Source: Leptobrachium leishanense (lineage: Eukaryota > Chordata > Amphibia > Anura > Megophryidae). From it: a DNA stretch of 64,000 nt. The stretch covers positions 1 through 64,000 of the forward strand of contig RXON01001648.1 of assembly GCA_009667805.1 (NCBI GenBank), written 5' to 3'. The notes under the pieces are model-generated. The model worked only from the letters and a program-made list of their open reading frames with translations. It had not been told where the DNA came from and ran no database searches. Below are positions 1 through 64,000 of this stretch, piece after piece. Position numbers and translations under genes: made by a program. Within the stretch, counting starts at the first letter, position 1; each line of letters begins with the position of its first letter.

Positions 1-19
1 AAACAATCATGGGAATGGG

Positions 20-630
20 TACCAGCGGCCAGGCCTAGCGGCCCCCCAGGGGTAAAATACCAGCTGCCAGGCCTAGCGGCCCCCCAGGGGTAAAATACCA
101 GCTGCCAGGCCTAGCGGCCCCCCAGGGGTAAAATACCAGCTGCCAGGCCTAGCGGCCCCCCAGGGGTAAAATACCAGCTGCCAGGCCTAGCGGCCCCCCA
201 GGGGTAAAATACCAGCGGCCAGGCCTAGCGCCCCCCCAGGGGTAAAATACCAGCTGCCAGGCCTAGCGGCCCCCCAGGGGTAAAATACCAGCTGCCAGGC
301 CTAGCGGCCCCCCAGGGGGTAAAATACCAGCTGCCAGGCCTAGCGGCCCCCCAGGGGTAAAATTACCAGCGGCCAGGCCTAGTGGCCCCCCAGGGGTAAA
401 ATACCAGCTGCCAGGCCTAGCGGCCCCCCAGGGGTAAATACCAGCTGCCAGGCCTAGCGGCCCCCCAGGGGTAAAATACCAGCGGCCAGGCCTAGCCCCC
501 CCCAGGGGTAAAATACCAGCTGCCAGGCCTAGCGGCCCCCCAGGGGTAAAATACCAGCGGCCAGGCCTAGCGGCCCCCCCAGGGGTAAAATACCAGCTGC
601 CAGGCCTAGCCCCCCCCAGGGGTAAAATAC
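20..630. repeat. Minisatellite, ~38-bp unit, about 16 copies
   Basis: Each unit holds the cores GGCCTAGCGGCCCCCCAGGG and GTAAAATACCAGCTGCC. The copies are nearly identical, differing in the length of a C-run and in CAGCTG versus CAGCGG. The array probably continues beyond the left edge. Proline/glycine-rich open frames across it are products of the repeat. Confidence 0.95.
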
Positions 631-924
631 TAGGGATGTGCAATTTGTTTCGTACAGATTCGTTTTTCCTATGAAATTTACCATTTTCGTGCTTCCGAGC
701 GCCTCCCAAATCTGACTTTTCAACCACACTAAATTTCGGGTCAAATTTCGAATTGATAAAAATATTATTTTTTTTTAAAATGCTTAAAAAGATCCTAAAA
801 AATATCTAAAAATAAAAAGACTTTTTACAGCAGAAAATTATAAGCCACGGAATATTAGATATTGTAGAAGCCACACAGGGCTACAACAAGCCTCGGACCC
901 GGATCTCCAAGTCCATTACCAGCG
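631..924. other. AT-rich spacer, no gene seen
   Basis: Non-repetitive AT-rich sequence between two arrays. It carries several TTCG/CGAA pieces (for example near 650-670 and 735-755) that look like a decayed palindromic short element. No coding signal is visible. Confidence 0.4.
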
Positions 925-1510
925 GCATATAAACACACAGTGTCACACACACACACAGTCATACAGACACACAGTGTCACACACAGTGTCACACACAGTG
1001 TCACACACACACAGTGTCACACACAGTCATACAGACACACAGTGTCACACACACACACAGTGTCACACACAGTCATACAGACACACAGTGTCACACACAG
1101 TCATACAGACACACAGTGTCACACACAGACACACAGTCTCACACACACAGACACACAGTGTCACACACACAGACACACACAGTGTCACACACACACAGTG
1201 TCACACACACAGTGTCACACACACACAGTGTCACACACACAGTGTCACACAGACACACAGTGACACACACACACACACAGTGTCACACACACACACAGTG
1301 TCACACACACACACAGTGTCACACACACACACAGTGTCACACAGACACACACACAGACACACACACACACACAGTGTCACACACACAGACACACACAGTG
1401 TCACACACAGTGTCACACACAGTGTCACACACAGTGTCACACACAGACACACACACAGACACACACACAGACACACACACAGACACACACACAGACACAC
1501 ACACAGTCTC
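925..1510. repeat. CA-rich micro/minisatellite
   Basis: Runs of CACACA are interrupted regularly by CAGTGTCACAC, CAGTCATACAGACAC and CAGACACAC. Histidine/threonine/serine-rich (+) and cysteine/valine/leucine-rich (-) open frames across it are low-complexity artefacts. Confidence 0.95.
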
Positions 1511-1945
1511 TCCCGGATACTTTTAGTTCAGGAATAGAAGGTTTATTAACCCTGTGTGTCCTGGGTGGCCGGACCTGCACTGTCAGGGTTAACATGCGCC
1601 GCTCAGACGGGCAGATCTCCCACGCCTGGGCACAGACAGCTCAGGGGTCTTTCTCGTCGTCAGCCATGTTGGTCGCCCGCAGTGACTCGCATCCTGGTAC
1701 CAGCTGAATGGATCAGCGCCCACATGCTGGCAGGTGTCCCGGATCACACAAAGCTGTGATTGTGGGTCAGAGAGGAAACGTTCCCCCACCCTGCCGCTCC
1801 TCCCTGTAAAATGTGCACGCCGCCGCCATTCCCCAAATCTAGGAAAGGTTAGTCACCGCCGGGGGGCTCTTGGCTGGACCTACAGAGATCAGCAACGAGC
1901 GGCACCAGAACCACGCGCCGGCAGCCAATACAGATTCACACCGAG
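1511..1945. other. Unique sequence, no gene recognised
   Basis: Moderately GC-rich unique sequence between two arrays. Short open frames exist on both strands, but none has a recognisable domain. Confidence 0.4.
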
Positions 1946-3460
1946 GGGTTAAATGCAGCAGAAGCTCTCATTTTGGGTAATAGGAGCTGCAGAAAGGAGG
2001 GCTCCATGCCACGTGCCCCGCAGAGCTCTGTGTGCCAATGGAGGGGTACAGGAGCTGCAAATAGGGGGGCTCCATGCCATGTGACCCGCAGAGCTCTGTG
2101 TGCCAATGGAGGGGTACAGGAGCTGCAAATAGGGGGGCTCCATGCCATGTGACCCGCAGAGCTCTGTGTGCCAATGGAGGGGTACAGGAGCTGCAAATAG
2201 GGGGGCTCCATGCCATGTGACCCGCAGAGCTCTGTGTGCCAATTGAGGGGTACAGGAGCTGCAAATAGGGGGCTCCATGCCACGTGCCCGCAGAGCTCTG
2301 TGTGCCAATGGAGGGGGGCAAAAATAGGGGGGGGGGGCTCCATGCCACGTGCCCTGCAGAGTTCTGTGTGCCAATGGAGGGGTACAGGAGCTGCAAATAG
2401 GGGGGCTCCATGCCACGTGCCCCGCAGAGCTCTGTGTGCCAATGGAGGGGGGCAAAAATAGGGGGGGCTCCATGCCATGTGCCCCGCAGAGCTCTGTGTG
2501 CCAATGGAGGGGTACAGGAGCTGCAAATGGGGGGCTCCATGCCACGTGCCCCGCAGAGCTCTGTGTGCCAATGGAGGGGTACAGGAGCTGCAAATGGGGG
2601 GCTCCATGCCACGTGCCCCGCAGAGCTCTGTGTGCCAATGGAGGGGTTCAGGAGCTGCAAATAGGGGGGCTCCATGCCACGTGCCCGCAGAGCTCTGTGT
2701 GCCAATGGAGGGGTACAGGAGCTGCAAATAGGGGGCTCCATGCCACGTGCCCCGCAGAGCTCTGTGTGCCAATGGAGGGGTTCAGGAGCTGCAAATATAG
2801 GGGGCTCCATGCCACGTGCCCCGCAGAGCTCTGTGTGCCAATGGAGGGGTTCAGGAGCTGCAAATAGGGGGGCTCCATGCCACGTGCCCCGCAGAGCTCT
2901 GTGTGCCAATGGAGGGGTTCAGGAGCTGCAAATAGGGGGGCTCCATGCCACGTGCCCCGCAGAGCTCTGTGTGCCAATGGAGGGGGGCAAAAATAGGGGG
3001 GGCTCCATGCCACGTGCCCCGCAGAGCTCTGTGTGCCAATGGAGGGGGGCAAAAATAGGGGGGGCTCCATGCCACGTGCCCCGCAGAGCTCTGTGTGCCA
3101 ATGGAGGGGTACAGGAGCTGCAAATAGGGGGGCTCCATGCCATGTGACCCACAGAGCTCTGTGTGCCAATGGAGGGGTACAGGAGCTGCAAATAGGGGGG
3201 CTCCATGCCACGTGCCCCGCAGAGCTCTGTGTGCCAATGGAGGGGGGCAAAAATAGGGGGGGAGCCATGCCACATGCCCAGCAGAGCTCTGTGTGCCAAT
3301 GGAGGGGTACAGGAGCTGCAAATAGGGGGGCTCCATGCCACATGCCCAGCAGAGCTCTGTGCGCCAATGGAGGGGTACAGGAGCTGCAAATAGGGGGGCT
3401 CCATGCCACATGCCCAGCAGAGCTCTGTGTGCCAATGGAGGGGTAGAGGAGCTGTAGAGG
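1946..3460. repeat. Minisatellite, 68-bp unit, about 22 copies
   Basis: The unit contains CTCCATGCCACGTGCCCCGC, AGAGCTCTGTGTGCCAATGG and GGTACAGGAGCTGCAAATAG. A shorter variant replaces the last part with GGGGGCAAAAATAGGGGG and occurs at about 2315, 2450, 2985, 3045 and 3245. Most units carry CACGTG; others have CATGTG or CACATG. Open frames on both strands are repeat artefacts. Confidence 0.95.
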
Positions 3461-4165
3461 CGTGGGGCTTCATAACAAGATTTGTGTGGTACACATGGAG
3501 CTGGCATATTACAGGGGTTGGCATACACCCATCTCCAGGTGGAGGAAATGACCAGAGAGCGCAGCTGCCATCACATATCCTTTATAATGAGGGCTCAGGC
3601 GGGCACTCCTCGGGGCACCCTGGCTCGGGCTGGCGTTTATCAGATCTGGTTACCGATGACTCTGCATTCATATATTTGTGTTTTTGAGGGGAGCCTCCCC
3701 TTTGCGGCACACGCGCTCTGTGCCGCCCGCATTTACCCAAAACCTAATAAATTACTAGACCCGCCTCCGTCTGCCCTGATGTTGTAAACCCTGTGCCCGC
3801 GCGTGGCACTGTGCCACCCTACAGCAACCGTGAATTTCTCAGTTTGTTGTGGCTTTGGTTATTTTTCCAACATCCAAAACAAACAATAAACCCGCACCGT
3901 GACCAGCCGAGGGTTAAACATGGGCGCAGCAAAATGTGCCGAGCCGGCAGAAGAGCGAGCGCTGAGACAATGAGCCGCTACAGGGGAAGGATCTCCCACC
4001 CAGCAACATGGATGGGGGGAGGCGAAACCGCAACGTCAGCGACACAGCGAATACCCATCTCACCCACACAGGACGCGCCCAATATACACCGGCAACACCA
4101 CTGGCATTCCCCGTGCCAGCAACCCCCACGTACACGACCGAGAAATACAAATACCCAAACCCTCT
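3461..4165. other. Unique sequence, no gene recognised
   Basis: About 700 bp between minisatellites. Open frames of 94-124 codons lack recognisable domains and overlap one another in different frames, so I do not call a gene. Confidence 0.4.
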
Positions 4166-6232
4166 AGATTGTAAACTCCTGTGAGCCGGACCCTCTGCTC
4201 CTCTAGATTGTAAGCTCCTGTGAGCCGGGCCCTCTGCTCCTCTAGATTGTAAGCTCCTGTGAGCCGGACCCTCTGCTCCTCTAGATTGTAAACTCCTGTG
4301 AGCCGGACCCTCTGCTCCTCTAGATTGTAAGCTCCTGTGAGCCGGACCCTTGCTCCTCTAGATTGTAAGCTCCTGTGAGCCGGACCCTCTGCTCCTCTAG
4401 ATTGTAAACTCCTGTGAGCCGGACCCTCTGCTCCTCTAGATTGTAAACTCCTGTGAGCCGGGCCCTCTGCTCCTCTAGATTGTAAGCTCCTGTGAGCCGG
4501 ACCTCTGCTCCTCTAGATTGTAAACTCCTGTGAGCCGGACCCTCTGCTCCTCTAGATTGTAAACTCCTGTGAGCCGGACCCTCTGCTCCTCTAGATTGTA
4601 AGCTCCTGTGAGCCGGACCCTCTGCTCCTCTAGATTGTAAACTCCTGTGAGCCGGACCCTCTGCTCCTCTAGATTGTAAGCTCCTGTGAGCCGGACCCTC
4701 TGCTCCTCTAGATTGTAAACTCCTGTGAGCCGGACCCTCTGCTCCTCTAGATTGTAAACTCCTGTGAGCCGGACCTCTGCTCCTCTAGATTGTAAGCTCC
4801 TGTGAGCCGGGCCCTCTGCTCCTCTAGATTGTAAACTCCTGTGAGCCGGGCCCTCTGCTCCTCTAGATTGTAAGCTCCTGTGAGCCGGGCCCTCTGCTCC
4901 TCTAGATTGTAAGCTCCTGTGAGCCGGACCCTCTGCTCCTCTAGATTGTAAGCTCCTGTGAGCCGGACCCTCTGCTCCTCTAGATTGTAAGCTCCTGTGA
5001 GCCGGACCCTCTGCTCCTGTAGATTGTAAACTCCTGTGAGCCGGACCCTCTGCTCCTCTAGATTGTAAGCTCCTGTGAGCCGGACCCTCTGCTCCTCTAG
5101 ATTGTAAACTCCTGTGAGCCGGACACTCTGCTCCTCTAGATTGTAAGCTCCTGTGAGCCGGGCCCTCTGCTCCTCTAGATTGTAAACTCCTGTGAGCCGG
5201 ACCCTCTGCTCCTCTAGATTGTAAGCTCCTGTGAGCCGGGCCCTCTGCTCCACTAGATTGTAAACTCCTGTGAGCCGGACCCTCTGCTCCTCTAGATTGT
5301 AAACTCCTGTGAGCCGGACCCTCTGCTCCTCTAGATTGTAAGCTCCTGTGAGCCGGACCCTCTGCTCCTCTAGATTGTAACTCCTGTGAGCCGGACCTCT
5401 GCTCCTCTAGATTGTAACTCCTGTGAGCCGGGCCCTCTGCTCCTCTAGATTGTAAGCTCCTGTGAGCCGGGCCCTCTGCTCCTCTAGATTGTAAGCTCCT
5501 GTGAGCCGGGCCCTCTGCTCCTCTAGATTGTAAGCTCCTGTGAGCCGGACCCTCTGCTCCTCTAGATTGTAAGCCGGACCCTCTGCTCCTCTAGATGTAA
5601 GCTCCTGTGAGCCGGGCCCTCTGCTCCTCTAGATTGTAAACTCCTGTGAGCCGGACCCTCTGCTCCTCTAGATTGTAAACTCCTGTGAGCCGGACCCTCT
5701 GCTCCTCTAGATTGTAAACTCCTGTGAGCCGGACCCTCTGCTCCTCTAGATTGTAAACTCCTGTGAGCCGGACCCTCTGCTCCTCTAGATTGTAAGCTCC
5801 TGTGAGCCGGACCCTCTGCTCCTCTAGATTGTAAACTCCTGTGAGCCGGACCCTCTGCTCCTCTAGATTGTAAACTCCTGTGAGCCGGACCCTCTGCTCC
5901 TCTAGATTGTAAGCTCCTGTGAGCCGGGCCCTCTGCTCCTCTAGATTGTAAACTCCTGTGAGCCGGACCCTCTGCTCCTCTAGATTGTAAACTCCTGTGA
6001 GCCGGACCCTCTGCTCCTCTAGATTGTAAGCTCCTGTGAGCCGGACCCTCTGCTCCTCTAGATTGTAAACTCCTGTGAGCCGGGCCCTCTGCTCCTCTAG
6101 ATTGTAAGCTCCTGTGAGCCGGACCCTCTGCTCCTCTAGATTGTAAACTCCTGTGAGCCGGGCCCTCTGCTCCTCTAGATTGTAAGCTCCTGTGAGCCGG
6201 ACCCTCTGCTCCTCTAGATTGTAAGCTCCTTT
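4166..6232 (+). repeat. 39-bp minisatellite derived from an L2 LINE 3' UTR (+ orientation)
   Basis: About 53 copies of a unit containing CTCTAGATTGTAAACTCCTG and TGAGCCGGACCCTCTGCTCC. The core AGATTGTAA-CTCCTG-G-CCCTC-CTCCTC aligns with the end of the L2 copy later in this window (60412-60460), where the same bases span the ORF stop codon and the first 3'-UTR bases. The array is therefore an amplified piece of L2 3' end. Units differ mainly at AAACTCC/AAGCTCC and GGACCC/GGGCCC. Confidence 0.9.
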
Positions 6233-6833
6233 GTCATTTCCCTCAAATATCTAGGTATGTGGTTACACCCAAATCTATCCTTTGGCCCCACATCGAAAAA
6301 CTCTCATCTAAACTTTACCCCAAACTAGGTGCCCTGTACAGAAACAAATCCTGCCTGAGCCCCGCGGTAAGAAAGCAGATTGGACAACAAATGCTTATGC
6401 CGGCCATTGAATACGGAGATGTAGTGTATGCAGCCGCCCCGCAAACACACCTCCAGAAACTTACTACATTGTATAACTCATTCTGCCGCTTTGTGCTACA
6501 ATGTAACTACATGACCCACCATTGTGACATGTTAAAAGAGCTAAACTGGCAGTCGCTGGAATCTAGACGTACCCTTCACCTTTCCAACCTGGTGTTTAAG
6601 AGCTTTTCTGGGAAGCTGCCACCCTATCTGAATAGACTGCTTCCCCCAGCAGCTCCCTCATCCTATAACCTCCGATCCAGGACCAGCACCTTACTTGCAA
6701 TACCACAATACAAAAAGACAGTGGCTCGATCCTCATTTTCCTACAGAGCACCACAAATATGGAATAACCTCCCAGACGCCATCAAATCTTCCACCAGTCT
6801 TAAGTCACTCGAGCTCCCTATTAACATACCTCA
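6233..6833 (+). pseudogene. LINE RT C-terminal fragment (Rex1/CR1/L2 superfamily)
   Basis: A plus-strand frame from 6259 reads as the C-terminal part of a non-LTR retrotransposon ORF2. Typical blocks are a YRNKSC-like start, 'PAIEYGDVVY', 'THHCDMLKELNWQSLESRR', 'KLPPYL' and a late 'APQIWNNLP'. Upstream, at 6243-6285, the expected YLG-W motif lies in another frame, so there is a frameshift. There is no catalytic RT core (no YxDD). The fragment is truncated on both sides and wedged directly between two minisatellites. The superfamily is inferred from these blocks; the exact clade is uncertain. Confidence 0.8.
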
Positions 6834-7446
6834 ATACAGAATGCACCTGTATACATGTAACACAGTGACTATATACAGAATGCACCTGTAAACATGTAAC
6901 ACAGTGACTATATACAGAATGCACCTGTAAACATGTAACACAGTGACTATATACAGAATGCACCTGTAAACATGTAACACAGTGACTATATACAGAATGC
7001 GCCTGTAAACATGTAACACAGTGACTATATACAGAATGCACCTGTAAACATGTAACACAGTGACTATATACAGAATGCACCTGAAAACATGTAACACAGT
7101 GACTATATACAGAATGCGCCTGTAAACATGTAACACAGTGACTATATACAGAATGCACCTGTAAACATGTAACACAGTGACTATATACAGAATGCACCTG
7201 AAAACATGTAACACAGTGACTATATACAGAATGCACCTGTAACATGTAACACAGTGACTATATACAGAATGCGCCTGTAAACATTGTAACACAGTGACTA
7301 TATACAGAATGCACCTGTAAACCTGTAACACAGTGACTATATACAGAATGCACCTGTAAACATGTAACACAGTGACTATATACAGAATGCACCTGAAAAC
7401 ATGTAACACAGTGACTATATACAGAATGCACCTGTAAACATGTAAC
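6834..7446 (-). repeat. 39-bp minisatellite (shared with 25620-26950, opposite orientation)
   Basis: About 16 copies of a unit with ACATGTAACACAGTGACTAT and ATACAGAATGCACCTGTAA. Its reverse complement is the unit of the array at 25620-26950. Since 39 is divisible by 3, long open frames arise on the minus strand; they are not genes. Confidence 0.95.
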
Positions 7447-10005
7447 TGGGGACCCTGCCCCAAAGCTTACAATCTAAGAGGAGAGGGGACCCTGCCCCAG
7501 AGCTTACAATCTAAGAGGAGAGGGGACCCTGCCCCAGAGCTTACAATCTAAGAGGAGAGGGGACCCTGCTCCAGAGCTTACAATCTAAGAGGAGAGGGGA
7601 CCCTGCCCCAGAGCTTACAATCTAAGAGCAGAGGAGACCCTGCCCCAGAGCTTACAATCTAGAGGAGAGGGGACCCTCAGAGCTTACAATCTAAGAGCAG
7701 AGGAGACCCTGCCCCAGAGCTTACAATCTAAGAGGAGAGGGGACCCTGCTCCAGAGCTTACAATCTAAGAGGAGAGGGGACCCTGCCCCAGAGCTTACAA
7801 TCTAAGAGGAGAGGAGACCCTGCTCCAGAGCTTACAATCTAAGAGGAGAGAGGACCCTGCCCCAGAGCTTACAATCTAAGAGGAGAGGGGACCCTGCCCC
7901 AGAGCTTACAATCTAAGAGGAGAGGGGACCCTGCTCCAGAGCTTACAATCTAAGAGGAGAGGGGACCCTGCTCCAGAGCTTACAATCTAAGAGCAGAGGA
8001 GACCCTGCCCCAGAGCTTACAATCTAAGAGGAGAGGGGACCCTCAGAGCTTACAATCTAAGAGCAGAGGAGACCCTGCCCCAGAGCTTACAATCTAAGAG
8101 GAGAGGGGACCCTGCTCCAGAGCTTACAATCTAAGAGGAGAGGGGACCCTGCCCCAGAGCTTACAATCTAAGAGGAGAGGAGACCCTGCTCCAGAGCTTA
8201 CAATCTAAGAGGAGAGAGGACCCTGCCCCAGAGCTTACAATCTAAGAGGAGAGGAGACCCTGCCCCAGAGCTTACAATCTAAGAGGAGAGGAGACCCTGC
8301 CCCAGAGCTTACAATCTAAGAGGAGAGGAGACCCTGCCCCAGAGCTTACAATCTAAGAGGAGAGGGGACCCTGCCCCAGAGCTTACAATCTAAGAGGAGG
8401 GGACCCTGCTCCAGAGCTTACAATCTAAGAGGAGAGGGGACCCTGCCCCAGAGCTTACAATCTAAGAGGAGAGGGGACCCTGCCCCAGAGTTTACAATCT
8501 AAGAGGAGAGGGGACCCTGCTCCAGAGCTTACAATCTAAGAGGAGAGGGGACCCTGCCCCAGAGCTTACAATCTAAGAGCAGAGGAGACCCTGCCCCAGA
8601 GTTTACAATCTAAGAGGAGAGGAGACCCTGCCCCAGAGTTTACAATCTAAGGAGAGGGGACCCTGCTCCAGAGCTTACAATCTAAGAGGAGAGGGGACCC
8701 TGCCCCAGAGCTTACAATCTAAGAGGAGAGGGGACCCTGCTCCAGAGTTTACAATCTAAGAGGAGAGGAGACCCTGCCCCAGAGCTTACAATCTAAGGAG
8801 AGGGGACCCTGCCCCAGAGCTTACAATCTAAGAGGAGAGGGGACCCTGCTCCAGAGCTTACAATCTAATAGGAGAGGGGACCCTGCCCCAGAGCTTACAA
8901 TCTAAGAGGAGAGGGGACCCTGCTCCAGAGCTTACAATCTAAGAGGAGAGGGGACCCTGCCCCAGAGCTTACAATCTAAGAGGAGAGGGGACCCTGCCCC
9001 AGAGCTTACAATCTAAGAGGAGAGGAGACCCTGCCCCAGAGCTTACAATCTAAGGAGAGGGGACCCTGCTCCAGAGCTTACAATCTAAGAGGAGAGGGGA
9101 CCCTCAGAGCTTACAATCTAAGAGCAGAGGAGACCCTGCCCCAGAGCTTACAATCTAAGAGGAGAGGGGACCCTCAGAGCTTACAATCTAAGAGCAGAGG
9201 AGACCCTGCCCCAGAGCTTACAATCTAAGAGGAGAGGGGACCCTGCTCCAGAGCTTACAATCTAAGAGGAGAGGGGACCCTGCCCCAGAGCTTACAATCT
9301 AAGAGGAGAGGAGACCCTGCTCCAGAGCTTACAATCTAAGAGGAGAGAGGACCCTGCCCCAGAGCTTACAATCTAAGAGGAGAGGGGACCCTCAGAGCTT
9401 ACAATCTAAGAGCAGAGGAGACCCTGCCTGCCAGAGCTTACAATCTAAGAGGAGAGGGGACCCTGCTCCAGAGCTTACAATCTAAGAGGAGAGGGGACCC
9501 TGCCCCAGAGCTTACAATCTAAGAGGAGAGGAGACCCTGCTCCAGAGCTTACAATCTAAGAGGAGAGAGGACCCTGCCCCAGAGCTTACAATCTAAGAGG
9601 AGAGGGGACCCTGCCCCAGAGTTTACAATCTAAGAGGAGAGGGGACTCTGCCCCAGAGCTTACAATCTAAGGAGAGGGGACCCTGCTCCAGAGCTTACAA
9701 TCTAAGAGGAGAGGGGACCCTCAGAGCTTACAATCTAAGAGCAGAGGAGACCCTGCCCCAGAGCTTACAATCTAAGAGGAGAGGGGACCCTGCCCCAGAG
9801 CTTACAATCTAAGAGGAGAGGGGACCCTGCTCCAGAGCTTACAATCTAAGAGGAGAGGGGACCCTGCCCCAGAGCTTACAATCTAAGAGGAGAGGGGACC
9901 CTGCCCCAGAGCTTACAATCTAAGAGGAGAGGTGACCCTGCCCCAGAGCTTACAATCTAAGAGGAGAGGGGACCCTGCCCCAGAGCTTACAATCTAAGAG
10001 GAGAG
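7447..10005 (-). repeat. 37-bp minisatellite derived from an L2 3' UTR (- orientation), with higher-order structure
   Basis: About 69 copies of a unit with GACCCTGCCCCAGAGCTTAC and AATCTAAGAGGAGAGGG. The reverse complement contains CTTAGATTGTAAGCTCTGGG, the L2 3'-end sequence also behind the 4166-6232 array. A short variant with GACCCTCAGAGCTTAC recurs at about 7672, 8038, 9102, 9172, 9388 and 9718. It is often followed by the same succession of variants, indicating larger duplicated blocks. Confidence 0.9.
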
Positions 10006-10419
10006 GTGACACACTACCTGAGGGTTAATTGAGAACGTGAAATAGTGCATGTGGGGAATGAACAGAGGGGAGAAATATTACACACTGGAGGCAGAGAGAG
10101 ACTCTGTATGGGGTTACAGTATGTGCAGCTCTGTGATACGCTCATACACACCGCACATTACTGTGAGTTTTATTGCTGTGGAGAGACACAGTGATATAGA
10201 AAGGGTAGTAGATAAATATAGAGGGAGAGGATGTGCACATATATGGGGAATATTACTTTAGGTGTAAATGCTAACATTTAAATAACAATATATATGTCAG
10301 GTCTCCATCACACCAGCAGAGTGAGACCACTGGGTAAGGTTTAGCGGTCCTATACCGGGCACACAGCCGGCCAGGCACACCGGGTGAAACGTCCGGGAAG
10401 GAGACAGAATGTCTTGTTT
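10006..10419. other. Unique spacer with one inverted copy of the 46-kb repeat unit
   Basis: No gene recognised. Bases of about 10115-10185 (CTCTGTGATACGCTCATACA then GTGAGTTTTATTGCTGTGGA) are the reverse complement of the 55-bp unit amplified at 46140-46920, present here as about one copy. Confidence 0.7.
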
Positions 10420-13400
10420 ACCCCCCCCCAAACACCTCACATGTGACCCCCGACCCCCCCAAACACCTCACATGTGACCCCGACCCCCCCAAACACCTCA
10501 CGTGACCCCGACCCCCCAAACACCTCACATGTGACCCCGACCCCCCCAAACACCTCACATGTGACCCCGACCCCCCCCCCAAACACCTCACGTGACCGAC
10601 CCCCCCAAACACCTCACGTGACCCGACCCCCCCAAAACACCTCACGTGACCCGACCCCCCCAAAAACCTCACGTGACCGACCCCCCCAAAACACCTCACG
10701 TGTGACCGACCCCCCCCAAACACCTCACGTGACCGACCCCCCAAAACACCTCACGTGGACCGACCCCCCAAAACACCTCCCGTGACCCCGACCCCCCCCC
10801 CCCAAACATGTCACATGTGACCGACCCCCAAACATGTCACATGTGACCGACCCCCCAAACACGTCACATGTGACCGACCCCCCAAACATGTCACATGTGA
10901 CCGACCCCCCAAACATGTCACATGTGACCGACCCCCCAAACACCTCACATTTGACCCAACCCCCCACAAAAATGTCACATGTGACCAACCCCCCCAAACA
11001 TGTCACATGTGACCGATCAACCAAACATGTCACATGTGACCGACCCCCCCAAACATGTCACATGTGACCGACCCCCCAAACACGTCACATGTGACCGAAC
11101 CCCCCCAAACACGTCACATGTGACCGACCCCCCCAAACACGTCACATGTGACCGACCCCCAAAACACCTCACATTTGACCCCGACCCCCCACAAAAATGT
11201 CACATGTGACCAACCCCCCCCAACATGTCACATGTGACCGATCAACCAAACATGTCACATGTGACCGACCCCCCAAACATGTCACATGTGACCGACCCCC
11301 AAACACGTCACATGTGACCGACCCCCCAAACACGTCACATGTGACCGACCCCCCAAACACGTCACAATGTGACCGACCCCCCCCAACACGTCACGTGACC
11401 GACCCCCCCCAACACGTCACGTGACCGACCCCCCCAAACACGTCACATGTGACCGACCCCCCAAACACCTCACATGTGACCGACCCCCCCCAAACACCCA
11501 CATTTGGACCCCGACCCCCCCCCAAAACACCTCACATTTGACCCCGACCCCCCACAAAAATGTCACATGTGACCAACCCCCCCCAACATGTCACATGTGA
11601 CCGATCAACAAACATGTCACATGTGACGACCCCCCCAAACATGTCACATGTGACCGACCCTCCCAAACACGTCACATGTGACCGACCCCCAAACACGTCA
11701 CATGTGACCAACCCCCAAACACGTCACATGTGACCGACCCCCCCAACACGTCACATGTGACCGACCCCCCCCAAACACGTCACATGTGACCGACCCCCCA
11801 AACACGTCACATGTGACCGACCCCCCCAAACACGTCACATGTGACCGACCCCCCCAACACGTCACGTGACCGACCCCCCCCAAACACGTCACGTGACCGA
11901 CCCCCCCCAAACACGTCACATGTGACCGACCCCCCCAAACACCTCACATTTGACCCCGACCCCCCCCAAACACCTCACATTTGACCCCGACCCCCCCAAC
12001 ACCTCACATTTGACCCCGACCCCCCACAAAAATGTCACATGTGACAACCCCCCAAACATGTCACATGTGACCGACCCTCCCAAACACGTCACATGTGACC
12101 GACCCCCCAAACATGTCACATGTGACCGACCCTCCAAACACGTCACATGTGACCGACCCCCCAAACACGTCACATGTGACCGACCCCCCAAACACGTCAC
12201 ATGTGACCGACCCCCCCAAACACGTCACATGTGACCGACCCCCCCAACACGTCACGTGACCGACCCCCCAAACACGTCACGTGACCGACCCCCCCAACAC
12301 GTCACGTGACCGACCCCCCCAACACGTCACGTGACCGACCCCCTAACACGTCACGTGACCGACCCCCCCAACACCTCACATTTGACCCCGACCCCCCAAA
12401 CACCTCACATGTGACCGACCCCCCCAAACACCTCACATTTGACCCCGACCCCCCCAAACACCTCACATTTGACCCCGACCCCCCACAAAAATGTCACGTG
12501 ACCAACCCCCAAACATGTCACATGTGACCGATCAACCAAACATGTCACATGTGACCGACCCCCCAAACATGTCACATGTGACCGACCCCCCAAACATGTC
12601 ACATGTGACCGACCCCCCCAAACATGTCACATGTGACCGACCCCCAAACATGTCACATGTGACCGACCCCCCAAACACGTCACATGTGACCGACCCCCCA
12701 AACACGTCACATATGACCGACCCCCCAACACGTCACATGTGACCGACCCCCCCAACACGTCACGTGACCGACCCCCCAACACGTCACGTGACCGACCCCC
12801 CCCAAACACCTCACATGTGACCGACCCCCCCCAAACACGTCACATGTGACCGACCCCCCAAACACCTCACATGTGACCGACCCCCCCCAAACACCTCACA
12901 TTTGACCCCGACCCCCCCCAAACACCTCACATTTGACCCCGACCCCCCCAAACACCTCACATTTGACCTCGACCCCCCACAAAAATGTCACATGTGACCA
13001 ATCCCCCAAACACGTCACATGTGACCGACCCCCCCAAACACGTCACATGTGACCGACCCCCCAAACACCTCACATTTGACCCCGACCCCCCACAAAAGTC
13101 ACATGTGACCAACCCCCCCAAACATGTCACATGTGACCGATCAACCAAACATGTCACATGTGACCGACCCCCCCAAACACGTCACATGTGACCGACCCCC
13201 AAACACCTCACATTTGACCCCGACCCCCCACAAAAATGTCACATGTGACCAACCCCCCCAAACATGTCACATGTGACCGATCAACCAAACATGTCACATG
13301 TGACCGACCCCCCCAAACACGTCACATGTGACCGACCCCCAAACACCTCACATTTGACCCCGACCCCCCACAAAAATGTCACATGTGACCAACCCCCCCA

Positions 13401-14290
13401 AACATGTCACATGTGACCGATCAACCAAACATGTCACATGTGACCGATCAACCAAACATGTCACATGTGACCGATCAACCAAACAAGTCACATGTGACCG
13501 ACCCCCCCAAACACGTCACATGTGACCGACCCCCAAACACCTCACATTTGACCCCGACCCCCCACAAAAATGTCACATGTGACCAACCCCCCCAAACATG
13601 TCACATGTGAACGACCCCCCCAAACACGTCACATGTGACCGACCCCCCAAACACGTCACATGTGACCGACCCCCCAAACACGTCACATGTGACCGACCCC
13701 CAAACACATCACATGTGACCGACCCCCAAACACATCACATGTGACCGACCCCCAAACACGTCACATGTGACCGACCCCCCAAACACGTCACATGTGACCG
13801 ACCCCCAAACACCTCACATGTGACCGACCCCCAAACACGTCACATGTGACCGACCCCCAAACACATCACATGTGACCGACCCCCCCCAAACACCTCACAT
13901 GTGACCGACCCCCCCAAACACGTCACATGTGACCGACCCCCCCCAAACACCTCACATGTGACTGACCCCCCCCAAACACCTCACATTTGACCCCGACCCC
14001 CCCCAAACACCTCACATTTGACCCCGACCCCCCACAAAAATGTCACATGTGACCGACCCCCCCAAACATGTCACATGTGACCAATCCCCCAAACATGTCA
14101 CATGTGACCGACCCCCCAAAACATGTCACATGTGACCGACCCCCCAAAACATGTCACATGTGACCGACCCCCAAAACACGTCACATGTGACCGACCCCCC
14201 CAAACACGTCACATGTGACCGACCCCCCAAACACCTCACATTTGACCCTGACCCCCCCAAACACCTCACATTTGACCCCGATCCCCCATC
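10420..14290. repeat. 3.9-kb minisatellite, 26-28-bp unit with palindromic E-boxes
   Basis: Units consist of a C-run, AAACA[CT][CG]TCACATGTGACCGA and variants. Most carry the perfect palindrome TCACATGTGA or TCACGTGA (CANNTG E-boxes); others have TCACATTTGACCCCGA. A composite block including ATCAACCAAACATGTC and CACAAAAATGTCACATG recurs about every 130-400 bp. Open frames on both strands are repeat artefacts. Confidence 0.95.
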
Positions 14291-14638
14291 CTCAATAAAC
14301 CCGGCCCAGAGCTGCACATGTTTTAACACTTCCCCAAACACCTGGCTGAGACACACCGGCCCCTCCGGCAGGCGAGGGGGAGGGGCTCTGATTTATGGGG
14401 TCTTTTCACAATAGGAACACGAGACATTTCTCCAAACCCAACGACGCCAGACGGGAAACACGTTTAACCCCGCCGGTACCTCCGCCACGAGACAGCCGGT
14501 AATCCCACACTGCACTGCGGCTATACCAGCACCGAGTATCACCAGAAACTGCCGGCGTGCGCACCATCACCGCATACAACATAGAGCCCCACCACACCGG
14601 AACACCCCACCAGAGCCACGCACCATCTAGCACCACAC
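14291..14638. other. Unique sequence, no gene recognised
   Basis: Short unique stretch between arrays, with an AATAAA near 14295 and no credible coding region. Confidence 0.4.
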
Positions 14639-15582
14639 TGCAGACATTCCACGCGGGGATCCAACGATACACCGCGTGCAGACATTCCACGCGAGGATCC
14701 AACGATACACCGCGTGCAGACATTCCACGCGGGGATCCAGCGATACACCGCGTGCAGACATTCCACGCGGGGATCCAGCGATACACAGCGTGCAGACATT
14801 CCACGCGGGGATCCAGCGATACACCGCGTGCAGACATTCCACGCGGGGATCCAGCGATACACAGCGTGCAGACATTCCACGCGGGGATCCAACGATACAC
14901 CGCGTGCAGACATTCCACGCGGGGATCCAGCGATACAGTGTGCAGACATTCACGCGGGGATCCAGCGATACACGCGTGCAGACATTCCACGCGGGGTCCA
15001 GCGATACAGTGTGCAGACATTCCACGCGGGGATCCAGCGATACAGTGTGCAGACATTCCACGCGGGGATCCAGCGATACACAGCGTGCAGACATTCCACG
15101 CGGGGATCCAGCGATACACCGCGTGCAGACATTCCACGCGGGGATCCAGCGATACACGCGTGCAGACATTCCACGCGGGGATCCAGCGATACAGTGTGCA
15201 GACATTCCACGCGGGGATCCAGCGATACAGTGTGCAGACATTCCACGCGGGGATTCCAGCGATACAGTGTGCAGACATTCCACGCGGGGATCCAGCGATA
15301 CAGTGTGCAGACATTCCACGCGGGGATCCAGCGATACAGTGTGCAGACATTCCACGCGGGGATCCAGCGATACAGTGTGCAGACATTCCACGCGGGGATC
15401 CAGCGATACAGTGTGCAGACATTCCACGCGGGGATCCAGCGATACAGTGTGCAGACATTCCACGCGGGGATCCAGCGATACAGTGTGCAGACATTCCACG
15501 CGGGGATCCAGCGATACAGTGTGCAGACATTCCACGCGGGGATCCAGCGATACAGTGTGCAGACATTCCACGCGGGGATCCT
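14639..15582. repeat. Minisatellite, 38-bp then 36-bp units, about 26 copies
   Basis: The core is CAGACATTCCACGCGGGGAT then CCAGCGATACA. In the left part most units end with CCGCGTG or GCGTG (38 bp); in the right part (about 15180-15580) almost all end with GTGTG (36 bp). Each unit carries GGATCC. Open frames of up to 386 codons in several frames on both strands are artefacts. Confidence 0.95.
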
Positions 15583-16164
15583 ATATGCCGCTGTCAGAAG
15601 GAATTCCACACAGTAAAACAAACTCCGTGTAACGATCAAACCTGCGTGTGATCCACCACTAGTCTAGAAGAGAGGGATCCCACCTGTGATCCACCACTGA
15701 AAAGGGAGGAGGGGATTCTTGGCCCCTTACCATGGTTTCCGCGCCGGGGCCCCTGTGGCCCCATGTGTCCGCTCACCGCGCTGCCATGTCCGAGACTCAC
15801 AGTAACCCGCCAGCCCGACCCCGCCCATCGACACGCCCCCCCCAAGCCACTGGACACAGGGGGAGGAGCGAGAAGACAGCGGGGGTAAATCTAACCAATG
15901 AGCGAGCGAGCGAGACGGATCCGGTTCTCACCTGAACTTTAAACTAGGCGACCCCCAAACCCGGACCCTGCAGCCCCTCCCCCTTGCCACCAGTCATATA
16001 GCGCCAACAGATTCCGCAGCGCTGTACAACGAGGAGGCGCAAACACGTGTCATTACAAAACATCTGACATCACACCGTGTTAACCCCTAACCTGCTGCAC
16101 AGTGTGACCATGTACAGACCCGGCACAGCGCCCGACCCCCCCCCCCCCCAATGACTGATCCAAT
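15583..16164. other. Unique sequence with a short L2 3'-tail relic
   Basis: No gene recognised. At about 15997-16032, TAGCGCCAACAGATTCCGCA then GCGCTGTACAA is the reverse complement of the conserved L2 3' tail, so a minus-oriented L2 relic is likely. A C-run precedes the next array. Confidence 0.5.
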
Positions 16165-19100
16165 GCAAAGAACAACTGATCCCACAAAGATCCACCCTGA
16201 TCTAACCAAGATCCACCCTGATCTAACCAAGATCCACCCTGATCTAACCAAGATCCACCCCATCTAACCAAGATCCACCCTGATCTAACCAAGATCCACC
16301 CCATCTAACCAAGATCCACCCTGATCTAACCAAGATCCACCCCGATCTAACCAAGATCCACCCCATCTAACCAAGATCCACCCCATCTAACCAAGATCCA
16401 CCCCATCTAACCAAGATCCACCCTGATCTAACCAAGATCCACCCTGATCTAACCAAGATCCACCCCATCTAACCAAGATCCACCCTGATCTAACCAAGAT
16501 CCACCCCATCTAACCAAGATCCACCCTGATCTAACCAAGATCCACCCCGATCTAACCAAGATCCACCCCATCTAACCAAGATCCACCCCATCTAACCAAG
16601 ATCCACCCCATCTAACCAAGATCCACCCCGATCTAACCAAGATCCACCCCATCTAACCAAGATCCACCCCATCTAACCAAGATCCACCCCGATCTAACCA
16701 AGATCCACCCCGATCTAACCAAGATCCACCCCGATCTAACCAAGATCCACCCTGATCTAACCAAGATCCACCCCGATCCCACCAAGATCCACCCCATCCA
16801 ACCAAGATCCACCCCGATCTAACCAAGATCCACCCCGATCTAACCAAGATCCACCCTGATCCACCCCGATCTAACCAAGATCCACCCTGATCTAACCAAG
16901 ATCCACCCCATCCAACAAAGATCCACCCCATCTAACCAAGATCCACCCCGATCCAACAAAGATCCACCCCGATCTAACCAAGATCCACCCTGATCCCACA
17001 AAGATCCACCCCGATCCAACAAAGATCCACCCTGATCCAACCCGATCTAACCAAGATCCACCCTGATCTAACCAAGATCCACCCCATCCAACAAAGATCC
17101 ACCCCATCTAACCAAGATCCACCCTGATCCCACAATGATCCACCCCGATCCAACAAAGATCCACCCTGATCCACCCCATCTAACCAAGATCCACCCCATC
17201 TAACCAAGATCCACCCCGATCCACCCCATCTAACCAAGATCCACCCCATCTAACCAAGATCCACCCCGATCTAACCAAGATCCACCCTGATCCAACCAAG
17301 ATCCACCCTGATCCACCCTGATCTAACCAAGATCCACCCCGATCCAACAAAGATCCACCCCGATCTAACCAAGATCCACCCTGATCCCACAAAGATCCAC
17401 CCCGATCCAACAAAGATCCACCCTGATCCAACCCGATCTAACCAAGATCCACCCCATCTAACCAAGATCCACCCCGATCCACCCCATCTAACCAAGATCC
17501 ACCCCATCTAACCAAGATCCACCCCGATCTAACCAAGATCCACCCAGATCCAACCAAGATCCACCCTGATCCAACCAAGATCCACCCTGATCTAACCAAG
17601 ATCCACCCTGATCCACCCCGATCTAACCAAGATCCACCCCATCTAACCAAGATCCACCCTGATCCACCCCGATCTAACCAAGATCCACCCCATCTAACCA
17701 AGATCCACCCTGATCTAACCAAGATCCACCCTGATCCAACCAAGATCCACCCTGATCCACCCCGATCTAACCAAGATCCACCCCGATCTAACCAAGATCC
17801 ACCCTGATCCAACCAAGATCCACCCTGATCTAACCAAGATCCACCCCATCTAACCAAGATCCACCCTGATCCACCCCGATCTAACCAAGATCCACCCTGA
17901 TCTAACCAAGATCCACCCTTATCCAACCAAGATCCACCCTGATCCACCCCGATCTAACCAAGATCCACCCTGATCCACCCCGATCTAACCAAGATCCACC
18001 CCATCTAACCAAGATCCACCCTGATCTAACCAAGATCCACCCCGATCTAACCAAGATCCACCCCGATCTAACCAAGATCCACCCTGATCCAACCAAGATC
18101 CACCCCATCTAACCAAGATCCACCCTGATCCACCCTGATCCAACCAAGATCCACCCTGAACCACCCCGATCTAACCAAGATCCACCCCATCTAACCAAGA
18201 TCCACCCTGATCCACCCCGATCTAACCAAGATCCACCCCATCTAACCAAGATCCACCCTGATCTAACCAAGATCCACCCCCATCTAACCAAGATCCACCC
18301 TGATCTAACCAAGATCCACCCCCATCTAACCAAGATCCACCCTGATCTAACCAAGATCCACCCCCATCTAACCAAGATCCACCCTGATCCACCCCGATCT
18401 AACCAAGATCCACCCCGATCTAACCAAGATCCACCCTGATCTAACCAAGATCCACCCCGATCCCACCAAGATCCACCCCATCTAACCAAGATCCACCCCG
18501 ATCCAACCAAGATCCACCCCGATCTAACCAAGAATCCAACCTGATCCAACAAAGAGATCCACCCGATCCAAATAAGATCCACCCTGATCCAACAAAGATC
18601 CACCCTGATCCAAACGATCTAACAAATATCCAACCCGATCCACCGATCCAACAAAGATCTAACCCGATCCAACAAAGATCCACCCTGATCCAACAAAGAT
18701 TCACCCCGATCCAACAAAGATCCACTCCGATCATAGATCCACCCGATCCAACAAAGATCCACCCTGATCTAACCAAGATCTGCCCCATCTACCCAAGATC
18801 CACCCTGATCCACCCCGATCTAACCAAGATCTGCCCCATCTAACCAAGATCCACCCTGATCCACCCGATCTAACCAAGATCTGCCCCATCTAACCAAGAT
18901 CCACCCTGATCCACCCCGATCTAACCAAGATCTGCCCCGATCTAACCAAGATCCACCCTGATCTAACCAAGATCCACCCCGATCCAACAAAGATCCACCC
19001 TGATCTAACCAAGATCCACCCTGATCCCACAAAGATCCACCCGATCTAACCAAGATCCACCCTGATCCAACCCGATCTAACCAAGATCCACCCTGATCCA

Positions 19101-22100
19101 CCCCATCTAACCAAGATCCACCCCATCTAACCAAGATCCACCCCGATCTAACCAAGATCCACCCCGATCCAACCAAGATCCACCTCGATCTAACCAAGAT
19201 CCACCCCATCTAACCAAGATCCACCCTGATCCACCCCGATCTAACCAAGATCCACCCTGATCCACCCCGATCTAACCAAGATCCACCCCATCTAACCAAG
19301 ATCCACCCTGATCCACCCCGATCTAACCAAGATCCACCCTGATCTAACCAAGAACCACCCTGATCTAACCAAGACCAAGATCCACCCCGATCTAACCAAG
19401 ATCCACCCCATCTAACCAAGATCCACCCCATCTAACCAAGATCCACCCTGATCTAACCAAGATCCACCCTGATCTAACCAAGATCCACCCCATCTAACCA
19501 AGATCCACCCTGATCTAACCAAGATCCACCCCATCTAACCAAGATCCACCCTGATCCAACAAAGATCCACCCTGATCCACCCCATCCAACAAAGATCCAC
19601 CCCGATCCAACAAAGATCCAACCTGATCCAACCCGATCTAACAAAGATCCAACCCGATCCAAGATCCACCCCGAGCCAACAAAGATCCAACCCGATCCAA
19701 CAAAGATCTGCCCCGATCCAACAAAGATTCACCCCAATCCAACAAAGATCCACCCGATCCAACAAGGATCCACCCCGATCCAACAAAGATCCAACCTGAT
19801 CCAACAAGATCTAACACAGATCCAACCCGATCTAACAAAGATCCAACCCGATCCAAAGATCCAACAAATATCCACCCTGATCCAACAAAGATTCACCCGA
19901 TCCAACAAAGATCCACCCGATCCAACAAAGATCCACCCTGATCCACCCCATCCAACAAAGATCCACCCCGATCCAACAAAGATCCAACCTGATCCAACCC
20001 GATCTAACAAAGATCCAACCCGATCCAAGATCCACCCCGAGCCAACAAAGATCCAACCCGATCCAACAAAGATCTGCCCCGATCCAACAAAGATTCACCC
20101 CAATCCAACAAAGATCCACCCGATCCACCGATCCAACAAGGATCCACCCCGATCCAACAAAGATCCAACCTGATCCAACAAAGATCCACCCTGATCCAAC
20201 CCGATCTAACACAGATCCAACCCGATCCAAAGATCCAACAAATATCCACCCTGATCCAACAAAGATTCACCCGATCCAACAAAGATCCACCTGATCCAAA
20301 GATCCACCCTTATCCATCCCGATCCAAGAACCACCCTGATCCAACCTGATTAAACAAAGATCCACCCTGATTCAACCCGATCTAACAAAGATCAACCCGA
20401 TCCAACAAAGATCCAACCCAATCCAACAAAGATCCACCCCAATCCAACAAAGATCCATTCCGATCCAAAGATCCAATCTGATCCAACAAAGATCCAACCC
20501 GATCCAACAAAGATCCGCCCCGATCCAAGAAAGATCCAACCTGATCCAACAAAGATCCACCCGATCCAAATAAGATCCACCCCGATCCAACAAAGATCCA
20601 CCTTGATCCAACAAAGATCCACCCAATCCAACAAAGATCCACCCTGATCCAACCCGATCTAACAAAGATCCAACCCGATCCACCGATCCAACAAAGATCT
20701 AACCCGATCCAACAAAGATCCACCCTGATCCAACAAAGATTCACCCCGATCCAACAAAGATCCACTCCGATCATAGATTCACCCGATCCAACAAAGATCC
20801 ACCCTGATCTAACAAAGATCCAACCCGATCCAACCAAGATCCAACAAAGATCCACCCTGATCCAACCTGATCTAACACAGATCCAACCCAATCTAACAAA
20901 GATCCAACCCGATCCAAAGATCCAACAAAGATCCCCCTGATCCAAAGATCCAACGTGATCCACCCCGATGTAACAAAGATCCACCCGATCCAACAAAGAT
21001 CCACCCGATCCAACAAAGATCCACCCTGATCCAACAAAGATCCACCCTGATCCAACCCGATCTAACAAAGATCCAACCTGATCCATCCCAATCTAACAAA
21101 GATCCAACCTGATCCATCCCGATCCAAGATCCACCCTGATCCAAAGATCCACCCTGATCCAACCTGATTAAACAAAGATCCACCCTGATTCAACCCTATC
21201 TAACAAAGATCCAACCCGATCCAACAAAGATCCACCCCGATCCAACAAAGATCCACCTTGTTCCAACAAAGTTCCACCCCGATCCAAAGATCCAATCTGA
21301 TCCAACAAAGATCCAACCTGATCCAACAAAGATCCGCACCGATCCAGCAAAGATCCGCCCCAATCCAACAAAGATCCAACCTGATCCACCCCGATCCAAC
21401 AAAGATCCCCCCGATCCAACAAAGATCCACCCCGATCTAACAAAGATCCACCCAATCCAAAGATCCACCCTCATCCAACCCGATCTAACAAAGATCCACC
21501 CTGAGACAAAGATCCACCCTGATCCAAAGATCCAAAGATCCACCCTGATCCAACCCGATCTAACAAAGATCCAACCCGATCCAACAAAGACCCAACCTGA
21601 TCCAACAAAGATCCACCCCGATCCAAAGATCCAACAAAGATCCAACCCGATCCAACAAAGATCCGCACCGATCCAGCAAAGATCCGCACCGATCCAACAA
21701 AGATCCAACCTGATCCACCCCGATCCAACAAAGATCCACCCGATCCAACAAAGATCCACCCCGATCCAACAAAGATCCACCCAATCCAAAGATCCACCCT
21801 GATCCAACCCGATCTAACAAAGATCCAACCCGATCCAAAGATCCAACAAAGATCCACCCTGATCCAAAGATCCACCCTGATCCAAAGATTCACCCTGATC
21901 CAACCCAATCTAACAAAGATCCAACCTGATCCAACCCGATCTAACAAAGATCCAACCTGATTCAACCTGATCCAAGATCCACCCTGATCCAAAGATCCAA
22001 AGATCCACCCTGATCCAACCCGATCTAACAAAGATCCAACCTGATCCAACCCGATCTAACAAAGATCCAACCTGATTCAACCCGATCCAAGATCCACCCT

Positions 22101-22815
22101 GATCCAACAAAGATCCACCCTTATTCAACCCAATCCAACAAAGATCCAACCTGATCCAAAGATCCTCCCTCATCCCACCTGATTCAAAGACCCACCCTGA
22201 TTCAAACCAATCCAACAAAGATCCAACCTGATCCAACAAAGATCCAACCAAGATCCAACCCGATCCAAAGATCCAACCTGATCCAACCCGATCTAACAAA
22301 GATCCAACCCGATCCAAGATCCACCCTGATCCAACAAAGATCCACCCTGATCCAACCCAACAAAGATCCAACCTGATCCAACCCGATCCAACAAAGATCC
22401 ACCCCGATCCAACAAAGATCCACCCTGATTCAACTCGATCCAACCTGATCCAACCCGATCCAACAAAGATCCAGCCCGATCCAACAAAGATCCAACCTGA
22501 TCTAACAAAGATCCACCCTGATCCAACAAAGATCCACCCTGATCCAAAGATCCACCCTGATTCAACCCGATCCAAGATCCACCCTGATCCATCCCGATCC
22601 AAAGATCCACCCTGATTCAACCCGATCCAACAAAGATCCACCCTGATCCAACTGATCTAACAAAGATCCAACCCGATCCAAGATCCACCCTGATCCAACA
22701 AAGATCCACCCTGATCCAACCCGATCCAAAGATCCACCCTGATTCAACTCGATCCAACAAAGATCCACCCTGATCCACCCCGATCCAACAAAGATCCACC
22801 CTGATCTAATAATGA
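16165..22815. repeat. 6.6-kb GATC-rich short-unit array
   Basis: A very long array of about 19-21-bp units, each with two GATC sites about 10 bp apart: GATCCACCCTGATCTAACCA in the left part and GATCCAACAAAGATCCACCC in the right part. Homogenised blocks alternate, for example CCCCATCTAACCAA-rich units at 16250-18540 and CAACAAA-rich units after about 18540. Minus-strand open frames rich in Gly-Trp-Ile-Leu-Val are translation of the repeat, not proteins. Confidence 0.95.
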
Positions 22816-23475
22816 TCCAACAAACTACAAGAGTTTTGTTCAAACATTTTGATATGGGGGGCTGACCCGGGTCACCCGAGTGTGAATTCCCAGGATAAGC
22901 CGCACGCTGTAACCGGCGCACTTGCATGGCAGGGGGGGTCAGGGATGGTTTAGGGGTGTGAGGGATGATTTAGTGTTGAGGATTGTTTAGGGGGTAAGGA
23001 ACGATTTAACCCCTTCACACCCAGTATGGAGTTATCTTGATTTCGCATTGTAATGCATTCAAAAGCCCTCATTAGCATCAAAAGATCCTTTTACACCTTT
23101 TCAAAGCAGGGTTTGTGTGTCCCATGTTGAGAAACAAAATCCTCAGCTTTATGGCTCTCCATGCACCCTGGGGAGACATAAAACCATCTTCAAATACATA
23201 GAAAAATGTCGGCAGATAAGAACCTTTCGGCCCATCTAGTCTAGGTTTAGGGTTGTGAGGGATAGTTTAGGGGAAGCATGAATGTTTATGGGGGATCAGG
23301 GATGATTTAGGGGGGATCAGGGATGATTTAGGGGGATCAGGGATGATTTATGGGGGATCAGGGATGATTTAGGGGGGGATCAGGCATGATTTAGGGGGGA
23401 TCAGGGATGGTTTAGGGGATCAGGGATGATTTATGGGGGATCAGGGATGGCTTAGGGGGGATCAGGGATTGTCAT
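22816..23475. repeat. GGTTTAGGGG minisatellite, left segment
   Basis: Copies of GGGATGGTTTAGGGG and GGGATGATTTAGGGGG, spaced by TGTGAG or ATCA, occur at about 22930-23020 and 23225-23470 with unique sequence between. The same units reappear at 26953-27003, 37715-37864 and 38880-39440, so these look like pieces of one array interrupted by insertions. Confidence 0.85.
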
Positions 23476-24270
23476 GGAACTGACGTAGCACTCCACGCTT
23501 CAAACCCCAAGAGACTTTATGTTAATTTATATTGTGTGATTTTAAATATATTTTACATTGTTTGGTTTTAGTTTAATTTAGTTTAGTGTAAAATGGCGTA
23601 ACTTTGGTTTTAAATATACTTATATTCCTGTAGGTAAATGTGTTTCTGTATAGCCAGTAAACAAGCTTGAGTAGTGTGTGATTTATGCAAAAGGGCTTTT
23701 CCCCTTATCTGGCTGCATGTTTGATTCAAGAAATCTGTGATAGTGTTTGTCTTTAATCTGATGTGTTAGAACAATAGATTATGTAAATGTTGTGTGAGCT
23801 AAAGGCTAAAGAATGTTTATTGTAAATATCTAACTGACATAATGTAATTAGAGACTTTAGATACATGTTCACCATTTGATATGCAAATTATAACTGAAGA
23901 GGACCTGAAGGAAACCTGCAGTGGTCTTGGAACCAACCAATCAGAACTGTTGGGATGGGTGGGAAGTTTGAATGTGCACTGCTGTATTTTGTATAAATAT
24001 CCGGTGAAATCTTCCATAAAGAGAGAGAATCCTGTTGGAACATACAGCTCGCCTGGTCTCCTTCAGCTACGCTACACTACACTCAACCTCAGAAGGCACA
24101 GAGCGGCCTTCTGGAAATGCAAAGAGGCTCCAAGGCAGAGGTTCATATCAAGCAGATCTGGAGCTGCAGATCAGGCTGCTCGAGGCACTGAGCTCCAAGC
24201 ACCTCAGAGGCCGGGCTGATCCTGGCAAGGGGGTATCTGGAGAGTCAGAACGTGCTATAATAATGGGAGT
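23476..24270 (+). mobile_element. Possible solo LTR (weak)
   Basis: Unique sequence abruptly interrupting the G-rich array. It starts near TGTCATGGAACTGACG (from 23469) and holds a TATA-like GTATAAATATCC near 23991 and CATAAAGAGAG about 25 bases later. This order resembles an LTR promoter and polyadenylation region, but no target-site duplication or partner copy is visible. It could be another unknown element. Confidence 0.3.
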
Positions 24271-24325
24271 GGGTATTATTATTATTCTTTATTTATAAAG
24301 CGCCGGCATATTCCGCAGCGCTGTA
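24271..24325 (-). mobile_element. L2 LINE 3'-tail fragment
   Basis: ATTATTATTATTCTTTATTT then AAGCGCCGGCATATTCCGCA is the reverse complement of the tail of the L2 copy at 60505-60560. Only the last ~55 bp are present. Confidence 0.85.
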
Positions 24326-24749
24326 TTACATCTCCATGGTTCAAAATATCAAATGGAACCTGCCGGGGCTTCCCATTGGCACCACAACTACACATTCTAG
24401 CTTTAGAACCCCTAGCCCAAAAAATAAGATCTAACGTTTTAATTGAAGGTTCAAACTTAAAAAGCAAGAATTCAAAATGTCTGGTTTTGCAGAAGACATT
24501 ATGTAAACGTTATGTAATCCAGGGATCTGGCTGCAGCACAATATGAGGGAAACTGAAGAGATATCAAATGATAAACATTACAAAATGTCAAGCTCTGACT
24601 CATAAGATGCAAACATTAGATACAATGTGTTAAATGAGGAATTCACCTTTCACTGGAAAAAAGATTAGATCAACGAACTTGGTTTTAAGATTTCATTTTC
24701 TTCAGAATCTTTAACTTAAATTATCACTTTTGGGAGATATAACCAATAA
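24326..24749. other. AT-rich sequence, no gene recognised
   Basis: AT-rich sequence with no recognisable coding region. It may be decayed upstream sequence of the L1-like fragment that follows. Confidence 0.35.
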
Positions 24750-25012
24750 ATGTAGTGAAAAATATCTATATGTCCTGGATGGGAAGGATTAATGGGGTTA
24801 ACGATTATACTTTCTTTTTGGAGTTTTTTCCACTGAAGGTTGATTTTATAAAAAAAAAATCTTTGAAATCCCCCCAAAAATGTAATACATTCATGTGGAA
24901 TAACAGGCGCCCGCGGGTCAGAGCGGAATCTTTATATCACACTAATAAGCAGGGAGGTATCGGAATTCCAAATATTAAACTGATCTATGAAGCCGCCGTG
25001 TCAACCCATATT
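24750..25012 (+). pseudogene. L1-like LINE ORF2 fragment
   Basis: The frame starting at 24755 reads 'MSWMGRINGVNDYTF' and later 'FMWNNRRPRVRAESLYH' and 'KQGGIGIPNIKLIYEAA'. These blocks follow the RT core in L1-clade ORF2 proteins. Only about 85 codons remain. The frame then runs into an inserted short repeat at about 25009, and the long open frame downstream is only the 33-bp repeat read in phase. Confidence 0.8.
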
Positions 25013-25560
25013 TATTTGTTTATAAAGTGTTTCTACAAGAAGGATACATTGAGATTTCTCTGGTTTTCCAGGAAGGATACATTGAGATTTCTCTGGTTTT
25101 CCAGGAAGGATATATTGAGATTTCTCTGGTTTCCCAGGAAGGATACATTGAGATTTCTCTGGTTTTCCAGGAAGGATACATTGAGATTTCTCTGGTTTTC
25201 CAGGAAGGATACATTGAGATTTCTCTGGTTTCCCAGGAAGGATACATTGAGATTTCTCTGGTTTCCCAGGAAGGATACATTGAGATTTCTCTGGTTTCCC
25301 AGGAAGGATACATTGAGATTTCTCTGGTTTCCCAGGAAGGATACATTGAGATTTCTCTGGTTTCCCAGGAAGGATACATTGAGATTTCTCTGGTTTCCCG
25401 GGAAGGATACATTGAGATTTCTCTGGTTTTCCGGGAAGGATACATTGAGAATTCTCTGGTTTTCCAGGAAGGATACATTGAGATTTCTCAGGTTTTCAGT
25501 ATGTCCTGGATTTAATAACATTGAATTGTTACAGAAATACAAAGTAATAAAATGCAAGAT
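25009..25560 (+). repeat. Short interspersed repeat with internal 33-bp minisatellite (about 14 copies)
   Basis: The ends match the short repeat at 49061-49175: the start resembles TTTATTTATAAAGG and the end contains GTATGTCCTGG and TTACAGAAATACAAA. Between them a 33-bp piece, GAAGGATACATTGAGATTTC then TCTGGTTTTCCAG, is tandemly repeated from about 25038 to 25495. The single-copy version holds this piece once. As 33 is a multiple of 3, open frames run through in all readings; none is a gene. Confidence 0.9.
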
Positions 25561-25619
25561 ATTAAAAACACAAATATACAGATTAACCCAGAAAATAAAT
25601 ATGTAGCAAATATAGTCAC

Positions 25620-26950
25620 TGTTTCAGGTTTACAGGTGCATTCTGTATATAGTCACTGTGTTACATGTTTACAGGCGCATTCTGTATATAGTCACTATGT
25701 TACATGTTTACAGGCGCATTCTGTATATAGTCACTGTGTTACATGTTTACAGGTGCATTCTGTATATAGTCACTGTGTTACATGTTTACAGGCGCATTCT
25801 GTATATAGTCACTATGTTACATGTTTACAGGCGCATTCTGTATATAGTCACTATGTTACATGTTACAGGTGCATTCTGTATATAGTCACTGTGTTACATG
25901 TTTACAGGCGCATTCTGTATATAGTCACTGTGTTACATGTTTACAGGTGCATTCTGTATATAGTCACTATGTTACATGTTTACAGGTGCATTCTGTATAT
26001 AGTCACTATGTTACATGTTTACAGGCGCATTCTGTATATAGTCACTATGTTACATGTTTACAGGTGCATTCTGTATATAGTCACTATGTTACATGTTTAC
26101 AGGCGCATTCTGTATATAGTCACTGTGTTACATGTTTACAGGTGCATTCTGTATTAGTCACTATGTTACATGTTTACAGGCGCATTCTGTATATAGTCAC
26201 TGTGTTACATGTTTACAGGCGCATTCTGTATATAGTCACTGTGTTACATGTTTACAGGCGCATTCTGTATATAGTCACTGTGTTACATGTTTACAGACGC
26301 ATTCTGTATATAGTCACTGTGTTACATGTTTACAGGCGCATTCTGTATATAGTCACTATGTTACATGTTTACAGGTGCATTCTGTATATAGTCACTGTGT
26401 TACATGTTTACAGGTTCATTCTGTATATAGTCACTATGTTACATGTTTACAGGTGCATTCTGTATATAGTCACTGTGTTACATGTTTACAGGTGCATTCT
26501 GTATATATAGTCACTGTGTTACATGTTTACAGGCGCATTCTGTATATAGTCACTGTGTTACATGTTTACAGGCGCATTCTGTATATAGTCACTGTGTTAC
26601 ATGTTTACAGGCACATTCTGTATATAGTCACTGTGTTACATGTTTACAGGTGCATTCTGTATATAGTCACTGTGTTACATGTTTACAGGTGCATTCTGTA
26701 TATAGTCACTGTGTTACATGTTTACAGGCGCATTCTGTATATAGTCACTGTGTTACATGTTTACAGGCACATTCTGTATATAGTCACTGTGTTACATGTT
26801 TACAGGCTCATTCTGTATATAGTCACTGTGTTACATGTTTACAGGCGCATTCTGTATATAGTCACTGTGTTACATGTTTACAGGCGCATTCTGTATATAG
26901 TCACTATGGTACATGTTTACAGGTGCATTCTGTATATAGTCACTGTGTTA
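25620..26950 (+). repeat. 39-bp minisatellite, about 34 copies (inverted relative to 6834-7446)
   Basis: The unit contains ACATGTTTACAGGTGCATTC and TGTATATAGTCACTGTGTT, the exact reverse complement of the array at 6834-7446. Copies vary at AGGTGCA/AGGCGCA and CACTGTG/CACTATG. Open frames of up to 284 codons are artefacts. Confidence 0.95.
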
Positions 26951-26952
26951 CT

Positions 26953-27003
26953 GTGGGATGGTTTAGGGGGATCAGAGATGGTTTAGAGGTGTGAGTGATG
27001 GTT
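26953..27003. repeat. GGTTTAGGGG minisatellite remnant
   Basis: GGGATGGTTTAGGGGGATCA followed by GAGATGGTTTAGAGGTGTGA. It is the short left flank of the DIRS-order insertion, whose right flank (from about 37715) is the same minisatellite. Confidence 0.8.
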
Positions 27004-28415
27004 TGTACTGAGGAAAGATGGAATTGGAGCGACAAAGCTTAAGGATTTTCCCTGTTTGAGCAAAAAGTAGAAAGTTGGGAGGAGTTCCCTTTGTTCCCAG
27101 TTTGTTGCTGGGATTGGACTCAGGGCAGATATCAGAAAGGGGGAAGGGTAGTGGTAGTAAAAAGGGAGTGCATTAGGCTGAAGATCAGTTCTAACCTTTT
27201 TTTCATTCTGGCCAGCTAACTCTATTTTACCATCACCATCTTTTACCATCACCAAAACCAACGACTGGATAAGTATTACTTGCTGTATCAATCTGTTATG
27301 TATACCCTATTATTATAGTCTGCTAAATATATAGATTCCTAGTTCTATTATTACTTGGATAAATAGATGCAGATTTTCCATTGTATTGATTTGTAGGTTT
27401 TATTTAGTAGATGCTTTGTGATATTCGTTATATTCCCTTGTTAGTTTTGTGTAGTATCTGCGCGATAGTAATTATGAATAGGTTAATTGTTCTGGTATAA
27501 CTCTGCCAGAATTCAGTGATTTGTTGCTTTGTAGGTTATTAGGTGCATTTGGGTTCAGTAATTTTGCCTGTGTTTGTCTGCGGATTGCTGTACCTTATAG
27601 TTAAAGTGCTCACTCTAGCACATGACTGACAGTCAATGTTAAGAATCACACATGCGCTGGAGTCATTTTGTACTGAACAGGCCAAAATCATACAAAGCAA
27701 CCCATTATAAACACATTGAAATCAAACAAATGACCTCCCTATACACACAAAAGGATCTCACTATACATAGTGAAATCACATGTAGGACCTCACTATAACA
27801 CACCAAAATCACGCAAATGACTTTGCTATCACACACCGCTATCACACAAAAGACCTACATATCACACCCTGAAATCACACAAAAGACCTCGCTATCACAC
27901 CCTGAAATCACAAAAAATACCTCTCTATAACACACTCAAATCACTGAAAAAACCAAAACGAAAACAGGAAAAATGGTCTTTAAAAAGGGTTCAGTCTTTA
28001 GTCCTGTGGCTCGCTGAAAAGAGCTCTCATGTCCGTTCTGTGACACTTATTATTTGTATAGTCTGTATGATCTTCTAATCATAGGAAATCAGTGACTGCA
28101 TGGCTGGCGGCCATCTTAAGCCTCAAAAAGTCACATGGTCTGCTGTCAATGAGGAACTGCTGCAGCAGTAACTGTACCACCTGGTTTAAGCTTATATTTG
28201 CACAACTAAATTAATCCAGATCGTTTCTGCCAGACTTATGAATATATAACAATAACCAAATACACATCTAAATGTGTCTGTTATAATTTATGAAGAGGCT
28301 TATCAACTAAACAGTGATTTTGTATGTTAGCAAATGTTGTTTCATTATTTTGGTTAGGTTGATTTAACTTCGGGCCTATAGATTAATATACTAAGCAAGA
28401 AACCATTTCATTGGT
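27004..28415. other. Left part of the DIRS-order insertion, no ORF recognised
   Basis: AT-rich, with no recognisable coding sequence. A degenerate ~32-bp repeat (ATCACACAAAAGACCTC and relatives) lies at about 27690-27950. This may be the 5' region or gag of the element after decay, or further insertions. Confidence 0.35.
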
Positions 28416-29583
28416 GGACGTGGGTTAAAGACTTAAACACGTGTAGCCTCGTACTATTGGTAAAGGATTCCAGGGCTGGTGAGTCTTAAAATGGAGGATA
28501 AGGAAAATGGAGTAAGGGTTTTTAAGGAAGGCTTCAAGATACTGATTAGTGGTGAAGCGAAGGGGGGGGGGTAGGAAAGTAAAGCAGTTGAAATCAGCAT
28601 ATGAATTGCCAGAAGTCTTGCGAGAAAAGTGGGGGAAGGAGGTGTTGTTAGGTTAAATGGCTGGTCCTTTGGAGAAGTCCCCATTTATCTTAACCCAGGG
28701 GGCAGTCGGTGACTGAGGCTGTAACGTGGGGGTTTCTGTCCACGTGCAGACTGCTCCCTTTGAAGTCAGTATTCCGCTGAAGTCAGTATTCCGCAGAAGT
28801 ACTGCTTCTGGTCCAGAATTCAGGCAATAACGTACAGAAGATCCTTGCTCTTTTCAACCCAAAATGGAGACTGCATTTATTTACATGTTGCAAGGGACAC
28901 ACACACACACAGAGGGGACAGGTGCAGAGAAAATGGAATCACACCCAGCTAGGAACAATGGATCAGATAACAGTGAGCTGGATGACCTTGGTTGCTGGGG
29001 GGGAGGGGAGGGGCTGATGGAAGCATGTGAAAACAAAAGGAATCCATTACTTACAGGGGTGGTATACTATACAAAGACTGGATCGTAATACAGAGGTTAA
29101 GCTATACAGAGAGAATACAATAGTCTACATTATACACAGAGCAATGAAATGTAAGGAAAAAGAAATACAAATAAACATTGGGGCGGTCGTTTCTTCACAT
29201 AGGCAATAAGTAAGGAAGATGCTTCTGTTAGCTACCATTCATTCAATCAGGTGGTGAATTTGGTAAGGGTAGCTGGCGAGGGGACAGAGCTAAGCTTGAT
29301 ATAGATTCAGGCTGTACCACTGTGTCCAGAGGGTTTTCGTTTAATGGGGTCTAAGTTCGATGGGTAATTTTACATAGATAACTGCTTGCCCATTGGGGTG
29401 TGCAATATCCCGTGCTCCCTTTGAAAGGCTTTGTATCTTTTTTGCATTGGTTGGTGAAGAAGAGAGCAGGGAGGAGAAGTATAGTACATTACTTGGACGA
29501 TTCCATGGTAATGGGTTCCAAAGGGACTGGAGAATGCGGTACGATCAGGAAGGGTAACGATATGTTATATTTCCTCCCTTGAG
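28416..29583 (+). pseudogene. DIRS-order reverse transcriptase, broken
   Basis: At about 28500-28690 the plus strand reads 'KMEDKENGVRVFKEGFKIL' and later a GPFGEVP-like block, resembling the start of DIRS RTs. A ~690-bp stretch (28700-29390) without recognisable coding sequence follows. At 29400-29580 the reading resumes with 'FVSFLHWLVKKRAGRR' and the catalytic-type box 'HYLDDSMVMGS'. Stops and frameshifts are frequent. The intervening stretch is either a further insertion or heavily decayed. Confidence 0.6.
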
Positions 29584-29920
29584 TTGATCGGGGACACTTG
29601 TAGGTGGTTTGGGGGGGAATGGCCAGACATTAAGATCGTATGGTGTGCAGGCAAATGGCCCAGGAGTGGATTCAAAGAGGTCGGGTTCAAAGCTTGGTGT
29701 TACTGGAATTTTTTATTTTCAATCGTCGGGGCAATACAACTCTGGGGGATAGAATTGGAGAATAAAAGCATTCCCCTTTTTTGGTCTGATAATCAAGGTG
29801 TGGTGCAGGTACTGAATAACATGTCTGCATCATCACCGCAGGTTGTAGCCTATGTCAGGTATTTGGTGTTGATATGTTTGAAAAGCAATATTAATTTCAC
29901 GGCAAATCACATACCAGGGG
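29584..29920 (+). pseudogene. DIRS-order RNase H, interrupted by a Gmr1-like element
   Basis: Reads 'SIVGAIQLWGIELENKSI', 'FWSDNQGVVQVLNNMSASS' and 'NINFTANHIPGV'. These match the DIRS RNase H region, with its SDN acidic box and terminal HIPG motif. The gene is cut directly after this motif by the LTR at 29921. The continuation with 'VVADTLS' follows the second target-site copy at 36646. Confidence 0.75.
29916..29920. repeat. Target-site duplication AGGGG (left)
   Basis: AGGGG directly precedes the 5' LTR. The same five bases follow the 3' LTR at 36646-36650. Confidence 0.9.
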
Positions 29921-30932
29921 TGTGACGGAACGGCCGCCACTATACCGTAGCGCGGTACAAAATTTAAAAAATGTTGTTTTAGTATGGTGTATTAAAGAAT
30001 TCGTTAGGTTGTATTTTTATAAGTTCCCCCTGTAATTCTCCCCATGGTTGACCTGTTCCCCACCTGTCCACAGCCCCGGGAAGACGCCCGGTCTGTGAAT
30101 GCCTCGAGCCGCCACTGACTGTCTCTGCCAAGCCGCCCAAACTTGCCCGCCTTGCCCCGCAGCGTGGAAACCATGCAGAAGAGCGCTTCTTGGCCAGTGG
30201 GCTCCTAAAAATAGGTGCTTACGGGGGTGCGAATTATAGAACGAAACACCCCGAGAAACCCGAACGCCGACCAGGGATCCCTCGCTGGGAGCGCGGCCGG
30301 CAACCAGTGACTCTTGCTCGGGTACAGCCGCGGATCCGATCCGGGCGCTTTTTGGACTGAACCAGCCCCCGGACCCGAGCTACCAGGCTGTACCCCCAGC
30401 ATGCCGCCGCTCCCAGGGGATCACCCCGAAATCCCTGGTAAAACCCCAAACTCGGGCAGAATGCCACAAGGAGCGCTCACACCACAGGGGGGGCCGGGCG
30501 CTGGCCAGACAGGGAGAGGCTCTGGGAGGGGGGGAACAGACGGGCTGGCGCCGAGACCCGAGATAAGGGCTGCGCACCGTAGGGGTTCCCCCAGGTTAAC
30601 CAAGGCAGATTGGGCTATGGCTTGAGGTACAAACACAGATCACCGCAGGAGGACTGAGGGCGGGCCAGGGGAGAACAATGGTTTCATTTCTCATAAATAA
30701 CCCTGTATTCTCCATGTTAAAATAAACTCATACCTGTTTGAACCTTTACTCTTGCCTCGGCTAGTAATTGGGGATAACAGGGCTTGGGGAACCGCGACGC
30801 TGCAAGGACCGTGGAAAGAAACGCTGGATCACCGCCGAATCCCTACTGCCCGCTACTCCTGACTCTACACCCCCAGACCAGTTCGGCACTGACGGCGGAT
30901 CTACCCGGGCAGGGTAGCAGGGATCCGCTACA
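29921..30932 (+). repeat. 5' LTR of Gmr1-like copy 1
   Basis: Begins TGTGACGGAACGGCC and ends GGGATCCGCTACA. It has an AATAAA at 30721-30726. Compared with the 3' LTR it lacks a ~27-bp block near 30332. Confidence 0.92.
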
Positions 30933-30933
30933 T

Positions 30934-30951
30934 TGGCTGGCAGCGCTGGGA
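30934..30951 (+). other. Primer-binding site of Gmr1-like copy 1
   Basis: TGGCTGGCAGCGCTGGGA starts two bases after the LTR end, as expected for a tRNA primer site starting TGG. I cannot assign the tRNA. It differs from the site in copy 2. Confidence 0.65.
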
Positions 30952-31165
30952 TCCGGCTGAGACCAGACAAGCAGGGGGAGATACAGCCGCTGGCTTGACC
31001 CTGGTCTCAGCCACTGCGACACGCCGAGCGTCTGGAGTAGACATCATCGGGGGGGAGAATCTGAGACCAGCCCAGCAGGGGGAGATACAGCCGCCGGCTT
31101 GACCCCGGTCTCAGACACCCCTGGGTTCGAGAGGTGGACAGTACCAGCAACGGCGGTGACCCCGT

Positions 31166-32158
31166 ATGGCACAGCGCTACGAAGGGCTGAAGCGCACGGT
31201 CCTGAAAGAACTGTTAAAAGCCAGAGGCAAGGCGCCCGGAGGCAAGGCAAAAGCGGTCATCATCGGAGAACTGATGGAGGACGACCGCAACAGCGTGGCT
31301 CCCTCTGAGGGCTCCGAGACCTCGGAATGGAGGCGAGAGGTGCAGTGGCGGCTGGCCCTATACGGAACGGACCCCTCCGCCGACATCATTGGGAGGGTCC
31401 TGGCCGACACAGACAAGCTCCGCCAGGCAGAGATGCAGCAAAGGTCCGGGGGGTCGCTGTCCCCCCAAGGCAGTACCGGACCCCCCAAACAGAAAATACC
31501 GTTCGCTGCATTCAAACTCTTCCCAGAGGGGAGCGAAGACATCGACGGGTTCCTGCAGGATTTCGAGAGGCAATGTGCCCTGCAGGGGGTGGTAGTCCGA
31601 GACTGGGTACCCATCCTGGCGAGCAAACTGACCGGCACGGCGGCGGAAGCCTATCGGGCGGTGGCGGACGAAGACTGTATGGTGTACGAGCGGGTCAAGG
31701 AACATCTGCTGGCCCGCTATGCACTCAAGTTCGATTTCGAGCCTTAAGAAGGGGCACTCAGGACTCGTATGCGGAGTGGGGACACAGGATGCACCAGGCG
31801 CTCCGCAGCTGGATACAGGGGTGCCAAGCTACCCAACCGGACCAGATCGTCCAGCTGCTATTACTGGAGCAGTTCTACAACTACTCTCCTCCCGAGGTCC
31901 GAGACTGGGTGCGAGACCGGCGCCCCTCACCCTGTCTGAAGCCACCCGCCTTGCCGACGAGTACCAGGACGCCAGGCGAGTAGCCCCTCCGGCATCCGAG
32001 CCCCATCTCCCCCATCTCCCCGCTTCCATCCAGCGCCACAGTTACGCCCTGCTCCCCTCGAACGAGCACCCAGGCCACCGGCACCCTCCACCCCGGCTCC
32101 TCGGGTAGGACCCCGGTGCTATGGGTGTAACCAGATTGGACACATGAGAGACCGTTGT
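31166..32158 (+). pseudogene. Gag of Gmr1-like copy 1 (SCAN-like capsid, zinc knuckle), frameshifted
   Basis: The ATG at 31166 opens a 193-codon frame that includes 'FAAFKLFPEGSEDIDGFLQ' and 'WVPILASKLTGTAAEAYRA', the capsid N-terminal part. After a frameshift near 31740, a second frame reads 'EWGHRMHQALRSWIQG' and 'LLLLEQFYNYSPPEVRDWV'. This resembles the SCAN domain of vertebrate zinc-finger proteins, a domain reported to derive from gag capsid of Gmr1-type elements. After two more frame changes, a zinc knuckle (C-x2-C-x4-H-x4-C, 32117-32158) ends the protein. Gag would package the element RNA. At least three frameshifts make it non-functional, unless some are assembly errors. Confidence 0.85.
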
Positions 32159-32164
32159 CCCCTG

Positions 32165-32611
32165 AACAACCAGCGTCCGGCACCGTCCCGGACAGCGCAC
32201 CCACCGAGCCGAGCTACGGCATACTGCTGCCATCAGGAACCGGAACCCACAGCCACCCTCGAGGAAGACTGGGGCATCCTGCATGAGGCCAACCCCATGC
32301 AAGCAGCCGCGCAGGACAACCGTCAACACCATCGCCAACAAGTTCGGGTGAATGGACAACTTGCCAGTGGTCTGCGAGACACCGGTGCAACCCTTACCCT
32401 GGCACAGCCCCATCTTATCCCCTCGGCTGCTTCAACCGGGTATTCGGTGGCCGTCAGAGTCGCTGGCGGCCATGTGTATCGAATCCCTACGGCCCGCGTC
32501 CATCTAGATTGGGGCACAAATGCCCGGGACGTGGAGGTCAGGGTCATGAAGAATCTACCGTCCGAGGTCCTACTTGGCAACGACCTGGGATTGCGGACCT
32601 CCACCTTTTGA
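32165..32611 (+). CDS. Protease of Gmr1-like copy 1
   Basis: The frame continues from the zinc knuckle to a stop at 32609-32611. It contains the aspartic protease active-site triplet Asp-Thr-Gly at 32378-32386, in 'GLRDTGATLTLA', and the flap/C-terminal block 'PSEVLLGNDLGL' typical of retroviral-type proteases (ILGxD-like). The enzyme would cleave the polyprotein as a dimer. This part is open and carries its catalytic Asp, but the upstream gag is frameshifted. Confidence 0.8.
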   Translation, partial: NNQRPAPSRTAHPPSRATAYCCHQEPEPTATLEEDWGILHEANPMQAAAQDNRQHHRQQVRVNGQLASGLRDTGATLTLAQPHLIPSAASTGYSVAVRVAGGHVYRIPTARVHLDWGTNARDVEVRVMKNLPSEVLLGNDLGLRTSTF

Positions 32612-33707
32612 GGACCCTCATCCCGGCGGGGTATGCCCCGTTACCAGCCGCAATCAAGCACGGAAGGCTCCACCCACCGACTCCGAGGGGACCACGGTAA
32701 GCCAGACCAGACCAACACCCCCACTTGGCTCTGACAACGCCCCTGCCCTGACCTGGGATTCCCCGACGGACTTTGCCCAAGCCACCCGGGACGATATTAC
32801 CCTTGCCCCATACCGACAACAAGCAGGGAGGGACCCGGGAGGGTTAGGGGAGGTGAGATTTGCCTGGGACCAAGGGAAGCTGTACAGGACATCGGGGGGA
32901 ACGAGCCAGGGAATAGACCGAGTACCCCACAGGCAGCTGGTAGTGCCGGCGAAATATTGGCGCGATCTGTTAAGGATCGCGCATGATATTCCCCTTGCGA
33001 GCCATCTCGGGCACCGGCGGACATTGCACCGTCTGACCCAGAGCATTTTTTGGCCCGGATTATCAGGGGAAGTTAGGGACTACTGTCGGACGTGTGGGGT
33101 ATGCCAACGAGTAGGGAAGCGGGGGGACGCCAAGAAAGCTCCCCTGAGACCATTGCCCATAGTGGGAGAACCTTTTAGATGGGTGGCGGTGGATCTGGTA
33201 GGACCCTTGGTAGTGCCTAGCCCTACGGGCGAGAAGTATATCTTGACCGTAGTAGACTACGCCACCAGGTACCCCGAAGCCGTGGCCCTCCGGGATATCC
33301 ACGCAGAGACCGTTGCCGGAGCTCTGCTGCAGATCTTCTCCAGGGTTGGATTTCCCCAGGAAATCCTGTCTGACCAGGGCACACAATTTACGGCCGAGGT
33401 GACCCAGCAGCTCTGGAGGCTGTGCGGGATTAAACCCCTGTACAGCTCCCCTTACCACCCGCAGACCAACGGGCTCTGCGAGCGGTTCAACGGGACCCTC
33501 AAGCAGCTTCTCCGCACCTTTACCATGTCCCATAAGGACTGGGAACGCCATCTGCCCCACCTTCTGTTCGCGTACCGGAGGTACCCCAGGAAGCCACAGG
33601 CTTCTCTCCCTTTGAGCTACTGTACGGCCGGAGAGTCCGCGGCCCCTTGGACTTGCTCCGGGAGCACTGGGAAGGTGCTATGGCCGAGGAGGGGACCTCG
33701 GCCATAG
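32574..33707 (+). CDS. Integrase of Gmr1-like copy 1
   Basis: A 377-codon frame overlapping the protease end in another frame. An N-terminal zinc-binding H-H-C-C motif is visible ('ASHLGHRRTLHRL' and 'YCRTCGVCQ'). It is followed by the DDE core with Asp at 33192, Asp at 33372 in 'SDQGTQF' and Glu at 33480 in 'NGLCERFNGT', giving D-x35-E. The frame is intact through the core and lost by a frameshift at about 33590. The C-terminal GPY/F-type module ('WEGPYK') is found in other frames at about 33880-34010. It joins element DNA to the host chromosome. Its place before RT is the diagnostic feature of the group. Confidence 0.88.
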   Translation: MATTWDCGPPPFEDPHPGGVCPVTSRNQARKAPPTDSEGTTVSQTRPTPPLGSDNAPALTWDSPTDFAQATRDDITLAPYRQQAGRDPGGLGEVRFAWDQGKLYRTSGGTSQGIDRVPHRQLVVPAKYWRDLLRIAHDIPLASHLGHRRTLHRLTQSIFWPGLSGEVRDYCRTCGVCQRVGKRGDAKKAPLRPLPIVGEPFRWVAVDLVGPLVVPSPTGEKYILTVVDYATRYPEAVALRDIHAETVAGALLQIFSRVGFPQEILSDQGTQFTAEVTQQLWRLCGIKPLYSSPYHPQTNGLCERFNGTLKQLLRTFTMSHKDWERHLPHLLFAYRRYPRKPQASLPLSYCTAGESAAPWTCSGSTGKVLWPRRGPRP

Positions 33708-34164
33708 ATTATGTGCTTGAGTTTAGGGACCGGCTGCAGGAATTGACCGCCCTGGTACGGGACAATCTCCAAGCGGCCCAAAACCAGCAGAAGAGGTGGT
33801 GACCGGTCGGCTAGGAACCGCACCTTCCAGATAGGGCAGAAAGTGTTAGCACTCCGACCGGTCAAACAAAATAAGTTGCAGGCAGCCTGGGAAGGACCCT
33901 ACAAAATCATAGAAAAGATCTGCGATACCACCTTCACCGCAGCTAGATGCTCAGATGAAAGGATACACAGAACCTTTCATGTGAACATGCTAAAACCGTT
34001 TTTCAAAAGGAAGAGGCAGTAGCCGCCATCTGCGCGCCGGACGCGGGGGATCTGGAGGATCTCCCCCTGCTGGTACTGCCCGGGGATCCAAGCACCCAGG
34101 GGATAGCCGATGTCCGGCTGGGCGAGGGGCTCACCCCCCCCCCCACAAGGAACAGGCTCAGCAG
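33708..34164 (+). pseudogene. Integrase C-terminus and linker of copy 1, frameshifted
   Basis: About 450 bp between integrase core and RT. Translation in shifting frames gives 'DRLQELTALVRDNLQAAQ' and then a GPY/F-like stretch ending in 'FHVNMLKPFF', corresponding to the intact stretch in copy 2. A stop follows the first block at about 33800. A C-run at 34133-34144 sits just before the RT frame. Confidence 0.7.
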
Positions 34165-35523
34165 GTGCTACAGGAGCACCGAGACCTGTTCTCATCCCGT
34201 CCCGGCTACACCTCCGTAGCCCTGCATCGGGTCGATACCCAGAGTCAAGCCCCTTTGCGGCAGACGGCGTACCGAATCCCCGATGCAGTGAGAGACGGGA
34301 TGCAGAAAGAGATCCGTGAGATGTTGGACCTAGGGGTAATAGAACCCTCCGAGAGCCCCTGGGCCTCCCCAGTGGTTCTAGTACCCAAGAAGGATGGCAC
34401 TACTAGGTTCTGTGTGGACTATAGGAAGTTAAATGACCACACTGTCACTGACGCCTACCCCATGCCCCGAGTCGACGAACTCCTAGACCGGATTGCCCAG
34501 GGAAGCTTTCTCACCACCATTGACCTATGTAAGGGGTACTGGCAGATTCCCCTTGCCGAGGAAGGTGTGCCGAAATCGGCATTCATCACTCCGTTTGGCT
34601 TATACCAATTTCAGGTTATGCCATTCGGGATGAAGAATGCCCCGGCCACTTTCCAACGCATGGTGGATCGGCTGCTAGAGGGGATGCAAGACTTTACCAG
34701 CGCCTACCTAGATGACATAGCCATCTTCAGCAACACCTGGGGGGAACACTTACAGCATTTACAGGCCGTACTGGACCGCCTTGGCACCGCCGGTCTGACC
34801 ATCAAACCAGACAAGTGCCACGTCGGCATGTCCGAGGTCCAGTACCTGGGCCACCGGGTGGGCTGCGGAAGGCAGCGCCCAGAACCCGCCAAGGTTGAGG
34901 CTGTTGCCCAGTGGCCCACTCCCCGCACCAAGACCCAGGTGTTGGCTTTTCTAGGTACGGCAGGATACTACCGCCACTTCGTCCCCAACTACAGCGCCAT
35001 TGCCAAACCCCTGACTGACCTGACCCGCAAGAACCTTCCCAGACAGGTACTGTGGTCCCCGGAGTGTGAAGAAGCCTTCCAGCAGCTCAAGCGAGCCCTG
35101 GTGGGAGCCCCCGTGTTGACTGCTCCTGATTCCACTAAACGTTTTGCTGTCCACACAGACGCATCTATGTTCGGATTGGGAGCAGTGCTGAGCCAGGTCG
35201 GTGAAGACGGGCACGACCACCCGGTTGCCTACATCAGCCGGAAACTTTTACCCAGGGAGGTGGCTAATGCGGCCATCGAAAAGGAGTGCCTGGCCCTGGT
35301 ATGGGCCCTGAAGAAATTGCAACCGTATCTGTATGGGCGCTCCTTCACGGTCCTCACGGACCACAACCCCCTGGTATGGCTAAACCGGGTGGTCGGGAAC
35401 AACGGCAGGCTCTTGTGGTGGAGCCTGGCCCTCCAGCCCTTCAATTTTACCATCCAGTACCGGCCTGGGAAGCAAAATGGCAATGCGGACGGACTATCCC
35501 GCCAGACTGAGCTTGAAACTTAG
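34165..35523 (+). CDS. Reverse transcriptase-RNase H of Gmr1-like copy 1
   Basis: A 452-codon uninterrupted frame. The RT starts with 'LGVIEPSESPWASPVVLVP'. It has 'TIDLCKGYWQIPL', then 'FGLYQFQVMPFGMKNAP', and the catalytic Tyr-Leu-Asp-Asp box at 34705-34716. The connection 'FLGTAGYYRHFVP' is followed by RNase H with 'HTDASMFGLGAVLS', a central Glu ('IEKECLALVWAL') and 'TDHNPL'. It ends with 'NADGLSRQ' and a stop at 35521. It copies element RNA into DNA. The true start is unclear, because it was probably translated as part of a pol polyprotein. No integrase follows; the 3' LTR begins about 80 bp later. Confidence 0.93.
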   Translation: MLQEHRDLFSSRPGYTSVALHRVDTQSQAPLRQTAYRIPDAVRDGMQKEIREMLDLGVIEPSESPWASPVVLVPKKDGTTRFCVDYRKLNDHTVTDAYPMPRVDELLDRIAQGSFLTTIDLCKGYWQIPLAEEGVPKSAFITPFGLYQFQVMPFGMKNAPATFQRMVDRLLEGMQDFTSAYLDDIAIFSNTWGEHLQHLQAVLDRLGTAGLTIKPDKCHVGMSEVQYLGHRVGCGRQRPEPAKVEAVAQWPTPRTKTQVLAFLGTAGYYRHFVPNYSAIAKPLTDLTRKNLPRQVLWSPECEEAFQQLKRALVGAPVLTAPDSTKRFAVHTDASMFGLGAVLSQVGEDGHDHPVAYISRKLLPREVANAAIEKECLALVWALKKLQPYLYGRSFTVLTDHNPLVWLNRVVGNNGRLLWWSLALQPFNFTIQYRPGKQNGNADGLSRQTELET

Positions 35524-35605
35524 GGTGGGTGGAGGCCATGGACATCCCCAAGCGGACCCGAAGAGGGTCTCACCGGGTCTGCCATCTGGAAACTTGGGGG
35601 AGATG

Positions 35606-36645
35606 TGTGACGGAACGGCCGCCACTATACCGTAGCGCGGTACAAAATTTTAAAAATGTTGTTTTAGTATGGTGTATTAAAGAATTCGTTAGGTTGTATT
35701 TTTATAAGTTCCCCCTGTAATTCTCCCCATGGTTGACCTGTTCCCCGCCTGTCCACAGCCCCGGGAAGACGCCCGGTCTGTGAATGCCTCGAGCCGCCGC
35801 TGACCGTCTCTGCCAAGCCGCCCAAACTTGCCCGCCTTGCCCCGCAGCGTGGAAACCACGCAGAAGAGCGCTTCTTGGCCAGTGGGCTCCTAAAAATAGG
35901 TGCTTACGGGGGTGCGAATTATAGAACGAAACACCCCGAGAAACCCGAACGCCGACCAGGGATCCCTCGCTGGGAGCGCGGCCGGCAACCAGTGACTCTT
36001 GCTCGGGTACAGCCGCCGAACTTTCCCCCTTCGCAGCTCGGGCTCCGTGGATCCGATCCGGGCGCTTTTTGGACTGAACCAGCCCCCGGACCCAAGCTAC
36101 CAGGCTGTACCCCCAGCATGCCGCTGCTCCCAGGGGATCACCCCGAAATCCCTGGTAAAACCCCAAACTCGGGCAGAATGCCACAAGGAGCGCTCACACC
36201 ACAGGGGGGGCCGGGCGCTGGCCAGACAGGGAGAGGCTCTGGGAGGGGGGAACAGACGAGCTGGCGCCGAGACCCGAGATAAGGGCTGCGCACCGTAGGG
36301 GTTCCCCCAGGTTAACCCAGGCAGATTGGGCTATGGCTTGAGGTACAAACACAGATCACCGCAGGAGGACTGAGGGCGGGCCAGGGGAGAACAATGGTTT
36401 CATTTCTCATAAATAACCCTGTATTCTCCATGTTAAAATAAACTCATTCCTGTTTGAACCTTTACTCTTGCCTCGGCTAGTAATTGGGGATAACAGGGCT
36501 TGGGGAACCGCGACGCTGCAAGGACCGTGGAAAACGCTGGATCACCGCCGAATCCCTACCGCCCGCTACCCCTGACTCTACACCCCCAGACCAGTTTGGC
36601 GCTGACGGCGGATCTACCCAGGCAGGGTAGCAGGGATCCGCTACA
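35606..36645 (+). repeat. 3' LTR of Gmr1-like copy 1
   Basis: Begins TGTGACGGAACGGCC after a purine-rich stretch (GGGGGAGATG) and ends GGGATCCGCTACA, followed by the duplicated AGGGG. AATAAA is at 36437-36442. Confidence 0.92.
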
Positions 36646-37714
36646 AGGGGTAAGGAAGGTGGTGGCGGATACATTGTCCTGATCAAGTGGGATGTGTTCC
36701 GACATGGGCATCATAGAGCAAGCAGTGAAAGGGTTGGATCGAGTTTTAAAGGGACAGAGAAGGTAGGACAGACCGTTTGTTTTAGAATATCTACTGAAGT
36801 TTGGCAGTAAGTGAATAAAGAAAGGACAGCTTGGTAGCATTTTAGCTGGTATTCCATACTTGGTTCGGTTAAAGGAAGAGGAGAACTGGGCTAAACAGTT
36901 TGTGGTGAGGAAGATCTTGAGAGCGTGGGGTACAGAGGAGGACAAGGTAGGAGATAAGATGGAGCGGATAAAAATCTTTTTAGGGCGGCATTTGTTTTAG
37001 CTTTTCAGCTGCCCTAAGGATTGAGGAACTAATTGCTCTGGATGAAAATTCTTCTCAATTAAGAAAGGAGGACCAGGGGATTCAGCAGGAGGAATTGTTT
37101 AGGAACGATGGCGTCCATTTGTCTGAGGCAGGGAACAACATCTTCATTGGCGACATTGAAGGCGTGATAAAGACCCTTGTGTAAGGTAAGTGGAAAGGTC
37201 ACGGTCTTTAATTGGTGGCGGAAAAAGAGGGTCCTCATTTTTGGTGGCGGTGAAATATGCGGCCCTGGCACGTGGAGAGGCGATAGAGGGGGAGACTCTG
37301 TAGGTTAGGGGGTCTGGGTGGTGGTTTGTGCGGCCAAACACAGGTGCCTCCTGGTTTGAAGATCCTCCCGGCCTGCTATCTGCTATAAAGAGAGCAGCGT
37401 GTGGTCGCGCTAGCTTAGCCACGTGGGGCCGGCCGCTATTTCTGGGCAATGCTGGTGGTTCATTGCGGTTGCCAGTGTTATCTGATGTTACCTATTCCAA
37501 GAAAGCGAAGATCGCTGATAATTCTGCCACAAAGGCAATGGTTCTGGCCTTAATTAATAAAAGACGTGACCTTTTCAAACCGCCAATACCTTGTTGTGTG
37601 TTTTATTTATGAGGGGGCGGGGGAGAGTGAGGGGGGCTTGGTTTTGGGAGGGAAGTAAAGGTAACTTAGGAGAAAGGAAATGGTGAAAGAGAAATAAGGG
37701 TAAAATTCTTAAGG
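36646..37714 (+). pseudogene. DIRS-order element, 3' part: RNase H end, recombinase N-terminus, SGNH hydrolase end
   Basis: After the target-site copy the reading resumes with 'RKVVADTLS'. At about 36760-36960 it reads 'LEYLLKFGSK', 'LGSILAGIPYLVRLKEEEN' and 'FVVRKILRAWGTEE', like the N-terminal part of a DIRS tyrosine recombinase. The catalytic part is missing. At 37095-37184 'NDGVHLSEAGNNIF' carries the D-x-x-H block of SGNH/GDSL hydrolases, known from Ngaro-type members of this order. The rest, to about 37714, is presumably 3' UTR with AATAAA near 37555. Several stops are present. Confidence 0.6.
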
Positions 37715-37864
37715 AGGATCAGGGATGGTTTAGGGGTGTGGGGGATGGTTTAGGGGTGTGGGGGATGGTTTAGGGGTGTGGGGGATGGTTTAGGGGGGGA
37801 TCAGGGATGGTTTAGAGGTGTGAGTGATGGTGTAGGGGGATCAGGGTTGGTTTAGGGGCATGAG
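37715..37864. repeat. GGTTTAGGGG minisatellite, third segment
   Basis: Tandem GGGATGGTTTAGGGGTGTGG units. The array ends at GGCATGAG (37857-37864), which is also the left target-site copy of the hAT MITE. Confidence 0.9.
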
Positions 37865-38879
37865 CAGGGCCGGCGCTAGTGTAAGGCAGCACAGGCGGCT
37901 GCCTTACTATTCTGGCTTTCTGCCAGTTGAGGGGCGGAAAAATCTGGACCACCCAGCGAGCGGAGGCCTTGCAAGGATCGGGCACAAGGTTTCCCATTTA
38001 CTCGGCAGCGTGTGGGATCCCACTCCCACACGCTGCACCGGAAGTAAAGGCCCTGGGGGGGGGGGGTGCAGAGGAGGAGGAAGACGAGGCTGCCAGACCA
38101 CAGCTCACATGGGAACATGCTGGCCCCGCCCATCCACCCCCTTCCTCCTCACAGCAGCTAGCAGAGCCTCCCTCCCCTGCTCCTGTGCAGGAAGTGTCCA
38201 GCACGTGCAGGGTGGGGGGAGTGGAGAGAGACCAGCTGAGCTGTAACCATGGAGGCAGCCAGGGATTTGAATCCTAGGGTAAGTAGCAAGCAGGGGGTGT
38301 GAGTATGGGGGTGAGCATGGGGGAGGTGTGTGTGTAAGCATGGAGTGTGTGTCTGTGTGTGTGAGCATGGGTGAATGAGAGCATTGGGTGTGTGTGAGCA
38401 TGGGGAGGTGGGTGAGAGCATGGGGGTGGAGGTGTGTGTGTGCAGGGGTATGAAATGAATTAAAGGGGAGATTGAATTGAAGGGAGAATGAATTGAGGGG
38501 AAGAATGATGTGAGTTGGGGCAAATTTACCCATATGTGAGCTGGGGCTATATAGATATATATATATCTGGACATGTTTTGGTCTGAGGTCTCTGTGTGTA
38601 TATATATATATATATGTATATGTATCTGGACTTGTTCTGGTCTGTATATATGTATCTGAGTGGGCATGATATTGGTGAATACCTGAAAAAAAGTATTGGT
38701 ACTTGTACTCGGTCTTAAAGTGGTATCGGTGCAACACTAGAGTGTGTGTATATGTATGTGTGCATATATAGAGATTATTATGGCACCTCTATCCTGATTG
38801 GCTTGACATGACACGGATGGGGGGGGGGCACAAAAACGCACCTTCGCCTGACTAGACAAAAATGCTTGCACCGGCCCTG
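37865..38879 (+). mobile_element. hAT-type MITE, copy 1 (1015 bp)
   Basis: Terminal inverted repeats are CAGGGCCGGCGC at the left and GCACCGGCCCTG at the right (its inverse with one mismatch). The element is flanked by perfect 8-bp duplications GGCATGAG at 37857-37864 and 38880-38887. CAGGG termini and 8-bp target duplications are hallmarks of hAT transposons. There is no transposase. The interior has a GC-rich first third, a GTGTGAGCATGGGG-type repeat, an AT-rich (TATATA) part and a conserved right end. It shares almost all sequence with the copy at 42653. Confidence 0.93.
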
Positions 38880-39440
38880 GGCATGAGGGATGGTTTAGGG
38901 GGATCAGGGTTGGTTTAGGGGTGTGGGGGATGGTTTAGGGGGATCAGGGATGGTTTAGGGGTGTGGAGGATGGTTTAGGGGGATCAAGGATGTTTTAGGG
39001 GGTTCAGGGATGGTTAAGGGGTGTGAGTGATGGTTTAGAGGTGTAAGTGATGGTTTAGGGGGATCAGGGATGGTTTAGGGGTGTGAGGGATGGTTTAGGG
39101 GGATCAGGGTTGGTTTAGGGGTGTGGGGGATGGTTTAGGGGATCGGGGATGGTTTAGGGGTGTGGAGGATGGTTTAGGGGATCAGGGATGGTTTAGGGGT
39201 GTGGAGGATGGTTTAGGGGATCAGGGATGGTTTAGGGGGTTCAGGGATGGTTTAGGGGTGTGAGTGATGGTTTAGGGGGATCAGGGATAGTTTAGAGGTG
39301 TAAGTGATGGTTTAGGGGGATCAGGGATAGTTTAGGGGGATCAGGGATGGTTTAGGGGTGTGATTGATGGTTTAGGGGGATGGTTTAGTGGTGTGAGTGA
39401 TGGTTTAGGGGGATCAGGGATGGTTTAGGGGTGCAGGGTT
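38880..39440. repeat. GGTTTAGGGG minisatellite, right segment
   Basis: Alternating GGGATGGTTTAGGGGTGTGA and GGATGGTTTAGGGGGATCA units, contiguous with the segment left of the MITE. Confidence 0.92.
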
Positions 39441-40186
39441 AAGAGATGTCTCTTTAGGGGTGATTTTGGGTCAGTAAGTGCTGAGGCAGGGGTCGCTGTT
39501 TTGGGGTTAATTCATTCGGTTTGCCGCATTGATCCCATAATCTGTTAATGTGAAGATAAAGCCGCCGGCTGTGAAAATGATGTCACTGAATAGATATCGC
39601 AGACACACGGCGTCAGATCGCTGGAGAAATGCAAAGGAATCACACATTTCAGGTCAAAATAGCTGGATTTGATTTCCATTTTCTCAACTCTGCCAATTCT
39701 AGGTGAGCCGTTACCGTGCAACTCTGCACCAGATCCAGGGGTCACAGTCCTGTCATCTCACCCCTCACATCCTCTGCCATGTTTCTGCACATAGTAACCA
39801 ATACTACCCCTGTGTTTTGTAAGCCGGGCCGGCCAGACTCGGGTCCAGGATGCAGGTTTTACTCGGCATAACCGGGCCAGCCTTTTCACCCTCGTCCCAG
39901 CACAGTCTGTGCCAGATAAAGCCGTGTGTTTACCGTGCACGGGATTATATGACTTGGTGCACGCTTTCCCACAGCCCGGCCCACCCAGAAAATAAACCCT
40001 GGCCCTGCCAGGAACAAGTCCTGTTAACTGTGAGACTGCTGGAAGACTCTGGCACAGCCTCTCCGTCACCTCCACGGGAACCAGGCACAGCATGCACACG
40101 GCAACACCGGCCTGATAACAGAACCCACGCCGAATGGTGAAATGACCTAAAAGCAACACCAGAAAACCACGCCGTGTGTGTGTCCG
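39441..40186. other. Unique sequence, no gene recognised
   Basis: About 750 bp of unique sequence. Open frames of 96-144 codons on either strand have no recognisable domain. Confidence 0.4.
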
Positions 40187-40866
40187 TCCCAAGGGGCGTG
40201 TGGGTCACATGAGGCGTGTGGGACATGGGACACATGGGGCGTGTGGGTCACATGGGGCGTGTGTGGGACATTGGGTGTGTGGGTCTCATGGGGCGTGTGG
40301 GTCTCATGGGGCGTGTGGGTCACATGGGGCGTGTGGGACATGGGGCTCATGGGGTGTGTGGGTCACATGGGGCGTGTGGGTCACATGGGGCGTGTGGGTC
40401 TCATGGGGTGTGTGTGGGACATGGGGTGTGTGGGTCTCATGGGGCGTGTGGATCACATGGGGCGTGTGGGTCACATGGGGCGTGTGGGTCACATGGGGCG
40501 TGTGGGTCTCATGGGGCGTGTGGGTCTCATGGGGCGTGTGGGTCTCATGGGGTGTGTGTGGGACATGGGGTGTGTGGGTCTCATGGGGCGTGTGGATCAC
40601 ATGGGGCGTGTGGATCACATGGGGCGTGTGGGTCACATGGGGAGTGTGGGTCACATGGGGCGTGTGGGTCTCATGGGGCGTGTGGGTCTCATGGGGTGTG
40701 TGGGACATGGGGTGTGTGGGTCTCATGGGGCGTGTGGATCACATGGGGCGTGTGGATCACATGGGGCGTGTGGGTCACATGGGGCGTGTGGGTCTCATGG
40801 GGTGTGTGGGACATGGGGCGTGTGGGTCTCATGGGGTGTGTGGGACATGGGGCGTGTGGGTCACAC
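40187..40866. repeat. 19-bp minisatellite
   Basis: About 35 copies of GGGTCACATGGGGCGTGTG, with variants GGGTCTCATGGGGCGTGTG and GGGACATGGGGTGTGTG. Each unit has the Cys/Val/His/Trp coding bias seen in several artefactual open frames. Confidence 0.95.
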
Positions 40867-41739
40867 TGTGTTAAAAGACCTCTGGGAAATTGTTACCACT
40901 GGTAGGACGAGCACCGTTTATTGAAGGGGCTGCCGGGAATCACACCGGGTCCCACTGGCACAAGTCGGCGGTGTCCCATGCAGCAGTGAGCACAAGGCCC
41001 GGTGGAAAGGCACATGGGGTACATAGGCTTTAATGATTGCGATAACGTTCCTACCACAGCCTCGGCTACATCTACACCTGCTGAGCAGCCGGCGGACTGT
41101 GTGAATGTGACCTCCGTGTGTGCGGGGAGTATGATGGACACCTCTCCTAAGATCAGGAGGTCTGGGACCACTTTACATTATCCTGCATCCCCTCATACCA
41201 GACCCCCCGCGCCCCCTCATACCGGATCCCATTGCCCCCTCATACCGGATTCCCTCGCCCCCTCATACGGACCCCCTCACCACCCTCATACCGGACCCCC
41301 TCGCCGGGTTTTCCCCAATTTGACCATTTTGATGTATAAAACTGTAATACTGCCCAGAACCCCCGTAACGGAGCAGCGCCGGCCCCAGGTCACACAGCAC
41401 GTCCAGTTATCGGTTCCTTCTCTCAGCCCCCCCGCGTCCTGACCCAGACAAGTACAGACCTGTAACCTGGCGCTGCCATGAAGACTGCCAAGGAAGTGCC
41501 AAGGCGGAGCCGGCCACGTTGTGCCCTTTCTATTGTGACTGAAACATCGGCAAACAGTGCTGTGCAAATGTATTTATTCAGGTGAGGACGCGGCTCTCGC
41601 CCCACAAACCGCCCACGACAAACACAAAGTGGCAATACTGCCCCGCGCGCCGGCAACATCATTAACCCTCTCCTGCCATGCGCACCACGACAGGAGCGAA
41701 CACCAAATGCATTATCAAAGATTATTATATGCATGGCAC
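40867..41739. other. Unique sequence with a short ~20-bp repeat, no gene recognised
   Basis: Contains a short array of CCCCCTCATACCGGA-type units at about 41185-41305. Open frames here have no recognisable domain. Confidence 0.4.
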
Positions 41740-42155
41740 CCCGCACTTCCCTGACACGTGGCACCCTGCGCTTCCCTGACACGCGGCATCCTTCCCACAC
41801 CTCGCCGACACGCGGCATCCTTCCCACACCTCGCCGACACGCGGCATCCTTCCCACACCTCGCCGACACGCGGCATCCTTCCCGCACCTCGCCGACACGC
41901 GGCATCCTTCCCGCACCTCGCCGACACGCGGCATCCTTCCCGCACCTCGCCGACACGCGGCATCCTTCCCGCACCTCGCCGACACGCGACATCCTTCCCG
42001 CACCTCGCCGACACGCGGCATCCTTCCCGCACCTCGCCGACACGCGGCATCCTTCCCGCACCACGCCGACACGCGGCATCCTTCCCGCACCACACCGACA
42101 CGCGGCATCCTTCCCGCAACTCGCGGCATCCTTCCTGCACCTCGCCGACACGCGG
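41740..42155. repeat. 29-bp GC-rich minisatellite, about 14 copies
   Basis: The unit is CCTTCCCGCACCTCGCCGAC then ACGCGGCAT. Related units continue at about 42576-42652, beyond an inserted AT-richer segment. Arg/Cys-rich open frames are repeat artefacts. Confidence 0.95.
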
Positions 42156-42575
42156 TGTCATGCCCCATGATTTAGGATTTATTGGATATTTTTCTGTTTT
42201 GTGTTGAATCTGCCTTTGCTGCTTATATGCTATTGATTTCATAGCTATTTTGGCCCTTCTGGGTTTCCTTAGCTTTTCTCTATCAGCTAGTTCGCACCCT
42301 TCTGCTCAGTGTCTTGTTGTTAGTTACTTCCTGGTTACATAGCAGCCATGCTGTGCTCACTGCTAGACAGAAACTAATGTCTTTTTACCTGCATTGCTGT
42401 ACACTATTACAAGATTGTCAGTCTGATCATTAAACTCTTCAACTGGATTCATCTTTCTACATGTCAGTTTTGCTATCTGCTGAACTTCATTGTGAGAGTA
42501 CTGGTCAAATACAGACTTCGCTAGTCTAAAGCACCCACGTCTCACAGCTTTGCTTATGGAAGCAGAATATGCGTC
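42156..42575 (-). pseudogene. Unidentified minus-strand coding tail with 3' UTR inside a minisatellite
   Basis: Read on the minus strand, 42363-42570 encodes about 65 residues of ordinary composition, including 'LAKSVFDQYSHNEVQQIAK' and 'NPVEEFNDQTDNLVIVYSN', ending at a TAG (42363-42365). About 180 bp of non-coding sequence follows, with AATAAA (complement of 42178-42183) near the junction with the array. This layout (last codons, UTR, polyadenylation signal, then abrupt array sequence) suggests a 5'-truncated retrocopy or mobile-element 3' end. I do not recognise the protein. No clear poly(A) or target duplication is visible. Confidence 0.45.
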
Positions 42576-42652
42576 ACCCCGCACCTCTCCAACACGCCGC
42601 ATCCCGTACCTCTCCGACACGCGGCATCCCGCACTCCGTCGTGCCCTGTGCC
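42576..42652. repeat. GC-rich minisatellite, segment left of the MITE
   Basis: Units with CTCTCCGACACGCGGCATCC and GCACTCCGTCGTGCCCTGTG. The array resumes at 44948 after the MITE. The last eight bases, CCTGTGCC, are the left target-site copy. Confidence 0.85.
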
Positions 42653-44947
42653 CAGGGCCGGCGCTAGTGTAAGGCAGCACAGGCGGCTGCCTTACTATTC
42701 TGGCTTTCTGCCAGTTGAGGGGCGGAAAAATCTGGACCACCCAGCGAGCGGAGGCCTTGCATGGATCGGGCACAAGGTTTCCCATTTACTCGGCAGCATG
42801 TGGGATCCCACTCCCACACGCTGCACCGGAAGTAAAGGCCCTGCGGGGGGGGGGTGCAGAGGAGGAGGAAGACGAGGCTGCCAGACCACAGCTCACATGG
42901 GAAGATGCTGGCCCCGCCCATCCACCCCCTTCCTCCTATCAGCAGCTAGCAGAGCCTCCCTCCCCTGCTCCTGTGCGGGATGTGTCCAGCACGTGCAGGG
43001 TGGGGGGAGTGGAGAGAGACCAGCTGAGCTGTAACCACAGAGGCAGCCAGGGATTTGAATCCTAGGGTAAGTAGCAAGCAGGGGGTGTGAGTATGGGGGT
43101 GAGCATGGGGGAGGTGTGTGTGTAAGCATGGAGTGTGTGTCTGTGTGTGTGAGCATGGGTGAATGAGAGCATTGGGTGTGTGTGAGCATGGGGAGGTGGG
43201 TGTGAGCATGGGGAGGTGGGTGTGAGCATGGGGAGGTGGGTGTGAGCATGGGGAGGTGGGTGTGTGTGTGAGCAGGGGTGAGGTGTGTGTAAGCAGGGGT
43301 GATGTGTGTGTGTGTGTGCGTGTGTGAGCAGGGGTGATGTGTGTGTGTGCGTGTGTGAGCAGGGGTGGTGTGTGTGTGAGCAGGGGTGGTGTGTGTGTGT
43401 GTGTGAGCAGGGGTGATGTGTGTGTGAGCAGGGGTGATGTGTGTGTGTGCGTGTGTGAGCAGGGGTGGTGTGTGTGTGAGCAGGGGTGGTGTGTGTGTGA
43501 GCAGGGGTGGTGTGTGTGTGTGTGTGTGTGTGTGAGCAGGGGTGGTGTGTGTGTGTGTGTGAGCAGGGGTGGTGTGTGTGTGTGTGTGAGCAGGGGTGAT
43601 GTGTGTGTGTGCGTGTGTGAGCAGGGGTGGTGTGTGTGGAGCAGGGGTGGTGTGTGTGTGAGCAGGGGTGGTGTGTGTGTGTGTGTGTGTGTGTGAGCAG
43701 GGGTGGTGTGTGGTGTGTGTGGCAGGGGTGGTGTGTGTGTGTGTGTGAGCAGGGGTGATGTGTGTGTGTGCGTGTGTGAGCAGGGGTGGTGTGTGTGTGA
43801 GCAGGGGTGGTGTGTGTGTGAGCAGGGGTGGTGTGTGTGTGTGTGAGCAGGGGTGATGTGTGTGTGTGTGTGAGCAGGGGTGATGTGCGCGTGTGAGCAG
43901 GGGTGATGTGCGCGTGTGAGCAGGGGTGATGTGTGTGTGTGTGTGAGCAGGGGTGATGTGTGTGTGTGTGTGTGAGCAGGGGTGATGTGCGCGTGTGAGC
44001 AGGGGTGATGTGTGTGTGTGTGTGTGTGAGCAGGGGTGATGTGTGATCAGGGGTGATGTGCGCGTGTGAGCAGGGGTGATGTGTGTGTGTGTGTGTGTGA
44101 GCAGGGGTGATGTGTGATCAGGGGTGATGTGCGCGTGTGAGCAGGGGTATGAAATGAATTAAAGGGGAGATTGAATTGAAGGGGTGGAGGAATTGAGGGG
44201 TGAAATTAATTGAGGGGAAGAATGATGTGAGCTGGGGGCAAATTTACCCATGTGTGAGCTCTGGGGGCAAATATACCCATGTGTGAGCTGGGGGCAAATA
44301 TACCCATGTGTGAGCTGGGACAAATATACCCATATGTGAGTTGGGGCAAATATACCCATATGTGAGCTGGGGCAAATATACCCACGTGTGAGCTCTGGGG
44401 GCAAATATACCCATGTGTGAGCTCTGGGGGCAAATATACCCATGTGTGAGCTCTGGGGGCAAATATACCCATATGTGAGATGGGGCAAATATACCCATAT
44501 GTGAGCTGGGGGCAAATATACCCTTGTGAGCTGGGGCTATATATATATCTATGTGAGCTGGGGGCAATATATATACCCTTGTGAGCTGGGGCAAATATAT
44601 CCATGTGAGCTGGGAGCAATATATATATATATATATATATGGACATGTTTTGGTCTGAGGTCTCTGTGTATATATATATATATATGTATATGTATCTGGA
44701 CTTGTTCTGGTCTGTATATATGTATCTGAGTGGGCATGATATCGGTGAATACCTGAAAAAAAGTATTGGTACTTGTACTCGGTCTTAAAGTGGTATCGGT
44801 GCAACACCAGAGTGTGTATATATGTATGTGTGCATATATAGAGATTATTATGGCACCTCTATCCTGATTGGCTTGACATGACACGGATGGGGGGGGCACC
44901 AAAACGCACCTTCGCCTGACTAGACAAAAATGCTTGCACCGGCCCTG
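42653..44947 (+). mobile_element. hAT-type MITE, copy 2 (2295 bp, internally expanded)
   Basis: Same termini as copy 1 (CAGGGCCGGCGC and GCACCGGCCCTG) and perfect 8-bp duplications CCTGTGCC at 42645-42652 and 44948-44955. Its first ~540 bp and last ~300 bp match copy 1 closely. The extra length comes from two internal expansions: a (GTGTGTGTGAGCAGGGGTGA)n-type array at about 43190-44145, and about a dozen AAATATACCCATGTGTGAGC units at about 44240-44610 that occur roughly once in copy 1. No transposase is encoded. Confidence 0.93.
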
Positions 44948-45285
44948 CCTGTGCCTCTAACGCACGGCTTCCCGCACTCTGTCGTGCCCTGTGCCTCTCT
45001 GTAACACACGGTATCCCGCACTCCAACACACGGTATCACGCACTCCGTCGTGCCCTGTGCCTCTGTAACACATGGTATCCCGCACTCTGTTGTGCCCTGT
45101 GCCTCTCTGGAACACACGTATCCCGCACTCCGTCGTGCCCTGTGCCTCTCTGTAACACACGTATCCCGCACTCTGTCGTGCCCTGTGCCTCTCTGTAACA
45201 CACGGTATCCCGCACTCCGTCGTGCCCTGTGCCTCTCTGTGACACACGGTATCCCGCACTCCGTCATGCCCTGTGCCTGGCAGGA
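44948..45285. repeat. 44-bp minisatellite, right of the MITE
   Basis: About seven units of CCTGTGCCTCTCTGTAACAC then ACGGTATCCCGCACTCCGTC GTGC. It is contiguous with the array left of the MITE. Short open frames are artefacts. Confidence 0.9.
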
Positions 45286-46135
45286 GGAGGTATAGGCCAT
45301 GGTGGGTGACGGGGCAGCAGCAGTTTTGGAGTAAGCGCTGCTTGCAGTCAGTGATGTGATGGATGTGACGCGGCGCCTCACTCAGGCAGAAAGCGGATTA
45401 GCAGGGAATGCACGGATTCCTGGCAGGGATCCCACCTCCAATTACTCCCAGACACAGGTTTATATAATGACCATCAAGCGGAGGGTGCAGGTGCTGACAG
45501 GGCGCAGGTGGGGCATGAGATGTACGTTCCTTTATGCTTATACTGTGACAGGCTGTTGGCATCTAAGGGGTTAAGGAGTGAAGCCTCATTACCAGAGCTA
45601 CGTCTGGAGCATCACATAGCGCATGTTACGGCGAGAGCTTTCACGAAGGTTTGGATCCTCAGGTCATTGCATGAAAGCCGTGACCAGTGGCCTGGCTGGC
45701 ACAGAGCCACGTGTACGTGTTTACCGCGGAGAACGAGCCACCTGATGAACACATCACAGTCGCCATGGAAACCATCACAATCCTCCTGGTTTCTGCTTCT
45801 CTTTCACAGCTTTAGATTTTTCCAGAGATCAGTTGCTGAGGTTTAACATCACGTCAGTTTTCTACAAGCGATGATAAAATAACACCTTAGTGTTTACACG
45901 GGATCCTGCGCGCCCACTAATTACAGGTGTGGATGAAACAGCCTGACCGCGGCCAGCAATACCTGCGGTTATGTAAGAACATCCTGGTGCGGGGGCTCGG
46001 CACGTATAAAGGCACCATTGTTCCAGAGGTTTAAACCGAGTCTCCAAGAGAATATTCACATTCCCCAGATCTCAGCGTATGCACACATTTAACCATTTAT
46101 CCACCAGAGGGCTATAGAAGCACCGCTAAGGCCAG
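45286..46135. other. Unique sequence, no gene recognised
   Basis: About 850 bp of unique sequence. A 112-codon open frame at 45508-45846 has no recognisable domain and I do not call it a gene. Confidence 0.35.
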
Positions 46136-46139
46136 ACAC

Positions 46140-46920
46140 TACAGTGACACTACACAGCAATAAAACTCACAGTAATGTGCAGTGTGTATGAGCGTATCAC
46201 ATGGCTCCGCAGCAATAAAACTCACAGCAATGTGTGGTGTGTATGAGCGTATCACAGAATCCACAGCAATAAAACTCACAGTAATGTGCAGTGTGTATGA
46301 GCGTCTCACAGAGCTCCACAGCAATAAAACTCAGTAATGTGCGCTGTGTATGAGCGTATCACATAGCTCCACAGCAATAAAACTCACAGTAATGTGTGTT
46401 GTGTATGAGCGTATCACAGAGTGCCACAGCAATAAAACTCACAGTAATGTGCGGTGTGTAGGAGCGTATCACAGAGCTACACAGCAATAAAACTCATTAA
46501 TGTGCGCTGTGTATGAGCGTATCACATAGCTCCACAGCAATAAAGCTCACAGTAATGTGCGGTGTGTATGAGCGTATCAGAGCGCCACAACAATAAAACT
46601 CACAGTAATGTGCAGTGTGTATGAGCATATCACAGAGCTTCACAGCAATAAAACTCAGTAATGTGCACTGTGTATGAGCGTATCACATAGCTCCACAGCA
46701 ATAAAACTCACAGTAATGTGCGGTGTGTATGAGCGTATCACAGAGCTCCACAGTGCTAAAACTACCAGGAATATGCGGTGTGTATGAGGGTATCACATGG
46801 CTCCACAGCAATAAAACTCTCAGTAATGTGCGGTGTGTATGAGCAGATCACAGAGCTCCACAGCAATAAAACTCACAATAATGTGCAGTGTGTATGAGGG
46901 TATCACGGAGCTGTACAGCA
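46140..46920. repeat. 55-bp minisatellite, about 14 copies
   Basis: The unit contains AGCTCCACAGCAATAAAACT and CACAGTAATGTGCGGTGTGT, then ATGAGCGTATCACAG. Each unit has an AATAAA. One inverted copy occurs at about 10115-10185. Confidence 0.93.
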
Positions 46921-46989
46921 ATGGATCACAGTGGTTACCTTGGGTTCTACTTGATCTGCCTTTTAGTGATTTGGTAGGTTTTAGAACGG

Positions 46990-47100
46990 TTGTTATTTAT
47001 TTATTTATAAAGGATTTTACCAGGAATTATACATTGGGATTTCTCTCGTTTTCAAGTATGTCCTGGGTTATTGCACACACATGTTACAGGGCTGCACATT
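46990..47100 (+). repeat. Short interspersed repeat, diverged copy
   Basis: TTATTTATTTATAAAGGATT then TTACCAGGAATTATACATTG and TCAAGTATGTCCTGGG match the elements at 49061-49175 and 25009-25560. It has no internal expansion. Confidence 0.8.
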
Positions 47101-47533
47101 GACAAATATAACATGCGTGAATCATCGCCCCTTATTTATCTAAAAAAAGAGACTCATTCTGGTTTCTGGTAAATTCACAGCCGCCAGCCTGACCTGGCTC
47201 TGAGAGCTCGGAAATGTGATGTAATGAGAGGATTTAATACACCATTATTATGGTTATTATTCCAGGCCTGGCTCTGTGGATACGGCAGGTTCGGGGGGGT
47301 GATAGCGGGTTTGTTCCACTCCACAGGACGATGAGTATATTCCCAGCCTGACTGCCGTATGAGCAGAGATCCATCAAGTCCACCACCGGATCCTTCACAC
47401 ATCAACATACAACAGATCCCAAACTTAAAACTTCACCTTTGTGTGAGAGGCCGAACCCGATGGACACATGTCTATATTCAACCTATGTAACCATGTAACC
47501 AAGTAACCATGTAACCAAGTAACCATGTAACTA
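47101..47533. other. Unique sequence before the ERV
   Basis: No gene recognised. A short run of AACCATGTAACCAAGTAACC repeats (about 47485-47535) directly precedes the proposed LTR start. Confidence 0.4.
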
Positions 47534-48035
47534 TGTTGTACGGGACTCAGGTCAGTAGATGGCCACCATCTTGAGCCAAGCGGCCATCTTGTTCAGAACA
47601 TTGGTTCACTTGAATCTAAATAAGTAGATATTAGCTTCAATTAGAATGTAGCTTGCATAGAATCTTTGGAATGTGTTAAACGAACAGTAAAGCAATTAAA
47701 CTTACGAGGATTCGGGCGTTGCTGGCACAAAGTGACAGGATGGGAGAATAGTTACTTCAAGGTCAGAGATGCCAGAGTCCGAACAAAGGGAAGTGTGAAA
47801 CCAGAGGAGGCCTTATCTAGGATATACAATAAACAAGTCCTAGGGAGGTGGGCATAGGCAGGATCCAGAGAAAGTGGTAAATCCTCTATTGTCAAAATAT
47901 CATGAAGTCTGCCAATTTATGACCATTGTGTGGAATGTCTTTGTATTCAATTAAGGGAGGTATGGACCCACGTGGGGTGGGATAGAGTCACCACGGGGTG
48001 GGCTAATTGGGATGTACCTAATTGTGTATTCGGGG

Positions 48036-48042
48036 TATAAAA
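48036..48042 (+). promoter_or_regulatory. TATA box of the ERV LTR
   Basis: TATAAAA, about 70 bases upstream of the AATAAA, as in gammaretroviral LTRs. Transcription would start about 25-30 bases downstream. Confidence 0.75.
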
Positions 48043-48100
48043 CCCCATGTTTGTATGTAATCTGGGCTCAGTCCTTGCGATTCAATCCAGACTGTGCAGC

Positions 48101-48108
48101 TGACGTCA
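48101..48108 (+). promoter_or_regulatory. CRE palindrome TGACGTCA in the presumed R region
   Basis: A perfect CREB/ATF consensus directly before the AATAAA. Its place downstream of the TATA box is unusual. Function is not shown by sequence alone. Confidence 0.5.
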
Positions 48109-48109
48109 C

Positions 48110-48115
48110 AATAAA
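48110..48115 (+). terminator. Polyadenylation signal of the ERV LTR
   Basis: AATAAA between the TATA box and the LTR end, as expected for the R region. Confidence 0.75.
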
Positions 48116-48211
48116 GTTTGCCTTTCCTGAAGAGACTCATGTCCAGTCAATCCTTGTCCGTGCCGGCCCGGCCTATTCCCGAGTGAACCAGGTGGATTCC
48201 GGTAACATTTT

Positions 48212-48229
48212 TGGGGGCTCGTCCGGGAT
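48212..48229 (+). other. Primer-binding site, tRNA-Pro
   Basis: TGGGGGCTCGTCCGGGAT is identical to the tRNA-Pro primer site used by classical mammalian gammaretroviruses. It starts five bases after the LTR end. Confidence 0.92.
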
Positions 48230-49399
48230 CCCAGGCTTTTACCGGTACGGCAATGGCTGCTGAACACCGTAGCGGTTGACTGCAGGTGTGAGTGATCCCG
48301 CCGGTTGGGCGTCCGTTGAAGGTGAGCTGACATCTGCAGGCGCCAAGCAGGATTTCCTGTTCAGTGGACCTCGTCTTGTCCCAAACGAACCCCCGGCCCG
48401 GGAAGCTGTGACACCACCGAGTCCGAGGAAACAGCGAGCAGCGAGGCAATAGGTAAGGTGTTTTTGTGTCTGTGTGTATTGGATAAAGGTATAGGGCAGC
48501 GTCCGACCAAAGTTGGGCTAGGAGACCCGCGGCCACGGTCACGGTCTCGTCGGTATACCGAACCCGCCGCCGAAAGCACGGGAGCCAGAGAGTGGCTAGC
48601 GCGTGTCTGGACCTGGGGGATCGGATATTGACTTGGTGTTCTGAATCTGAGGGAGAGGGTAGCCACGTGGAACGGTGTTGTTGTAGTTAGTATTGTAAAT
48701 AGAACTGCTGCACGTGGACAAGAAAGGAGGAGGGATTCTGTGACTGGGCTGAGAGCCCTGAGTCAGTGCTATTGTGTATCTTAGTTGAAAAGGGGGCCGG
48801 TAAGAGAAGCAGTAAGCTTCGGGGCCAGCGGTAGCTGCAGCTGAGTGGTGCTAGGTGGGCTTTATGCCCCTGGCAAATTGGAATAGCAGGAGTGTTGCCA
48901 CGGAACGGGATACACATAGCTGAAAGCAGACAAGAGTAGAGAAAAATAATTAACTGGGTATAAGGTGCCTGCTGGGACGGCGTGCCCTAGGCAACGGAAA
49001 GAGTAGAATTGTTTCTGTATTGTTTTGTGCTGAATTTATCTGGTACAGTACGTGCTGTGATTTATTTATTTATAAAGGATTTTACCAGGAAGGATACATT
49101 GAGATTTCTCTCGTTTTCAAGTATGTCCTGGGTTCGAGAACATTGAGTGGTTACAGAAATACAAAATTGCTGAGAGTGCTGTGAGTGAGTGAGCGCCTAC
49201 TTGCTTAGCAAGGAAGCAAATCTGAGAGTGGACTCTGGAGGTACGTTTCCAGCTCAGGCGACTGCACTTGGCTACCAAAGGAGGAAGCGAATACGACACG
49301 AGAGAATTGTTGATTGAAGTACCAGACAGTTGATTTAAAAGTGACTTTGCTGAAAATAATATCTGTATTGTGAAGAAGTTACTGCTATCAAGAGTAACC
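48230..49399 (+). other. ERV leader with splice donor and an inserted short repeat
   Basis: A long untranslated leader of ~1.17 kb. A strong splice-donor match, AG|GTAAGG, lies at 48451-48457 and could serve env mRNA. The short repeat at 49061-49175 adds 124 bp including its duplication. No open frame of note. Confidence 0.6.
49061..49175 (+). repeat. Short interspersed repeat inserted in the ERV leader
   Basis: About 115 bp starting TTTATTTATTTATAAAGG and containing GGATACATTGAGATTTCTCT and GTATGTCCTGGG. It is flanked by a perfect 9-bp duplication GTGCTGTGA (49052-49060 and 49176-49184), proving it is mobile and younger than the ERV. It has an inverted CCAGGA...TCCTGG pair. Confidence 0.85.
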
Positions 49400-51051
49400 A
49401 TGGGTAACGGGTCATCTAAACCCAAGAAAGCAAAGGAGGGTGAAACACCCCTGGAATATATGGTGCACAATTTTGAAGCGTTATATGAAACACATCACTA
49501 TGGTGTGGAATTAAGTAATGAAAAATTAAAACTGTTGTGTACAATAGTTTGGCCAATGTTGGTCCCCGAATGGCCAGAGCAGGGGTCTATGGACCTGGAG
49601 TTAATACAGAGAATGCACTCCCAAATTACTGGGAGATATGGTCACCCTGATCAGTACCCGTACATAGATATATGGAGGTATTGTGTGAGGGACAAGAGTC
49701 ATTTTATTATGATGGCAGGGCAGAATAAGAAACAGGAACCCCCTGCCAATGAGACAAAGGGTAAACAGGGTAAACCAGTGTTGGTAGGACACCCGGAGGA
49801 GATCGATTCCCTTCCGCCGCCTTACCCTTCTTGCTATGGGGCAGCAAGGGAGGCTTTGGGTGCCACGGTTGCGCGGGTGGAGAGGGGGGGCAGGCTGCTG
49901 CTATTATCCCGCCTGCTCCCTCAGCTCTGGCTCGTGATATCGCGGAGGAGGGGGCGGCGGATGGAGAGTTCCCTGCAGATAAAATTGAGATGCCTGATGG
50001 GACCGTATACCAGTTAGTGACCCCTAAAGGGAGTGGGGATGGGGGTCCTAGAGCTACCACACGCGCTGCCAATAATATACATAAACCCCGAGATGTATAT
50101 CAACACAACCCTGGCAAGAGTAAATTGCAGCTTCCCCTTACGGGAGGTGCCAGGTCCCCCTCTAGAGAACGGAGAGCCAGGGCCAGTACACTTCACATAT
50201 GTCCCGTTCACGACAACAGATTTATTTAATTGGAAAACACATACACCACTTTATTCCGCGAACCCCGCAGCAGTGGCCAGTATGATAGAGTCAGTTATCC
50301 TCACACATAATCCCACCTGGGCAGATTGCCAGCAACTACTGCTGACAATACTGATGTAGGCATAGCTCACCTACAGACATACCGGACAGCAGTAATGATG
50401 GGGGTTAAAGCGGGAGGGATGAAGCCTACAAATATGGGAAAAATAGAGGATATAGTGCAAGATCTTAAAGAAACCCCAAGTGCATTTTTAGAAAGACTAC
50501 TAGATGCATATAGGATGTATAGTCCAATTGACCCGGAGGCTGCAGAGAATCAGCGGCTAGTGAACTCCTCCTTTGTGAGTCAGTCACAGAGGGATATATG
50601 CAATAAAATACAGAGGTTAGATGGATTTTTAGGAAAAGGAATTAGTGAATTGGTAGAAATTGCTAATAAAGTATATCATAACCGGGATTTAGAAGAAAAG
50701 CGGGAGGAGATACGGAGACAGAGAGGGCAGACTGGTGTAGTTGCCTACATGGGAAACGGGAGAGGTGCATCTGATAGAGGGAGGGCAAGGGGTCGAGGGG
50801 GGAGAGGTAGGGGAGCCCCTAGGGAACCCCTAGAGCCCAATCAGTGCGCATTTTGTCAGGTTGAAGGTCACTGGAAAAACGAATGCCCAGAAAAGTTGGG
50901 TAATAATGGGGTACAGGTAGAGGCTGGTGCCTCGGGAGGTCATGCCTCAAATGGACAGGTAACAAATGGCAGATATGAAAGAAATGATGCTGCCGGTTCA
51001 GGGTTTGTTGGGTTGGCGGGAACGTCATTTGAAGGGCAAGGTATATATTGA
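49400..51051 (+). pseudogene. gag: ERV gag, frameshifted
   Basis: The ATG at 49400 (context ACCATGG) begins 'MGNGSSK', a myristoylation-type start of matrix. 'LPPPYPS' at about 49812 is a PPPY late-budding motif. Capsid is readable at 50150-50340 ('FTTTDLFNWKTHTPLYS', 'ESVILTHNPTWADCQQLL') and again at 50340-50700, with a major-homology-like 'KETPSAFLERLLDAYRMYS'. A basic Gly/Arg-rich stretch and one zinc knuckle C-x2-C-x4-H-x4-C (50845-50886) form nucleocapsid. The frame changes near 49850, 50130 and 50340, so at least three frameshifts are present. It ends at TGA 51049-51051, with protease in the same frame downstream. Gag would form the virion core. Confidence 0.9.
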
Positions 51052-51217
51052 CACGGACCTGGGCCCATCCCACTCGGTAATCACGAGCCCACGGTCACAG
51101 TAAGGGTGGATAAAAAGGTAATTTTTATGGTGGATACTGGCGTCGAATATTCTGTTGTAACACAACAAATTGCACCCCCAATGGGAAATGAGGTTGACAT
51201 TATGAGAGGAATGGGGG
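51052..51217 (+). pseudogene. pro: ERV protease, N-terminal part (interrupted)
   Basis: Same frame as the gag end, after a single TGA. 'KVIFMVDTGVEYSVVT' contains the catalytic Asp-Thr-Gly (51133-51141). The gene is cut at 51217 by the Gmr1-like element. Its second part follows the target duplication at 58137-58141. Confidence 0.85.
51213..51217. repeat. Target-site duplication GGGGG (left)
   Basis: Five G precede the LTR start at 51218, and five G follow the 3' LTR end (58137-58141). A G-run makes the exact length (4 or 5) ambiguous. Confidence 0.8.
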
Positions 51218-52339
51218 TGTCACGGGATGGCCCAGCAACCCCAGCCAGGGGCGGTGCAGTGACAATGGGGACATGGACACTTGGGTGTGGTGGCACACAC
51301 CCCGTTTATCAGTATTTTTATTTAGATGTGATTGTGTGGTGTTAATAAAGTGTTCCCCGTTGGTTTATGGTGTAATGTATTTTCCCCTTGTTTGCCTTGC
51401 TCGCCGCCATTTTCCGATCCTTGTGGCGCAGTTGGAATTCTCGTTTCGGAAAATGGCCGATTCGAACCATCCGGTTCGAATCGTAAAATGGCCGATTCGG
51501 ACCATCCGGTCCGAATTGGCGACTCCCTGAAGGCCAAGGGCCAATGGGTCCTGGGAGGGCGGGCAAGGAGTCCCATTGTATTCTAATTGTGTGCAGAGGT
51601 AATAAATGCTTGGACTGTAATCAATAAAGGCAGATTCTGCAGTGCATTCAGCTTTGACTGGTGTGACTTTATTCTCCACCGTATTTTCGCATCTGAGTGT
51701 CCCCCGCGGCCTCAGAGTACGGTGCCCACTCGGATACGATCCGAATCGAGCGCTCTGACCCTGCATCGAGTATCAGGGCAGAGGCGCTGCTCAGGAAGAT
51801 TCGGTCCAGGAAGACGGAGATCCGAACCGAACGGCCCCAGCCGGGAACCGCGCTTCGGCATTGCGGTAAGACCCGAACTCTCCACTGGTCCCGCCATATC
51901 CGAAGCTCCCTCCCATACCGATCCGAAGCCTTCCAGTTCCGATCCGACCCGCCATCCCTTCCCGACTCGAAACCTCCACCGCCCAAGATCCGAAGAGACA
52001 CCCGCCCCCGGATCGGAAACGTTTCCCGCATAAGATCCGAAACGTTTCCCCATAAGATCCGAATCTTTCTCCGCGGCTGCTAGGGCCGATTCCCACAGGC
52101 GTCCCACACCCGCCAGGTCAGGGAACCAGTTGCTCGGGACGCTGAGTGCTGCGCGGCTCAGTGGTCGGACTGGTTCCAGGCAGGGGTCCCCTCCACCGCC
52201 CGCTAACCCTACCCTAGGGTCACGCCAGGCCGCACGAGACGCCGAGTGTGCGCCACTCGGTAGTCGGGCCAGCGGTAAGCGACGGGGTCACGCAGATAGA
52301 GCACACCCGCAGGCGGAACAACATCTCCATTCCGTCATA
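51218..52339 (+). repeat. 5' LTR of Gmr1-like copy 2
   Basis: Begins TGTCACGGGATGGCCC and ends CATTCCGTCATA. It holds a pair of perfect 8-bp-stem hairpins (51461-51480 and 51496-51515), AATAAA boxes near 51342, 51600 and 51622, and many GATCCGAA-type motifs. Confidence 0.93.
51461..51515 (+). promoter_or_regulatory. Twin hairpins in the LTR
   Basis: TTCGAACC-ATCC-GGTTCGAA (51461-51480) and TTCGGACC-ATCC-GGTCCGAA (51496-51515), within a ~35-bp tandem duplication that shares AAAATGGCCGA. The two stems differ by a base pair changed on both sides. The same pair is present in the 3' LTR. Role unknown. Confidence 0.6.
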
Positions 52340-52340
52340 C

Positions 52341-52358
52341 TGGTGGCAGCGGTGGGAT
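52341..52358 (+). other. Primer-binding site of copy 2, tRNA-Leu
   Basis: TGGTGGCAGCGGTGGGAT, one base after the LTR, is the exact complement of the last 18 bases (with CCA) of vertebrate tRNA-Leu(AAG) as I know it. Confidence 0.75.
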
Positions 52359-52390
52359 AGCTCTCTGCAGACCCCAGGGGGACCCTCATC

Positions 52391-53600
52391 ATGATCAAGT
52401 ATACTGCCTACAAGCGGGACGTCCTGCGTGGGATGCTGGAGAATCGGGGCGGGGTCCCGGGCTCCAAGAGTCGGGAGACCCTGATAGAGGAGTTGAGGAG
52501 AATAGATCAGGAGGAGGCGTTCGCGGCGTTGCCCGCGGACCCAGTACCGGCTGCCGTCCCCGCTGAGGCCGAGGATAGTGAATTCTGCCGGAAGATGCGG
52601 GAGCGGATCTCCATGATGGGTCTGGCCCCATCGGAAGCAGAGCTGAGGAATCTGGGTCGGGAACTCGGTCAGGAAGAGGAGAGGGAGAGAGAGAGGGTGC
52701 ACGAACTGCGGCTGGCCGAAGTGCGAAGCCGGCGGGAGTAGCCGCTCGCCATCGGACCGATACTCCGGGCGGAAAGTGCCGTTCCAGGCGTTCAAGGAGT
52801 TCCGGGAAGCCGAGGAAGAAATCGAAAGCTATCTCCAAGACTTTGAGCGCCTGTGTCGGGTGCATGAAGTGCACCGGGCCGACTGGATCCGGATCTTGGC
52901 GAGTAAGCTGACCGGTCGGGCCGCCGAGGCCTATCGTACGGTGCCGGACGACGAGGCCACCAGCTACTCGCACGTCAAGCAGGCGCTGCTGAGTAGATAT
53001 GCCGTGACCCCGGAAGCTAGCCGGACGAAGTTCCGGAATTCTCGCCGGCCCAGTGGCGCCACCCACGTGGAGTGGGCCATCGGCTGCAGAGGGACCTGCG
53101 CACCTGGCTCTCGGGAAGCCAAGCGGAGACGGTGGCCGAGATCACCCAACTGCTGCTGCTCGAGCAGTTCTTCGAGCACACACCCTCCGCTATCCGAGAG
53201 TGGGTGCGCGACAAGAAGCCCCATACGGTGCAACAAGCGGCCACCTGGGCCGACGAGTACACGGACACCCGGAAGTTGCCGGGGGGGGAGCGGACCCTGG
53301 CCAGCCGTCCCGTTTTACCCGCCCCACTACCTCCACCACCTCCACCACCAGCGGTCCGGGCGCCTGTAGCACGGGCTCCCAGCCGGCCCACCAACATGGC
53401 TAACGTCCGCTGTTACGGGTGCAACCAGGAGGGCACTACAAACAACATTGCCCCACCGCCCGGAATTGCCGGCCGGCCGGCAGGCCATCGCCGGCGGCCC
53501 ATTGTTGCGACGCCGGAGCTCCGTGGCCGGAGGCCCCGGAGGAATGGTGGGAGCAGTTGCACGAAGCCGACCCCGTGCAAGCCGCCGCGGATGACAACCG
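52391..53600 (+). pseudogene. Gag of Gmr1-like copy 2 (SCAN-like capsid, zinc knuckle), frameshifted
   Basis: The ATG at 52391 opens a 116-codon frame with an acidic/charged matrix-like region. After a frame change, the capsid reads 'FQAFKEFREAEEEIESYLQ' and 'WIRILASKLTGRAAEAYRT' (52776-53030). In another frame it reads 'LRTWLSGSQAETVAEITQL' and 'LLLLEQFFEHTPSAIREWV' (53090-53205), the SCAN-like block also present in copy 1. A proline-rich linker and a zinc knuckle split by a frameshift ('CYGCNQEG' and 'GHYKQHCP', about 53410-53455) end the protein. At least three frame changes. Confidence 0.83.
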
Positions 53601-53890
53601 CCGACACCACCGCCAGGCGGTGTGGATAAACGGGCGGCCCGCGGAGGGGCTGCGAGACTCCGGGGCTACCATCACCCTGGTCCGGCCTCACTTGGTCCCG
53701 CCAAGCGACCGCCTGCAGAGCACTGTAGCAGTACGGGTGCGGGAGGAAAAGTGCTCCGGCTCGAGACGGCCCGGGTGCACCTGGACTGGGGGAACGGGGA
53801 GAAGGAGGTGCGGGTGGGGTTGCTGAGACAACTGCCGGCCGAGGTGCTCCTGGGGAATGATCTGGGGCAGCTCATTTCCGCTTACTCCAC
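53560..53890 (+). pseudogene. Protease of Gmr1-like copy 2, frameshifted
   Basis: 'NGRPAEGLRDSGATITLV' contains the active-site Asp-Ser-Gly (Asp codon 53656-53658), where copy 1 has Asp-Thr-Gly. After a frameshift near 53750 the end reads 'LPAEVLLGNDLGQL'. The protease would cleave gag-pol. Confidence 0.8.
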
Positions 53891-54180
53891 AGATGCAGCT
53901 ACCCCGGTTACCACTAGGCAACAGAGCCGACGACAAGACAGGGGCGCTCCGAATGGGACCCAGGTGAGACCTCCACCAACACCATCCCGACCTCCCAAAC
54001 CTCCCGAACCTCCCCGACCTCCGCGACCCCCCAACCATTACCGACCTCCCCGACCCCCCCGACAGCCCAAAACCCCAGGCCCTTCCCAACCCCCCCGACC
54101 GCCATCACCTCCCCGACCTCGACGGGACCCGATTCTTCCCCCTCCGCCTGTCCTCCCTTCCCCGTGGAGTACCCCGGAGA
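53890..54180 (+). other. Proline-rich linker between protease and integrase
   Basis: About 90 codons dominated by Pro-Pro-Arg/Lys, mainly CCT CCC CGA C-type repeats, in frame with the protease end and the start of integrase. Copy 1 has only a short linker here, so this low-complexity spacer appears to have expanded in copy 2. Confidence 0.7.
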
Positions 54181-55430
54181 CGCTGCGCCACCAGACGCAA
54201 ACCGACCCCACATTACAGGGCTACCGGGACCGAGCTGGTCAGGGCCCGGACGGCCAGGGGAAAGACAAGGTGGAGTGGGAGGATGGGCTGCTGTACCGTT
54301 ACACCGTGAGGGAGGGGGCCAAGAAGAAGCAGATTCCGCAGAAGCAGCTGGTGGTGCCGCAGGGACCCAGGCAGGAGCTTCTGCGCTTGGCCCACGACAT
54401 ACCCCTTGCAGGTCACTTAGGCCAGAGTAAAACCCGGCACAGGTTGGCGCGCGCGCGTTTTACTGCCTCGCCTTAGCAACGACACCCGCGACTATTGCCG
54501 CACCTGCCCAGTTTGCCAGAAAGCTGGGAAGGCCGGGGACCATCCGAAGGCGCCCTTGCGGCCCATGCCCATTATCCAGGAGCCCTTTAGCCGGGTGGCG
54601 GTGGACATCGTAGGGCCGTTGCCACGGCCCAGTGCCACCGGTAAGAGGTATATTCTTACCGTAGTGGATTATGCCACCCGGTACCCCGAGGCTGTGGCCT
54701 TGGCCAACATCCAGGCGGACACCGTAGCAGACGCGCTCCTCAGGGTGTTCACGAGGGTAGGGTTTCCCCGAGAAATCCTATCCGATCAGGGTACCCAGTT
54801 TACCGCTGAGCTCACCCAACAGCTCTGGCGTCTCTGTGGCGTTAAGGCGCTGCACAGCGCCCCGTATCACCCCCAGACCAACGGGCTGTGCGAGCGGTTC
54901 AATGGGACCCTGAAGCAGCTCATCCGGGCCTTTGTGCATGAGAACAGGGACTGGGAGAAGTATCTTCCCCACTTGCTGTTCGCCTACCGGGAGGTTCCGC
55001 AGGAATCCACCGGTACTCACCCTTTGAGCTGCTATATGGACGCCGGGTGCGAGGTCCCCTGGATCTGGTTAGGGCTCAGTGGGAGGGGGCGCCGGAGGAG
55101 GACGGAGTTCCCGTGGTGGAGTACGTCCTGAAGCTGCGGGAGCGCTTGGCGGACCTCCAGGGGTTCGTGCAGGAGAACATGGAGACGGCCCAGGCTCAGC
55201 AGAAGGCGTGGTACGATCGCGCTGCGTGCAGCCGCTCGTTCTGTGTGGGACAGAAGGTTCTGGTGTTAAAACCACAGCGGCAGAACAAGCTGCAGGCGGC
55301 CTGGCAAGGTCCCTACAAGGTGGTAACCCAGCTGGGGGATACCACCTATGTGGTTGTTAGCTGCGCGGACACCAGAATCCAGCGGACGTTCCACGTCAAT
55401 ATGCTGAAGGCCTTCCATGAGCGGCCAGAG
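54180..55430 (+). pseudogene. Integrase of Gmr1-like copy 2, two frameshifts
   Basis: The N-terminal zinc-binding domain is split: 'AHDIPLAGHLGQSKTRHRL' in one frame and 'YCRTCPVCQKAG' in the next (shift near 54450). The catalytic core, from about 54556, is intact with Asp at 54604, Asp at 54784 in 'SDQGTQF' and Glu at 54892 in 'NGLCERFNGT' (D-x35-E). A second shift near 55010 moves into the frame that holds the C-terminal part ('WQGPYKVVTQLGDTTYVVV') and continues directly into RT. Confidence 0.88.
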
Positions 55431-56940
55431 ACGGTGGACGCCATATGCGTGCCGGCGGCCGAGAGAGATGGAACCCTTTCCCTTGGAGGAACTCCCGGGG
55501 TAGCCAAGCAGCCTTCCGGGGTGGAGCAGGTGCAGCTGGGGGGGGAGCTAGGGCCCGAGAAACAGGCGCAGGCGCGGCAGCTGCTGCGCGCCTATCCGGG
55601 GGTTTTCTCGGCCCTCCCGGGATATACGGACCAGGCCGTCCATCAGGTGGACACACCCGGTCAGAAACCACTCCGACAGCCCGCCTACCGGATCCCGGAA
55701 GCAGTCCGCGAGTCTATGCGGGCCGAGATCCGGGAGATGTTGGAGCTGGGGGTCATTGAGCCGTCGGCCAGCCCATGGGCGTCGCCCGTGGTCCTGGTGC
55801 CCAAAAAGGACGGTACAACCAGGTTCTGCGTCGACTATCGGCGGATAAACGACTGTACTGTTACGGACGCTTATCCGATGCCCCGAGTCGACGAGTTGCT
55901 AGACCAGATCTCCGGGGGTCATTTTCTGACCACGGTGGATCTGTGCAAGGGGTATTGGCAGATTCCCCTTGCCGAGGAGGCGACCCCGAAGTCGGCCTTC
56001 ATCACCCCGTTCGGCCTGTACCAGTTTCGAGTCATGCCGTTCGGGATGAAGAACGCCCCTGCTACCTTCCAGCGGTTAATCGATCGCCTCCTCGATGGCC
56101 TCCAGGGATTCGCTTGCGCGTACCTGGATGATATAGCCATCTATAGCCAGACCTGGGAGGAACATCTGGAGCATGTAGGGACTGTCCTGGGCCGGATTAG
56201 GGACGCCAACCTGACCCTAAAGCCGGAGAAGTGTAAGGTGGGGATGGCCGAGGTGCAGTATCTGGGCCACCGGGTGGGGTGCGGGATACAACGGCCGGAG
56301 CCCGCGAAGATAGAGGCTATCCTCGATTGGCCCACCCCGGTGACCAAGACCCAGGTCCTGGCCTTTCTGGGTACCGCGGGGTACTACAGAAAATTTGTAC
56401 CCCATTACAGTGACCTGGCCAAACCCCTGACCGATCTGACCAAGAAATCTCTGCCCCGCCAAGTCCTGTGGTCCCCGGAGTGCGAACAGGCCTTCCGCAG
56501 CTGAAGGCCGCCCTGACCCAAGCTCCCCTGCTGGCAGCTCCCAACTATAATAAACGTTTTATTGTCCACACAGACGCGTCCATGTTCGGACTGGGAGCTG
56601 TCCTGAGTCAAGTGGGGGACGACGGGGGGGACCATCCGGTGGCGTTTATTAGCCGGAAGTTGTTGCCACGAGAGGTGGGGTATGCTGCAGTGGAAAAGGA
56701 GTGCCTGGCCCTGGTCTGGGCCCTACGGAAGCTCCAACCCTACGTCTACGGTCGGTCTTTCACCGTGATGACCGACCATAACCCCTTGGTATGGCTCAAC
56801 CGAGTGGCGGGGGAGAAAGGCCGCCTGTTGCGGTGGAGCCTGGCTCTCCAACCCTTCAACTTTTCCATCCAATATCGGCCCGGGTCGCAGAACGGTAACG
56901 CAGATGGGTTATCGCGACAGTCGGCCCGGGAACCAGGGGA
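55431..56940 (+). pseudogene. Reverse transcriptase-RNase H of Gmr1-like copy 2
   Basis: In one frame with the integrase C-terminus (55047-56504), so integrase and RT were made as one polyprotein in that order. RT blocks are 'LGVIEPSASPWASPVVLVP', 'TVDLCKGYWQIPL', 'FGLYQFRVMPFGMKNAP' and the catalytic Tyr-Leu-Asp-Asp at 56121-56132. A frameshift at about 56500 leads into RNase H ('HTDASMFGLGAVLS', 'VEKECLALVWAL', 'TDHNPL'), which ends near 'NADGLSRQ' at about 56920. Apart from this single shift the 560-codon region is open. Confidence 0.9.
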
Positions 56941-57001
56941 TTGGGGAGCCCCGACTACCTCAGTACGACCCGGTGGGGTCCAACCGAGTGCGTCGGACCT
57001 T

Positions 57002-57016
57002 GGGGAGGGGGAGGAG
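57002..57016 (+). other. Polypurine tract of copy 2
   Basis: GGGGAGGGGGAGGAG directly precedes the 3' LTR, as needed to prime plus-strand DNA synthesis. Confidence 0.85.
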
Positions 57017-58136
57017 TGTCACGGGATGGCCCAGCAACCCCAGCCAGGGGCGGTGCAGTGACAATGGGGACATGGACACTTGGGTGTGGTGGCACACACC
57101 CGTTTATCAGTATTTTTATTTAGATGTGATTGTGTGGTGTTAATAAAGTGTTCCCCGTTGGTTTATGGTGTAATGTATTTTCCCTTGTTTGCCTTGCTCG
57201 CCGCCATTTTCCGATCCTTGTGGCGCAGTTGGAATTCTCGTTTCGTAAAATGGCCGATTCGAACCATCCGGTTCGAATCGTAAAATGGCCGATTCGGACC
57301 ATCCGGTCCGAATTGGCGACTCCCTGAAGGCCAAGGGCCAATGGGTCCTGGGAGGGCGGGCAAGGAGTCCCATTGTATTCTAATTGTGTGCAGAGGTAAT
57401 AAATGCTTGGACTGTAATCAATAAAGGCAGATTCTGCAGTGCATTCAGCTTTGACTGGTGTGACTTTATTCTCCACCGTATTTTCGCATCTGAGTGTCCC
57501 CCGCGGCCTCAGAGTACGGTGCCCACTCGGATACGATCCGAATCGAGCGCTCTGACCCTGCATCGAGTATCAGGGCAGAGGCGCTGCTCAGGAAGATTCG
57601 GTCCCAGGAAGACGGAGATCCGAACCGAACGGCCCAGCCGGGAACCGCGCTTCGGCATTGCGGTAAGACCCGAACTCTCCACTGGTCCCGCCATATCCGA
57701 AGCTCCCTCCCATACCGATCCGAAGCCTTCCAGTTCCGATCCGACCCGCCATCCCTTCCCGACTCGAAACCTCCACCGCCCAAGATCCGAAGAGACACCC
57801 GCCCCCGGATCGGAAACGTTTCCCGCATAAGATCCGAAACGTTTCCCATAAAGATCCGAATCTTTCTCCGCGGCTGCTAGGGCCGATTCCCACAGGCGTC
57901 CCACACCCGCCAGGTCAGGGAACCAGTTGCTCGGGACGCTGAGTGCTGCGCGGCTCAGTGGTCGGACTGGTTCCAGGCAGAGGTCCCCTCCACCGCCCGC
58001 TAACCCTACTCTAGGGTCACGCCAGGCCGCACGAGACGCCGAGTGTGCGCCACTCGGTAGTCGGGCCAGCGGTAAGCGACGGGGTCACGCAGATAGAGCA
58101 CACCCGCAGGCGGAACAACATCTCCATTCCGTCATA
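57017..58136 (+). repeat. 3' LTR of Gmr1-like copy 2
   Basis: Begins TGTCACGGGATGGCCC and ends CATTCCGTCATA, then the duplicated GGGGG. Nearly identical to the 5' LTR; differences are mostly homopolymer lengths. Confidence 0.93.
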
Positions 58137-58141
58137 GGGGG

Positions 58142-58500
58142 TATCTGCTAAGTATCCTTTTCTTGCTTCATGAAAATGTAGTGTGGGTGGGCACAATGTA
58201 GAACATGAATTTCTGTATATGCCTGAATGTCTCATCCAACTCCTGGGGCGGGATATCCTTTGCAAATTGCAAGCCCAAATTACATTTCTTCCCGGGGGTC
58301 ACGCTAGATTAGACCTGCCTGAAAGTGGCAGCTCTGTACGGCAGTATAACCCAGCCAGCCAGGACACCCAACCTGTAAAAATCACAGTAATTATGCCCAG
58401 AGAAGAAGAATGGCGGACGGCAACAACCCTGCCGGTCTCCCCAGACCCATACACACTACTCCTGGGAGTCCCTGGAGTCTGGGCAGAAGAGAACCCGTCC
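58142..58500 (+). pseudogene. ERV protease C-terminus and start of pol
   Basis: Resumes the protease cut at 51217. 'EHEFLYMPECLIQLLGRDI' holds the LLGRD block near the end of retroviral proteases, followed by a linker into RT. A frame change near 58500 leads to the RT frame. Confidence 0.8.
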
Positions 58501-59809
58501 CAAGACAATATCATATCCCACAGAAGGCCAAACAGAACATACAGACACATTTACAGAGACTTAAAGATCACGGGATACTGAAATTCTGCATGTCACCGTG
58601 GAACACACCACTACTGCCAGTTCAGAAAGAGGGCACTCAAGAATACCACCCAGTCTAAGATCTAAGGGCCGTCAATGAAGCCACAGTGACCCTACACCCT
58701 GTGGTTCCCAATCCGTACAATTTATTAGCATTAATTCCTGGCGGTACAAAATATTACAAAGTGCTTGATTTAAAAGACGCTTTCTTTTGCATCCGCCTCG
58801 CTCCTGCAAGCCAGCCCCTTTTTGCTTTCCAGTGGGAGGAATCTACTACAGGAGCGTGCCACCAGATGACATGGACACGCCTCCCTCAAGGTTTCAAAAA
58901 CTTGCCCACGATTTTTGGTTGCGCGCTCAGCCAGGACCTCCTGTCCTTCAACGTTCAGCCAGACAAGGTTGTCTTACTACAGTATGTAGATGATTGATTA
59001 CTTGCTTCCCCCACAGAAAAAGACTGTCTCTCTGCCACAAAGGCCCTGTTGCATCTGCTATGTCAAGCAGGATATAAGGTTTCCAGAAAGGAAGCAGTAT
59101 GCCGTATACCCCAGCCAAAGACAAGGAGACAAGTCCGTGAATTCCTGGGAGCTGCAGGCTTCTGCCGCCTGTGGATCCCCAACTTTGCTGACATTGCCAA
59201 ACCCCTCCACCAAGCCACCAAGGGGGGAGAGCATGACCCTTTCCTCTGGGAAGAAGAACAGGCGGCTGCCTTCCTGAAATTAAAGACCCTCCTGATGGAA
59301 GCTCCAGCACTGGGATTGCCAGACCACAGCAAACCTTTCCAGCTGTACGTGCACGAACATAACCAGACAGCTACAGGTGTGCTAATCCAGAACTTTGGTT
59401 CATGGCCAAGGCCTGTGGCCTACCTCTCTAAACAACTTGACCCTGTGGCCTGCGACCTACCCCCATGTTTGAAAGCAGTGGCAGCTACCGCAATGCTCAT
59501 CGCTGAAGCTGACAAGCTGACCCTCGGACAAGTACTTCATGTCAAGGTGCCACATGCAGTGAAAGCCCTGCTTGATGTGAAAGGCAGTTAATAGCAATAG
59601 CCGGATGACGAAGTACCAAGCCATGATGTGTGAGAATCCACTGGTTCATCTGGACCTCATCGCTACCCTGAATCCCGCTACGTTACTACCTGACTGTGAA
59701 GAGGATCCAAATCACGAATGCCTCCAAGTCATGGAAGAAGTATTCAGTAGCAGACCAGATCTGAATCCCCCACATCAAGTCTCTTTCCACCTCCTGCTGA
59801 TACCAACTG
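58500..59809 (+). pseudogene. pol: ERV reverse transcriptase, with stops
   Basis: RT blocks in one frame are 'HLQRLKDHGILKFCMSPWN', 'VLDLKDAFFCIRL', 'MTWTRLPQGFKNLPTIF' and the catalytic Tyr-Val-Asp-Asp at 58983-58994. The thumb/connection follows with 'QVREFLGAAGFCRLWIPNF'. In-frame stops are at 58656-58658 (TAA), 58995-58997 (TGA, right after the catalytic box) and 59589. A frame change after the last stop gives 'LNPATLLPD'. The Tyr-Val-Asp-Asp variant is typical of gammaretrovirus-like RTs. The gene is then cut by an L2 fragment. Confidence 0.9.
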
Positions 59810-60563
59810 CGTAATATTTCCTGAATTCGGACATTTCTTACCGCTGTCACCACAAAACAACTCATACACGCCCTGGTAATCTCCCGACTCGACTATTGCA
59901 ATAATCTCTTATCTGGCCTCCCTCTGTCCCGCCTCTCCCCTTTACAATCCATCCTGAACGCCTCCGCCAGGCTAATTCACCTCACCCGCCGCTCTGTCTC
60001 TGCCGCTCCCCTCTGCGAGTCCCTTCACTGGCTCCCCATCCACTGCAGAATTAAGTTCAAAATCCTTATTCTTACCTACAAAACCCTCACTAACTCAGCT
60101 CCCCACTACCTGTCCTCACTAATCACCAAATACACCCCAGCCCGCTCCCTAAGGTCAAACAGTGACCTGCGCCTAGCTTCTCCCCGCATCACCTCTTCCC
60201 ATGATAGACTGCAGGATTTCTCACGCGCAGCCCCCATTCTCTGGAACGCTCTCCCTCGTACTGTCAGACTTTCCCCTAACTTCTCTTCCTTCAAACGCTC
60301 CCTTAAAACATTCCTATTTAGGGAAGCCGACCCCCCCAACTCACTGACGCAACCATCAATCACTCTCACCTTACAGTCCTCTCCTCCTGTTTCCAACCCC
60401 AACCCTCCCAGATTGTGAATTCCTACGGGAATAGGGCCTCATCTCCTCCTGTACTGTTTGTCAAATGTTGTTCAATGTATTGTAACCCTGTCTATACTGT
60501 GCTTATTGTACAGCGCTGCGGAATATGCTGGCGTTTTATAAATAAAGAATAATAATAATAATA
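59810..60563 (+). mobile_element. L2 LINE 3' fragment inserted in ERV pol
   Basis: A 5'-truncated L2. The frame from about 59814 gives the end of ORF2 ('HALVISRLDYCNNLLSGLP', 'LHWLPIHCRIKFKILILTY', 'PILWNALPRTVRL') down to a TGA at 60416-60418, with one internal TGA near 59832. The 3' UTR begins in the codons around AGATTGTGA, the region that seeded the minisatellites at 4166 and 7447. It ends with GCGCTGCGGAATATGCTGGC, AATAAAG and an (ATA)n tail. There is no start codon near the truncation, so it is not a gene. Confidence 0.92.
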
Positions 60564-61085
60564 ATGAAAGACATACCCCTAGACAAATACAACCTACAGT
60601 TATTCACTGATGGTAGCAGATACATGGATGATGGGAAAAAGGTCTCCGGCTATGCAGTTGTCTCAGCAGAAGCAGTCCTTGAAGCTAACCCCCTACCAGG
60701 CCATACGTCAGCGCAACTGGCTGAGATAACAGCCCTGACCAGGGCGCTTGAAATCTCCAAAGGAAAAAGAGTGAACATTTATACTGACTCCAAGTATGCC
60801 TTTATGACTGTCCATGCACATAGTGCACTATATAAGGAGAGAGGCCTACTTTCTTCTTCAGGACAACAAATCAAGTATGCAGCTGAGATTGCAGCCCTTC
60901 TAGAGGCTGTGTGGAAACCAAGTGCTGTCAGTATTATGCACTGTCGTGGTCACCAGAAGGGTCATGACGAAATCCCAGAGGGTAATAGACGAGCCGACCA
61001 GGCTGCAAAAGCTGCTGTGAAACCACTGTTACCCACTGATCAAGCCTCCAAGGTCCTCCTCTGCAAGCAAGATGATCAACTTCCC
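60564..61085 (+). pseudogene. pol: ERV RNase H
   Basis: The frame resumes immediately after the L2 tail; the ATG at 60564 is only the junction. All four acidic catalytic positions are visible: Asp in 'LFTDGSRYMDD', Glu in 'TSAQLAEITALTRALE', Asp in 'NIYTDSKYAF' and Asp in 'NRRADQAAK', plus 'HCRGHQKGH'. The domain degrades RNA in RNA-DNA hybrids. It has no stop or frameshift, and its frame runs without break into the OGFr-like domain. Confidence 0.9.
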
Positions 61086-61696
61086 ATGCCAAACTACAAA
61101 TTCTATATGAATTGGAGAAAATTTGACCCAAAAGGCGAATTCATCTAAACCATTTTACAGAAGTGGAATACCAATTTTGAAGTGCTCGAAGACAACCATG
61201 ATTATATCCAAGGGCTTTTTCCAACTCGCTCTCAAGGCCGAAATTTCTACTCTACACCTCTAAACCCCCAGGAAACACGACTCATGAATAGCACCTCAGA
61301 ACTTCAGCAGAGACTCCGCCGAGCATACAAGATGATGCTGAAGTTCTTCGGCGTAAAATTAGTGGGGGAGAGTGGAGAAGATACAGAAGTAACCAAAGTT
61401 GAACGAGCAGAAAATTTCGCCGAACGCTTTGACAATCTAACAGCCAACCATCATAACAATTTGAGGATCACACGTGTGCTGCTAAGCTTGGGAGAACTGG
61501 GAGCAGTAGAATACCAAGGCACACTGGTGAAGTTCTTTCTCAAAGAGACCCTTATCGAACACAACCTGCCACGAATGAAGAAAAGCGTGATGAACTTCTT
61601 TGTGCCAGCGGTGAGAGATGTGCAGAAGAGGCAAGACCTGCTGTACTTCGCCTGACGACATTACCAACCAAGAGAAGAATTAATCTGGGGGAACAG
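61086..61696 (+). pseudogene. OGFr_N-like (opioid growth factor receptor conserved) domain inside ERV pol
   Basis: About 203 codons in the RNase H frame. It starts 'MPNYKFYMNWRKFDPKGEF' and includes 'LEDNHDYIQGLFPT', 'LRRAYKMMLKFFGVKL', 'HNNLRITRVLLSLGELG' and 'LVKFFLKETLIEHNLP', ending near 'EELIWGN'. These are, in order, the conserved blocks of the OGFr_N family (Pfam PF04664), which in vertebrates is the N-terminal part of the nuclear-envelope/nuclear opioid growth factor receptor OGFR. The domain is full-length and without introns, as for capture from a spliced host mRNA. Two in-frame stops (TAA 61146-61148, TGA 61656-61658) and no frameshift are present. It lies exactly between RNase H and integrase. 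Its role in a virus is unknown. Confidence 0.88.
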
Positions 61697-62944
61697 GAGG
61701 AACTTGAGAGATACAAAGCCACACCAACGGTGGTAGCCCCACTACTACCGGCTCCATTGAGTGAATGGACACCTGTGTACTCGGAGAAAGAGAAGAAATG
61801 GCTATCGGAAGAACAAGGAGAATATGGAGAAGACGGATGGTTCCAGTTGGCTAGCAGACACATAGTCCTGGCGGCAACATTGGCACCTGAGATCGTCAGA
61901 GCACTCCACGCAAGCACTCATGGAGGAAGAGAGATGATGGAACAACAGCTGGAGTCACATTTCTACGTGCCAGGACTATCAGTAGTCTGTAAAGCAATAG
62001 CCCAGCAGTGTGTGACATGTGCCAAGAATAATGCAAGAGCAGGCCCATCTCAACCTCCAGGGAAGCAGCCAATCGGGCTGTCCCCAATGGCATCGTTACA
62101 GATAGACTTCACAGTGCTCCCACCCTGCAAAGGATACAAATATCTACTAGTGATGGTGTGCACTCTAACAGGATGGGTGGAGGCCTTCCCCACAAGCACG
62201 GAGAAGACAACAGAAGTAGTGAGAAGTCTAATGAAAGAAATAATACCATGATATGGACTTCCCCTCGAAATAGGGTCAGATAACGGCCCAGCTTTTATAC
62301 AGAACTGTTTGCAGCAGCTTGCCCGCCTGTTGGGCATAACCTGGAAGCTACATACAGCCTACAGGCCCCAAAGCTTGGGAAAAGTCCGTATGAACAGAAC
62401 ACTAAAGACCTTGATGTCTAAACTGTGCCAAGAAACGTCACTAGGCTGGTTGGATGTGCTGCCGATAGCTTTATTGCACATTAGGTGCAGGCCAACCCCC
62501 CAATTGAAGCTAAGTCCGTACGAACTCATGTTTGGACGGCCTACCCCTCTAATTAATGGATTAAGGGGGGACCTTCGGGCATTGGGTGAAACTAAACTGA
62601 ATGAACAGGTTGTATTGTTGGGTAGATCAATGTAGAAGCTAAATACTTGGGTGGGAGATAATTTACCTCACTTTTTATATCCCCCACTGCATAAGTATTG
62701 TCCAGGTAACTCGGTTTGGGTGAAGGAGTGGAAAAATGACCCACTAGGCCCAAAATGGAGAGGTCCTTACCTTGTCCTGTTATCAACCCCCACAGCAGTG
62801 AAGGTTGCCGAGGTGGTCCCGTGGATACATCACTCCAGACTGAAAGCGGCTGCAGCCAATCCTGAACCAGAGTGGAAGGTCATCACCAACGAGACCAATC
62901 CATTGAGGCTAAAGCTGACAAAAACCGCAGTCCCGAGCACCTAA
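61697..62944 (+). pseudogene. pol: ERV integrase, catalytic Glu codon missing
   Basis: Reads in a different frame from the OGFr-like domain, so a frameshift separates them. The zinc-binding part has 'ALHASTHGG' and 'QQCVTCAKNN'. The core has Asp at 62105 in 'LQIDFTVLPP' and Asp at 62279 in 'SDNGPAF'. At the third position (62384-62392, 'GKVRMNRT') no Glu codon is present, consistent with loss of three bases. In-frame stops are at 62249-62251 and 62633-62635. The C-terminal part reads 'WRGPYLVLLSTPTAVKV', the gammaretroviral type of GPY/F module. It ends at TAA 62942-62944. Confidence 0.88.
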
Positions 62945-63079
62945 GAAGACTCAACAAGTGGGTGTTTTGAAGGCCACAATAATGCCAGACCACCCACCAG
63001 CGAGGGAGCAAGGGAGTCCCCAGAGGGATGCCCCAAGGGCTATTTTTAGGGGACCCGCCCGACCCTTGTCCAACCAGAG

Positions 63080-64000
63080 ATGACTTTTACTTTTGAAATA
63101 CCGGTGGGGAGGGATTGGATTTATGTGACTGTGAAAAGAATTGCCCAAGGGATTTTGACATTTGGGGCATTTTTGGTGCTAATACTGTACCTTGCTAATC
63201 TGATATATGGACTATCACATGGAGCGTGTCCCAGGTGTCCAAGCACAACCAAGAAAGTGGACATCTCCCACATCTGGAATGGTACACATCCGGTGGTGGA
63301 GAACCGTACCATGTGGAGACAAAAGCGAGATGCGGAGTCTGAGACTGCGCCAAGAGGGCACCTGCTTGTGAAATTTAAATATGCATACGCAAAGAAATCA
63401 GGCCAGACTGCGTGTTGGGTGTGCAGCAGATTGCACATAGAGACAATTTATATTCCTTTTGCTGCAATTCCTATGAACTTAAGTACATTTACAACTGGAA
63501 ATATTACGATACACACCATTGCCAATCCTCAGGTTAAACCGGATGCATTCACCCCCGATTACCCAATATCGGGACCAGTGTACCCATCAGAATGGTGTTT
63601 CCAGATAGGGATGAATGGTTCAGGGAAAGGCGAGCACCCGTGTCAGTCAAGTAGATTTAATTGGACTTCACATGTGGTAAAGATAGAGACAGGGCCAAGG
63701 ATATTAATGCTTAGGCCAATACGGCTTACCCGAGACCAACAACAGACGATTGCTGATGTGACTGTGGATAAATGAAATGCACTGGATCTTGTGATACGAT
63801 TGGGGCGAATGATGGTAGAAATGACAAAGGGAACACTTCACCTATCACCATTCATACTGACTGGGGGTTATCAGGTGTGTTGTGGAAGAGTGTGTTGTGG
63901 AAGAGTGTGTTACTCATGGGTACCACCTACAGTAACAGGGATGTGTTATTTGGCCAGGCTGATTCCGATTCAAAGGGTACGGGGGAGATGACATTGACGC
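63080..64000 (+). pseudogene. env: ERV envelope, N-terminal (surface) part, continuing past the window
   Basis: The ATG at 63080, 135 bases after integrase, opens a 231-codon frame. Residues ~20-45 form a hydrophobic segment (leader/signal-anchor), followed by a basic 'MWRQKRD' stretch at residue ~80. Six N-glycosylation sequons (NGT, NRT, NLS, NIT, NGS, NWT) and a CWVC motif (63413-63424, CXXC type) point to a retroviral surface subunit. An in-frame TGA lies at 63773-63775. The same frame continues with 'GGYQVCCGRVCCGRVCYSW' and 'CYLARLIPIQRV' to another TGA at 63989. The CCGRV duplication looks like local slippage. No overlap with pol, unlike most gammaretroviruses. Confidence 0.8.

What the first reader, a model, noticed from the sequence alone, without database searches (positions are those of the whole stretch)
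61086..61696. An opioid-growth-factor-receptor (OGFr_N) domain captured in a retroviral pol gene
Seen: about 203 codons with blocks 'LEDNHDYIQGLFPT', 'LRRAYKMMLKFFGVKL' and 'HNNLRITRVLLSLGELG', in the order and spacing of the OGFr_N family. They continue in the same frame as a complete RNase H and are followed by integrase. Known: OGFR is a cellular receptor for met-enkephalin that represses cell proliferation. I know of no retrovirus with this domain. Inference: an amphibian gammaretrovirus-like lineage acquired a host OGFR segment through RNA and expressed it as a pol product. It might act on cell-cycle arrest, nuclear entry or opioid-factor signalling.
Basis: partly seen in the sequence, partly recalled or inferred. 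Interest (0 to 1): 0.95.

Follow-up and report, generated by a model that had tools for sequence, protein, structure and literature searches.

The report
Toad receptor domain inside retroviral pol
A retrovirus family in the Leishan moustache toad picked up part of a toad gene related to the opioid growth factor receptor, carries it inside its own enzyme gene, and selection has preserved it, which suggests the virus uses it.

Summary
Window 61086-61696 encodes an OGFr_N domain (PF04664, E 1.2e-57 on the open piece) between RNase H and integrase of a decayed endogenous retrovirus with MLV-like RT in Leptobrachium leishanense. In 40 copies picked by OGFr match and 20 picked by integrase match, integrase follows OGFr_N in 60 of 60 and RNase H precedes it in 55 of 60. 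17 of the 40 have no stop across the piece (20 of the 40 were picked for long frames). Capture through spliced RNA is strongly supported: the toad OGFR-like genes have 7 coding exons, the viral domain none of their introns. Old copies keep the host N-terminus, and five of six keep a stretch matching translated sequence just upstream of the host ATG. Viral domains form one clade next to the toad gene. omega is 0.17 for OGFr_N, 0.03 for RNase H, 0.09 for integrase. Some copies are recent. Function is inferred: a Pol product acting early after entry, in the slot where non-primate lentiviruses carry dUTPase, perhaps at the nucleus. My searches found no description in print.

The parts
58174..58578 (+). 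protease remnant (C-terminal part of a retroviral aspartyl protease) at the start of the decayed pol
   Evidence: PF00077 E 0.0014, 19.3 bits, just below its cut-off of 20.7
58659..58994 (+). reverse transcriptase, open piece
   Evidence: PF00078 E 1.7e-12; MLV RT chains E about 1e-41
58998..59588 (+). RT/connection region, open piece
   Evidence: PF17919 E 1.3e-13
59781..60564 (+). LINE-like insertion with an (AAT)n tail interrupting pol between RT and RNase H; boundaries approximate
   Evidence: pol runs on here in P0009; window ORFs; sequence; no significant Pfam match for ORF 59825-60415; the L2-like assignment is recalled, not tested
60565..61085 (+). RNase H of pol, upstream neighbour of the captured domain
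   Evidence: PF00075 E 1.5e-25 on 60546-61145
61086..61696 (+). captured OGFr_N domain, in frame with RNase H; broken here by TAA 61146-61148 and by a frame change near its 3' end
   Evidence: PF04664 E 1.2e-57 on 61149-61652; integrase follows it in 60 of 60 and RNase H precedes it in 55 of 60 sampled copies
61655..62251 (+). integrase: linker, H2C2 zinc domain, start of catalytic core
   Evidence: PF17921 E 4.4e-10, PF00665 E 4e-7 but below its cut-off
62252..62635 (+). integrase: rest of catalytic core, other frame
   Evidence: PF00665 E 1.8e-4, below its cut-off
62636..62944 (+). integrase C-terminal region, by position and by resemblance to the tail of P0012, which carries PF18697
   Evidence: ORF; P0012; compared by eye
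63050..63775 (+). env-like open frame
   Evidence: no Pfam match; resembles the tail of P0022 by eye

Best explanation
A class I (gammaretrovirus-like) retrovirus of the Leptobrachium lineage captured the spliced RNA of a toad OGFR-like gene, from just upstream of its start codon to about codon 275, in frame between RNase H and integrase of pol. Later lineages lost most of the host N-terminal part and kept the OGFr_N fold. The Pol-OGFr fusion then diversified and multiplied, with some recent copies, the domain staying under purifying selection (these points rest on tool results). Mechanism (inferred): OGFr_N is made as part of Gag-Pol, packaged with RT and integrase, released by the protease or left attached, and acts in the incoming core or preintegration complex, as dUTPase does from the same Pol position in non-primate lentiviruses. 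The step I think most likely is one at or in the nucleus, because cellular OGFR is described at the nuclear envelope and enters the nucleus; the residues shared with distant OGFr_N proteins could equally mean a ligand-binding or catalytic job. My odds: capture and position 0.97; selected function 0.95; Pol product acting in the early phase 0.5; a nuclear step in particular 0.3.
For: PF04664 hit. 21 of the 120 listed rows carry PF04664 together with RNase H or integrase families; 19 are named L. leishanense and 2 have names cut off after the genus. 40 of 40 copies picked by OGFr match have RNase H before and integrase after the domain on the same strand; of 20 picked by integrase match, 20 have OGFr_N before integrase and 15 show RNase H in the 1.1-kb piece. 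17 of 40 have no stop across the piece; 11 of 150 scored places lie in open frames of 1,439-1,569 codons. Host genes with 7 coding exons, no intron in the viral domain. Old copies L049-L054 keep host residues from about 3 on. Translated host sequence upstream of the ATG in the linker: shuffles reaching the score 0, 0, 0, 1 and 7 of 5000 in five copies. Protein tree: viral domains against hosts 100/100; viral plus toad host against the 29 other host rows 95.6/97. Codon model omega: RNase H 0.034 (10 copies), OGFr 0.167 (12), integrase 0.090 (12), of 17 intact copies; omega fixed at 1 costs OGFr 158.8 lnL units. 47 of 54 vertebrate-invariant columns are kept in at least 80% of 11 viral rows, and 24 of the 26 also conserved in 16 metagenomic rows. 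LTR pairs. dUTPase position (PMC4531489, passages). OGFr at the nuclear envelope and in the nucleus (PMC5876317, passages).
Against: No transcript, peptide or protease cleavage was seen. The domain evolves faster than its neighbours (omega 0.17 against 0.03 and 0.09). One otherwise nearly invariant residue (Y in the FYG motif) is F in all 11 viral rows. NLS elements of cellular OGFR are described as accompanying OGFr_N, not as part of it, and I did not test viral copies for them. Structure comparison named no activity. In younger copies the upstream remnant is mostly not significant. No empty site and no relative without the domain was found, because that search did not complete. The DNA tree holds only two host sequences, so it does not test single origin.
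Confidence: 0.8

Rival explanations
1. Host-directed effector: the viral OGFr_N acts on the infected cell (cell cycle, OGFR pathway), like captured growth genes of other retroviruses, and not on the viral core.
For: OGFR is described as regulating cell growth (PMC5876317, passages). Other retroviral captures act on cell division or signalling (Src, cyclin-like ORFs, KIT-ligand, as described in PMC4299795, passages and section 9).
Against: The domain is inside Pol, which is made in small amounts and packaged (textbook knowledge), not a separate ORF; most of the host N-terminus and the host C-terminal tail are gone in younger copies; residues kept include those shared with distant OGFr_N proteins.
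Confidence: 0.2
2. Passenger: the domain was captured once and is dragged along without a function.
For: It evolves faster than RNase H and integrase, and many copies are broken.
Against: omega 0.167, with 158.8 lnL units against neutrality; present in 20 of 20 copies picked without regard to it; no stop in 17 of 40 pieces although synonymous divergence between subfamilies is often above 0.5.
Confidence: 0.02
3. Structural spacer: OGFr_N is kept only because Pol, after the insertion, needs a folded part of that size for processing or assembly.
For: A well folded domain is predicted (pLDDT 92.3), between stretches of lower confidence.
Against: Residues shared with distant OGFr_N proteins are kept (24 of 26 columns), more than a spacer should need.
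Confidence: 0.15
4. Several independent captures of OGFR-like RNAs, not one.
For: Subfamilies differ widely: best-match identity of OGFr_N to the host protein runs from about 45 to 68%. Only one pelobatoid species' host genes were available.
Against: All viral rows fall on one side of a 100/100 split in the protein tree; the same neighbours on both sides and a host part ending near YKK in old and younger copies; five old copies share the same upstream stretch.
Confidence: 0.07

Closest known systems
dUTPase of non-primate lentiviruses (review PMC4531489, passages)
   Different: another family (OGFr_N, PF04664), a class I retrovirus, and a traceable toad source gene; release from Pol not shown here
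Crocodilian ERVs that captured KIT-ligand and nectin3 mRNA (PMC4299795, passages and section 9)
   Same: host mRNA captured by an ERV lineage; for KIT-ligand, no loss of a viral domain and purifying selection
   Different: there a separate ORF between pol and env, or a nectin3-derived protein replacing a viral part; here the host part is fused inside pol
Murine leukaemia virus-type (class I) retroviruses
   Same: RT most similar to MLV RT; 4-nt target duplications in two copies; MLV-type integrase C-terminal domain PF18697 (name recalled) in P0012 and P0124
   Different: carries about 200 residues of OGFr_N between RNase H and integrase
Cellular OGFR and OGFRL1; stand-alone OGFr_N proteins, including Marseillevirus LCMAC202 A0A481YX38
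   Same: same domain family; the Marseillevirus protein has a similar predicted fold (TM-score 0.65 and 0.73)
   Different: younger viral copies lack host N-terminal and C-terminal parts, have a longer loop in the hairpin (alignment), and are fused to RNase H and integrase

Membership tests
OGFr_N (PF04664) | profile score over the curated cut-off, over most of the profile | tested here: met
   195 bits against 22, profile 28-189/208 in the window's open piece; 150 of 150 scored genomic places over the cut-off, the best spanning 4-208/208
OGFr_N (PF04664) | residues invariant in the family kept | tested here: met
   47 of 54 vertebrate-invariant columns kept in at least 80% of 11 viral rows; 24 of 26 also conserved in metagenomic rows; not kept: among others the Y of FYG. 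The window copy has G for the conserved W (IQGLFP)
Opioid growth factor receptor (functional sense) | binding of met-enkephalin, growth inhibition | not testable with these tools
   no binding or cell data
Class I (gamma-like) endogenous retrovirus | RT of MLV type | tested here: met
   MLV RT chains E about 1e-41, next group of RTs 2e-6 and weaker; no RT tree was made
Class I (gamma-like) endogenous retrovirus | LTR pairs with a short target duplication | tested here: met
   LTR pairs of 667-686 bp in 4 of 10 copies tested, a 4-nt duplication visible in 2 of these 4; the window copy's own LTRs were not sought
Class I (gamma-like) endogenous retrovirus | env gene | tested here: inconclusive
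   env-like frame at 63050-63775 without a Pfam match
Host mRNA capture by a retrovirus | intronless copy of a spliced host mRNA | tested here: met
   host genes with 7 coding exons; host N-terminus and OGFr_N without those introns in old copies; upstream stretch
Host mRNA capture by a retrovirus | viral copy groups with the gene of the host lineage | tested here: met
   viral rows plus toad host rows split from 29 other host rows at 95.6/97; one pelobatoid species only
Pol-encoded dUTPase | position between RNase H and integrase | tested here: met
   reference position
Pol-encoded dUTPase | dUTPase family domain | tested here: not met
   OGFr_N was the only Pfam family found in the open piece of this slot; it may work like an accessory Pol domain but is not a dUTPase

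The most novel reading that the evidence does not exclude
A retroviral Pol with an additional host-derived protein, OGFr_N, that carries a conserved biochemical function of its own into the target cell and serves the preintegration complex, possibly at the nuclear envelope: an accessory Pol function I know from no other retrovirus, with the capture still readable down to sequence upstream of the host start codon.
Probability: 0.4. Interest if true: 0.95.

Novelty: new variant of a known kind. Interest (0 to 1): 0.87.

Why it matters
Retroviruses that keep a captured host gene as a working part without losing one of their own are described as uncommon (PMC4299795, passages), and the only extra domain between RNase H and integrase that I know of is dUTPase. 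Here the source gene, the RNA route, old forms with more of the host protein, later loss of host parts and purifying selection are all visible in one genome. It also gives a handle on what OGFr_N does: a domain of vertebrates, metagenomic sequence and a giant virus, for which I found no solved relative by sequence at E 0.001 and no clear fold match, and which a virus has kept.

Full report
What is in the window. The stretch 61086-61696 lies in a decayed provirus that runs from about 58174 to at least near the window's end. In order: a protease remnant, RT, connection region, an insertion of about 0.8 kb, RNase H, OGFr_N, integrase and an env-like frame. OGFr_N scores 195 bits against a cut-off of 22 on the open piece 61149-61652. 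It is in frame with RNase H but cut by a TAA at 61146-61148; integrase follows in another frame. RT is closest to MLV RT among solved structures, so I call the element class I, gamma-like; no RT tree was made.

The genome. The window is G000:C1468:1-64000 of a 3.54-Gb assembly. The best hits from outside are Leptobrachium leishanense, and exons of UniRef L. leishanense proteins are found at 100% in this assembly, spread over two tandem genes. The published L. leishanense assembly has 3.54 Gb and a scaffold N50 of 394.69 Mb (PMC6895153, passages); contig C4 here has 394,693,044 bases. I take the species as established.

A family, not an accident. Of 120 rows listed, 21 carry PF04664 together with RNase H or integrase families (19 named L. 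leishanense, 2 with names cut after the genus); P0122 and P0124 carry RNase H, OGFr_N and integrase core together. The own-genome search with PF04664 gave 5,871 first-look candidates, of which 150 were scored and 150 passed; the copy number is large but was not counted. I fetched 2-kb pieces around 40 of these 150, 20 picked for long open frames and 20 mostly from the high scores: 40 of 40 have RNase H upstream and integrase downstream on the same strand, and 17 of 40 have no stop across the piece. As an independent sample I took 20 copies at roughly even steps from the 150 best integrase matches (17,420 candidates): 20 of 20 have OGFr_N upstream of integrase, and 15 show RNase H within the 1.1-kb piece. 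Both samples come from the best-scoring places, so diverged relatives are under-represented. Eleven of the 150 places lie in open frames of 1,439-1,569 codons, about a gammaretroviral pol plus 200 residues (my estimate).

Age. Of ten copies whose ends were fetched, four gave LTR pairs of 667-686 bp at 97.4, 98.95, 98.97 and 99.85% identity; one gave a 220-bp match at 100% cut by the piece edge; five gave none or only a short match. Two of the four show a 4-nt target duplication. Some copies are therefore recent, while subfamilies are far apart (pairwise dS from about 0.1 to saturation).

Source and route. The toad has a tandem pair of OGFR-like genes on C12, about 9.481-9.515 Mb, with coding exons for residues 1-31, 32-62, 63-87, 88-111, 112-133, 134-182 and 184-290. 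None of these introns is in the viral domain. A search with the first 95 host residues brought in six old decayed loci (L049-L054) in which the host N-terminus, from about residue 3, runs without introns into OGFr_N. RNase H is found upstream in L049, L051 and L053, only the connection region of pol in L050; integrase downstream in L049, L053 and, as a fragment, L054; L052 shows no pol in the piece held and could be something else. Weaker N-terminal traces are in L005, L006 and L034. Just before that N-terminus five of the six carry a linker that matches the in-frame translation of the sequence directly upstream of the ATG of one C12 gene, which is open for 66 codons and which I take as 5'UTR without transcript evidence: shuffles reaching the score were 0 (L052), 0 (L053), 0 (L054), 1 (L049) and 7 (L051) of 5,000. 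The frame was fixed by the host coding part that follows; the 24 codons compared were chosen after seeing the match. So the captured piece was, by this evidence, a spliced RNA from upstream of the start codon to about codon 275. In the protein tree of 50 domains (P0002 dropped) the viral rows split from all hosts at 100/100, and viral plus toad host rows split from the 29 other host rows at 95.6/97. The DNA tree, with 52 of 54 loci, the window and two host sequences, places L049 and L054, then L001, L006 and L053, then L051 and L005 nearest the host; L001 shows no host N-terminus at E 0.01. With only two hosts this tree gives order, not a test of single origin. Younger copies have lost most of the N-terminal host part, and the upstream remnant in them is mostly not significant.

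Selection. On intact pieces, codon models give omega 0.034 for RNase H (10 copies), 0.167 for OGFr_N (12) and 0.090 for integrase (12), out of 17 intact copies. Fixing omega at 1 lowers lnL by 174.8, 158.8 and 249.1. Pairwise medians among nine copies agree: 0.03 (33 of 36 pairs usable), 0.13 (30) and 0.06 (23). Choosing copies without stops does not by itself lower omega. The domain is under selection in the replicating lineage, less tightly than its neighbours. It keeps 47 of 54 positions invariant in vertebrates and 24 of 26 that are also conserved in 16 metagenomic rows; the Y of the FYG motif is F in all 11 viral rows.

Structure. AlphaFold2 on the domain of L009 with 74 rows gives pLDDT 92.3 and pTM 0.90, helical with one hairpin. 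The hairpin loop is longer than in hosts (alignment). No PDB match reaches Foldseek E 0.001, and VIA-align scores lie within the background for helical models. The one viral match at E 0.001 or better in BFVD is a stand-alone Marseillevirus protein.

How it may work. Supported by results: place in Pol, retention, selection. For comparison: in dUTPase-bearing lentiviruses the extra enzyme sits at this place, is a proteolytic product of Gag-Pol, and most studies find it critical only in non-dividing cells (PMC4531489, passages). Cellular OGFR is described at the outer nuclear envelope and as passing into the nucleus, with a cited title naming karyopherin beta and Ran (PMC5876317, passages). Inferred: OGFr_N is packaged with RT and integrase and acts in the incoming core; a step at or in the nucleus is my first choice, a ligand-binding or catalytic role my second. 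I think opioid signalling an unlikely reason for capture, since OGFr_N occurs in stand-alone metagenomic and giant-virus proteins.

Novelty. Host mRNA capture by ERVs is known (crocodilian KIT-ligand and nectin3, PMC4299795, passages and section 9), and so is an extra domain at this site. I did not find OGFr_N in a retrovirus, or a traceable host mRNA fused inside pol at this site, in the listings. A study of invading ERVs has L. leishanense in a figure legend and no OGF hit in its main text (PMC10435555, passages and section 8).

Limits. No expression data; no empty site; one species, in searches with length and list caps; function inferred.

Noticed in passing
window 54942-57061: Ty3/gypsy-type pol upstream of the ERV, in open frames of 520 and 215 codons; named from its sequence, not tested.
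   Followed up: no
window 59781-60564: LINE-like insertion with an (AAT)n tail inside pol of this copy; ORF 59825-60415 had no significant Pfam match.
   Followed up: partly
G000:C12:9481000-9515200 (L055-L058): Tandem pair of host OGFR-like genes; the UniRef models P0025 and P0026 seem to mix exons of both.
   Followed up: partly
P0151 and P0210: Metagenomic proteins with OGFr_N plus metallophosphoesterase (PF12850, PF00149) or HAD-type (PF13419, PF00702) domains, a lead to the biochemical role of the domain.
   Followed up: no
A0A481YX38: Stand-alone OGFr_N protein in Marseillevirus LCMAC202, TM-score 0.65 and 0.73 with the viral domain model.
   Followed up: no
L031, L034 (linkers): Copies whose linkers look like host exon-2 residues, possible intermediates in the loss of the host N-terminus; L034 also has a weak N-terminal match.
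   Followed up: partly
P0014: Predicted OGFr protein with a short tandem repeat (LLSQVPVKD-like) behind the domain; PF18875 assigned by the database.
   Followed up: no
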